From positions 1 to 38,808 of the forward strand of contig QMPP01000004.1 of assembly GCA_003650425.1 (NCBI GenBank): DNA of 38,808 nucleotides, read 5' to 3'. The translations under genes were made by a program, and so were the position numbers. The stretch is from Bacteroidota bacterium (lineage in GTDB: Bacteria > Bacteroidota > Bacteroidia > Bacteroidales > F082). The notes under the pieces were generated by a model, which saw nothing but the letters and a program-made list of their open reading frames with translations, did not search any database and had not been told where the DNA came from. Below, in pieces: positions 1-38,808 of the stretch (position 1 is its first letter; each line of letters begins with the position of its first letter).

Positions 1-794
1 AATGAATCGGTTGTTTCTGTTTTATCTAAAACTGTGTAAAAGCTGAATAAAGTGAAGGTTTGCTCAGGAGATCCGGGAAAAACGGAGGAATAATATTTAT
101 ACTCAAGAACATCTCCAATGTTATATTGATACATCACCTCATTCGAGAGTGCTGTAAACCCGGCTTGAGGATTGGTGTTTCCTATAAGATACAACGGTTT
201 TTGAACCTGTGGAAATGAATCGATCTGGAAAAAACGAATAAGCCCGAACGATTTACCTATGGCGATCTCAAAATTATTCAATTCGGATTCAGACGCATCT
301 CCATTAACAAGTGTATGCAACACTTTAAAATACCTAACCGAATCGGATTGATTTAATACGGTTAACGTATCCTTTCCTGTATAAACCATGGCAAACTGCT
401 GCGCATCATCTTTAAAAAAGATGGTTGTATCATCATCGGGCTTAAAATCGAAACTCAACGTATCATCCCAAAGATTGAAAAAAAGATAATTATTGTTGTC
501 CTCAATAACTTTCTCCCCCATCCAAACCGGATAGTTTTGTTTATAACATTCATTAGTACCCCAAAACTCACAATTTTCACTAATAAAATTCATCTCTGGA
601 GGTAACTTGTAAAAATTGTAATAAACCGAATCGCCATTTTCATAAATTACCGAATCAAAAGATATGCTATAAGCGTGCTGAGGAGCGGTGTACGTGGTAA
701 ATACCTTAGCCGATGACTTATTAAACAATTGGTAGTTTTGTGCATGCAGCGACAAAGCTAAACTTAAAGACAACAAGATAATAAAGTGCTTCAT
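1..794 (-). CDS. Secreted protein of unknown function, 3' end outside window
   Basis: An open minus-strand frame runs from ATG at 794 to the window edge with no stop, giving at least 264 codons. Residues 1-19 (MKHFIILLSLSLALSLHAQ) are a signal peptide of the kind common in Bacteroidota, with cleavage likely just before or after Gln. The rest is Tyr-, Asn- and Asp-rich and looks like an exported beta-rich protein. Two cysteines lie near residues 79 and 86 (ENCEFWGTNEC), possibly a disulfide. I do not recognise a domain. Many such proteins carry a C-terminal T9SS sorting domain, but that end is not in the window. It is divergent from the hydrolase gene at 929. Confidence 0.75.
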   Translation of the reverse strand, partial: MKHFIILLSLSLALSLHAQNYQLFNKSSAKVFTTYTAPQHAYSISFDSVIYENGDSVYYNFYKLPPEMNFISENCEFWGTNECYKQNYPVWMGEKVIEDNNNYLFFNLWDDTLSFDFKPDDDTTIFFKDDAQQFAMVYTGKDTLTVLNQSDSVRYFKVLHTLVNGDASESELNNFEIAIGKSFGLIRFFQIDSFPQVQKPLYLIGNTNPQAGFTALSNEVMYQYNIGDVLEYKYYSSVFPGSPEQTFTLFSFYTVLDKTETTDS

Positions 795-814
795 AATAAG
801 GGTGCTAAAAAGTT

Positions 815-889
815 TAGGTTATATAGATAACCTATTTTCTTGAAAAAAATTGTATTAAACCCAAAAAAGTTATCATCCTTTTTTGGGTT
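815..889. promoter_or_regulatory. Divergent intergenic region with two perfect inverted repeats
   Basis: Between the divergent genes starting at 794 and 929 lie two perfect palindromic elements. TAGGTTAT-ATAG-ATAACCTA is at 815-834. AACCCAAAAAA (858-868) pairs with TTTTTTGGGTT (879-889) around a 10-base loop. A TACTTTTA box at 903-910, one base off TAnnTTTG, with TTTG at 882-885, could be the promoter of the hydrolase gene, so the second repeat would overlap its -33 region. The repeats may be operators or transcript hairpins. No specific regulator is recognisable. Confidence 0.4.
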
Positions 890-928
890 AACCGATTTTT
901 ACTACTTTTAGCCATAAAATTTACGGTT

Positions 929-1849
929 ATGAAATACAGTACATCAGTGGTAAAAGCGAGTGACGGGGCAAACATTCACCTGCACCAATGGATACCCGAC
1001 AATCCGGATAAATTAATGCTCGTGGTTCATGGAGCCGTGGAGCATGCCAAACGGTACGAATATTTTGCACAAAAGCTCAACGAGCAAGGCTTTGCCGTTT
1101 TTGCACCCGATCACCGGGGGCATGGCTTAACGGCCAAAGAGAGTGGTGTTTTTTCACATTTTGGAGATAAGGATGGGTTTTTAAGGGTTGTGGATGATTT
1201 GAGCAAAATTCTTGACTCACTCATTGAAAAGTATCCTCATCTGCCCAAGGCTATTTTTGGCCACAGCCTGGGCTCTTTTTTAACTAGAAAACTTATTTCG
1301 GTTCGTGGTGATGAATTTAAGGCTGCTGTTATATCGGGAACAACATGGGGAAATACATTGGAGCTAAAAGGAGGACTCGTTCTGTCTAAGCTATGGTCGC
1401 TGTTTGCTGATAAGAACAAACCAAACAGCAAATTTGATAATTTCCTTTGGACGCAACTCAATAATAAAGTTAAAAACAGAAAGGGAACACGCGATTTTAT
1501 CAATAGTGATGAACAAGAGGTTGAAAAGTATATGGCTGACCCTTTAAACGGAAATCCCATTACCATCGAGTTTGGAGTGCAAATGTCGGTGGGGATTTTA
1601 CATGACAGGCGTAAAGATGTGTTTTATCAGGTTCCAAAAGATTTACCAATTTATTTGGTTTCCGGAATGGATGACCCGCTTTCAAATAAGGGAAAAGACA
1701 TTGATTTGATTGCAAGAAAGTACCGGGATGCCGGTGTGAAAAAGGTTACTGAAAAAATATACAAGGGTGCTCGCCATGAAATTATCAACGAACCGAACAA
1801 GAACCAGGTTATCGCTGATATATTGGACTGGCTGAAAGATGCTTTTTAA
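929..1849 (+). CDS. Alpha/beta hydrolase, monoacylglycerol lipase / lysophospholipase-like
   Basis: This 306-residue protein has the layout of the Hydrolase_4 (serine aminopeptidase S33 / PldB-like) family, which cleaves acyl esters such as monoacylglycerols or lysophospholipids. The oxyanion region HGAVEH is at 34-39, DHRGHG at 61-66 and the nucleophile elbow GHSLG at 111-115, with Ser113 as nucleophile. The likely acid is Asp248 or Asp249 in SGMDDPLS and the catalytic His is His283 in GARHEIINE. There is no signal peptide, so it is probably cytoplasmic. The full length matches the family. The substrate cannot be read from sequence. The gene stands alone, ending about 200 bases before the DUF3108 pair. 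Confidence 0.88.
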   Translation: MKYSTSVVKASDGANIHLHQWIPDNPDKLMLVVHGAVEHAKRYEYFAQKLNEQGFAVFAPDHRGHGLTAKESGVFSHFGDKDGFLRVVDDLSKILDSLIEKYPHLPKAIFGHSLGSFLTRKLISVRGDEFKAAVISGTTWGNTLELKGGLVLSKLWSLFADKNKPNSKFDNFLWTQLNNKVKNRKGTRDFINSDEQEVEKYMADPLNGNPITIEFGVQMSVGILHDRRKDVFYQVPKDLPIYLVSGMDDPLSNKGKDIDLIARKYRDAGVKKVTEKIYKGARHEIINEPNKNQVIADILDWLKDAF

Positions 1850-2001
1850 GAAAGTAGTAGAATGATAACACGTAATTCAGCTAATTCAATCGGGCACTAT
1901 TTTTTATTGGATTAAGAAAAACACTTAAATAATAACTACCCATCGCGAAGTTTCAAATAAAGTTGTTAAACATTAATTTGATTTATAATATTAAGCCATC
2001 A

Positions 2002-2031
2002 TTTCAAGATGCACAATTTGTGCTACTTTTG
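2002..2031 (+). promoter_or_regulatory. Bacteroidota-type promoter for the DUF3108 pair
   Basis: TACTTTTG at 2024-2031 matches the -7 consensus TAnnTTTG exactly. TTTC at 2002-2005, 18 bases upstream, is one base off the -33 TTTG. The start codon follows at 2046, so the leader would be only about 10 bases. Confidence 0.55.
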
Positions 2032-2045
2032 TAAAAATTTTTTTT

Positions 2046-2843
2046 ATGAAACAACTTACACTTGTTATTTTGGCTACCATCTTTACATTGTCGCTTAGCG
2101 GGCAGCCATTGACAGATTCTACTTTTACGTTGCCAACGTCCGAAAAACTCCATTACGATGCTTATTATAAACTTGGTAATATCTGGATAAAAGCAGGGCT
2201 TGCTAACTTTTCAACCGATACCGTTATGGCAGACAGCATCAAAGCCTATCGTTTTGTGGTAGAGGGCTACTCTTTGAGAAAGTATGATTGGATATTCAGC
2301 CTTGAAGATCATTACAAGTCGGTAACCGATTTTAATACCCTGTATCCTATAAGGTTTGAAAAGAATAATACCGAACAGGATATTTGGGTTCATACCATTT
2401 ATCACTTTGATAAGTCGGCCTCCGAAGTGCAAATGTATTTAGAATCCACTAATAGCAAGCCGGTAAGCCGTACTGTTAAGCATACCGGATTTATTACGGA
2501 TGCATTGTCGTCACTTTATTATCTTCGAACCTGGGATTTTAACCATCTCACCATTGGTGATACTGTCAGGTTTACCACCATTTTGGATGGGAAAATATTT
2601 ACACAGCCAATTGTTTACCTCGGACGTGATACTTTACTTTCGATAAACAATACCAAAGTGCCCATGATTAAGCTGGGGGCAGTGGTGGCTAACAGTACTT
2701 TTTTTAGAGGTGATAGTGCCATTGAGGTGTGGTTGACTGAGGACGAATATCGTCGTATTGCCAAAGTGAAGGCCAAAATTGTTGTAGGATCCATTGTGGT
2801 TTATCTTAATAAAAGGGGGCTCCGGTCTTTTGGCCCCAATTAG
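2046..2843 (+). CDS. DUF3108 domain protein, first of a tandem pair
   Basis: A 265-residue exported protein with a signal peptide at about 1-19 (ending LSLSGQ). The mature part carries the DUF3108 pattern: an early YYKLGNIWIKAG strand, then SLRKYDWIFSLEDHYKS. Function is unknown. Members are predicted periplasmic or outer-membrane-associated beta-rich proteins, some with lipocalin-like folds. It lies 10 bases upstream of a paralogue with the same architecture, so the two are co-transcribed. It is slightly longer than its partner because of about 12 extra residues after the signal peptide. Confidence 0.82.
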   Translation: MKQLTLVILATIFTLSLSGQPLTDSTFTLPTSEKLHYDAYYKLGNIWIKAGLANFSTDTVMADSIKAYRFVVEGYSLRKYDWIFSLEDHYKSVTDFNTLYPIRFEKNNTEQDIWVHTIYHFDKSASEVQMYLESTNSKPVSRTVKHTGFITDALSSLYYLRTWDFNHLTIGDTVRFTTILDGKIFTQPIVYLGRDTLLSINNTKVPMIKLGAVVANSTFFRGDSAIEVWLTEDEYRRIAKVKAKIVVGSIVVYLNKRGLRSFGPN

Positions 2844-2853
2844 TGGGTAAAAA

Positions 2854-3594
2854 ATGAAAATTAAGTTATCAATACTTCTTCTGTTTTTGTTTTTTATGGT
2901 TAACCTTCAGGGACAAACGGAGAAGCTGTCTTACAAGGTTTACTACAATTGGGGTTTTATTTGGATTGATGCCGGAACGCTGATCTTAACAACAAGTGTT
3001 GATACGATTGACAATATTCCGTTGCTTCGGCTTGAAGGAACAGGTAAGTCACTGTCTCGCTGGAACTGGCTTTACAAACTGGATGACCATTACACATCAT
3101 GGTGCTACCCCGATAGCTATTATCCCGTTTTAGCCAGGAAAGACGCCCTGGAAGGAGGGTATCATATCAACAATGAATACAGGTTTGATTACACCGATTC
3201 GCTGGTTTACATAAGTACGGAAGAAACCCGAAAACCATTAACACTGGACACACTTCCTTTAAACGAACAACTATACGATGCACAATCGGCCACCCAAAAA
3301 CTCCGGTTTATTGATTTAGCAACTCTTCGTGAAGGAGATACCATTATGTTACCCATAATAATGGATGGGGTTATTCATCATCAAAACATAGTTTTTAACG
3401 GATTAGACACATTGATAATGCAAAACAAACAGGTATATAGTGCCTGTAAGTTTACAGCACTTGTTACCGGCCACAAACTTTTTAGCGCTGATGATGCTGT
3501 TAAAGTATGGATATCAAACGATGAAAAACGAATTCCCCTTTACATCAAAGCAGATATAACCATAGGAACCATTAAGATTTTTTATCATGAATAG
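2854..3594 (+). CDS. DUF3108 domain protein, second of a tandem pair
   Basis: A 246-residue protein with a signal peptide at about 1-20 (ending MVNLQGQ). It has the same DUF3108 layout as its upstream neighbour: YYNWGFIWIDAGT near the N-terminus, SRWNWLYKLDDHYTSW about 50 residues on, and a final VKVWISNDEKRIPLYIKADITIG region parallel to the neighbour's IEVWLTEDEYRR region. The shared order of motifs shows tandem duplication followed by strong divergence. It ends 27 bases before the convergent hydrogenase operon. Function is unknown. Confidence 0.82.
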   Translation: MKIKLSILLLFLFFMVNLQGQTEKLSYKVYYNWGFIWIDAGTLILTTSVDTIDNIPLLRLEGTGKSLSRWNWLYKLDDHYTSWCYPDSYYPVLARKDALEGGYHINNEYRFDYTDSLVYISTEETRKPLTLDTLPLNEQLYDAQSATQKLRFIDLATLREGDTIMLPIIMDGVIHHQNIVFNGLDTLIMQNKQVYSACKFTALVTGHKLFSADDAVKVWISNDEKRIPLYIKADITIGTIKIFYHE

Positions 3595-3621
3595 AGTGGG
3601 CATTAAGCTCTCCGGCTACTC

Positions 3622-4608
3622 CTAATCAAAATTCCGGTTCATAAAATGAACACGCTCAAAAGAGGCATCCATGGTTTGTTTGTTTAACGATTTTCCTTTA
3701 AAATCCTTGATGGTTTCAAAATTGTGGCTCATCATCCAACTTTCCAATCCATGGATAATTTCAGTCAAATAATCAATACCGTTAAGATACAGTGTGCTGC
3801 ATATTTGGGTAACATCAGCACCGGCAAGAAGTTGTTTTACCACCCCTACGTACGAGTGTATTCCTGATGAGGCAGCTAAATCACAGCCAAGATTGTTTTC
3901 AGCCATTAAGGCAATCCATCGTAACGATTCCGGCAGCTCCTCAGAGGAAGAAAAATAGTTGTCTTCAACCACCTTCATCGAATCAATGTCAATATCAGGC
4001 CTGAAGTAACGATTGAACAGAACCAGCCCGTCCGCTTTGTTTTCTACCAGACGATGTGCCAATGCGCACAGATTGGTAAAATAGTGCCCCAGTTTGATGG
4101 AAACCGGGATGGAAACATGTTTTTTAACCTGATTTAATATCTGAATGTAAACCTCTTCCAGCTCGCAGCTGGCCATGGAGTTGTTAAACGGAAAGATGGC
4201 AATGTTTAACTCTAGGGCATCGGCACCGGCTTCCTGAATGGCAGCAGCAAAATGAGGCCATTCGTTCGGTGTCTGGCAATTAATACTGGCAATGATGGGT
4301 ACACTACTATTTTCTTTTACCTTATAAACAAAGCTAAGATATTGTTCCATGTTGGCTTTGATGCCCTGTTCCATAACAAGATTTTTGGCTTCCGGAAACC
4401 AAAAGTACATCTCCGATGCTCTGCTACCATCCATTGTTGACTGCGTTTTTATGCGCAACTGTTCCTCGAAAAGCGATTTTAAAACAATGGCACCTGCTCC
4501 CGCATCGATGCATTTTTTTATTGATTCAAGATCACCGGTCATTCTGGAGCTGCTTACCACAATCGGGTTTTTAAGCTGTAATCCTAAATAATTTGTTGAT
4601 AAATTCAT
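3622..4608 (-). CDS. Dihydroorotate dehydrogenase-like flavoprotein, last gene of the hox operon
   Basis: This TIM-barrel protein is related to class 1 dihydroorotate dehydrogenase (PyrD) but belongs to the 'DHOD-like' group whose substrate is not established. Seen: LGLQLKNPIVVSSSRMTGDLE at the N-terminus, a GAGAIVLKSLFEEQL strand, INCQTPNEW where the catalytic-base loop lies, ELNIAIFPFNN, SIKLGHYF as a possible FMN-binding lysine strand, and SSGIHSYVGVVKQLLAGAD near the C-terminal phosphate-binding region. I prefer ATG 4608 (328 residues), 1 base after the hoxW stop. An in-frame ATG at 4638 would add ten residues and overlap hoxW. The tight coupling suggests a redox role beside the hydrogenase rather than pyrimidine synthesis. 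Confidence 0.8.
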   Translation of the reverse strand: MNLSTNYLGLQLKNPIVVSSSRMTGDLESIKKCIDAGAGAIVLKSLFEEQLRIKTQSTMDGSRASEMYFWFPEAKNLVMEQGIKANMEQYLSFVYKVKENSSVPIIASINCQTPNEWPHFAAAIQEAGADALELNIAIFPFNNSMASCELEEVYIQILNQVKKHVSIPVSIKLGHYFTNLCALAHRLVENKADGLVLFNRYFRPDIDIDSMKVVEDNYFSSSEELPESLRWIALMAENNLGCDLAASSGIHSYVGVVKQLLAGADVTQICSTLYLNGIDYLTEIIHGLESWMMSHNFETIKDFKGKSLNKQTMDASFERVHFMNRNFD

Positions 4609-4609
4609 G

Positions 4610-5107
4610 TTAGTTGCATTTAATTCCTGAAAACTCAATATCCAGCGCGTTCATCAACTGGCATTGTAAAAAAATAAAAGCTCTTTCCAGATTCAGAAGT
4701 GCGCTGTCTGATAACCCTTCCTGAAACTCCCATCGATATCCTTTGATGCTCAATAGCCTGGCCTGGGGTTTTTTGTCGAAAAGTTTTTGGCACAGGTGAA
4801 TGATGTAGGCCGGCGATACCGCGTGCATGGTGAACTCTACTTTTTGGTCGTTGGGTTCCACCTCGGTAAGCCTGAAGTTGGTCAAATCAGCTTCCTGCGA
4901 AGCATCAACGAAAATGACGAGGTCGTATCGCGACACCTTTTCAGCATCCTCAACATTGAGCTGATAGTTGCTGTCAATATCAATCTGGTATAGGTCGTGA
5001 GCCTTTTTCCACTCTTCTGCCATTTCGGTTATTTTGATTCCCATTCCGTCATCACGGCGTCCCGGATTTCCATAGCCGTAAATGAGAACTTTTTTTTCTC
5101 TATTCAT
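4610..5107 (-). CDS. hoxW: Hydrogenase maturation protease (HoxW/HycI type)
   Basis: This is the endopeptidase that trims the C-terminal extension of the [NiFe]-hydrogenase large subunit after nickel insertion. From ATG 5107 it has 165 residues. The diagnostic GYGNPGRRDDGMG is at 11-23. Asp20, Asp68 (VDAS) and His95 (MHAVSP) correspond to the nickel-sensing residues Glu16, Asp62 and His93 of HybD. A frame start at 5149 would overlap hoxH by 23 bases and add an unrelated basic leader, so 5107 (19 bases after hoxH) is preferred. It lies directly downstream of its presumed substrate gene, as expected for a dedicated protease. Confidence 0.88.
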   Translation of the reverse strand: MNREKKVLIYGYGNPGRRDDGMGIKITEMAEEWKKAHDLYQIDIDSNYQLNVEDAEKVSRYDLVIFVDASQEADLTNFRLTEVEPNDQKVEFTMHAVSPAYIIHLCQKLFDKKPQARLLSIKGYRWEFQEGLSDSALLNLERAFIFLQCQLMNALDIEFSGIKCN

Positions 5108-5126
5108 GTTGTTGCGATTATTTGCT

Positions 5127-6581
5127 TTATCCTTTAATCTTTTTATCAATTACTTCATCTTGTTCATTTACAAGGGTAACTTCCAGTGGCATTTGACCTA
5201 ACGCGTGCGTAGCGCAGCTGAGGCAGGGGTCGTACGCCCTGATGGCCACTTCAACGGCATTCATCATTGGTTCGGTAATTTCCTGCTGGCCGTTCATAAA
5301 GGCTTTGGCAGTGGCGTTTACCGCGCGGTTCATGGGCTCGTTGTTGTTGGTGGTTGACACAATCAGGTTGGCCATGGTGATAAGGTCGTTATCACCAACC
5401 TTGTAATGATGAAACAGTGTTCCGCGGGGTGCTTCAATCACACCAACACCTTCCTCCTGCCTTTTCCCTTTTACCACCAAATCGTTGCCTTGCAGATCAG
5501 GATCGTTAAGAAGGTCTCGCATTACTTCGGCAGCGTGCAGCACTTCTATTAAACGTGCCCAGTGATAGTGCAGGCTCATACCATTGGGCTTTCCTTTTGT
5601 ATAAGCCTTAAATTCTTCAAACTCTTTTTGTGCCAGCGGGGTAGGGATAAAATCACACACGTTTAACCTGGCAAGCGGGCCTACCCTGTACCATCCTTTT
5701 TCGCGTCCGTACTCTTTTAGGTAAGGAAACTTCATGTAGGTCCAGTTGCGAACTTCTTCTTCGATGTAATGGTTGTAGTCCTGATAATCGACATCATTTA
5801 AAATACGTCGACCTTCGTTATCGACTGCTCGCAACACACCATGATAAATATCCAGAGCACCGTCTTTACGTACCAAACTAAGGTGGTTCGATGGGAAGCT
5901 GGCGTAGTTGTCAACCATCTCTCGGTTGTTTTTGTGGTAGTGTTTAAAAAAGTCGAGGGCACCCAACGACCATTCTACCATCTTATCGGCACTCATGGGA
6001 TCGGGACCTTTCAACAGACTGTCGCGCTCATCAAGACTTAAATTTTTATTGACTCCTCCCGGTATAGCTCCGGTTCCATGAATTTTTTTGCCGGCGGTGG
6101 CGGCGATAACTTCCTGCCCATATTTTCGCATCATAATGCCCTGATAGGCCAATTCCCTGTTTTCCTGAGCCACGGCAATAATATTTCGCAGTTCGGGAGC
6201 AGCATCAATACCAAAAAGAAAATCGGGTGAGCTTAGGTGGAAAAAATGGAGTACATGCGACTGAAAAAATTGTCCGTAATGCATCAGCCTTCGTATTTTC
6301 TCGCCGGTTACGGTTAATCCCTCACCCGTTCCGGCTCCAACAATAACATCGAGGGCCTTGGCGGCGGCGAGATGATGGCTGACAGGGCAGATTCCGCAGA
6401 GGCGTTGAACCAGAACAGGGGCTTCCCAATAGGGCCTTCCCTGTATAAAACGCTCAAAGCCTCTGAATTCTACAATATGAAGCCGTGATTCGGTTACCCG
6501 TCCAAGGTCATCCAGTTTGATGGTAACTTTACCGTGGCCTTCTACCCGGGTTACCGGTTCGATGGTTATTTTTTTTGACAT
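5127..6581 (-). CDS. hoxH: NAD-reducing [NiFe]-hydrogenase large subunit HoxH
   Basis: HoxH carries the NiFe(CN)2CO active site where H2 is split or formed. It is 484 residues long, nearly the length known for the Cupriavidus soluble hydrogenase subunit. N-terminal nickel ligands Cys62 and Cys65 lie in RLCGICPVSHH and the C-terminal pair Cys453 and Cys456 in DPCLSCATH. The 25 residues after His459 (ALGQMPLEV...) are the peptide expected to be removed by HoxW. The L1/L2 signatures and the company of hoxF, hoxU and hoxY assign it to group 3d, the bidirectional NAD-linked, cytoplasmic hydrogenases. It sits 23 bases downstream of hoxY. I saw no sign of decay. Confidence 0.95.
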   Translation of the reverse strand: MSKKITIEPVTRVEGHGKVTIKLDDLGRVTESRLHIVEFRGFERFIQGRPYWEAPVLVQRLCGICPVSHHLAAAKALDVIVGAGTGEGLTVTGEKIRRLMHYGQFFQSHVLHFFHLSSPDFLFGIDAAPELRNIIAVAQENRELAYQGIMMRKYGQEVIAATAGKKIHGTGAIPGGVNKNLSLDERDSLLKGPDPMSADKMVEWSLGALDFFKHYHKNNREMVDNYASFPSNHLSLVRKDGALDIYHGVLRAVDNEGRRILNDVDYQDYNHYIEEEVRNWTYMKFPYLKEYGREKGWYRVGPLARLNVCDFIPTPLAQKEFEEFKAYTKGKPNGMSLHYHWARLIEVLHAAEVMRDLLNDPDLQGNDLVVKGKRQEEGVGVIEAPRGTLFHHYKVGDNDLITMANLIVSTTNNNEPMNRAVNATAKAFMNGQQEITEPMMNAVEVAIRAYDPCLSCATHALGQMPLEVTLVNEQDEVIDKKIKG

Positions 6582-6604
6582 GATATTATGTTTTTCAAAT
6601 GTTT

Positions 6605-7153
6605 TTAATCAAATTTTATGACTTCATAGGGTAAATCCATCTCTTTTCCCGTAACGATGGCCACCAGTGCATCCCAAATAAGGTCGGCGCGAGGGGCACA
6701 TCCCGGCAGGAAATAATCTATTTTTACCACTTCATGACAGGGAACAACTCTGTCTAACAACATCGGTATTTCTTCATCGTTAGGCAAAATCTTTTCTTTG
6801 TTGAGTTGTACCGTGGGGCCATTCAAATAAGCCTCTGCCAAACATTCGTCGATGGAAATACCGTTACGCATGGCCGGAAGCCCGCCCATGATAGCGCATT
6901 CGCCTAACGAAACAAGAATCTTGCAATTTTCACGGAAGTATCTTAAAACTTCAACGTTTTCGCTATTAGCGCAGCCCCCTTCAATAATACCAATATCAAC
7001 CGGTTTGGTAAATCTTTTAATATCATCAATGGGCGATTTGTTAAACTCTACCAATTCAATTAAATCTAGCAACCTTTCATCGATGTCAAGAAACGACATG
7101 TGGCATCCGAAACATCCGGCAAGAGAGGTGGTGGCTATTACTTTTTTTTCCAT
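6605..7153 (-). CDS. hoxY: NAD-reducing [NiFe]-hydrogenase small subunit HoxY
   Basis: HoxY carries the proximal [4Fe-4S] cluster that passes electrons between HoxH and the diaphorase. It has 182 residues. Cys14 and Cys17 (GCFGC), Cys86 (LGECA) and Cys152 (PGCAPRAD) supply the four expected ligands. There is no Tat signal and no C-terminal extension with further clusters, as is usual for cytoplasmic group 3d small subunits. It lies 17 bases after hoxU and 23 bases before hoxH. Confidence 0.93.
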   Translation of the reverse strand: MEKKVIATTSLAGCFGCHMSFLDIDERLLDLIELVEFNKSPIDDIKRFTKPVDIGIIEGGCANSENVEVLRYFRENCKILVSLGECAIMGGLPAMRNGISIDECLAEAYLNGPTVQLNKEKILPNDEEIPMLLDRVVPCHEVVKIDYFLPGCAPRADLIWDALVAIVTGKEMDLPYEVIKFD

Positions 7154-7170
7154 GATTTTCTTTTTTTCAG

Positions 7171-7866
7171 TTATTCTTCAATAGAACTGCCGATGGGTTT
7201 TTTATCAAACTTTCTGCTCCCGATGGGCTCTGAAAAGCCCTTTCCTTTGTATATAATGGAACCTACCGGACAATTCTCCATCGCTTGTTGTGCCAGCTTG
7301 TCGGAGATGGCCTGACCCATCTGTTTGTCTAGTACTACTTCCAGATGATTTCCCCGGCGGTTAAAGGCAAAATATCGTTTTCCCTCTTTATCTTTAATGG
7401 TTTTGATACAGCGTTTGCAAAGGATACATCTGTTTTGTTCCTTAATTATTTTTGGGCTGGAAGCATCCACCTCTTTGTTGGGAAACGAGTATGGAAACCT
7501 TGGAACCAGCATGCCCAGTCGGTAAGCCAGCGCCTGAAGTTCGCAGTTGCCACTTTTTTCGCAGGCCGGACAAAAGTGATTGCCACTTATAAAAAGCAGT
7601 TCCACAATGCTTTTCCTGTAGTCCTTAATTTCATCGTGATTATTATCGATGGTCATACCATCAGCTACCGGCGTTGAACAGGAGGTCATAAACCGGTTGT
7701 TAACTTTTACGGTACAAATACGGCATGAACCCTTGGGAGGAACACCCGGAAAGTGGCAAAGGGTTGGAATATAAACTCCGTTATCGGTGGCAGCTTCCAG
7801 AATGGTTTTTCCTTTGGCTGTGATAATTTCTTTGCCGTCGATTTTTATTTTAATTGTATCAGCCAT
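7171..7866 (-). CDS. hoxU: Hydrogenase diaphorase subunit HoxU
   Basis: HoxU is the iron-sulfur electron relay of the diaphorase module, homologous to the N-terminal part of NuoG. Its 231 residues are close to the known HoxU length. The [2Fe-2S] ligands are Cys37, Cys48, Cys51 and Cys63. The His-ligated [4Fe-4S] set is His97, Cys99, Cys102 and Cys108. A further [4Fe-4S] set is Cys147, Cys150, Cys153 and Cys199. All are intact. The start lies 1 base after the hoxF stop, so translation is probably coupled. Confidence 0.93.
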   Translation of the reverse strand: MADTIKIKIDGKEIITAKGKTILEAATDNGVYIPTLCHFPGVPPKGSCRICTVKVNNRFMTSCSTPVADGMTIDNNHDEIKDYRKSIVELLFISGNHFCPACEKSGNCELQALAYRLGMLVPRFPYSFPNKEVDASSPKIIKEQNRCILCKRCIKTIKDKEGKRYFAFNRRGNHLEVVLDKQMGQAISDKLAQQAMENCPVGSIIYKGKGFSEPIGSRKFDKKPIGSSIEE

Positions 7867-7867
7867 T

Positions 7868-9682
7868 TTAATTCAGATTTTTAGTTTCAAAAACAGGTTT
7901 GCGATTAACAAAATTGCACGACTCAACAACAGCTTTCTCCAAATTAAATCCCGTGTCAAACTCTTTGTCTTGCTGGATTAAATCTTCGTACAGCGACCTG
8001 AAATTGGAAAGGCTTGTTAAAATAGGGTTGCCGGCGGTTTGCCCCAGACCGCAACGACTAATTTTTAATAGTTTGCCCCATGAAACCAATTCTTCAAGAT
8101 CCTGTTTTACGCCGTGGCCATTCAATATTTTTAATAGTTTGTCTTTTAAAACCGTGGGCATGATGCGACAGGTAGAGCATGAGCCGCACGACTCTTCAAT
8201 AAAGAAATCCATAAAGTTAAGTACAACATCCCGGAGTAAATCGCGAGAATGGTTAAAAACAATCATCGAGCCACCGGTCGCCAAATCGGAATAACTGAGA
8301 GTTCTGTCAAATCCCTTTTTCGATAGTAGCATTCCCGAAGGGCCTCCCACCTGAATAGCCTGCACATCATAAGCCCCGGCCATGCTAAGTACATCGTTTA
8401 TGGTGGTTCCCCATTCTACTTCGTAGATGCCCGGGAAAAGACAATCGCCCGAGATGCTAAGAATTTTTGTTCCTGCCGAGTCGGAAGTCCCCATGCTGTC
8501 GAACCAGGCGGCTCCATTATTAATTATCTTCACCACGGAAGCGAGCGTTTCAACATTGTTTACAATGGTAGGGTAGCCCATATAACCTTTCTCAACAGGG
8601 AATGGCGGTTTGTCGCGTGGTTCACCCCGTTTACCTTCCATCGATTCTATAAGAGCCGATTCTTCTCCACAAATGTAGGCTCCTGCCCCCAACTGAATAC
8701 GAATATCAAAATTAAAGTGCTTGCAACCATTTATTTCATTCCCCAAAAGAGACTTCTTACGCATGTTGTCCAAAACATGGTTGAGATAGTTTAGCAGGTA
8801 CTTGTATTCATGGCGGAGGTACAAAACACCTATATCAGCACCGGTGGCAAAAGCGGCTGTTACCATGCCTTCAAAAACCAATTCGGGGAATTCGGTAAGT
8901 AAAACTCTGTCTTTAAAGGTGCCGGGTTCGCCCTCATCGGCATTGCAAATAATTACCCTGTGTTCGGCTTTGGTTAATCGGCCAAATTTCCATTTTAACC
9001 CGGTGGGGAAACCGGCTCCGCCACGCCCCCTGATGTTGGAGCCTTCTACGATGGTTATTATTTCTTCAGGCGACCGTTTACACAATTTGTTTTTGATAAC
9101 GTCAAAAGGTTTGTAATCGTTGGTTAGGATAGCACCTCTTTTCCTAATGTGGTTGTTTACCATCGAGTGAATCAAATCGTGGGCGTTGTTGCCGTCACCA
9201 AACGATTCGTAGGCTGCTTCCTCTAACGATTTACCCTCTTTTAAACCGGAAATTAGCTCTTTTACTCTGAAAGGGGTGAGTTGGGTAAAAGGGATGCCGT
9301 TAATAAGTGCTGCAGGTTCCTGGTCGTTCATTCCGATGCAGGAGGTGTGTTCGAGAAAGAATAACCCCTCTTCCGACGTTTCTCCAAAGGAAGTGTGGCA
9401 CGCCTCTTCAAAAGCCTCGGCAACCAATTGGCGTCCTGCCATCTCTGAGGTGATGCTGTTATTAAGATAAATTCTGTAACGAGCCTCTTTGCATGAAAAG
9501 AAATGATAAAAACTTGCTGTTTCGCATACTTCGGCTGTAGATAATTTTAACTTTTTGGATAGTTCGCTGCAGTCGTCGTGAGACAAATACCCTCGTTCGT
9601 TTTGGATATCCAGCAAAATATCCATCAGACGGGTTTTGTCGGTTTGATACCGCTTAACTATTTTATTTACCAGGTCTTGCAT
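7868..9682 (-). CDS. hoxF: Hydrogenase diaphorase subunit HoxF (NuoE-NuoF fusion)
   Basis: HoxF binds FMN and NAD(H) and exchanges electrons between NAD and the hydrogenase module. Its 604 residues comprise a NuoE-like domain (about 1-150) fused to a NuoF domain (about 185-560). Nucleotide-binding motifs are visible as RGRGGAGFPTGLKWKFG, CNADEGEPGTFKDR and GAGAYICGEESALIES. The [4Fe-4S] ligands are in ESCGSCSTCR plus SRCGLG. The NuoE-like part keeps only one of the four cysteines that bind [2Fe-2S] in NuoE (Cys115, in SCIGMNDQEP), so that cluster is probably absent. There is no separate hoxE, which fits the Cupriavidus-type two-subunit diaphorase. It is the first gene of the operon. Confidence 0.94.
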   Translation of the reverse strand: MQDLVNKIVKRYQTDKTRLMDILLDIQNERGYLSHDDCSELSKKLKLSTAEVCETASFYHFFSCKEARYRIYLNNSITSEMAGRQLVAEAFEEACHTSFGETSEEGLFFLEHTSCIGMNDQEPAALINGIPFTQLTPFRVKELISGLKEGKSLEEAAYESFGDGNNAHDLIHSMVNNHIRKRGAILTNDYKPFDVIKNKLCKRSPEEIITIVEGSNIRGRGGAGFPTGLKWKFGRLTKAEHRVIICNADEGEPGTFKDRVLLTEFPELVFEGMVTAAFATGADIGVLYLRHEYKYLLNYLNHVLDNMRKKSLLGNEINGCKHFNFDIRIQLGAGAYICGEESALIESMEGKRGEPRDKPPFPVEKGYMGYPTIVNNVETLASVVKIINNGAAWFDSMGTSDSAGTKILSISGDCLFPGIYEVEWGTTINDVLSMAGAYDVQAIQVGGPSGMLLSKKGFDRTLSYSDLATGGSMIVFNHSRDLLRDVVLNFMDFFIEESCGSCSTCRIMPTVLKDKLLKILNGHGVKQDLEELVSWGKLLKISRCGLGQTAGNPILTSLSNFRSLYEDLIQQDKEFDTGFNLEKAVVESCNFVNRKPVFETKNLN

Positions 9683-9737
9683 AACGTTGTGTTTTATTAA
9701 TAAAGAATCCCGCTTTCATTTGTTAAATAATTCACAG

Positions 9738-9745
9738 CAAATATA
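9738..9745 (-). promoter_or_regulatory. -7 box for the hox operon
   Basis: On the minus strand TATATTTG (9745 down to 9738) matches TAnnTTTG exactly, about 55 bases upstream of the hoxF start at 9682. I see no convincing -33 TTTG at the usual distance, so an activator may be involved. Confidence 0.45.
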
Positions 9746-9864
9746 AATCATATTATTGTTAAAGCATTAACAGGTATAAAATTTAGAAACAGTATAAATT
9801 GAATTAATTACCAGGGAATTTGAGAACAGGGTGGAACGGAACGACCTGTTTGTAACAAATGCAC

Positions 9865-9872
9865 TAATTTTG
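9865..9872 (+). promoter_or_regulatory. -7 box for the HypD-like gene
   Basis: TAATTTTG matches the TAnnTTTG consensus, 40 bases upstream of the ATG at 9913. The nearest TTTG (9849-9852) is too close (12 bases) to be a standard -33 element. This promoter and the hox promoter are back to back within 230 bases and could share control. Confidence 0.4.
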
Positions 9873-9912
9873 CTCCTGTTGGATTAGTGTATTTATAATA
9901 AATGGTTGACTT

Positions 9913-10818
9913 ATGAGCTTATTGGATGGTTATGTGGACAGGGATGTGGTAAAACACTTTGCCTCATTGATGGCGGATATGAAACCGGATAACATAAGGA
10001 TTGTTATTTTAGGTGAAGATTTGAGGAACAACATTGAAAAGTACGACTTGAAAGAGTGGTTGCCCGCCTGGGTAACAGTGGAGGATGAGCTATCGCTGGG
10101 AATGGAAGTGGAAGACAGGAGCTTTGTTGATAAACTGATTGCCTTTTCCGGGTTAGAAAAGTCAATTCTTACCATTAAGGAGAAGTATTTGGCGTTGCCA
10201 GGAACACGTTCGACTTTAAAAGAGGCGCTGGAAAAAGGGGTTGACATAAGGGTGGTAAATGATATTCTTGGTGCGATGGTGGTGGCCAGCCGAAAGAGAC
10301 GGAATAAAGTTGTTTACCCTATAGCAGGGTACGAAGACGAAGGGTTAATTACGGCTGCCGGACTGGCGAAAGCAAAAACAGTGGGATTTAGAAACTTTTT
10401 TGTGTATAACCGGCATGAGCAAACGAATGCTGTTGTAAAGGCTATAGCAGAGAAAGAGAAACAGGTTGATGGCTTTATTATTCCTTTAAAGGTGGGTTTA
10501 AATACCGGGACAGGTGCTTTTTCCTCCATTCCGCTAGTTTATAGAAAAGGAGTTGTTATTAGCGGATACGAACCGATGGAGATTATGCAGTCGGTCTGGA
10601 TGCTCCTCAACCAAAAAGCAGAGGCAACACCCGCTGTTGTTTTTCAACGAACAAAAGAGGCTTCTGATGAAATTGTTAATCGTGCAAGGTGGATGATGGA
10701 GGAGGTGTTTGAATCTTCGGATATCAACCTTGATGATTTTGGGTTGGTTAAAGGTGGCGGCTACAGGATAAGAGATAAATACCGGGCCTTTGATGTGCAA
10801 AATGCCGGGTTTGATTAA
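9913..10818 (+). CDS. Cysteine-free HypD-like protein, head-to-head with hox operon
   Basis: This 301-residue protein aligns along its length with HypD, the scaffold that together with HypC builds the Fe(CN)2CO unit of [NiFe]-hydrogenases. Matching blocks include LPGTRSTLKEALEKGVDIRVV (95-115), KVVYPIAGYEDEG (132-144), VDGFIIPLKVGLNTG (185-199), VVISGYEPMEIMQSVWMLL (214-232; canonical VVAGFEPLDILQ) and the GLVKGGGYRIR...FDV end (277-295). The catalytic motifs are gone: CGGHTH is replaced at 33-38 by LGEDLR, GPGCPVC at 57-63 by EDELSLG, and the cysteine-rich C-terminal [4Fe-4S] domain is absent. The protein has no cysteine at all, so it cannot act as a normal HypD. A role as HypC/HypE-binding scaffold, hydrogenase-specific accessory factor or regulator is inference from position. 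Confidence 0.85.
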   Translation: MSLLDGYVDRDVVKHFASLMADMKPDNIRIVILGEDLRNNIEKYDLKEWLPAWVTVEDELSLGMEVEDRSFVDKLIAFSGLEKSILTIKEKYLALPGTRSTLKEALEKGVDIRVVNDILGAMVVASRKRRNKVVYPIAGYEDEGLITAAGLAKAKTVGFRNFFVYNRHEQTNAVVKAIAEKEKQVDGFIIPLKVGLNTGTGAFSSIPLVYRKGVVISGYEPMEIMQSVWMLLNQKAEATPAVVFQRTKEASDEIVNRARWMMEEVFESSDINLDDFGLVKGGGYRIRDKYRAFDVQNAGFD

Positions 10819-10858
10819 AAACGAAGTCATAACCTAATAACTTTTAGCTGCTTCAGAG

Positions 10859-10878
10859 ACCAACGGTTGTTGGTTTTT
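10859..10878. terminator. Short hairpin terminator between convergent genes
   Basis: ACCAAC (10859-10864), loop GGTT, GTTGGT (10869-10874), then TTTT. It lies 40 bases past the stop of the HypD-like gene and 40 bases before the end of the convergent FG-GAP gene. The 6-bp stem is weak. Confidence 0.4.
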
Positions 10879-10917
10879 AGAATATATAAATCTAGGGGCA
10901 GTTCTTTTACCGGTTTA

Positions 10918-13791
10918 TTACTGAATAACCAATATCTTTCTTGCCACAATATGGTTGTCGTTGTTTTTTAATAGAACAGGATAAGTGCCGGAAGCCAAAG
11001 AAGAAACATCTATCTCAAACGCACTGCTTCTAATTAACAGCTGGCCGTATTGGCTGTATATTTCAGTGGTAATACCTTCGTGAGTTTGTGTAACCCTGAT
11101 TTTGTTGCCGGCCGGGTTAGGATAGACTACCAGACTGCTATCAGGAATTCTATCAATTGTAACCATCAGACTGCTTTGAGATTTACAGTGTGTCCGGGGG
11201 TCAAAAACATCAACGTTAATAGTGCCTGTTCCCGGTGTTTGCCATTGTATTTTCGCTTCCTGCTGATGTAGAGAAGGCATCCTGATACCATTGTCGATAT
11301 TCCAGGAATAATAGAGCGCATCACTTCCCGAAATAAGATAATCAGCGGTATCCATTTCATTTACTGTTTGCTCACCGTTAATAAAAAGGTTGCTGATAGT
11401 ATCGGGTTCAACGGTCAGGTGTAAATAAATAATGCTGTCGCCACCATAAACTGTTCGTAAGGTATCGCAATAAAGGCCGGTATTTTTTAGCCATCCTGAT
11501 AAAAAAAGAATGCTGTCGCCCTCACAGATATTATTGTACTGTTCTGTTTTACTATCTGTAAAATTTTCCAGTATATAATATTTTCCGTAAAAATCAGACC
11601 AGCTGAAAGCATCCTTGTCTCCGTCACCATCCATATCGGCAAAATAAGTATTTTCGGAAAGCCAATCCACTACATCCTCTATTCTCGGTTTAAAATTGCC
11701 GTCCCCATTATTAAGATATAGGATGTTGTTGTCATAATACCTGTCTTCGAGTATAATATCGGGCAAGCCATCTCTATTCCAATCTAAAATTCTGAGATTA
11801 TATGATACTGAAACATTTAAACTGTCATCTATTATCCGCAGCGAATCGAAGGTTAAATTTCCTCTGTTTTTAAACCATCCCATCGCTTTTTCATAATTAT
11901 TGGTTCCCGGATATTTGTAATAGGTAACAACGATATCACGCAGGCTGTCAGCGTTAAAATCCTGAACCTTTAAATTTACTACAGGCATATCCGTAAGCAA
12001 TTTTTTATCAAAATGGCTGCCGTTATAGTAGAAAATGACAGTTTTATTATCGGTAACCCGGCATATAATTTCGTTTACTCCATCGTTATTGAAGTCTTCA
12101 ACAAGAAAGGAGTTCATTATTGTCCGCGAGATTAATTGGGGATTATTAAATACACCACCTGTATTAAATATACAGTGAAGAAGATCGCCCGATGAATCAT
12201 TATCGTAATATTCAGAAACGATATCAGGCAGCCCGTTACCTGTAACGTCCTTTAAATCAAAATATGATGATGATTTAAATGTATTTGTTACAGGAGGTTG
12301 CTCGGTGAAATGGAAAGTGCCGTCGTTTTTAAACCAAAAAAGAGAGTCAGGATAAAAATAGTATCCAAGGATATCCTGATTTCCATCTCCGTCAATGTCT
12401 CCAAGTTTAAAATTCTGCAAATTTTTTCGGATAATTTGATTGGAGAGGTCAAATGAATAGTTCCCCCTGTTTTTTATAAAAAATATTCCCCTGTTGTTTG
12501 AAACAGTTGGATAGTATCCGTTTATCAGAATATCTGCTTGCAGCGGATTGTCAGTATATACCGGTATGGCTTTATGATTATATTTATTAGGTTGTAAAAC
12601 CTTGAGGAAGGTTTGGGTAAAGTTACCGTTACCGTCGTTAAACAAAACGCTATAGTCATGGCTTCCCGTAGAGGGAGATTTAATAAATATATCCAAGTTG
12701 CCGTCGTTATTAAAATCGATAATGGTGAATACATTTGCACCCGAATTGTTAGAGATTTTAACCGGGGCGCTAAATGTTTCATCCCCGTTATTTTTCATCC
12801 AAAAGAATGAACTGTTATTTAATCTGTTATACAACACATCAACCTTACCATCATTGTTAAAATCACCTAATAAGTAATTATCAATAGTGTCATGTATTAG
12901 CACCTCTTGTTGGCCGAAGGTGCCATCTTGAAGATTCTTAAATACAACAATAATACTTTCCTCGCCTCCCATACTATTCCTTTCAACAAAAAATATATCA
13001 TTGTATCCATCCTGGTTGTAGTCGGCAATTTGGACAAACTTTTTATCGAGATAATAATACAAGTCAAAAGATAATTTCAGACTCTTTGTGGTAAAGTGGC
13101 CGAGCCCGTCGCTTTTATACAAATAGAAGTCATAACCATTAGAAACAAAAATGTCTTGAAACCCGTCATTATTCAGGTCAGTAATAAAAAAATCACAATT
13201 GTATTCCCCCGTAATAACCTTTGGAACTTTCTGAGAAGGCATCTCCTGAAAAGTCCCATCCCCGAGATTTCTCATAATGATTATCTCCGGCACTTCTCCA
13301 TTCAATTTTGTAGACAACAGTATATCAGGAAAGTGACTGGAAAATATGTTAGCGACAGCAACTAAGACATTAATATTATTCTCTGTAAACGACTTTAGAA
13401 CATGTTCGGTAAATTGGCCCAGGCCATTATTTTGAAACAGAACAACTTGTTTTGCAATTATAACATGGTCGTGATATATTGTTTTTAGTGCAACGATATC
13501 ATTCGCGTTGTCACCGTTCATGTCCTCGGCGTTAACACAATTAAAATAAGCCGAGTTGTCAAGGTATGATAAAGTAGTAAGTTGATTATTTTGGTTTTTC
13601 AACCAATAAATCCCCTTGTTAGAACGAAATGATATAATATCAGGAAGATTGTCTCCATCCAGGTCTTTAAACACGTTACCGTAACCTAGTTGGCTTTGTA
13701 AAAAATATTTATTATCCCAGGCAAAGTTTAACTGTGCAAAAAGGGGATAAATGGTTAAAAGCAGGATAAAAGTCGTAAAATATTTTTTCAT
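10918..13791 (-). CDS. Secreted FG-GAP/VCBS repeat protein with T9SS sorting domain
   Basis: This 957-residue exported protein begins with a signal peptide (1-19, ending YPLFAQ). About twelve FG-GAP/VCBS-type repeats with calcium-binding loops follow, for example KDLDGDNLPDI, TDLNNDGFQDI, GDFNNDGKVDV, GDIDGDGNQDI and ADMDGDGDKDA, consistent with one or more beta-propellers up to about residue 750. A PKD-like or Ig-like stretch precedes the C-terminus. The last 70 residues or so (VVYPNPAGNKIRV ... SSLASGTYPVLL ... RKILVIQ) form a T9SS type A sorting domain, so the protein is secreted or surface-anchored through the Por system. Binding target and function are unknown. It separates the intact HypD-like gene from the relic of a second copy. 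Confidence 0.92.
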   Translation of the reverse strand: MKKYFTTFILLLTIYPLFAQLNFAWDNKYFLQSQLGYGNVFKDLDGDNLPDIISFRSNKGIYWLKNQNNQLTTLSYLDNSAYFNCVNAEDMNGDNANDIVALKTIYHDHVIIAKQVVLFQNNGLGQFTEHVLKSFTENNINVLVAVANIFSSHFPDILLSTKLNGEVPEIIIMRNLGDGTFQEMPSQKVPKVITGEYNCDFFITDLNNDGFQDIFVSNGYDFYLYKSDGLGHFTTKSLKLSFDLYYYLDKKFVQIADYNQDGYNDIFFVERNSMGGEESIIVVFKNLQDGTFGQQEVLIHDTIDNYLLGDFNNDGKVDVLYNRLNNSSFFWMKNNGDETFSAPVKISNNSGANVFTIIDFNNDGNLDIFIKSPSTGSHDYSVLFNDGNGNFTQTFLKVLQPNKYNHKAIPVYTDNPLQADILINGYYPTVSNNRGIFFIKNRGNYSFDLSNQIIRKNLQNFKLGDIDGDGNQDILGYYFYPDSLFWFKNDGTFHFTEQPPVTNTFKSSSYFDLKDVTGNGLPDIVSEYYDNDSSGDLLHCIFNTGGVFNNPQLISRTIMNSFLVEDFNNDGVNEIICRVTDNKTVIFYYNGSHFDKKLLTDMPVVNLKVQDFNADSLRDIVVTYYKYPGTNNYEKAMGWFKNRGNLTFDSLRIIDDSLNVSVSYNLRILDWNRDGLPDIILEDRYYDNNILYLNNGDGNFKPRIEDVVDWLSENTYFADMDGDGDKDAFSWSDFYGKYYILENFTDSKTEQYNNICEGDSILFLSGWLKNTGLYCDTLRTVYGGDSIIYLHLTVEPDTISNLFINGEQTVNEMDTADYLISGSDALYYSWNIDNGIRMPSLHQQEAKIQWQTPGTGTINVDVFDPRTHCKSQSSLMVTIDRIPDSSLVVYPNPAGNKIRVTQTHEGITTEIYSQYGQLLIRSSAFEIDVSSLASGTYPVLLKNNDNHIVARKILVIQ

Positions 13792-13970
13792 TATGCAAAG
13801 GGTCTTCTGATATAATAAAGGTTAGAGTTATCGTTTAATAATTTTCACCTAAGATTTTCAATCATAATCTTGCAGTTTATTATGCTTGCTTGCATGGTGT
13901 AAATTTATAATTTATTTGTTTATAACTTTATTGCTGATGTATTTATTTTCATTGCTGCCCTTAAAAGAAC

Positions 13971-14063
13971 ATGGTTCGTTTTTATGGGTTTGTTATAGGC
14001 GGAGGTTTGCGGATAAGTGATAACCGTCGGACTTTTGATTTACAAAATGCAGAAATGGATTAA
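13971..14063 (+). pseudogene. Relic of the C-terminus of a second HypD-like gene
   Basis: In the frame ending TAA 14061-14063 the DNA reads GFVIGGGLRISDNRR followed by TFDLQNAEMD and stop. The intact protein at 9913-10818 ends GLVKGGGYRIRDKYR, AFDVQNAGFD and stop. The two match ungapped over the last 25 residues, with the stop at the same position. Upstream the frame hits a stop at 13962-13964 and similarity is lost. It has the same orientation as the intact copy, and the minus-strand FG-GAP gene lies between them. It is too short to encode a functional HypD-like domain. Confidence 0.85.
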
Positions 14064-14472
14064 TGGGAAGTTGCAAAACAATCTTCAACTGCTTCACGAA
14101 AAAGTGGTATCCTTTATATTGGGTAAGGTAGGTGCAACATGAAATAGGTTATCAAAGACTACTTGGGGTAACCGCGTTAAGGATTGTAGATCGCAGATTT
14201 AGAGGGAATAACGAATATCGAATACTGATTTTAGAAGTACCTCGTAAATCGTAAATCGCCTTCGGATATCGGATATAAAAATTAACGATGTACGAATTCG
14301 ATTTACGATTGTAAGACTATGCTGGAAAAAATTAATTGGAGAATGGAGATTTAAGATTAACGATTGCAGATTATAAACTCTGAATTAACCTTCTCTGCCT
14401 TTTTAATTTTATCTTTTTACTGAACTTGTTTAAAGTTGAAATGTTAACCAAAAACATCTGTTTTCAAAAAAA
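14064..14472. repeat. AT-rich intergenic stretch with degenerate ATTTACGA/ATATCGAA repeats
   Basis: No gene is visible. From about 14185 to 14375 the DNA is a patchwork of short related words: AACGAATATCGAATACTG, CGTAAATCGTAAATCG, CGGATATCGGATAT, CGATTTACGATTG and GATTTAAGATTAACGATTG. AATCGTAAATCG (14247-14258) is a perfect inverted repeat of CGATTTACGATT (14299-14310). From experience, similar word families occur between genes in other Bacteroidota genomes. Here they appear to be a decayed dispersed element next to the HypD relic. Confidence 0.55.
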
Positions 14473-15048
14473 CTAAAAATTGGTTTCATGAATTTCAAAA
14501 TAAGACTGTGGGTGCAAGCAGGCCGGGCACTTTTTAGGTGCTTTTTTACCTTCATGCAGATACCCGCAATTACGGCACTTCCAAACAATTGTCTCTTCAC
14601 GTTCGAATACTTTTCCGCTATCAAGATTTTCATACAGTTTCCGGTAACGCTCTTCGTGGGCTTTTTCCACGCGGGCAATCATTCTGAAAGCAATGGACAC
14701 CTCTTTAAACCCCTCTTTTTCGGCCACATCGGCAAATTCGGGATAAAGCTTCGTCCACTCTTCGTTTTCGCCATCAGCGGCAGCTTTTAAATTTTCGAGT
14801 GTAGTTCTGATAATTCCGGCCGGATAAGCAGCCGTAATTTCAACCATTCCCCCTTCCAGAAATTTGAAAAAACGTTTGGCATGCTCTTTTTCATTCAAAG
14901 CCGTTTCACCAAAAATAGCGGCAATTTGTTCGAGTCCATCCTTTTTAGCTTGCTTTGAAAAATAGTCGTAGCGCATACGAGCCTGCGACTCACCGGCAAA
15001 TGCTTTCAGCAAATTTTGCTCGGTTTGTGTTCCTTTAATTGATTTCAT
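14473..15048 (-). CDS. rbr: Rubrerythrin
   Basis: Rubrerythrin reduces hydrogen peroxide in the cytoplasm of anaerobes using a di-iron site fed by a rubredoxin-like iron. The 191-residue protein has the full domain order: ferritin-like di-iron bundle (1-145) with Glu20 ([11 protein letters not shown]), Glu53 and His56 (NEKEHAKRF), Glu97, Glu128 and His131 (VEKAHEERY), then a C-terminal rubredoxin-like site with Cys158, Cys161, Cys174 and Cys177. All ligands are present. It is a single gene with its own promoter. The palindrome upstream suggests peroxide- or iron-responsive control. Confidence 0.96.
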
Positions 15049-15078
15049 AGGTGTTATTTACTATATTTTTATTAGTGT

Positions 15079-15122
15079 CAAATCTACACAGGAAAAGGTT
15101 TAGATTTGGTATAAATTATACC
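15079..15122 (-). promoter_or_regulatory. Rubrerythrin promoter with 7-1-7 palindrome (candidate PerR/Fur-type operator)
   Basis: On the minus strand TAGATTTG (15086 down to 15079) is a perfect -7 box about 30 bases before the rbr start. Upstream, GGTATAA-A-TTATACC (15108-15122) is a perfect inverted repeat of 7-1-7 form, the geometry of PerR and Fur boxes, with the TATAA/TTATA core typical of PerR sites. CAAATCTA (15079-15086) and TAGATTTG (15101-15108) form a second inverted pair. Control of rubrerythrin by PerR is known in several anaerobes. Here it is inferred. Confidence 0.45.
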
Positions 15123-15153
15123 ATTCAATGAATCTGACATAGGTTAAAGTAGC

Positions 15154-16005
15154 CTAAAAACTCTCTTTACAAAATGCGGGATCTTTTTTGGCAGGACTGT
15201 TAAAAGTAACCGTTCCATGAATGCCGAGATAAATGACAGGATTTACCGGATCGTTGGTGTAAACTTTTACGCTGCGGTGAGCCACGCCAATCCCTTTAGT
15301 TTTAATAACCAACACCAGACTTCCGCTCTCTCCCGGATGAATAACCTGGTTGGGCTCTCCCTTCAATATACAGCCGTTGCACAACTCTATTTTTTTGATT
15401 ACTAGCTCTTTCGACCCCATGTTGGAAAACATGAAATCGTGCCGAACGCGGCCATTCAGAATTTTGTGTCCGTATTCAAAGTTGTAATGGCTAAAAACTA
15501 TTCTTGGTACAGTATCGATGTAATGAGTACGACCGATTTCAACGCCGCCTGTTTTAATGATTTTGGTATTCATGTAAAGAAACTTCCAGGGGTTCAGCTC
15601 ATCATTGGTTTCAATTACCACCTCCAACTGAACCGGCCCCGCCGGTAACTCGCGGGAGGCATTAAAATGAATGTTGGCTACTCCTTCGGTGTGCGGATAG
15701 AGGATGGTGTTATCATAAGTAACCGAAATAAGCTGACTACTTTTTCCCGGAGTAAAAACAATTTCTTCAGTACCATAGTTGTACATCTTCAACTGATACG
15801 TATGCTGCGTTCCTGACTGCACATCTCCAATAAAGAAATCAGAGCTATCGACCGCAAACCCAATATTTCCCAGTAAATAATGATACCCGTCTTTTAGCCT
15901 TGTCTTTTTTAGCTCCTTCTTCTGAGCAAAAAGCACCAAATTAAAAAACAACAGCCCGACTATAAAAAGTAGCCTTTTCAATCTTTCAATTTTTAATAAT
16001 ACCAC
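15154..16005 (-). CDS. DUF1573 family exported protein
   Basis: A 283-residue protein with an N-terminal hydrophobic signal (about 10-27, ending VLFAQ). Two beta-sandwich units of the DUF1573 / ASPM-SPD-2-Hydin type follow. The first has the features 'IGDVQSGTQHTYQLKMYNYGTEE', described here by its ends at about 58-81. The second has FSNMGSKELVIKKIELCNGC then VIHPGESGSLVLVIKTKG and VYTNDPVNPVIYLGIHG. The NxGxxxLxI...CGC-like and TNDP motifs are family hallmarks. Such proteins are common, secreted and uncharacterised in Bacteroidota. The C-terminus ends shortly after the second unit, with no T9SS domain. It has its own promoter in the gap shared with serC. Confidence 0.82.
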   Translation of the reverse strand: MVLLKIERLKRLLFIVGLLFFNLVLFAQKKELKKTRLKDGYHYLLGNIGFAVDSSDFFIGDVQSGTQHTYQLKMYNYGTEEIVFTPGKSSQLISVTYDNTILYPHTEGVANIHFNASRELPAGPVQLEVVIETNDELNPWKFLYMNTKIIKTGGVEIGRTHYIDTVPRIVFSHYNFEYGHKILNGRVRHDFMFSNMGSKELVIKKIELCNGCILKGEPNQVIHPGESGSLVLVIKTKGIGVAHRSVKVYTNDPVNPVIYLGIHGTVTFNSPAKKDPAFCKESF

Positions 16006-16103
16006 GAAAAACTTGTTTCCACCTCCTCAAAAAGGACAATGCCAACAAACTATTGGTTGTAGAAACCACTTAACATATTTATGAAAGCCTAAAATACCGG
16101 CAG

Positions 16104-16136
16104 CAAAGATAGCAATTGCCCGCTTGAATGCTCAAG
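16104..16136 (-). promoter_or_regulatory. Promoter for the DUF1573 gene
   Basis: TATCTTTG on the minus strand (16111 down to 16104) is a perfect -7 box. CTTG at 16136-16133 is a possible -33 element 21 bases upstream. It implies a leader of about 90 bases before the start at 16005. Confidence 0.5.
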
Positions 16137-16269
16137 TTATTTCATAGCAATATCTAAAGATTAAACAAAAACGTATGATAAAAGTCACTCATTTTTCAAT
16201 AATTATCCATAAAGTTTATAAAGAGCCTCTTATTTAATATTATTTAGGATAATTATAGCTGTAAAAATG

Positions 16270-16299
16270 TTTATAAAGTTCAATAGAATATTATCTTTG
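16270..16299 (+). promoter_or_regulatory. Promoter for the serC-serA operon
   Basis: TATCTTTG at 16292-16299 is a perfect TAnnTTTG -7 box. TTTA at 16270-16273, 18 bases upstream, is one base off TTTG. The leader to the serC ATG at 16334 is about 30 bases and includes AGAGGAAC just before the start. Confidence 0.6.
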
Positions 16300-16333
16300 C
16301 CTCACTTATTCAAAAACCAAAAAACAGAGGAAC

Positions 16334-17407
16334 ATGACAAAATATAATTTTTATGCAGGTCCATCCATTTTACCTGATTACACCATAGAAAAAACAGCCG
16401 AGGCTGTTCGTGATTTTGCCGGTACCGGCATTTCCCTCATGTCCATTTCACATCGTAGCAAAGAGTTTGTTGCCGTAATGGATGAGGCACAAGCACTTTT
16501 TAAAAAATTGTTAAATATTCCCGAAGGCTATTCCGTACTTTTTCTTGGAGGAGGAGCCAGTACACAGTTTGCCATGCTTCCGTACAACCTGCTAAACAAA
16601 AAAGCTGCTTATCTGAACACGGGTGCCTGGTCGAAAAAAGCCATTAAAGAAGCTAAGTTATTTGGCGAAGTTGATGTGGTAGCCTCATCGGAAGATACTA
16701 CTTTTAATTATATCCCTAAAGATTACAAAATTCCTGAGGATGCCGACTATTTTCACATCACTACCAACAACACCATTTACGGAACGGAAATAAAACACGA
16801 TATCGATTCACCGGTTCCTTTGGTAGCCGATATGTCGTCAGATATACTGAGTCGCCCGGTTGATGTTTCAAAATATGTTATGATTTATGGTGGTGCTCAA
16901 AAAAACCTGGCTCCTGCTGGCGTAACCTTTGTTATCATTCGTGATGACATTCTTGGCAAAGTTGATCGTGACATTCCAACGATGCTCAACTATCAAACAC
17001 ACATTGATAAAGGCAGCATGTTCAACACGCCTCCCGTACTTCCTGTTTTTGCAGCTCTTCAAACGCTAAAATGGATTGATGGTCGCGGAGGTGTCGAAAA
17101 AATGCACGAGTACAACCAACAAAAAGCAGCCTTGCTATACGACGAAATAGACCGAAATAGCCTGTTTAAAGGAACCGTTACCAATAAGGAAGACCGTTCA
17201 ATAATGAACATCTGTTTTGTGATGAACGATGGCGCTGAAGACAAAGAAAAGGCATTTCTGGATTTTGCCACCGAAAGAGGTATGGTGGGCATTAAAGGAC
17301 ACCGCTCGGTTGGCGGCTTCAGAGCCTCTACCTATAACGCACTACCCATCGAAAGTGTAGAAGCGCTGGTTCAATGCATGCAAGATTTTGAAAATAACAA
17401 TAAATAG
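16334..17407 (+). CDS. serC: Phosphoserine aminotransferase SerC
   Basis: SerC converts 3-phosphohydroxypyruvate plus glutamate to phosphoserine, the second step of serine synthesis, and may also serve pyridoxal phosphate synthesis. The protein is full length at 357 residues, fold type I. Seen: FYAGPSILP at the N-terminus, ISHRSKEF (38-45), [11 protein letters not shown] (69-79), [12 protein letters not shown] (164-175), the PLP lysine Lys190 in [12 protein letters not shown], and [15 protein letters not shown] near the C-terminus. The stop is 20 bases upstream of serA, so the two are an operon encoding consecutive but reversed steps. Confidence 0.96.
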
Positions 17408-17427
17408 AAACTATAATATTTACTATC

Positions 17428-18348
17428 ATGCCAAAAGTACTTATTGCCACCGTTAAGCCTTTTGCCAAAGCTGCCGTTGACCAAATAAAGTCAGTTTTTG
17501 ACAAAGCCGGATATGAATACCTTTTTCTTGAGAAATATAATGGAGAAAGTGAACTGATTGAGGCCGTCAAGGATGTTGATGCCATGATTATCAGAAGCGA
17601 CAAAGTTACTCCTGCCGTTATCGATGCTGCCGGAAACCTGAAAATAGTGGTTCGTGCCGGTGCCGGATACGACAACGTCAATCTGGAAGCTGCCACCGCC
17701 AAAGGGATTACGGTTATGAACACACCCGGACAAAACTCCAATGCCGTGGCCGAGCTGGTCATGGGAATGATGGTCTTCCAGGCCAGAAATCATTTTAACG
17801 GAACTTCGGGCAGCGAACTTAAAGGTAAAAAAATCGGTATCCACGCTTACGGAAACGTGGGGAAAAACGTAGCACGTATTGCCAAAGGTTTTGGTATGGA
17901 AGTAGCTGCCTTCGACCCCTTTGTACCCAAAGAAACCATTGAAGCCGACGGGGTGCAGGTTTTCGATAAAGTAGAAGATATGTATGCCGATTGCGATTAT
18001 GTTAGTCTGCATATTCCGGCAAACCAGCACACCATTAAAAGTATCAATCGCGAGTTACTGTTATACATGAAAGATAATGCCGTATTAATAAACACGGCTC
18101 GTAAAGAGGTTATTAATGAAGACGATCTCATTAAGGTTTTTGAAGAAAAAACGGGTTTCCAGTATCTTGCAGATGTGGCGCCCGATAACAAAGCGGAAAT
18201 AGCCGAAAAATTTGAAGGAAGATTTTTCTTCACACCTAAAAAAATGGGAGCTCAAACTTCCGAGGCTAACATCAATGCAGGAAAGGCTGCCGCTAACCAA
18301 ATAATCGGCTTTATCGAAAAGGGTGATACAACTTTTAAAGTAAATTAA
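17428..18348 (+). CDS. serA: D-3-phosphoglycerate dehydrogenase, short form
   Basis: SerA oxidises 3-phosphoglycerate to 3-phosphohydroxypyruvate with NAD. At 306 residues it is the short form without ACT or intervening regulatory domains, so no serine feedback domain is present. The Rossmann motif GIHAYGNVGKNVARI lies at about 137-151, the NAD-adenine Asp at FDPF (162-165) and the substrate Arg225 in INTARKEV. Where the classical enzymes carry the catalytic histidine (TPHIGAST) this one reads TPKKMGAQTSEAN, with lysine at 271-272. From memory, this variant is known for Bacteroides- and Entamoeba-type PGDH and is not decay. It is co-transcribed with serC. Confidence 0.93.
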   Translation: MPKVLIATVKPFAKAAVDQIKSVFDKAGYEYLFLEKYNGESELIEAVKDVDAMIIRSDKVTPAVIDAAGNLKIVVRAGAGYDNVNLEAATAKGITVMNTPGQNSNAVAELVMGMMVFQARNHFNGTSGSELKGKKIGIHAYGNVGKNVARIAKGFGMEVAAFDPFVPKETIEADGVQVFDKVEDMYADCDYVSLHIPANQHTIKSINRELLLYMKDNAVLINTARKEVINEDDLIKVFEEKTGFQYLADVAPDNKAEIAEKFEGRFFFTPKKMGAQTSEANINAGKAAANQIIGFIEKGDTTFKVN

Positions 18349-18429
18349 CCAACACAGAACAACCAACATTTCCAAAAAATAGAAAAACCAAAATTAAATT
18401 TATTATTTACAAACTTAAATTAATGTGAT

Positions 18430-18975
18430 ATGGACTATCAAGAAGAGAGACCAGAGAGACCAGAAAGACAAGAAGAAGAAAGACCGGTAACTTTTTTCCG
18501 GTTTGAAGATTTGAGGATTTATCACAAATCACTTGACTATGTTAACTGGGTACAAGAAAAAACCATGCTTTTTCCTGAAGAAGACAGGACTAAACTTGCT
18601 TTACGTTTTAACGAAGCTGCCCGCAGCATTTCGCTGTATATTTCAGAAGGGTCAGCACGCAACAAAAGCCAATTTGTCCACTACTTAAAAATGGCAAAAA
18701 GCTCCATCCGTCAGTGTGTTGTTTATACTACACTCGCCGTACGCCAGAACCTTCTTACCGATACCGCCGAAGAGGAATCAAGAGGCGTGTTGATGGAAAT
18801 GACCAAAATGATTGGTGCACTTATTTCATCGCTACAGCGTTCAAATAATTACCACAATCCTAATTATAACAATAATTACGATAACAACAATCGTTACAAT
18901 AACAACAACAACCGAGAATCGAATTACGATCCTTATAACTCGATGGGGAACACCGATTATATGGATAGAATGTAA
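18430..18975 (+). CDS. Four-helix-bundle protein (S23/IVS-encoded protein family) with Asn-rich tail
   Basis: Residues 22-135 (FRFEDLRIYHKSLDYVNWV ... FNEAARSISLYISEGSARNKSQFVHYLKMAKSSIRQ) match the four-helix-bundle family first described from 23S rRNA intervening sequences. Most members are unlinked to rRNA and of unknown function. Unusual additions are a charged N-terminus (RPERPERQEEERP) and a tail of about 45 residues rich in Asn and Tyr (about 138-175). It lies 81 bases after serA with no visible terminator between, and is followed by a strong terminator, so it is probably read with serCA. ATG 18430 gives 181 residues. Confidence 0.85.
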   Translation: MDYQEERPERPERQEEERPVTFFRFEDLRIYHKSLDYVNWVQEKTMLFPEEDRTKLALRFNEAARSISLYISEGSARNKSQFVHYLKMAKSSIRQCVVYTTLAVRQNLLTDTAEEESRGVLMEMTKMIGALISSLQRSNNYHNPNYNNNYDNNNRYNNNNNRESNYDPYNSMGNTDYMDRM

Positions 18976-18988
18976 CAGATATTTTATT

Positions 18989-19026
18989 AAAAATCCGACT
19001 TCTCAGAGAGTAGTCGGATTTTTTTT
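18989..19026 (+). terminator. Rho-independent terminator after the serC-serA-4HB genes
   Basis: A 12-bp perfect stem, AAAAATCCGACT (18989-19000) with AGTCGGATTTTT (19012-19023), has an 11-base loop and a T run to 19026. It sits 14 bases after the four-helix-bundle stop codon. Confidence 0.85.
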
Positions 19027-19103
19027 ATCCTTAGATTTTCCCTTTAAAGTTGGAATCATTTTTTTAACAATATTCTTTTAACAATCATAAACCCTATACA
19101 ACG

Positions 19104-20351
19104 ATGGCTACCCTTAAAGCATTCAAAGGACTTCGCCCCCCAAAAGAAATTGCCGATAAATTGGCATCGCGCCCTTACGACGTTTTAAATTCAAAGGAAG
19201 CACGCCTCGAAGCTGAAGGCAACGAGTACTCTTTGCTGCATATTATTAAACCCGAAATCGACCTGAAGGAAGGAATCAGCCTGTACAGTCAGGAGGTTTA
19301 CAACGAGGCAAAAAAAAACCTTGACACCTTTAAAGCTAAGGGATGGTTAAAGCAGGACGAAAACGACAAGCTGTATATTTACGCACAAACCATGTGGGGA
19401 AAAACACAATATGGCATCGTTGGCTGTGCTAGTGTTGACGATTATATGAATAACGTGATTAAGAAACACGAGCTTACCCGTAAAGATAAAGAGGAAGACC
19501 GTATGAAACACGTGCGCATCACCAATGCTAACATGGAGCCGGTATTCTTTTCCTACCCTGCCAACGAGGTGCTTGACAGCATGATTATGGAATATGCTAA
19601 AAACAATACTCCCGAATACGATTTTACCGCTGAGGATGGTGTGGGACACCACTTTTGGGTAATTTCTGACGAAAAGATGATTCAGGCTATCATCAAACAC
19701 TTTAAATCCATGCCATCCATTTATGTTGCCGACGGCCATCACCGTACGGCTGCTGCTGCGCTTGTGGGTAACGAAAAAAGAAAAAATAATCCCAACCATA
19801 CCGGCAACGAAGAATACAACTTCTTTTTAGCAGTTCATTTCCCCGATAACCAGCTAACCATTATCGATTACAACCGTGTAATTAAAGATTTGAATGGCCT
19901 GGAAGATGATGAATTTATGGAAAAACTCAGCCAAAGTTTTACGGTGGAAGATATGGGAACTGATGAGTACAAACCCACAAGCCTTCACGAGTTTTCGATG
20001 TATTTTAACAAACACTGGTATAAACTAACAGCTCACAGCAACACCTATAATGATAACGACCCTATTGGCGTTTTAGACGTTACTATTCTCACCAATGAAG
20101 TACTGAATCCATTGCTCGGCATTGAGGATTTGCGCACATCAAAACGTATCGACTTCGTGGGTGGTATTCGCGGATTGGGCGAATTGGAAAAGCGTGTTGA
20201 CAGCGGAGAAATGAAGGTGGCCTTTGCACTTTATCCCGTTAGTATGAAGCAGCTTATCAATATTGCTGATAGTGGTTTGATAATGCCACCCAAAACCACC
20301 TGGTTTGAACCGAAACTTCGCTCGGGTCTGGTTATTCACGAACTTGATTAA
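19104..20351 (+). CDS. DUF1015 family protein next to serine biosynthesis genes
   Basis: This 415-residue cytoplasmic protein is full length for DUF1015. Family features are an N-terminal KGLRPPKE with RPYDVLNSKEA, then HELTRKDKEEDR at 122-133 and YVADGHHRTAAAAL at 207-220, and a C-terminal half with DYNRVIKDLNGL. The DGHHR motif resembles the ParB/sulfiredoxin-superfamily DGxHR signature, which is also present in free-serine kinases such as SerK. No phosphoserine phosphatase (serB) is in the window, so a role in phosphoserine/serine interconversion is an attractive guess from context, not shown. It is flanked by terminators, so it is probably its own transcript. Confidence 0.85.
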   Translation: MATLKAFKGLRPPKEIADKLASRPYDVLNSKEARLEAEGNEYSLLHIIKPEIDLKEGISLYSQEVYNEAKKNLDTFKAKGWLKQDENDKLYIYAQTMWGKTQYGIVGCASVDDYMNNVIKKHELTRKDKEEDRMKHVRITNANMEPVFFSYPANEVLDSMIMEYAKNNTPEYDFTAEDGVGHHFWVISDEKMIQAIIKHFKSMPSIYVADGHHRTAAAALVGNEKRKNNPNHTGNEEYNFFLAVHFPDNQLTIIDYNRVIKDLNGLEDDEFMEKLSQSFTVEDMGTDEYKPTSLHEFSMYFNKHWYKLTAHSNTYNDNDPIGVLDVTILTNEVLNPLLGIEDLRTSKRIDFVGGIRGLGELEKRVDSGEMKVAFALYPVSMKQLINIADSGLIMPPKTTWFEPKLRSGLVIHELD

Positions 20352-20362
20352 TAAGCTTTAAT

Positions 20363-20401
20363 AAAGGAATGATGGGGTTTTCAACAACATCATTCCTTTT
20401 T
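20363..20401 (+). terminator. Rho-independent terminator after the DUF1015 gene
   Basis: A 12-bp perfect stem, AAAGGAATGATG (20363-20374) with CATCATTCCTTT (20388-20399), has a 13-base loop and ends in TTTTT. It starts 12 bases after the DUF1015 stop and excludes the ATG at 20369 as a likely start for the next gene. Confidence 0.85.
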
Positions 20402-20422
20402 CATTTCAATCATATAATCATT

Positions 20423-20599
20423 ATGGAAACAATAGATAAAGTACTTGATACCCTAAGAAAAGCCGACAAACCTTTAAAGTCAGGCGAAATTGCAGAAGAA
20501 AGTGAAATCGATAAAAAAGAAGTGGATAAAGCCATTAAAAAACTTAAAGTAGAAGAAAAAGTTTTTTCTCCTAAAAGGTGCTTTTACAGTGCAAAATAA
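20423..20599 (+). CDS. Small winged-helix DNA-binding-like protein
   Basis: From ATG 20423 this is a 58-residue protein, METIDKVLDTLRKADKPLKS and onward, consisting of one winged-helix unit. The helices span about 2-12 and 17-24, the recognition-like helix about 28-40 (DKKEVDKAIKKLKVE), and the wing ends SPKRCFYSAK. Similar stand-alone 55-60-residue proteins are common in Bacteroidota and archaea and are called putative transcriptional regulators. The upstream in-frame ATG at 20369 lies inside a terminator hairpin, so I reject it. Its target is unknown. Confidence 0.75.
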   Translation: METIDKVLDTLRKADKPLKSGEIAEESEIDKKEVDKAIKKLKVEEKVFSPKRCFYSAK

Positions 20600-20703
20600 A
20601 TAATACCGGCTGATAGAAGAAGAAAAATCCTGAAGAAAGAGAGAAAGACACAAAGGCCTACCCGCGAAACATGTAGGTTTAACAGCTTTGAAAAGGAGAA
20701 ATA

Positions 20704-21681
20704 ATGCCTAAACGTAAAAAAACAAGAAATCTAATTATTTGGATTTCATTGTTGGTTATCCTGCTGGGATTGGGATTGTATCCCACACCCAACGCCAAGT
20801 CCGTCCGGTATATCGACCGGCAAACAAGTGAAATAAAAACCGAAAAGGTGGCTGCTGAAGCCTGGCTGAAATGGCTTTACTACAATCCGTTGGGAGAGGT
20901 CGCCCTTCAAACCCTGGTAAAACGAAAGTTTGTTTCCGACTTTTATGGCTGGCTGATGGACACCCATTGGTCAGTAAAAAAAATTAAACCCTTTGTTAAA
21001 GATTTTAACATCGATCTGAGCATCGCTCAAAAGCAGCACTTTACTACTTTTAACGACTTCTTTACCCGGAAATTAAAACCGGAGGCCAGACCCGTTAATA
21101 ACGACTCAAACGTGGTGGTGTCGCCGGGGGATGGTAAAATACTGGCCTATCAGAACATAGCCAATCAGAATTTTATTGTTAAAGGATACAAGTTTGATAT
21201 AAATACTTTTTTGCAAAACGACTCTCTGGCAACTTTGTACCGCGATGGTAGCATGCTTGCGCTGCGTCTTTGTCCAACCGATTACCACCGATACCATTTT
21301 CCGATAGGAGGTACTGTTTCGCCTGTTACCAGAATTAACGGCGAACTTTATTCTGTTTCTCCCATTGCCCTGCATAGCATGGTTGATATTTTTCTGCTCA
21401 ACAAAAGGGAATACATTATTTTGGCCAACCGCCGGTTTGGTGATGTGATTATGGTTGAAGTGGGGGCTACCATGGTGGGTAGCATTGTGCAAACTTACAC
21501 CGGAAACCGGGTTAAAAAAGGCCGGGAAAAAGGATATTTTAAGTTTGGCGGTTCTTCCATAGTGCTTCTATTTAAAAAAGATGCCATTACTATTGACAGC
21601 GATTTACTGACAAATACCAAAAATGGATTTGAAACCCAGGTGAACATGGGCGAGGAGATAGCGAAAGCTGATGTTAAATAA
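20704..21681 (+). CDS. psd: Phosphatidylserine decarboxylase
   Basis: The enzyme decarboxylates phosphatidylserine to phosphatidylethanolamine in the inner membrane. It has 325 residues: one N-terminal membrane segment (about 9-26) and the PS_Dcarbxylase domain with TFNDFFTRKLKPEARP (114-130), SPGDGKI (Asp143), the DYHRYHFP histidines (His195, His198) and VEVGATMVGSIV (251-262). The self-cleavage site, usually LGST, here reads FGGSS (281-285), so the pyruvoyl group would form at Ser284. The ATG is preceded by an AAGGAG at 20693-20698, a rare clear Shine-Dalgarno in this window. The substrate derives from serine, linking it to the genes upstream. Confidence 0.92.
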   Translation: MPKRKKTRNLIIWISLLVILLGLGLYPTPNAKSVRYIDRQTSEIKTEKVAAEAWLKWLYYNPLGEVALQTLVKRKFVSDFYGWLMDTHWSVKKIKPFVKDFNIDLSIAQKQHFTTFNDFFTRKLKPEARPVNNDSNVVVSPGDGKILAYQNIANQNFIVKGYKFDINTFLQNDSLATLYRDGSMLALRLCPTDYHRYHFPIGGTVSPVTRINGELYSVSPIALHSMVDIFLLNKREYIILANRRFGDVIMVEVGATMVGSIVQTYTGNRVKKGREKGYFKFGGSSIVLLFKKDAITIDSDLLTNTKNGFETQVNMGEEIAKADVK

Positions 21682-21977
21682 GAGGAGACATATTTTTTGT
21701 GTTTTACATCGCCCTATATCCCCTATATACTTTTTTTCTTTCTTGACATCAGAAAAAACCATTTGTGATGACGCCGGTGCTATCTTCGGTACAACCCGGG
21801 GCAATACTGGAAGTCGAGATGTCTCCGCTACGGTCGACATGACGACTTGCTGTCCGTCACTTCGACTGGAGCATGGCAGAATGGAGAAGTCCCTTTATAT
21901 TATTAATAACCTTAACTCGATGTAAGCTTTGCTCACATAGGGCTCAGGTTAAAAGGTATGCTCGTTTTGAGGTTGGG
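21682..21977. repeat. Intergenic dispersed-repeat region with palindrome
   Basis: No gene is visible between psd and the convergent hflC. The stretch holds TCAGAAAAAACCA-N6-ATGAC (21749-21772), which recurs at 36943-36966. It also holds a hairpin, AAGTCGAGATGTC (21811-21823) against GACATGACGACTT (21836-21848), 11 of 13 pairs with a 12-base loop. The GC-rich TCTCCGCTACGGTCGACATGACG wording is typical of dispersed palindromic repeats in Bacteroidota, described from memory. Confidence 0.55.
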
Positions 21978-22928
21978 TTACTTCATTTTGTTTAAGTATT
22001 TATACAAATCGCTGTTTGTGGAAAGGATAACCGAGGTGTTACTGTCAAAAGTATTTTTGTAAACTTCCATTGATTTTAAAAAGCCATATAAGTCTCGTGA
22101 TTGAGCAGATTTATTATAGGCAGCGGCATAAACAGCAGCAGCTTGGGCATCTGCTTTACCCTTTATTTTTTCAGCTTGCTTAAATGCTTCTGACTGAATG
22201 GTGAGCAGTTCCCGTTCTTTTTCTCCATTGATACGGGAGGCTTCTCCCTGTCCTTCCGATTTAAATTTATCGGCAATACGATACCGTTCACTTTTCATGC
22301 GCTCATAAACTTGTTTACGAACCTCTTTTACATAATTAATCCGCTTAAAGCGAAAATCGAGAATTTCAATACCCAAATCTTTGGCTTGATCGTTTGCCGC
22401 TTTGCGTATCATCTCTTGTATTTCTTTTCTTCCCACTTTTATCTTCGACAACGAATCGCTTAACAGCTCGCTAATTTCGCCGGCTTGCATGGGAATACGG
22501 TTACTGCTTCTTACAGTCTCCTCCAAATTATTATTAGCAATAAAATCTCTGGTTTCCCCGTCCAGAATATCATCAAGACGCGATTGTGCACCTCTTTCGT
22601 TGGTAAGACGTTTAAAAAATTGCAACGGATCTGAAATCCGCCATCGGGCGTAGGAATCCACAAAAATAAATTTCTTATCTTTGGTAGGTACCTGATTGGG
22701 GTCGCCGTCCCACTCCATATATCTTTTATCAAAAAAGTTAGCCGTTTGGATAAAAGGAGTCTTGAAGTGTAACCCGGCTTCTGTTATAGCATGTCCAATG
22801 GGTTTTCCAAATTGTGTAATAATTACTTGTTGGCGTTCTCCTACGCTATAGGTGGCTTGTACCAATGTAATGAACAGCAGCACGACAACGATGCCCAATA
22901 GTATATATCTGTTTTTATTTTTCATCAT
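21978..22928 (-). CDS. hflC: HflC, SPFH-domain modulator of FtsH protease
   Basis: HflC pairs with HflK in a membrane ring around FtsH and modulates quality-control proteolysis. It has 316 residues: one membrane segment (about 6-26), an SPFH/band-7 domain (QQVIITQFGKPIG, LHFKTPFIQ, DGDPNQVPTKDKKFIFVD, YARWRISDPLQF), and an extended helix with RMKSERYRIADKFKSEGQGEA and repeated Ala-rich coiled coil. The C-terminus SNSDLYKYLNKMK is typical. The start is 10 bases after the hflK stop, so the genes are an operon in the usual hflK-hflC order. Confidence 0.92.
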   Translation of the reverse strand: MMKNKNRYILLGIVVVLLFITLVQATYSVGERQQVIITQFGKPIGHAITEAGLHFKTPFIQTANFFDKRYMEWDGDPNQVPTKDKKFIFVDSYARWRISDPLQFFKRLTNERGAQSRLDDILDGETRDFIANNNLEETVRSSNRIPMQAGEISELLSDSLSKIKVGRKEIQEMIRKAANDQAKDLGIEILDFRFKRINYVKEVRKQVYERMKSERYRIADKFKSEGQGEASRINGEKERELLTIQSEAFKQAEKIKGKADAQAAAVYAAAYNKSAQSRDLYGFLKSMEVYKNTFDSNTSVILSTNSDLYKYLNKMK

Positions 22929-22938
22929 TCTCTTCCTT

Positions 22939-23925
22939 TTATTTGGTTCCGGTTAATTGCATTTGTAACAAGGGCAAAACGTTGTTTCCTTTATCATCTG
23001 TAATAATTTTATGTCCTAGTTTGGGAATCACCTCACTCATCGTTTCTAAGTAGATACGTTGACGGGTAATAAACGGAGCCTTCACATATTCTTTATATAG
23101 CGCATTAAAACGGGCGACTTCACCCAAAGCGGTATTGGTTCTTTCGGTGGCAAAGCCTTCCGCTTTTTGCACCGTCTCTTTGGCCTGACCCCGTGCCTTG
23201 GGAATCACCTTATTGTATTCTGATTTTGCCTTATTGATGAGAGTTGCTTTTTCTTGTTGTGCTTCATTTACGGCATTAAATGCATCTTTTACAAGATCGG
23301 GCGGGTTCACATCCTGTAACACAACCTGCTCTATCTTAACACCCAACGAATACTCTGTACAAGTCTGCTGTATCAAATTTTCCACCTTATCCGAAATTTC
23401 GGTACGCCCTACGGTAAGAACCTCATTCACGGTACGATCGCCAACTATTTGACGCATTGCGGCTTCTGAAATATCACGCAATGTACTCTCCGGATTTCTA
23501 ACTTTAAAAAGATAATTGAATGGATTGGAAATACGATATTGAACTACCCATTCCACATTAGCAAGATTCAAATCGCCGGTAAGCATTAGTGACTCATTAA
23601 GATACCGTTTTGAACTGTATTGTGTGTTGACCCCTGCCTTTTTTGTACGAAACCCAAACTCCTCCTTTTGTTGGCGTTCGACAGCTACTTTGGTAACTTT
23701 TTCCAATAGCGGAATTTTAAGATTGAGGCCTGATTCAACGGTACGAATATATTTCCCAAAACGGGTAATGATACCCACTTCTTCAGGGTCTATTTGAAAA
23801 AAGGTGTTAAGCAGTAAGACCAATACCACCAAAAGCGAAAGTATCAGTTTGGTATGCTTTAAAACTTTTTGCACATCCGGAGGAATGTTCGGCATATTGA
23901 CCGCGTAATTGTTTTTATCTGTCAT
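22939..23925 (-). CDS. hflK: HflK, SPFH-domain modulator of FtsH protease
   Basis: Partner of HflC. It has 328 residues: a short cytoplasmic N-terminus, a membrane segment at about 27-46 (LILSLLVVLVLLLNTFF), and an SPFH domain with EEVGIITRFGKYIRTVESGLNLKIP, split here at about 51-75, MLTGDLNLANVEWVVQYRI (115-133) and ALREA-type region SEAAMRQIVGDRTVNEVL. A coiled-coil tail (AVNEAQQEKATLINKAKSEYNKVIPKARG) follows. It lacks the Gly-rich N-terminal tract of proteobacterial HflK, which is usual in this phylum. A TACTTTTA box on the minus strand (23981-23974) may be its -7 element. Confidence 0.9.
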   Translation of the reverse strand: MTDKNNYAVNMPNIPPDVQKVLKHTKLILSLLVVLVLLLNTFFQIDPEEVGIITRFGKYIRTVESGLNLKIPLLEKVTKVAVERQQKEEFGFRTKKAGVNTQYSSKRYLNESLMLTGDLNLANVEWVVQYRISNPFNYLFKVRNPESTLRDISEAAMRQIVGDRTVNEVLTVGRTEISDKVENLIQQTCTEYSLGVKIEQVVLQDVNPPDLVKDAFNAVNEAQQEKATLINKAKSEYNKVIPKARGQAKETVQKAEGFATERTNTALGEVARFNALYKEYVKAPFITRQRIYLETMSEVIPKLGHKIITDDKGNNVLPLLQMQLTGTK

Positions 23926-24069
23926 CTATTTTGGTATTATTGTATTAATTAAGAAATTTATTTTTTCAGGGCTTAAAAGTAATATAAATAAGGCAGCTTC
24001 TTGGTGTATTATTATATTGAGTCAATTTTATTCAATAGTTTTTTTCTAAATATATCGATAAACGAAATA

Positions 24070-24091
24070 TTTGTTGTATTTATGCAACAAA
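24070..24091 (+). promoter_or_regulatory. Leader hairpin before the BASS transporter gene
   Basis: TTTGTTG (24070-24076) and CAACAAA (24085-24091) form a perfect 7-bp stem with an 8-base loop, 14 bases before the ATG at 24106. Its first bases also complete an AATATTTG box (24066-24073), one base off TAnnTTTG, so it may be an operator at the promoter or a hairpin at the transcript 5' end. Confidence 0.35.
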
Positions 24092-24105
24092 GGAAAGAAT
24101 AAATT

Positions 24106-25083
24106 ATGTTAGAACAACTTCAGGCTTTTGATTCTATCCGGCTAAATTTCAGTCCGGCGAGTCTATTTGCCCTCAATCTTACGCTCGCGTTTGTTATGTT
24201 TGGCGTGGCTCTCGAGATTAAAGTCGAACACTTTAAAAAACTGCTTTACAATCCAAAGTCAGCTATAATCGGGTTTGTGTCGCAGTTTTTTTTGTTGCCA
24301 TTTGTTACCTTTTTATTGGTGATTTCGCTGAGCAAATTCATTACGCCAACCATTGCTTTGGGGATGATTTTAGTAGCCGCATGCCCTGGGGGGAATATCT
24401 CCAACTTCATCTCTTCACTATCGAAGGGTAACGTGGCCTTATCAGTAAGTCTTACAGCCATTGCGACTATCGGCGCCATCGTGTTTACCCCGTTAAATTT
24501 CGCAATATGGGGTAAATTAGCCATTAATTTTTTTAACGCCCACAATGGTGCGGCATTGGTACGCCCCATCCAGATAGATGCCGTACAAATGTTTCAAACG
24601 GTATTTATCATTCTTGGAATCCCCATTATTTTGGGAATATTTACCAACACCAAATTCCCAAAATTTACAGCCAAAATAGTAAAGCCCATCAAATCGTTGT
24701 CAATTCTGATTTTTACGGCCATTGTTATCATGGCGCTGGCAAAAAATTTCGATTATTTTATGTTGGTAATAAAATACATATTCCTTATTGTGTTAGGCCA
24801 CAACGCGCTGGCATTTGGTATGGGCTATTTTTTACCGGCTATTTTAAAACGACCCAAGGTGGACAGGAAAACCATCTCTATTGAAACGGGCATACAAAAC
24901 TCGGGATTGGCACTAGTATTAATTTTTAACCCTAAGATATTTCCGCCCGAAATGGAACTTGGCGGGATGGCCATTATTGCAGCCTGGTGGGGTATTTGGC
25001 ACATCATTGCCGGCTTGTTTATCGCGGGTTTATGGACCAACTTTACCTATGGGATTGTCTCCCGAAAACGTAAAAAAGTATAG
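24106..25083 (+). CDS. Bile acid:sodium symporter (BASS) family transporter
   Basis: This 325-residue, about ten-segment inner-membrane protein belongs to the BASS/SBF family, Na+-coupled carriers of organic anions. Family marks are LNLTLAFVMFGVALEI near the N-terminus, VAACPGGNISNFISSLSKGN (about 94-113), the crossing-helix region with the sodium-site Asn residues, and ETGIQNSGLALVLIF near residue 263. Bacterial members carry keto acids, pantothenate or other anions more often than bile salts, and the substrate here cannot be told. It ends 3 bases before the acyltransferase ATG, so the two are probably translated together. Confidence 0.9.
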   Translation: MLEQLQAFDSIRLNFSPASLFALNLTLAFVMFGVALEIKVEHFKKLLYNPKSAIIGFVSQFFLLPFVTFLLVISLSKFITPTIALGMILVAACPGGNISNFISSLSKGNVALSVSLTAIATIGAIVFTPLNFAIWGKLAINFFNAHNGAALVRPIQIDAVQMFQTVFIILGIPIILGIFTNTKFPKFTAKIVKPIKSLSILIFTAIVIMALAKNFDYFMLVIKYIFLIVLGHNALAFGMGYFLPAILKRPKVDRKTISIETGIQNSGLALVLIFNPKIFPPEMELGGMAIIAAWWGIWHIIAGLFIAGLWTNFTYGIVSRKRKKV

Positions 25084-25086
25084 TTT

Positions 25087-26439
25087 ATGGGATTTCAAAA
25101 TATCGAGCAGAAATCGGTTGGCTACAGGTTGTTGTTTTGTTATGTCAGGTTTTGGTATAGAACGGTTTTTTATCGGAAAGTTGTTATTGTACATTACGAT
25201 AACGTACCTGAAAACAAATCGTTAATGTTTACACCCAACCATCAAAACGCGTTGATGGATGCGCTGGCCATGCTTTTCTCGGTTAAAAACCAGTTGGTTT
25301 TCATGGCTCGCTCCGACATCTTTAAAAAGTTTGCCCCCATTCTCTATTTTTTAAAAATTTTACCCATTTACCGTATCCGCGATGGCATTGATACTCTAAA
25401 AAAAAATCAGGCGGTTTTTAACAAAACTGTTGATGTTCTAAACGCCTATAACGGACTGGTGATTCTTCCCGAAGGCAATCATGCCGGCATACGCCAATTA
25501 CGACCGCTTAAAAAAGGTTTTGCACGTATCGCCTTTCAAACAGAAGAAACCGGCAAAGTAACCGAGGGTATTAGTGTGGTTCCTGTTGGTATCGATTACG
25601 ACGATTATACCCATTGTCGTAGTAGAAAAATTATTGTTTTTGGAAAGCCCATCCCGGTCGCCGATTTTATGGATAGCTACCACGAAAATCCCGCCATTGG
25701 TCTTAACCTGATTAAAAATCATCTCGCAGGAAAGATGAAGGAACTCATTATCAATATTGAAACGGTTGAGTATTACGACCTGATTAATGAACTAAGGGTT
25801 ATTTTCAGAAAAGAGATGTGTTTAAAAACCAATCGAAATCCCAATGATGAAGCCGATGGCTTTTATGCCGACCGGCAGTTTGTTGACTTGTACGACACGG
25901 CCATCGAAAAGACGCCTGAAACAGTAGCCGTAATTAACGACGATTTTCAAAAGCTTAGTAAAATTTTAAAGAGATATAAGTTGTTGGTTGGCGACTTGGT
26001 TACCAAGCCTTCGGTACCGCTTGTAATTGTGGAAACCCTTTTGCTATTAATAACCTTTCCTGTTTTTGTTTATGGCTGGATTAACCACCTTTTACCGTTT
26101 CAATTACCTCTCTATCTTACACGGAGAGTAAAAGACGAAATATTTCAAACCTCATTTTTGTTTGTGCTGACGATGCTGTTTTTTCCCATCTTCTACCTGC
26201 TTCAAACCGTTGTAGTATGGATGTTATTGGCTAACGGATGGATGGCAATGGGTTATCTTGCTACGCTGCCTCTGTTTGCCATACTTTCGTGGAAATGGAA
26301 AAATCTGTTTCAACACACCGTTGTTGATTTCAGAAAAATAAAGCTTTTTAATTCCGGTGTGGGTTCCCGAGTCAATACTTTATTCAATAATATCATTCAG
26401 AAAACCAATAATTTAATCGATTTACATTTAGACTCATAA
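25087..26439 (+). CDS. PlsC-type glycerolphosphate acyltransferase with C-terminal membrane segments
   Basis: A 450-residue membrane-associated acyltransferase probably acting in phospholipid synthesis. The PlsC domain covers about 40-230: NHQNALMDA (51-59) is motif I with His52 and Asp58 spaced H-x5-D, not the usual H-x4-D, IYRIRDG (94-100) is motif II and PEGNHAG (128-134) is motif III. These variations match a Bacteroidota subgroup, recalled from memory. The C-terminal third contains three or four hydrophobic segments (about 315-400) not found in E. coli PlsC. Possible substrates are glycerol-3-phosphate, lysophosphatidate or an amino lipid. Confidence 0.85.
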   Translation: MGFQNIEQKSVGYRLLFCYVRFWYRTVFYRKVVIVHYDNVPENKSLMFTPNHQNALMDALAMLFSVKNQLVFMARSDIFKKFAPILYFLKILPIYRIRDGIDTLKKNQAVFNKTVDVLNAYNGLVILPEGNHAGIRQLRPLKKGFARIAFQTEETGKVTEGISVVPVGIDYDDYTHCRSRKIIVFGKPIPVADFMDSYHENPAIGLNLIKNHLAGKMKELIINIETVEYYDLINELRVIFRKEMCLKTNRNPNDEADGFYADRQFVDLYDTAIEKTPETVAVINDDFQKLSKILKRYKLLVGDLVTKPSVPLVIVETLLLLITFPVFVYGWINHLLPFQLPLYLTRRVKDEIFQTSFLFVLTMLFFPIFYLLQTVVVWMLLANGWMAMGYLATLPLFAILSWKWKNLFQHTVVDFRKIKLFNSGVGSRVNTLFNNIIQKTNNLIDLHLDS

Positions 26440-26466
26440 AAAAACTGTTTCTGAATAAAAAAATAG

Positions 26467-26474
26467 TATATTTG
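26467..26474 (+). promoter_or_regulatory. -7 box for tRNA-Leu
   Basis: TATATTTG matches TAnnTTTG exactly and lies 28 bases before the tRNA 5' end. A TTTC at 26448-26451 is a weak, slightly close -33 candidate. Confidence 0.5.
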
Positions 26475-26502
26475 CAGCCCGATTTTTAAATAGCTAATCG
26501 TT

Positions 26503-26584
26503 GCGGGTGTGGCGAAATTGGTAGACGCGCTAGACTTAGGATCTAGTGCCGTAAGGCATGGGGGTTCGAGTCCCTTCACCCGCA
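26503..26584 (+). tRNA. tRNA-Leu (anticodon TAG)
   Basis: A complete 82-base class II cloverleaf. The acceptor stem is GCGGGTG (26503-26509) with CACCCGC (26577-26583) and discriminator A26584. The anticodon stem CTAGA/TCTAG (26530-26534, 26542-26546) holds loop CTTAGGA with anticodon TAG, reading CUA and other CUN codons. The long variable arm is TGCCGTAAGGCA and the T arm has GGTTCGAGTCC. CCA is not encoded. A T run follows directly, and the trigger factor gene starts 20 bases later. Confidence 0.97.
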
Positions 26585-26604
26585 CTTTTTTTAAACATTA
26601 ATTC

Positions 26605-27957
26605 ATGAATATTACGCAGGAATCCAATGGCAATCTTCAGGCCATTATTCATATTAATCTTACAAAAGAAGATTATATTGAGAAAGTAAACAGCACGTTA
26701 AAAGATTATCGTAAAAAAGCCAACATGCCGGGTTTCCGCCCGGGAATGGTGCCTATGGGCATGATTAAAAAAATGTATGGACAGCAGGTTACTGCCGACG
26801 AGGTGAATAAAACCGTATCTGAAGCATTGAACAACTATATTGATGAGAACAAAATCAATGTGTTGGGATACCCAATGCCTAACATGGAAAAAACCAAGCC
26901 CATCGATTTTAGCACCGCAGAAGGACTTGATTTCTTTTTTGATATTGGTATCGCACCCGAATTCGATGTTGATTTGAAAAAAGAGGGCTTTGAAGTACCT
27001 TATTATAAAATTGAGGTTACCGATAAAGAGGTTGAGAATGCCCTTAACGATATTAAAGTGCGTTTTGGCGAAGAAGAGCATCCTGAAAAAGCAGAAGAGG
27101 GTGATGGCGTTCAGGGAAAATTTGTTCAGCTCGACAATGAGGGCAATGTTGTGAAGGGTGGTGTTGAACACGAGGGCTATTTCAGAATTGTAGATTTGAA
27201 GCTAAAAACCATTCAGAAAAAGTTTTACGGTAAATCAGTCGATACTGTGGTTGCTTTAAACCCTATGAATGCTTTTAAAGACGAAGCCAAAGTTAAAGCA
27301 CTATTAGGCGATGGTGTTGATGAGGAAGCGTTGAAATCGGATTATCAGTTTACCATTACTGATGTTATTCGTCACAAAGAGGCTGAATTGAATGAGGAAA
27401 CTTTTAAAAAGGTGTTCCCTTCCGATGATATTAAAACTATCGAAGATTTTAAAGCCCGTATTAAAAAGGATTTGGAAAAGCATTACGCTAAAGATAGTGC
27501 TCGTCAGTTTACCAGTGATGTTATTACCAAGCTTATTGAAGAGAGCAACATCGAATTGCCGGATGCATTTTTAAAACGCTGGTTACTCGATAGCAATCAG
27601 GGTAAAATTACCGAAGAGCAGCTGGAATCACAATACGACAGTTACGCTAAAACCTTTAAATGGCAGCTGGTTGAAGATAAATTAAAAGCTCAGTTTGGTA
27701 ATCAGCTTACGGTTGATAACGAAGCAGTACGCGATAAGGTTAGAGCCTATTTTCAGGTTCAGGGAAAAGAGAACTCCAACCCTCAAATTGAACAAATTGT
27801 TGATCAAATTTTGAGCAATAAAGAAGAGGGACAGAAAATCTATAGTGAGCTGATGGATGAAAAGCTGAGCGCTGTTTTTATAGAAAACGTGAAAAGCAAA
27901 GAAGAAGTCGTTACTCCTGAAAAGTTTATGGAGATCGTTCAAAAGGTTAATGTTTAG
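26605..27957 (+). CDS. tig: Trigger factor
   Basis: Ribosome-bound chaperone that receives nascent chains at the exit tunnel. It has 450 residues. The N-terminal ribosome-binding domain ends with the signature GFRPGMVPMGMIKKMYG (about 44-60), near the canonical GFRxGKxP motif. The middle region (about 150-240) is the position of the FKBP-type domain, and the rest is the helical C-terminal substrate cradle. It is the first gene of tig-clpP-clpX, a widely conserved proteostasis order, with 18 bases to clpP. It may be partly read through from the tRNA-Leu promoter. Confidence 0.94.
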   Translation: MNITQESNGNLQAIIHINLTKEDYIEKVNSTLKDYRKKANMPGFRPGMVPMGMIKKMYGQQVTADEVNKTVSEALNNYIDENKINVLGYPMPNMEKTKPIDFSTAEGLDFFFDIGIAPEFDVDLKKEGFEVPYYKIEVTDKEVENALNDIKVRFGEEEHPEKAEEGDGVQGKFVQLDNEGNVVKGGVEHEGYFRIVDLKLKTIQKKFYGKSVDTVVALNPMNAFKDEAKVKALLGDGVDEEALKSDYQFTITDVIRHKEAELNEETFKKVFPSDDIKTIEDFKARIKKDLEKHYAKDSARQFTSDVITKLIEESNIELPDAFLKRWLLDSNQGKITEEQLESQYDSYAKTFKWQLVEDKLKAQFGNQLTVDNEAVRDKVRAYFQVQGKENSNPQIEQIVDQILSNKEEGQKIYSELMDEKLSAVFIENVKSKEEVVTPEKFMEIVQKVNV

Positions 27958-27975
27958 CCAGAAAAAAATACAATC

Positions 27976-28659
27976 ATGAATAGCAGTAGTAAAGAATTCA
28001 GAAAATTTGCCACCGGACATCTCGCTATCAGTAGCCTGACGTTAGACCGTTATAACTCGATCTATGGTAATTACATCTCTCCAACCATTATTGAAGAGCG
28101 CCAGCTTAATGTTGCTCAAATGGATGTTTTTTCACGATTGATGATGGATCGGATTATCTTTCTCGGTGTTCCCATCGACGATAATGTAGCTAACATTATT
28201 CAGGCTCAGCTTCTCTTTTTGGAATCCAACGATTCAAAACGTGATATTCAAATTTATTTGAATACACCAGGGGGATCAGTTTATGCGGGATTAGGTATTT
28301 ACGACACTATGCAGTATATCCAGCCCGATGTGGCTACCATCTGTACAGGTATGGCAGCCTCCATGGGTGCTATTATTTTATGTGCAGGCGAAAAAGGAAA
28401 ACGTACCGCACTCACCCATTCAAGGGTATTGATTCATCAACCCATGGGCGGTGCACAGGGACAGGCTTCCGATATAGAAATTACAGCTCGTGAGATTTCA
28501 AAACTCAAAAAGGAACTCTACGACATTATTTCTAAACATTCATCTCAGACTTATAAAAAAGTTTGGAATGATTCCGATCGTGACTATTGGATGACAGCCA
28601 AAGAGGCTAAGGAATATGGAATGATTGATGAAATTCTTGTCAGAAAAAAGACAAAGTAA
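27976..28659 (+). CDS. clpP: ATP-dependent Clp protease proteolytic subunit
   Basis: ClpP forms the 14-subunit peptidase chamber that degrades proteins fed by ClpX. It has 227 residues, including an N-terminal stretch of about 30 residues longer than E. coli ClpP. The catalytic triad is Ser129 (GMAASMGA), His154 (LIHQPMGG) and probably Asp203 (SDRDYWM). YLNTPGGSVYAGLGIYD (94-110) is the substrate/oxyanion region and MTAKEAKEYGMIDEI is the conserved C-terminal helix. It stands between tig and clpX. Confidence 0.96.
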   Translation: MNSSSKEFRKFATGHLAISSLTLDRYNSIYGNYISPTIIEERQLNVAQMDVFSRLMMDRIIFLGVPIDDNVANIIQAQLLFLESNDSKRDIQIYLNTPGGSVYAGLGIYDTMQYIQPDVATICTGMAASMGAIILCAGEKGKRTALTHSRVLIHQPMGGAQGQASDIEITAREISKLKKELYDIISKHSSQTYKKVWNDSDRDYWMTAKEAKEYGMIDEILVRKKTK

Positions 28660-28686
28660 TAAAGCATCATCGGAATTACTATCTGC

Positions 28687-28735
28687 AAACCCCATGAACA
28701 GCCTCCGGCCGATTCATCGAATAAATGGGTTTTTT
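28687..28735 (+). terminator. Imperfect terminator or attenuator between clpP and clpX
   Basis: AAACCC(C)AT at 28687-28695 pairs with ATGGGTTT at 28725-28732, with one bulged C, and runs into TTTTT. The loop itself can fold: ATGAA/TTCAT around GCC-TCC-GGC (28694-28717). It may partly uncouple clpX from clpP. Confidence 0.5.
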
Positions 28736-28781
28736 AGATGGTAATTTTTTTACTTTTACAAGCAAATATCGACGAAGTAAC

Positions 28782-30035
28782 ATGGCAAAAAAAGATAACA
28801 AAGAGCAAGCCTGCTCCTTTTGTGGCAGACCACAGTCGCAGGTAGGAATGCTCATTTCAGGACTTGATGGACAAATTTGTAACGAATGTGTTGAGCAAGC
28901 TTATCAAATAGTAAAAGAAGAAATTAAGTCGAAAAGCAAAGACTTTACCCTGCCGGAGCTGGATACCATGAATACGCCTGCCGAAATCAAGGCATTTCTC
29001 GACCAGTATGTGATTGGACAGGAGCAGGCTAAAAAAATTCTTTCGGTTGCCGTTTACAATCACTACAAGCGTATTGGCCACGACGCCATGGTGAAGGAGG
29101 TGGAAATAGATAAATCAAATATTATTTTGGTGGGCGAAACAGGCACAGGAAAAACTCTGTTGGCTCAAACCATTGCCCGTATGTTGCATGTGCCATTTGC
29201 CATTGCTGATGCTACTGTTTTAACTGAAGCAGGGTATGTGGGTGAAGATGTAGAAAGCATTTTAAGCCGATTATTGCAAGCTGCCGACTTTAACGTGGAA
29301 GCTGCCGAGCGGGGTATCATCTTTATTGATGAAATAGATAAGATTGCCCGCAAAAGCGATAACCCCTCCATCACACGCGATGTTTCTGGCGAGGGTGTTC
29401 AGCAGGCTATGCTTAAGTTGCTGGAAGGAACTGTTGTGAATGTTCCCCCGCAAGGAGGCCGTAAACATCCCGAACAAAAAATGATTCGGGTAAATACAAA
29501 AAATATTCTTTTCGTTGCCGGTGGAGCCTTTCAGGGAATCGAACGCATTATTGCGGCTCGTATGCGCACTTCGGTGGTAGGTTACTCCTTTGCAGGACAT
29601 AAAGATGATGAAGTGGATAAAGAAAACCTATTACAATACATCTCTCCTGCCGATTTGAAAAAATTTGGCCTTATTCCTGAAATCGTCGGAAGGCTTCCTA
29701 TTTTAACTTATTTAGATCCTCTGGATAAAGAGGCTTTGAAAAAAATATTGTTAGAACCGAAAAATGCCTTAATCAAGCAGTTCGAATCACTTTTTGAAAT
29801 GGATGGAATCAAGCTCTCTTTTGAAAAATCGGTTTACGATTTCATTGTTGATAAATCAATGGAATTTAAATTGGGCGCAAGGGGATTACGGTCAATTCTT
29901 GAAGGCATATTGATGGATGCCATGTTTGAGCTGCCTTCTGAAAAGAAAAACAAAAAAACTTTCAGGGTAACACGCCGTTATGCTGAAGAAAAATTTAGCA
30001 AAGCCAATGTTGCCAAGCTTAAAGTAGCCAGCTGA
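28782..30035 (+). CDS. clpX: ATP-dependent Clp protease ATPase subunit ClpX
   Basis: ClpX unfolds substrates and threads them into ClpP. From ATG 28782 it has 417 residues. The N-terminal zinc domain has Cys11, Cys14, Cys33 and Cys36 (ACSFCGR, ICNECV). The AAA+ domain follows with Walker [14 protein letters not shown], Walker [15 protein letters not shown], the sensor-like region, and the C-terminal [21 protein letters not shown]. The ClpP-contact loop reads IGF-like 'VVGYSFAG' nearby. An in-frame ATG at 28725 would place 19 residues, and part of a terminator hairpin, before the zinc domain, so I reject it. It ends 4 bases from the convergent gene. Confidence 0.95.
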
Positions 30036-30039
30036 TAAT

Positions 30040-32187
30040 TTATAGCTTAATCCTCGCCTGGACTTTAATTTCCGTTTTGTGGTTTTCGCTAATCTCATCG
30101 GCTCCCGAACCAATACTGTTACGGTTGAAAAATGTTGTTTGTGCCATCCGCACCCAAAAAGTAACTTTTCTACCCGCGCTAATTTTTGCAATCAGGTAAA
30201 TACGTTGACCGTTTCCGTAGTAGGCCGGTACGCTAAAAGCATATAACACATCATTTTCGTAAGCGTAAATTCTGCTATCCCACGAACTGGTGCTAAACAG
30301 AGCGTAGCGTAAAGTAATCGTAAGCGGCAGGGTGCCGGGACGGTAAAGCACATCCTGGTAGAGCAAATAGCCATGGTCGGTGTGATGGTTTAGCGGGTCA
30401 TGATAATTAATGTACTCCATCCGGTTTTTAAGCACAATAGTATGCGTCAAACTCCACGAAAGGTTAAATCGGAGGTTATCTTGTGTTGTGTTGTTGCTTT
30501 GAGCCAGATAATCGTACATCCCGTTAAAGTTTTCCTGCTTTTCTTTATGGCGATACTTGATGTACATGGTAGCCCGGTGCGATGGTGAAAAATTTAGCTG
30601 AAACAGAAAATCTTTTCCATAAGAGGGAAAGTCAGCCTGAAAGCGTAACCATGGAAACCGATGAAAATCGACGTAACCCGACAGGGAGAAGCTTTTTGAC
30701 AGCAGGGCTAAAAAACCAAAGTAAAAACCCTCTTCGTTACTGCCATTTTGAGTGGCTCCAAATGGAGATGCATAGAAATTATGAAAATTCTTGCTGTAGT
30801 TGTGATAGGTAATGTTAAACAAAAAGCGATCGGTAAACCCGGTGTTTATTCCTACCAGGGCAGCATAACCACCGGTTTGCGTCAAAGCGGTTTCTCCAAA
30901 AAAATTTATTTTATTCAGGATGACATTAAAATCAAACCCATAATGGGTTTCTTTATTGCCTGAAAACGAAAACCGTTTGTAAGGTGCATCATCCGAAAGG
31001 ATGGGCTCGTTTAATAGCGATTGAAAGGCTGTAGCACCAATTTCAACAGACTGATGCCTGAACCGCAGATGTCCACCATAAGCCTGAATATTAATGGCAT
31101 CCTTATCAAGTAACTCATTAATGGTTCGGTGCATGCTCGTTTCTTGAAGCGTGGTTACCACGGGTTGTTCCAGCGTGTCGGTTTCAATTAGGTTAGCATC
31201 AATGTTATTGTTGGAATAGAAACCTGTCAATTGTACCGACTTGAACTGAACCGTTGCGGCAACACCCCTGAGGAATCGATTTTCGTTAACAGAAGTATTG
31301 GCACGAAGCCCGTTGCCAAATCGTTTAACGTAAATAGCCTGAGCCGATTTTCCGAATGCCAACGCCGTCCATAGGTTAAGCCCCTGGCCAAATTGTAAGT
31401 GATAGTCGCCCACCACCAGTTTTTTTATAATACCTAAATCCGCCATGAAAATATGAGCCGAATAAAAGTCGAAGTGGTTGGTTATTTTGTTGCCAACAAT
31501 ATTTAATACAGTATCGGGAAGATTCTTTTTGTTCCACACTTCACCGGCATCTTTTTCCAATGTAAATCCCATTCGGATACGCTTTTTATATTGAAAAGCA
31601 TAACGTGTGTAAAGTTTTACCGGATTACCGAGATAGGCTGTGCCGGGATGGTTGATGGCAGAGTCGGAAGGAATTTGATAACCTGCGCTTTTTTCAGGTG
31701 TTTGCCGATAGCGTAACAGCAACTGATGCCTTCCGTAGTGAAAAACACTCTTCAGCTTTATTGGTTCGGCCTTTTTGATGGGGCCAAAACGTACAAAAGG
31801 TAGCATTCGTTGTATTATTTCACGATTAAGCCCATCAATATACATCAGCTCATATTTCGAAAGAATATCACCATTCCATTCGCGGTAGCGCTTTATGTTG
31901 TTAACCTGAATATCGTTGAGCAGCTTGAGCCTTTCCAGCTCGTCAATTTCATCCTTGTCGTTAATATTGATACGATGTTTTCGGTAATAGTTGTAGTCAT
32001 CAATCAAGTCGGAATAGTCGAGGTTTAGGTCGTTTCCCGAGGCGATGGACTCCAGTTGGTCGGTAATAAATTCTGTTTGATTGATGGCATTAGTGTCAGG
32101 CTGTTGAGCCGAAATATAAAGTGGCAGCATTATTAATACAATGGTAACAAAACGGATGAACCTGTTATGTGGATGATTGGCTGACAT
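30040..32187 (-). CDS. Exported helix-hairpin-helix protein with beta-barrel-like C-terminal region
   Basis: A 715-residue protein with a signal peptide (about 10-28, ending PLYISAQ). Residues about 55-135 hold short helix-hairpin-helix-like repeats (NINDKDEIDELERLKLLND, then LSKYELMYIDGLNREIIQR), like the ComEA-type 'HHH domain' proteins annotated in Bacteroidota. The remainder is rich in alternating aromatic strands (YTRYAFQYKKRIRMGFTLE, LLLRYRQ, TLRYALFS), ends with aromatic-poor KTEIKVQARIKL, and suggests an outer-membrane barrel. The role is not established. The start is 3 bases after the PorV-like gene, so the two are an operon. I saw no terminator between it and convergent clpX. Confidence 0.75.
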   Translation of the reverse strand: MSANHPHNRFIRFVTIVLIMLPLYISAQQPDTNAINQTEFITDQLESIASGNDLNLDYSDLIDDYNYYRKHRININDKDEIDELERLKLLNDIQVNNIKRYREWNGDILSKYELMYIDGLNREIIQRMLPFVRFGPIKKAEPIKLKSVFHYGRHQLLLRYRQTPEKSAGYQIPSDSAINHPGTAYLGNPVKLYTRYAFQYKKRIRMGFTLEKDAGEVWNKKNLPDTVLNIVGNKITNHFDFYSAHIFMADLGIIKKLVVGDYHLQFGQGLNLWTALAFGKSAQAIYVKRFGNGLRANTSVNENRFLRGVAATVQFKSVQLTGFYSNNNIDANLIETDTLEQPVVTTLQETSMHRTINELLDKDAINIQAYGGHLRFRHQSVEIGATAFQSLLNEPILSDDAPYKRFSFSGNKETHYGFDFNVILNKINFFGETALTQTGGYAALVGINTGFTDRFLFNITYHNYSKNFHNFYASPFGATQNGSNEEGFYFGFLALLSKSFSLSGYVDFHRFPWLRFQADFPSYGKDFLFQLNFSPSHRATMYIKYRHKEKQENFNGMYDYLAQSNNTTQDNLRFNLSWSLTHTIVLKNRMEYINYHDPLNHHTDHGYLLYQDVLYRPGTLPLTITLRYALFSTSSWDSRIYAYENDVLYAFSVPAYYGNGQRIYLIAKISAGRKVTFWVRMAQTTFFNRNSIGSGADEISENHKTEIKVQARIKL

Positions 32188-32190
32188 GGG

Positions 32191-33012
32191 TTAGAAAGCG
32201 TAAGATAATGATGCTTGCGGGCTAAATCCCAGTGTTTGATGCATGATGGCTGCGATATCAAATTGCATCCTTTTAATGTGAATTCCAAAGCCAATAGCAA
32301 AGACCTCTTCTCCGGAGGAAAACCCGGTTCGCATGAAGAATTTCTTTTTGAGGCTGTACTCCAATCCTCCGCGGATAATAACCTTCGGGTAGAAACTGCT
32401 TTTCTCAGCTTCAACGGTGGCCAAAAAACTTTCCGAAAAATGCCAGGTTAGTCCAAAGCGGATGATGGCAGGAACACGCTCATCGGCATAGTCGGAAAAC
32501 TTTACCCTGATAGGGTTATAAACATAAGCTCCCAGCGTTACTTCATTAGAAATATCCGATTGTACCCCCAGCTCAAAAGTTATATTCTTTTTAGAACCAT
32601 AGCCTTGTCCAAGTGTGGTTTGCAGGTAGTCAAGTTGCAGTCCTATTCTGAGGTATTTTCCAAAAGCCCGGGCATAAACAAGCCCGACTTTCATTTCGTT
32701 GTATTGTTGGTAACCAAAGTGGTTGAAATCAATCCCCAAAACACCGGCACCTGTAGGATAGGCAATGGCAACTGTTTTGTTGCTCAATTGGTTAAGGCTG
32801 AATTTGCTTTCGTATGAGATGCCTGCAGCAGGGTTTTTAAGCGTGGCTAAGCCGGCCTGGTTATTCAGTATATTCCAAAATCCCGTTAAGGCTGTTGATG
32901 ACCGGCATATACCTGCATTGCGGGCTCCAAGCGGAAAGAGATTGCCTCCGGCAAACAGCGCTGATGGCAACAGAAAGATTGCAATGAGGATAATATGTTG
33001 TAAAGTTTTCAT
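32191..33012 (-). CDS. PorV/PorQ-like outer-membrane beta-barrel protein
   Basis: From ATG 33012 this is a 273-residue exported protein with a signal peptide (ending PSALFAG) followed by FPLGARNAGICRSSTALTG, the N-terminal plug signature of the PorV/PorQ (UPF0164/FadL-like) barrels, and NNQAGLATLKNPAAGISYES. The rest alternates beta strands and ends in SLSYAF, a terminal aromatic residue typical of outer-membrane barrels. A start at 33036 would precede the signal peptide by eight residues. PorV and PorQ themselves serve type IX secretion. This relative may or may not. It is co-transcribed with the HHH protein. Confidence 0.75.
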   Translation of the reverse strand: MKTLQHIILIAIFLLPSALFAGGNLFPLGARNAGICRSSTALTGFWNILNNQAGLATLKNPAAGISYESKFSLNQLSNKTVAIAYPTGAGVLGIDFNHFGYQQYNEMKVGLVYARAFGKYLRIGLQLDYLQTTLGQGYGSKKNITFELGVQSDISNEVTLGAYVYNPIRVKFSDYADERVPAIIRFGLTWHFSESFLATVEAEKSSFYPKVIIRGGLEYSLKKKFFMRTGFSSGEEVFAIGFGIHIKRMQFDIAAIMHQTLGFSPQASLSYAF

Positions 33013-33113
33013 GAGTAAAGCAAGTTGAGCTATCAATGCCTTAAAAGTACAAAATATTTTTTAAAAATTGGATAAATTGAAATCGTTATCTTCGTATCCA
33101 AAAATTTATTAGT

Positions 33114-33242
33114 GTGGCGTTAACCGTGATAGAGTTTTTGAAGACCCTCAGAGAGCATAATAACCGTGAGTGGTTTAACGATAATAAGTAACTTTATCTG
33201 AAAGCCAGGGAGCAATTCGATGCTTTTGTCAATTTGCTTTAA
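33114..33242 (+). pseudogene. N-terminal relic of a DUF2461 gene
   Basis: Plus-strand codons from 33114 read VALTVIEFLKTLREHNNREW, then FNDNK, stop (TAA 33189-33191), and in the same frame LYLKAREQFDAFVNLL, stop (33240-33242). This is the N-terminus of DUF2461 (TIGR02453): the family begins with a phrase like LxFLxxLKxNNxREWFxxNKxxYxxAKxxFxxFVxxL. Only about 40 of some 220 residues remain, interrupted by a nonsense codon and cut off where the convergent pgpH-like gene ends. A TATCTTCG box (33087-33094) may be its old promoter. Confidence 0.8.
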
Positions 33243-35311
33243 TCAGGATAAGCAATACGTACGTGATTGATGTTCAATAATTTTTTCTTGAGCACTTTTT
33301 TGACTTTGGTAATCTCTTTAAAAGTAATGTTAGCATTGGCAAATTGATTATCTTCAATCAATGCGTTGACAATGTTTTCAACCAGATCGTTAATTTTTTG
33401 CTCGTTAGGATTACTGATGCTTCGCGAAGCTGCTTCCACCGAATCAGCCATCATCACAACGGCAGTTTCTTTTGAGAAGGGGATAGGCCCGTGATACCTG
33501 AACTCGGAGCTGTCTATTTCCAGACCGGGATTTTTTTTCTTTTCCAGTCTGTAAAAATATTCAACCATCCGCGTACCGTGATGGGTTCTGATAAAGTCGA
33601 TTACCTGCTCGGGTACCTTTGCTTTTCTGGCCATTTCGATACCGTCAAGTACATGTGCGATGATGATACGGGCACTCTCCTCGTATGACAATTCGTCGTG
33701 CGGATTGAATCCGGAAGACAGGTTCTCGATAAAATAGGTGGGATTGTTCATCTTTCCAATATCATGATACAAAGCACCTGTGCGCGCCAGCAGGGTATCC
33801 CCGTCAATTTCGTACAATGCTTCGGCTGCAAGGTTGGAAACCTGAAGTGAATGCTGAAAGGTTCCCGGTGCTTTTACCGACAATTCACGTAGTAGCGTAT
33901 TGTTGGTGTTCGATAGCTCAAGCAACGTTAACTTGGTAACAAGTCCGAATAGCTTTTCGTAGAAAAACACAATTGGAAAAGCTAAAAACAGTAATACCGA
34001 GTTAGCCGCTGTTAACTTGATAAAGTCTAACGAAAAACTGTTCAAATTACCTTCACGCGAGTAGAGCATGCTGATATAAACAATAAGATAGGTTAAAAAA
34101 GTAAGCAGCGATGTCCTTGCTATTTGTATTCGGTGATCCCATTTTCCAATGCTGAATACCGCTACCAACCCCGCGGCAAACTGAGTGTAGAAAAACTCGA
34201 AGCTGTTGGGTGCAAAAAACCCGATAAGCATTACCGTTATCAGGTAAACAACGATGGCGGTACCGTGATCAATAAATGCAATTAAGATAATGGGTAAAAT
34301 AACAAACGGGATAGCATACACGTATTCAGGAAATTCTTTGAAAATATAAAAAGCCAACGCTACAAGTGCTACTTGTGTGAGGAGTATCAGGTTGATGTAT
34401 TTGAGTTCGTTGAAAAATTCAAATTTGTAAAACCTGAGAAAGAGGTATTCCAGTAAAAACAGTAGCGTGATAAGCAGGGTGATACCCAACAATACATAAT
34501 ATTTGTGATTACTGCTGCCGTATTCGGTTTCGTACATCTTTTTAAGCGAGAGCAAAATTTGATTTTTTTTCGGTGTTACCAGCTCCCCTTTCGAGATAAT
34601 CATCTCTCCTTTTTGCATCATCCCAAAGGCGGGTGAGATGTGATTAATCAGCTCTTGTTGTGCTGTTTCGCTCTTCGATTTATCGTAAAACACATTTTGA
34701 ACCAACGCATGGCTGATAGCTCCCAGCACAATACTGCTGTCGGCTCTGTTTGCTTTCCTTATTTGTGATTGTACATATTCTAAAGCACCTTTAATGGTGT
34801 AAAAATCCCCAAGTTTGGCGTTGGTGGCCAGATTATCTTTAATAAGCTTAATTCTGTAATCGGATGGCTTTCCTTCAATGATATCATCTGTTCGGATGAT
34901 GCCTTTGTTTTCAACCTCAGAATAAAGCTCTTTTGTAAACTTCAAACATTTCAGCGAATCTTTCGTTCTTTTTCTTCCTGATTTTAAATCGGAGTGCCAA
35001 AGCGTTACGAAGTTGCTTTCAAGGACTTTCAGGTTTTCGTTGGCAATGTTATTGTCGTAATTAAAAAAGGGCTGAAAACCTTGCAAGACCTTTTCTTTTT
35101 CTTGTGCTATTTGGTCTTTAGTTTTAAGAATGGCAAAATCAAACGGGGCAAAAAGGTCGTTGTGTTTCCAGGGGCTGCCTATCTGAAATTCATATTTAAA
35201 GATACTATCTTTAGGGCTGAGCCACGAAACCAGACCAATAGCAATAATAAACACTAAAATTTTTAGTATTTCGTAATAATATTGTTGTACCTTTGAAAAG
35301 AAAGAATTCAT
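33239..35311 (-). CDS. pgpH: 7TM-HD phosphohydrolase, PgpH-type c-di-AMP phosphodiesterase
   Basis: A 690-residue membrane enzyme. The domain order is N-terminal membrane segment (15-30), extracellular 7TM-HDED region (about 40-265), seven-helix membrane domain (about 270-455), and cytoplasmic HD domain (about 470-680). Metal ligands are visible at His487 (GTFQHSLQVSN), His516-Asp517 (LYHDIGKMNNP), the HVLDG histidine near 550 and HHGTRMVEYFY. This architecture is that of PgpH, which hydrolyses c-di-AMP. The start at 35311 is preceded by a perfect minus-strand TATTTTTG box (35341-35334). It is divergent from the NlpC/P60 gene. Confidence 0.88.
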   Translation of the reverse strand: MNSFFSKVQQYYYEILKILVFIIAIGLVSWLSPKDSIFKYEFQIGSPWKHNDLFAPFDFAILKTKDQIAQEKEKVLQGFQPFFNYDNNIANENLKVLESNFVTLWHSDLKSGRKRTKDSLKCLKFTKELYSEVENKGIIRTDDIIEGKPSDYRIKLIKDNLATNAKLGDFYTIKGALEYVQSQIRKANRADSSIVLGAISHALVQNVFYDKSKSETAQQELINHISPAFGMMQKGEMIISKGELVTPKKNQILLSLKKMYETEYGSSNHKYYVLLGITLLITLLFLLEYLFLRFYKFEFFNELKYINLILLTQVALVALAFYIFKEFPEYVYAIPFVILPIILIAFIDHGTAIVVYLITVMLIGFFAPNSFEFFYTQFAAGLVAVFSIGKWDHRIQIARTSLLTFLTYLIVYISMLYSREGNLNSFSLDFIKLTAANSVLLFLAFPIVFFYEKLFGLVTKLTLLELSNTNNTLLRELSVKAPGTFQHSLQVSNLAAEALYEIDGDTLLARTGALYHDIGKMNNPTYFIENLSSGFNPHDELSYEESARIIIAHVLDGIEMARKAKVPEQVIDFIRTHHGTRMVEYFYRLEKKKNPGLEIDSSEFRYHGPIPFSKETAVVMMADSVEAASRSISNPNEQKINDLVENIVNALIEDNQFANANITFKEITKVKKVLKKKLLNINHVRIAYPD

Positions 35312-35327
35312 TAGCTTGTTTGAAAAG

Positions 35328-35355
35328 TTTGAGCAAAAATAAGCATTTATAATTG
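35328..35355 (+). promoter_or_regulatory. Divergent promoters, pgpH / NlpC-like gene
   Basis: For the plus-strand gene at 35388, TATAATTG (35348-35355) is one base off TAnnTTTG, with TTTG at 35328-35331, 16 bases upstream. For pgpH on the minus strand, TATTTTTG (35341-35334) is a perfect -7 box. The two overlap, so the genes may interfere with or balance each other. Confidence 0.4.
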
Positions 35356-35387
35356 TTATTGATATAACCCTGTAAATAATAGCTGAA

Positions 35388-36167
35388 ATGAGGTACGGAA
35401 TATGTATTTTGGCCGCGGTGGCTGTAAGAGAGGCTCCGTCAGCAAAAAGCCAAATGGTGAATCAACTCCTGTTTGGCGAGTTAATAACCATTAATGATAC
35501 TAAAGGTGACTGGTTATTAATTGAAACGGTGGATGACCGATACGCTGGTTGGGTTTGCCGGAATGAGATTAAAAAATTATCCGACTCAGAATTTACCGGG
35601 TTGAATGATTCGGAAAGGTTTTATCTGCATACATTATCGGCACAGGTGAGGGCAAAAGATGCCATTATTCCGGTTTTCAGGGGATCCCAGTTTCACGGAT
35701 GGGAAGAGGGAACTTTTACTGTTGCCGGCGAATCGTTTTATTACAAGAAAGCGGTGCATAAGATTCCTGCTGAGGTCGGGAGTCGTGAAGTTTTGTCAGT
35801 AGCAGCTAATTATTTGAGCGTTCCCTATTTATGGGGAGGCCGTTCTCCTATGGGGATTGATGGAGCAGGATTGGTTCAGATGGCTTATAAAATGAATGGG
35901 ATTATGTTACCGCGTGATGCTGCTCAACAGATTAATAAAGGGGAACAAGTTATGTTTGTAGAAGCCGCCGAACCGGCTGATCTTGCTTTTTTTGAAAACA
36001 AGGAAGGGGTTATTAATCATGTAGGCATTATCCTTGGAAATAACAAAATATTGCATCCCTGGGGTAAAGTCAGAATTGATACCATCGATCATCAGGGAAT
36101 ATTCAATAAAGAAGCAGGAAGGTATACACATCATCTCAGGGTAGTAAAAAGAATGTTACACCACTAA
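35388..36167 (+). CDS. NlpC/P60 (C40) family protein lacking the catalytic cysteine
   Basis: A 259-residue protein of the two-domain type used on cell-wall peptides: SH3-like N-terminus (about 1-65, AVREAPSAKSQMVNQLLFGE and GDWLLIETVDDRYAGWV) and NlpC/P60 domain (about 130-255). YLWGGRSPMGID (147-158) should be followed by CSG, but here reads GAG (159-161), so Gly159 replaces the nucleophile. His211 (NHVGIILG) and His223 (ILHPWGKVRID) remain. There is no signal peptide, as in related cytoplasmic dipeptidyl-peptidase VI-like members. Otherwise intact and full length, it may be an inactive peptide-binding protein. It lies 11 bases before the next gene. Confidence 0.87.
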   Translation: MRYGICILAAVAVREAPSAKSQMVNQLLFGELITINDTKGDWLLIETVDDRYAGWVCRNEIKKLSDSEFTGLNDSERFYLHTLSAQVRAKDAIIPVFRGSQFHGWEEGTFTVAGESFYYKKAVHKIPAEVGSREVLSVAANYLSVPYLWGGRSPMGIDGAGLVQMAYKMNGIMLPRDAAQQINKGEQVMFVEAAEPADLAFFENKEGVINHVGIILGNNKILHPWGKVRIDTIDHQGIFNKEAGRYTHHLRVVKRMLHH

Positions 36168-36178
36168 ACTCTTTTCCA

Positions 36179-36829
36179 ATGAAAAAGATTTATTCATTAA
36201 CGTTGGTATTACTGCTGATTGGATCGGTACTCAAAGGTCAGAATAGTTCTCCTGTATTCTTCGACGAATTTAGCATGTTACTTAGCAAAGCTAACTTGAA
36301 TTACGGCATAGAAAAGGAAGGTCCCGGATTCGGATTTGGCGTTTATAAAAACATCTTTTCAAAAAAAATAGTGAACCTTGTTCCCGGGTTTGAGTTCAAC
36401 AGGTCAGTACAATACATTGAACAAATGAGTAGCGGTCATTATGGAAAGTATACTGATTTAACTATTTATATCAGCACATTATCCTTCCCGGTATATGCAA
36501 GAGTTAATTTTGGGCATAAGGTTAAGTTCTTTTTAGAAGCCGGAGCTTTTGTTGATTTCACATTGGGATCTCAAAGAAAAGGAATGAGCCACTTTTATAA
36601 ACCCGGAGTAGGAGAACCACCTGATGAAGGTTTTCCTTTTGAGGAAAAATTAAACCTCGAAGGAATTAATTATGGTATGTCGATGGGACTGGGAATAAGT
36701 ATTCCTGTTTCAAAAATAAATTTAATAATCAAACCCGATTATAAATTTGGGGTTCGTGCATTGTACAGTTACCAGGATTCTGTTTTTAATAGATATTTCA
36801 GACTTGCAGTTGCCATTAAGCTTTTTTGA
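36179..36829 (+). CDS. Exported outer-membrane beta-barrel-like protein
   Basis: A 216-residue protein with a signal peptide (1-20, ending GSVLKGQ) and alternating amphipathic strands: GFGFGVYKNIF, LVPGFEFNRSV, LSFPVYARVNFGHKVKFFLEAGAFVDF and YGMSMGLGISIPV. It ends in AVAIKLF with a terminal Phe, as outer-membrane barrels do. This is the PorT/OMP_b-brl type of small barrel in Bacteroidota. Function is unknown. It follows the NlpC-like gene by 11 bases and is probably co-transcribed with it. Confidence 0.72.
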   Translation: MKKIYSLTLVLLLIGSVLKGQNSSPVFFDEFSMLLSKANLNYGIEKEGPGFGFGVYKNIFSKKIVNLVPGFEFNRSVQYIEQMSSGHYGKYTDLTIYISTLSFPVYARVNFGHKVKFFLEAGAFVDFTLGSQRKGMSHFYKPGVGEPPDEGFPFEEKLNLEGINYGMSMGLGISIPVSKINLIIKPDYKFGVRALYSYQDSVFNRYFRLAVAIKLF

Positions 36830-37291
36830 ACCGTAAAGGTTTTTTTCATCGCGAAGGCGCAAAGGCGCGAAGAGAGAGATTACCTTAGTTTTTTAACGGA
36901 TAGTCCTTCCATCCTTGTTGCAGATTATTGCTTTTTCTAGCGTCAGAAAAAACCACCCGAAATGACCTCCCTCTGATTTTGTTTGTCGTTTGTAATCACT
37001 TTTGCCCCGTTCTTCAGGGCGGGGCAACAATCAATTTTGCTTTCAATAGCGGTTAATGCGAGAGGAAAGTCATACTGCCACTTTCTGTACCCGTTAAACA
37101 GTGGCGGCGTGACTTATGCAAATACCTTGCTTTTTTTTGGGGGCTACGAAAGGATTTTTTGAATCGCAATAACAGATTAACTTTTTTTTCAGGCAGTTAG
37201 TTCAGCTTTTTCTTTGCCATTTAATAAAAAAATCGGATATTTGCACCCCAATTTGGGAAAAATTATTTATTCATTTAAAAATTAGTTAGTT
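36830..37291. repeat. Repeat- and hairpin-rich intergenic region before rpsP
   Basis: No gene is visible in 462 bases. In order: an 8-base tandem repeat GCGAAGGC/GCAAAGGC/GCGAAGAG (36851-36874); the dispersed element TCAGAAAAAACCA-N6-ATGAC (36943-36966) shared with 21749-21772; a GC hairpin TTGCCCCG (37002-37009) / CGGGGCAA (37020-37027); a long imperfect hairpin with arms 37068-37082 and 37100-37114 (AGTCA...GCCACT / AGTGGC...TGACT, one clear mismatch); then the rpsP promoter. The hairpins could be dispersed palindromic elements or part of a structured transcript. Confidence 0.55.
37213..37243 (+). promoter_or_regulatory. rpsP promoter
   Basis: TTTG at 37213-37216 and GATATTTG at 37236-37243, one base off TAnnTTTG, are separated by 19 bases, the standard -33/-7 spacing in Bacteroidota. 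The start codon is at 37292, giving a leader of about 40 bases. Confidence 0.65.
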
Positions 37292-37912
37292 ATGCCAACT
37301 AAGATGAGATTGCAACGTTTTGGTAAAAAGAGAAAGCCTTTTTATCATATCGTAATTGCGGATGGTCGTGCACCACGAGATGGAAAGTTTATTGAGAAGA
37401 TAGGTACGTACAATCCCGTCCATAATCCTGCTGTTATTGAGCTGGATTTTGATAAAGCCGTTCAGTGGCTTAATAATGGTGCTCAGCCCACCGATACGGT
37501 TAGAGCCATTCTTTCGTACAAAGGAGTGCTTTACAAACATCACCTGTTGCGTGGTGTTGCCAAAGGTGCCTTAACCGAAGCCGAAGCTGAAGCTAAATTC
37601 CAAACATGGCTTACCGAAAAAGAGGCCAAAATTGATGCTAAGCGCAAAGGTTTGGAAGAAAAGAACAGAAACGAACGTAAAGAAATTCTGGATGCTGAAA
37701 CAAAAGTTAAAGAAGCTCGTGAAGCTACGTTAGCTAAAAAACGTGCTGCTGAGATTGAAGCTGCTAAACCTGCTAAACCTGTTGAAGAAGCTAAAGAAGA
37801 GGTTGAAGAAACCGCTGAGACTCCTGCTGCCGAAACTGCTCCTGTTGCTGAAAAGCCTGCTGAGGAAGCTCCTGCTGCTGAAGAATCAAAAAAAGAAACT
37901 GAAGAAAAATAA
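37292..37912 (+). CDS. rpsP: 30S ribosomal protein S16 with long C-terminal tail
   Basis: The S16 core is residues 1 to about 90: PTKMRLQRFGKKRKPFYHIV, then ADGRAPRDGKFIEKIGTYNP and VQWLNNGAQPTDTVRAILS, the conserved 16S-binding and structural motifs. The remaining 115 residues or so are a low-complexity Lys/Glu/Ala/Pro helix and tail ending in EESKKETEEK. S16 is about 80 residues in E. coli. Long tails are usual in Bacteroidota, so this is not a fusion with another domain. It is monocistronic here, with its own promoter and terminator, not with rimM or trmD. Confidence 0.95.
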   Translation: MPTKMRLQRFGKKRKPFYHIVIADGRAPRDGKFIEKIGTYNPVHNPAVIELDFDKAVQWLNNGAQPTDTVRAILSYKGVLYKHHLLRGVAKGALTEAEAEAKFQTWLTEKEAKIDAKRKGLEEKNRNERKEILDAETKVKEAREATLAKKRAAEIEAAKPAKPVEEAKEEVEETAETPAAETAPVAEKPAEEAPAAEESKKETEEK

Positions 37913-37933
37913 ACCTTTAGTTTTTAAAAAAGC

Positions 37934-37967
37934 AAAAACCCCGGATGAAATTCATTCGGGGTTTTTT
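37934..37967 (+). terminator. Rho-independent terminator after rpsP
   Basis: A 14-bp stem, AAAAACCCCGGATG (37934-37947) with CATTCGGGGTTTTT (37953-37966) including one G-T pair, has a 5-base loop and a T run. It starts 22 bases after the rpsP stop. Confidence 0.88.
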
Positions 37968-38033
37968 GTTGTCGATAACCCTGTTATAAAAGAGATGCTT
38001 AAGCCCGGTTGGATTTTAAAAATAATATTGTAA

Positions 38034-38048
38034 TTTGACCAGGTCAAA
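38034..38048. promoter_or_regulatory. Perfect 7-1-7 palindrome upstream of glpK
   Basis: TTTGACC-A-GGTCAAA lies 39 bases before the glpK ATG at 38087, where an operator would overlap or abut the promoter. I do not recognise it as a known Bacteroidota site. It is a candidate binding site for the glycerol-utilisation regulator. Confidence 0.45.
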
Positions 38049-38059
38049 AAAACAAGTAA

Positions 38060-38808
<749 letters not shown>

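Follow-up and report, generated by a model that had tools for sequence, protein, structure and literature searches.

The short open reading frame that ends at position 14063 of the window, the 38,808-nucleotide stretch of a Bacteroidota genome analysed here, is very probably a remnant without function, the 3' end of a divergent second gene for a short HypD-like protein, of which an intact copy lies on the same strand beside a hydrogenase operon. By itself this relic matters little, being most likely a pseudogene scar of an ordinary kind; it marks a rearranged border of the hydrogenase locus and shows that the short HypD-like protein once existed in another, diverged version. Gene replacement or partial deletion leaves ordinary gene relics in bacteria. 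Such relics are likewise short, truncated at the 5' end, on the same strand as the living copy and beside a lineage-specific gene, and nothing about the present one is distinctive. Whether a displaced resident allele or a decayed tandem paralogue left it behind are two readings that we regard as about equally likely.

The window belongs to genome G000, an assembly of 311 contigs and 3.1 Mb with 2.89 % contamination. The hydrogenase operon (5127–9682, minus strand), with nickel-hydrogenase, 20-kD-subunit and NADH-oxidoreductase-like domains, diverges from the intact short HypD-like gene (9913–10818, plus strand), which encodes 301 amino acids without a single cysteine and matches the Pfam HypD family with E 1.3e-40. 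An FG-GAP repeat protein of 957 amino acids with a secretion-system C-terminal sorting domain is encoded on the minus strand at 10918–13791 (Pfam FG-GAP_3 and Por_Secre_tail) and sits between the two matching pieces, namely the 3' end of the intact gene at 10737–10818, delimited by DNA and codon alignments, and the relic at 13982–14063, both on the plus strand. The relic lies in a 681 nt intergenic stretch without a called gene (13792–14472), and the right-hand border is formed by a rubrerythrin gene (14473–15048, minus strand, Pfam Rubrerythrin) that is 93 % identical in the related genome G002 and placed equally there. The G+C content is 0.40–0.49 in the hydrogenase operon (5000–9499) versus 0.32–0.36 over 11500–13999. 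Dispersed repeats of G000 lie 3' of the relic at 14206–14309, with DNA matches of 83–94 % on several G000 contigs. Within these post-relic repeats we also observe an inverted pair (14247–14271 and 14286–14310), and a further dispersed repeat at 14414–14442 has matches on several other G000 contigs. Direct repeats bracketing the FG-GAP gene as a mark of insertion were not prominent among the 20 repeat families listed, which come without a chance level, and no RNA family was found in 9600–14700 at E ≤ 0.1.

The frame runs from an ATG at 13971 to the TAA at 14061–14063 and translates as MVRFYGFVIGGGLRISDNRRTFDLQNAEMD. In a tblastn comparison its residues 5–30 align without a gap to residues 276–301 of the intact protein, 15 of the 26 being identical (57.7 %), and the GGG-R and FDxQNA motifs are both present, just as the sequence-only reading had described for the codons preceding the stop. 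The nucleotide alignment of the intact tail with the relic bears this out, with 59 of 84 positions identical across 28 codons including the stop. In the DNA alignment homology starts abruptly at 13982 in the relic and at 10737 in the intact gene, and it is not supported for the first 11 bases of the frame including the ATG; of the span 13971–14063 proposed earlier, the end at 14063 stands while the start has to be given up. A six-frame local comparison of the 681 nt intergenic stretch with the whole 301-amino-acid protein gave a best score of 76, a value reached by none of 1000 dinucleotide-preserving shuffles (mean 32.0, standard deviation 3.6, maximum 53), so that the match is far above shuffled controls. 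Sixty shuffles of the whole window minus the intact gene reached at most 51, and with the relic masked the top real score left in the window is 54. A search of its own genome with the relic at E ≤ 10 returns, besides the relic itself, the intact tail alone (E 3.6e-4).

The relic ends as the short HypD-like proteins do, with a C-terminal F-D and a stop no more than ten residues on (FDLQNAEMD-stop), in agreement with the earlier proposal that a second HypD-like gene, of the kind ending directly behind the FD motif, left its 3' end here. The body of such a protein, about 300 residues with conserved blocks around residues 113–164, is missing, and the relic is a fragment rather than a member gene of the family. 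It keeps five of the seven invariant residues between V279 and D294, while K289 and Y290, both invariant in the four intact proteins, are replaced. On the 5' side of the relic the gene body left no significant trace, the protein score being matched in 54 of 500 shuffles and the DNA score in 36 of 300. The same holds for the cysteine-rich domain of HypD on its 3' side (56 of 500 as good) and for the C-terminal cysteine region 3' of the intact gene (433 of 500). Beyond the relic stop a further match of about 40 nt is possible and weak, an anchored extension of this quality occurring in 16 of 500 shuffles and an unanchored one in 143 of 1000. The stretch 13871–13939 also aligns weakly with the leader and start of the intact gene (49 of 1000 shuffles as good), for which the leaders of the relatives G003 and G002 gave no confirmation. 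Were this match real, the space separating the FG-GAP gene from the relic would contain a second leader, which would speak for a tandem copy shortened by an internal deletion.

Among the five sampled genomes of the genus, four carry the short form (G000, G001, G002 and G003) with 298–303 residues, the identity to the G000 protein being 69 % for G003 (JANTGU010000219.1, a Bacteroidales MAG that is only 77 % complete), 62 % for G002 and 52 % for G001. All four stop ahead of the canonical cysteine-rich region and end after FD as FDVQNAGFD (G000), FDAQNLF (G003), FDANLL (G002) and FDGTILNNFEQS (G001). The earlier statement that the short form is no recent truncation is therefore correct, because relatives hold this form, which is better evidence than the relic itself. 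The relic has in common with the proteins of G001–G003 the ending soon after the FD motif; it shares 5–9 of 19 core residues with them and 11 of 19 with the intact copy, but is unlike them in being reduced to the stop and the 26 codons before it and in its loss of the invariant lysine and tyrosine. The short form adjoins the hydrogenase operon in three of the genomes (G000, G002 and G003).

Gene order in these relatives differs from that in the window. G002 shows the order hydrogenase, HypD-like gene, a convergent gene for a cysteine-rich protein of 137 amino acids and rubrerythrin, and G003 the order HypD-like gene, 137-amino-acid gene and sufB; neither a second HypD-like gene nor the FG-GAP gene is present at this place in either genome. 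In G000 the 137-amino-acid gene lies on another contig beside sufB (identified as SufB by Pfam on the G000 copy). The border of the G000 locus is accordingly rearranged, because a gene found directly downstream in G002 and G003 is on another contig here. As neither the second copy nor the FG-GAP gene occurs in the readable relatives, the border between the HypD-like and rubrerythrin genes was rebuilt in one or more lineages, and an old tandem pair has no support from any relative. A second copy was seen in none of the three further genomes that carry the gene, a count from few genomes in which the downstream flank can be read in G002 and G003 only. G001 contributes just 448 nt of flank and the G004 contig ends within the neighbouring hydrogenase gene, both of which are uninformative on downstream order. 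Of the two refuting conditions attached to the sequence-only reading, the absence of a relative with a second copy applies within these few genomes, and a match no better than shuffled controls does not. The idea of a tandem array broken by insertion or replacement, put forward from the window itself, thus finds no backing in the relatives, where in G002 and G003 the 137-amino-acid gene comes next downstream. On contigs of other genus members that carry the 137-amino-acid gene, sufB, rubrerythrin or hydrogenase, the relic gave weak matches only.

Across the 172 other genomes of the family, with the five best first-look candidates per genome scored, nothing matched the FG-GAP gene at E ≤ 1e-60. 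With all candidates scored within the genus, the best match outside G000 has an E value of 3.1e-10 in the other four genomes, and one relative of 34 % identity is found in G000 itself on contig C29. As a side observation, the 137-amino-acid protein (L034:12309-12722, L001:1378-1791 and L053:3417-3839) has G000 and G003 copies that are 94–96 % identical to that of G002, and its gene has a different neighbourhood in each of the three genomes. It contains CxxC pairs and obtains a Pfam match under the cut-off only and none above it; going by the CxxC pairs, it would be a zinc ribbon protein.

The divergence of the relic from the intact tail amounts to 23 of 81 nt (28 %) with 11 residue changes, and the differences are distributed as 5, 5 and 13 over the three codon positions. 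The orthologues of G000 and G003 differ by 29.5 % at the nucleotide level (70.5 % identity) across 299 codons, and since the divergence of the relic is about as large, no long-kept paralogue is needed to explain it. We simulated 23 differences while varying the share made under coding constraint. At least 13 third-position differences arose in 0.7 % of runs with none constrained, 6.6 % with half and 31.5 % with all, and an open relic with at most 11 residue changes in 2.1 %, 10.0 % and 36.2 %, respectively. The half-constrained case corresponds to a copy without function from the outset next to one under selection, which accordingly yields the observed third-position excess in 6.6 % of simulations, and the favoured view is that the second copy worked for part of its divergence. 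Compared with the orthologues, the relic shows flatter patterns of 5/5/9 against G003 and 7/7/10 against G002, whereas the intact tails of G000 and G003 differ by 2/3/10, which speaks for some time without selection. Over the 19 core codons the relic agrees with the intact copy in 41 of 57 nt and 11 of 19 residues, and with G003 in 38 of 57 nt and 9 of 19 residues. The ending QNA-x-x-D-stop is common to the relic and the intact copy and absent in G001, G002 and G003. For placing the relic in a tree, 81 nt are too few.

That no second gene was ever present, the resemblance being due to chance or to an assembly artefact, is the least probable of the readings. A fragmented and slightly contaminated assembly would allow for an artefact, but the stretch following the relic holds repeats found elsewhere in G000 and the gene order on either side agrees with G002, while chance is at odds with a score that none of 1000 shuffles attained. 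Hardly more probable is a living small gene, in which the 30-codon frame would be translated and selected. The frame is indeed open, begins with an ATG at 13971 and differs from the intact tail with an excess at third positions, but a frame stays open by chance in 25–48 % of equal-sized decays (constrained share 0 to 0.5), and the otherwise invariant K289 and Y290 have changed. Moreover, a search of the other four genus genomes at E ≤ 10 returned only the tail of the G003 HypD-like protein (E 0.53) and one match in G004, the latter with 48 % identity in a 186-amino-acid frame (E 0.74) that concerns a glycine-isoleucine-rich stretch.

More weight has to be given to a tandem paralogue, whereby a duplication of the HypD-like gene in this lineage would have given a second copy that later lost all but its 3' end, either via arrival of the FG-GAP gene or by an internal deletion. 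This course of events has a probability just short of even. Both pieces lie close together on the same strand, have the same stop and the common ending QNA-x-x-D, and perhaps also share homology beyond the stop and in the leader, as judged from the 16 of 500 and 49 of 1000 shuffles mentioned above; the codon pattern of a copy dead from the start, moreover, does arise in simulation, if only in the 6.6 % of runs. On the other hand, the three relatives with the gene revealed a single copy each, a divergence the size of that between species requires either an old duplication or fast decay, and the leader match was not confirmed with the leaders of relatives. The sequence-only reading had taken the two pieces for a duplicated pair, a conclusion that does not follow as such, as a resident allele cut off by an incoming version of the locus gives the same picture. 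It is rather doubtful that the lineage once had two working, functionally diverged HypD-like proteins without the essential cysteines beside its hydrogenase operon; if true, a small gene family had arisen from a redox-dead HypD scaffold and then lost one of its members.

The reading that we tentatively place foremost, at slightly less than even odds, is a single replacement event in which DNA of a related strain orphaned the 3' end of the resident allele. The relic would then have been orphaned by a rearrangement of the locus in the G000 lineage through which the FG-GAP gene came to lie beside the intact copy. The incoming DNA would have brought a HypD-like gene of its own with the FG-GAP gene behind it and may have recombined by homology on the hydrogenase side, while the other junction would have fallen within the 3'-terminal part of the resident HypD-like gene, so that the final 26 codons of this allele stayed with their stop ahead of the resident rubrerythrin side. 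Both the event and its direction are inferred, and a donor with a HypD-like gene followed by the FG-GAP gene was not found among the genomes searched. One such step could account for the sharp 5' edge of the relic, the species-sized divergence and the private FG-GAP gene, all without an unseen paralogue. The match above shuffles, the third-position excess among the differences from the intact tail, the single copy in congeners, the rearranged border, an FG-GAP gene without a close match among the 172 other family genomes and the drop in G+C would all be consistent with replacement. Pointing the other way, the shared QNA-x-x-D-stop ending and a relic slightly nearer to the intact copy than to G003 would fit a duplication inside the lineage, and the flatter codon pattern against the orthologues as well as the weak leader match at 13871–13939 would likewise count against replacement.

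The intact family is more interesting than the relic, as it is a relative of HypD without the cysteines needed for HypD chemistry. Our copy matches positions 30–290 of the 351 in the Pfam profile PF01924 with 140 bits versus a cut-off of 25, whereas in the NCBIfam model TIGR00075 (hypD) it covers positions 35–304 of 372 with 137.4 bits and stays below the curated cut-off of 192.8. By these sequence models the protein is related to HypD, yet would not count as a HypD by NCBI's curated definition. HypD structures for comparison are 2z1d and 3vyr, and a profile search ties the intact protein to 2z1d with E 1.4e-16. The intact copy has no cysteine in the positions corresponding to E. coli C41, C69 and C72, reads GYEDE instead of the GFETT motif and stops before the C-terminal [4Fe-4S] region. 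Its G003 counterpart is free of cysteines as well, and the two cysteines of the G002 protein and the single one of G001 do not fall into the C41, C69 or C72 columns, one of those in G002 being one column off the third. According to PMC9900092, hydrogenase activity is abolished when C69, C72 or the cysteines of the cluster in HypD are exchanged. Judged by its sequence, the short HypD-like protein is presumably a redox-dead HypD derivative. At the level of titles and the beginnings of abstracts, the literature yielded no paper on a truncated or duplicated HypD without cysteines.

To place the short form, 173 genomes of the window's family were searched, 64 of which have a match at E ≤ 0.001. Apart from the genus, the family matches are mostly full-length open frames of at least 348 amino acids with 29–35 % identity in most rows; some shorter open frames occur in G015, G144, G039 and G005, the G005 reading (320 amino acids, 8 cysteines) being incomplete at its start. 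In a sample of 393 genomes from the larger group at order level, a search with the single protein recovered only G000 at E ≤ 1e-48, and a four-row profile recovered 98 genomes at E ≤ 1e-30, where, G000 aside, all listed open frames have at least 320 amino acids; both searches cover matches at or better than the stated E value only. A match was present in 107 plasmid records, all below 60 % identity, of which the eight listed are annotated hypD with 29–31 %. Scanned against genome contigs, the intact protein finds a single locus. At least three genomes of the genus also carry a full hypD elsewhere. In a quick tree, the four short forms cluster with SH-aLRT 100 and sit, on a branch as long as 7.2 changes per column, among the full HypDs of the family, while the full hypD of G000, G001 and G002, on which the tree was rooted, stand apart from the other family HypDs; the placing is unsure given the long branches. 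As a further observation, the full hypD genes of G000, G002 and G001 (L002, L055 and L056) show 23–24 % identity to the short form, versus about 29–35 % for most hypD of the family, which looks as if the resident hypD of these genomes had turned into the short form and had then been replaced.
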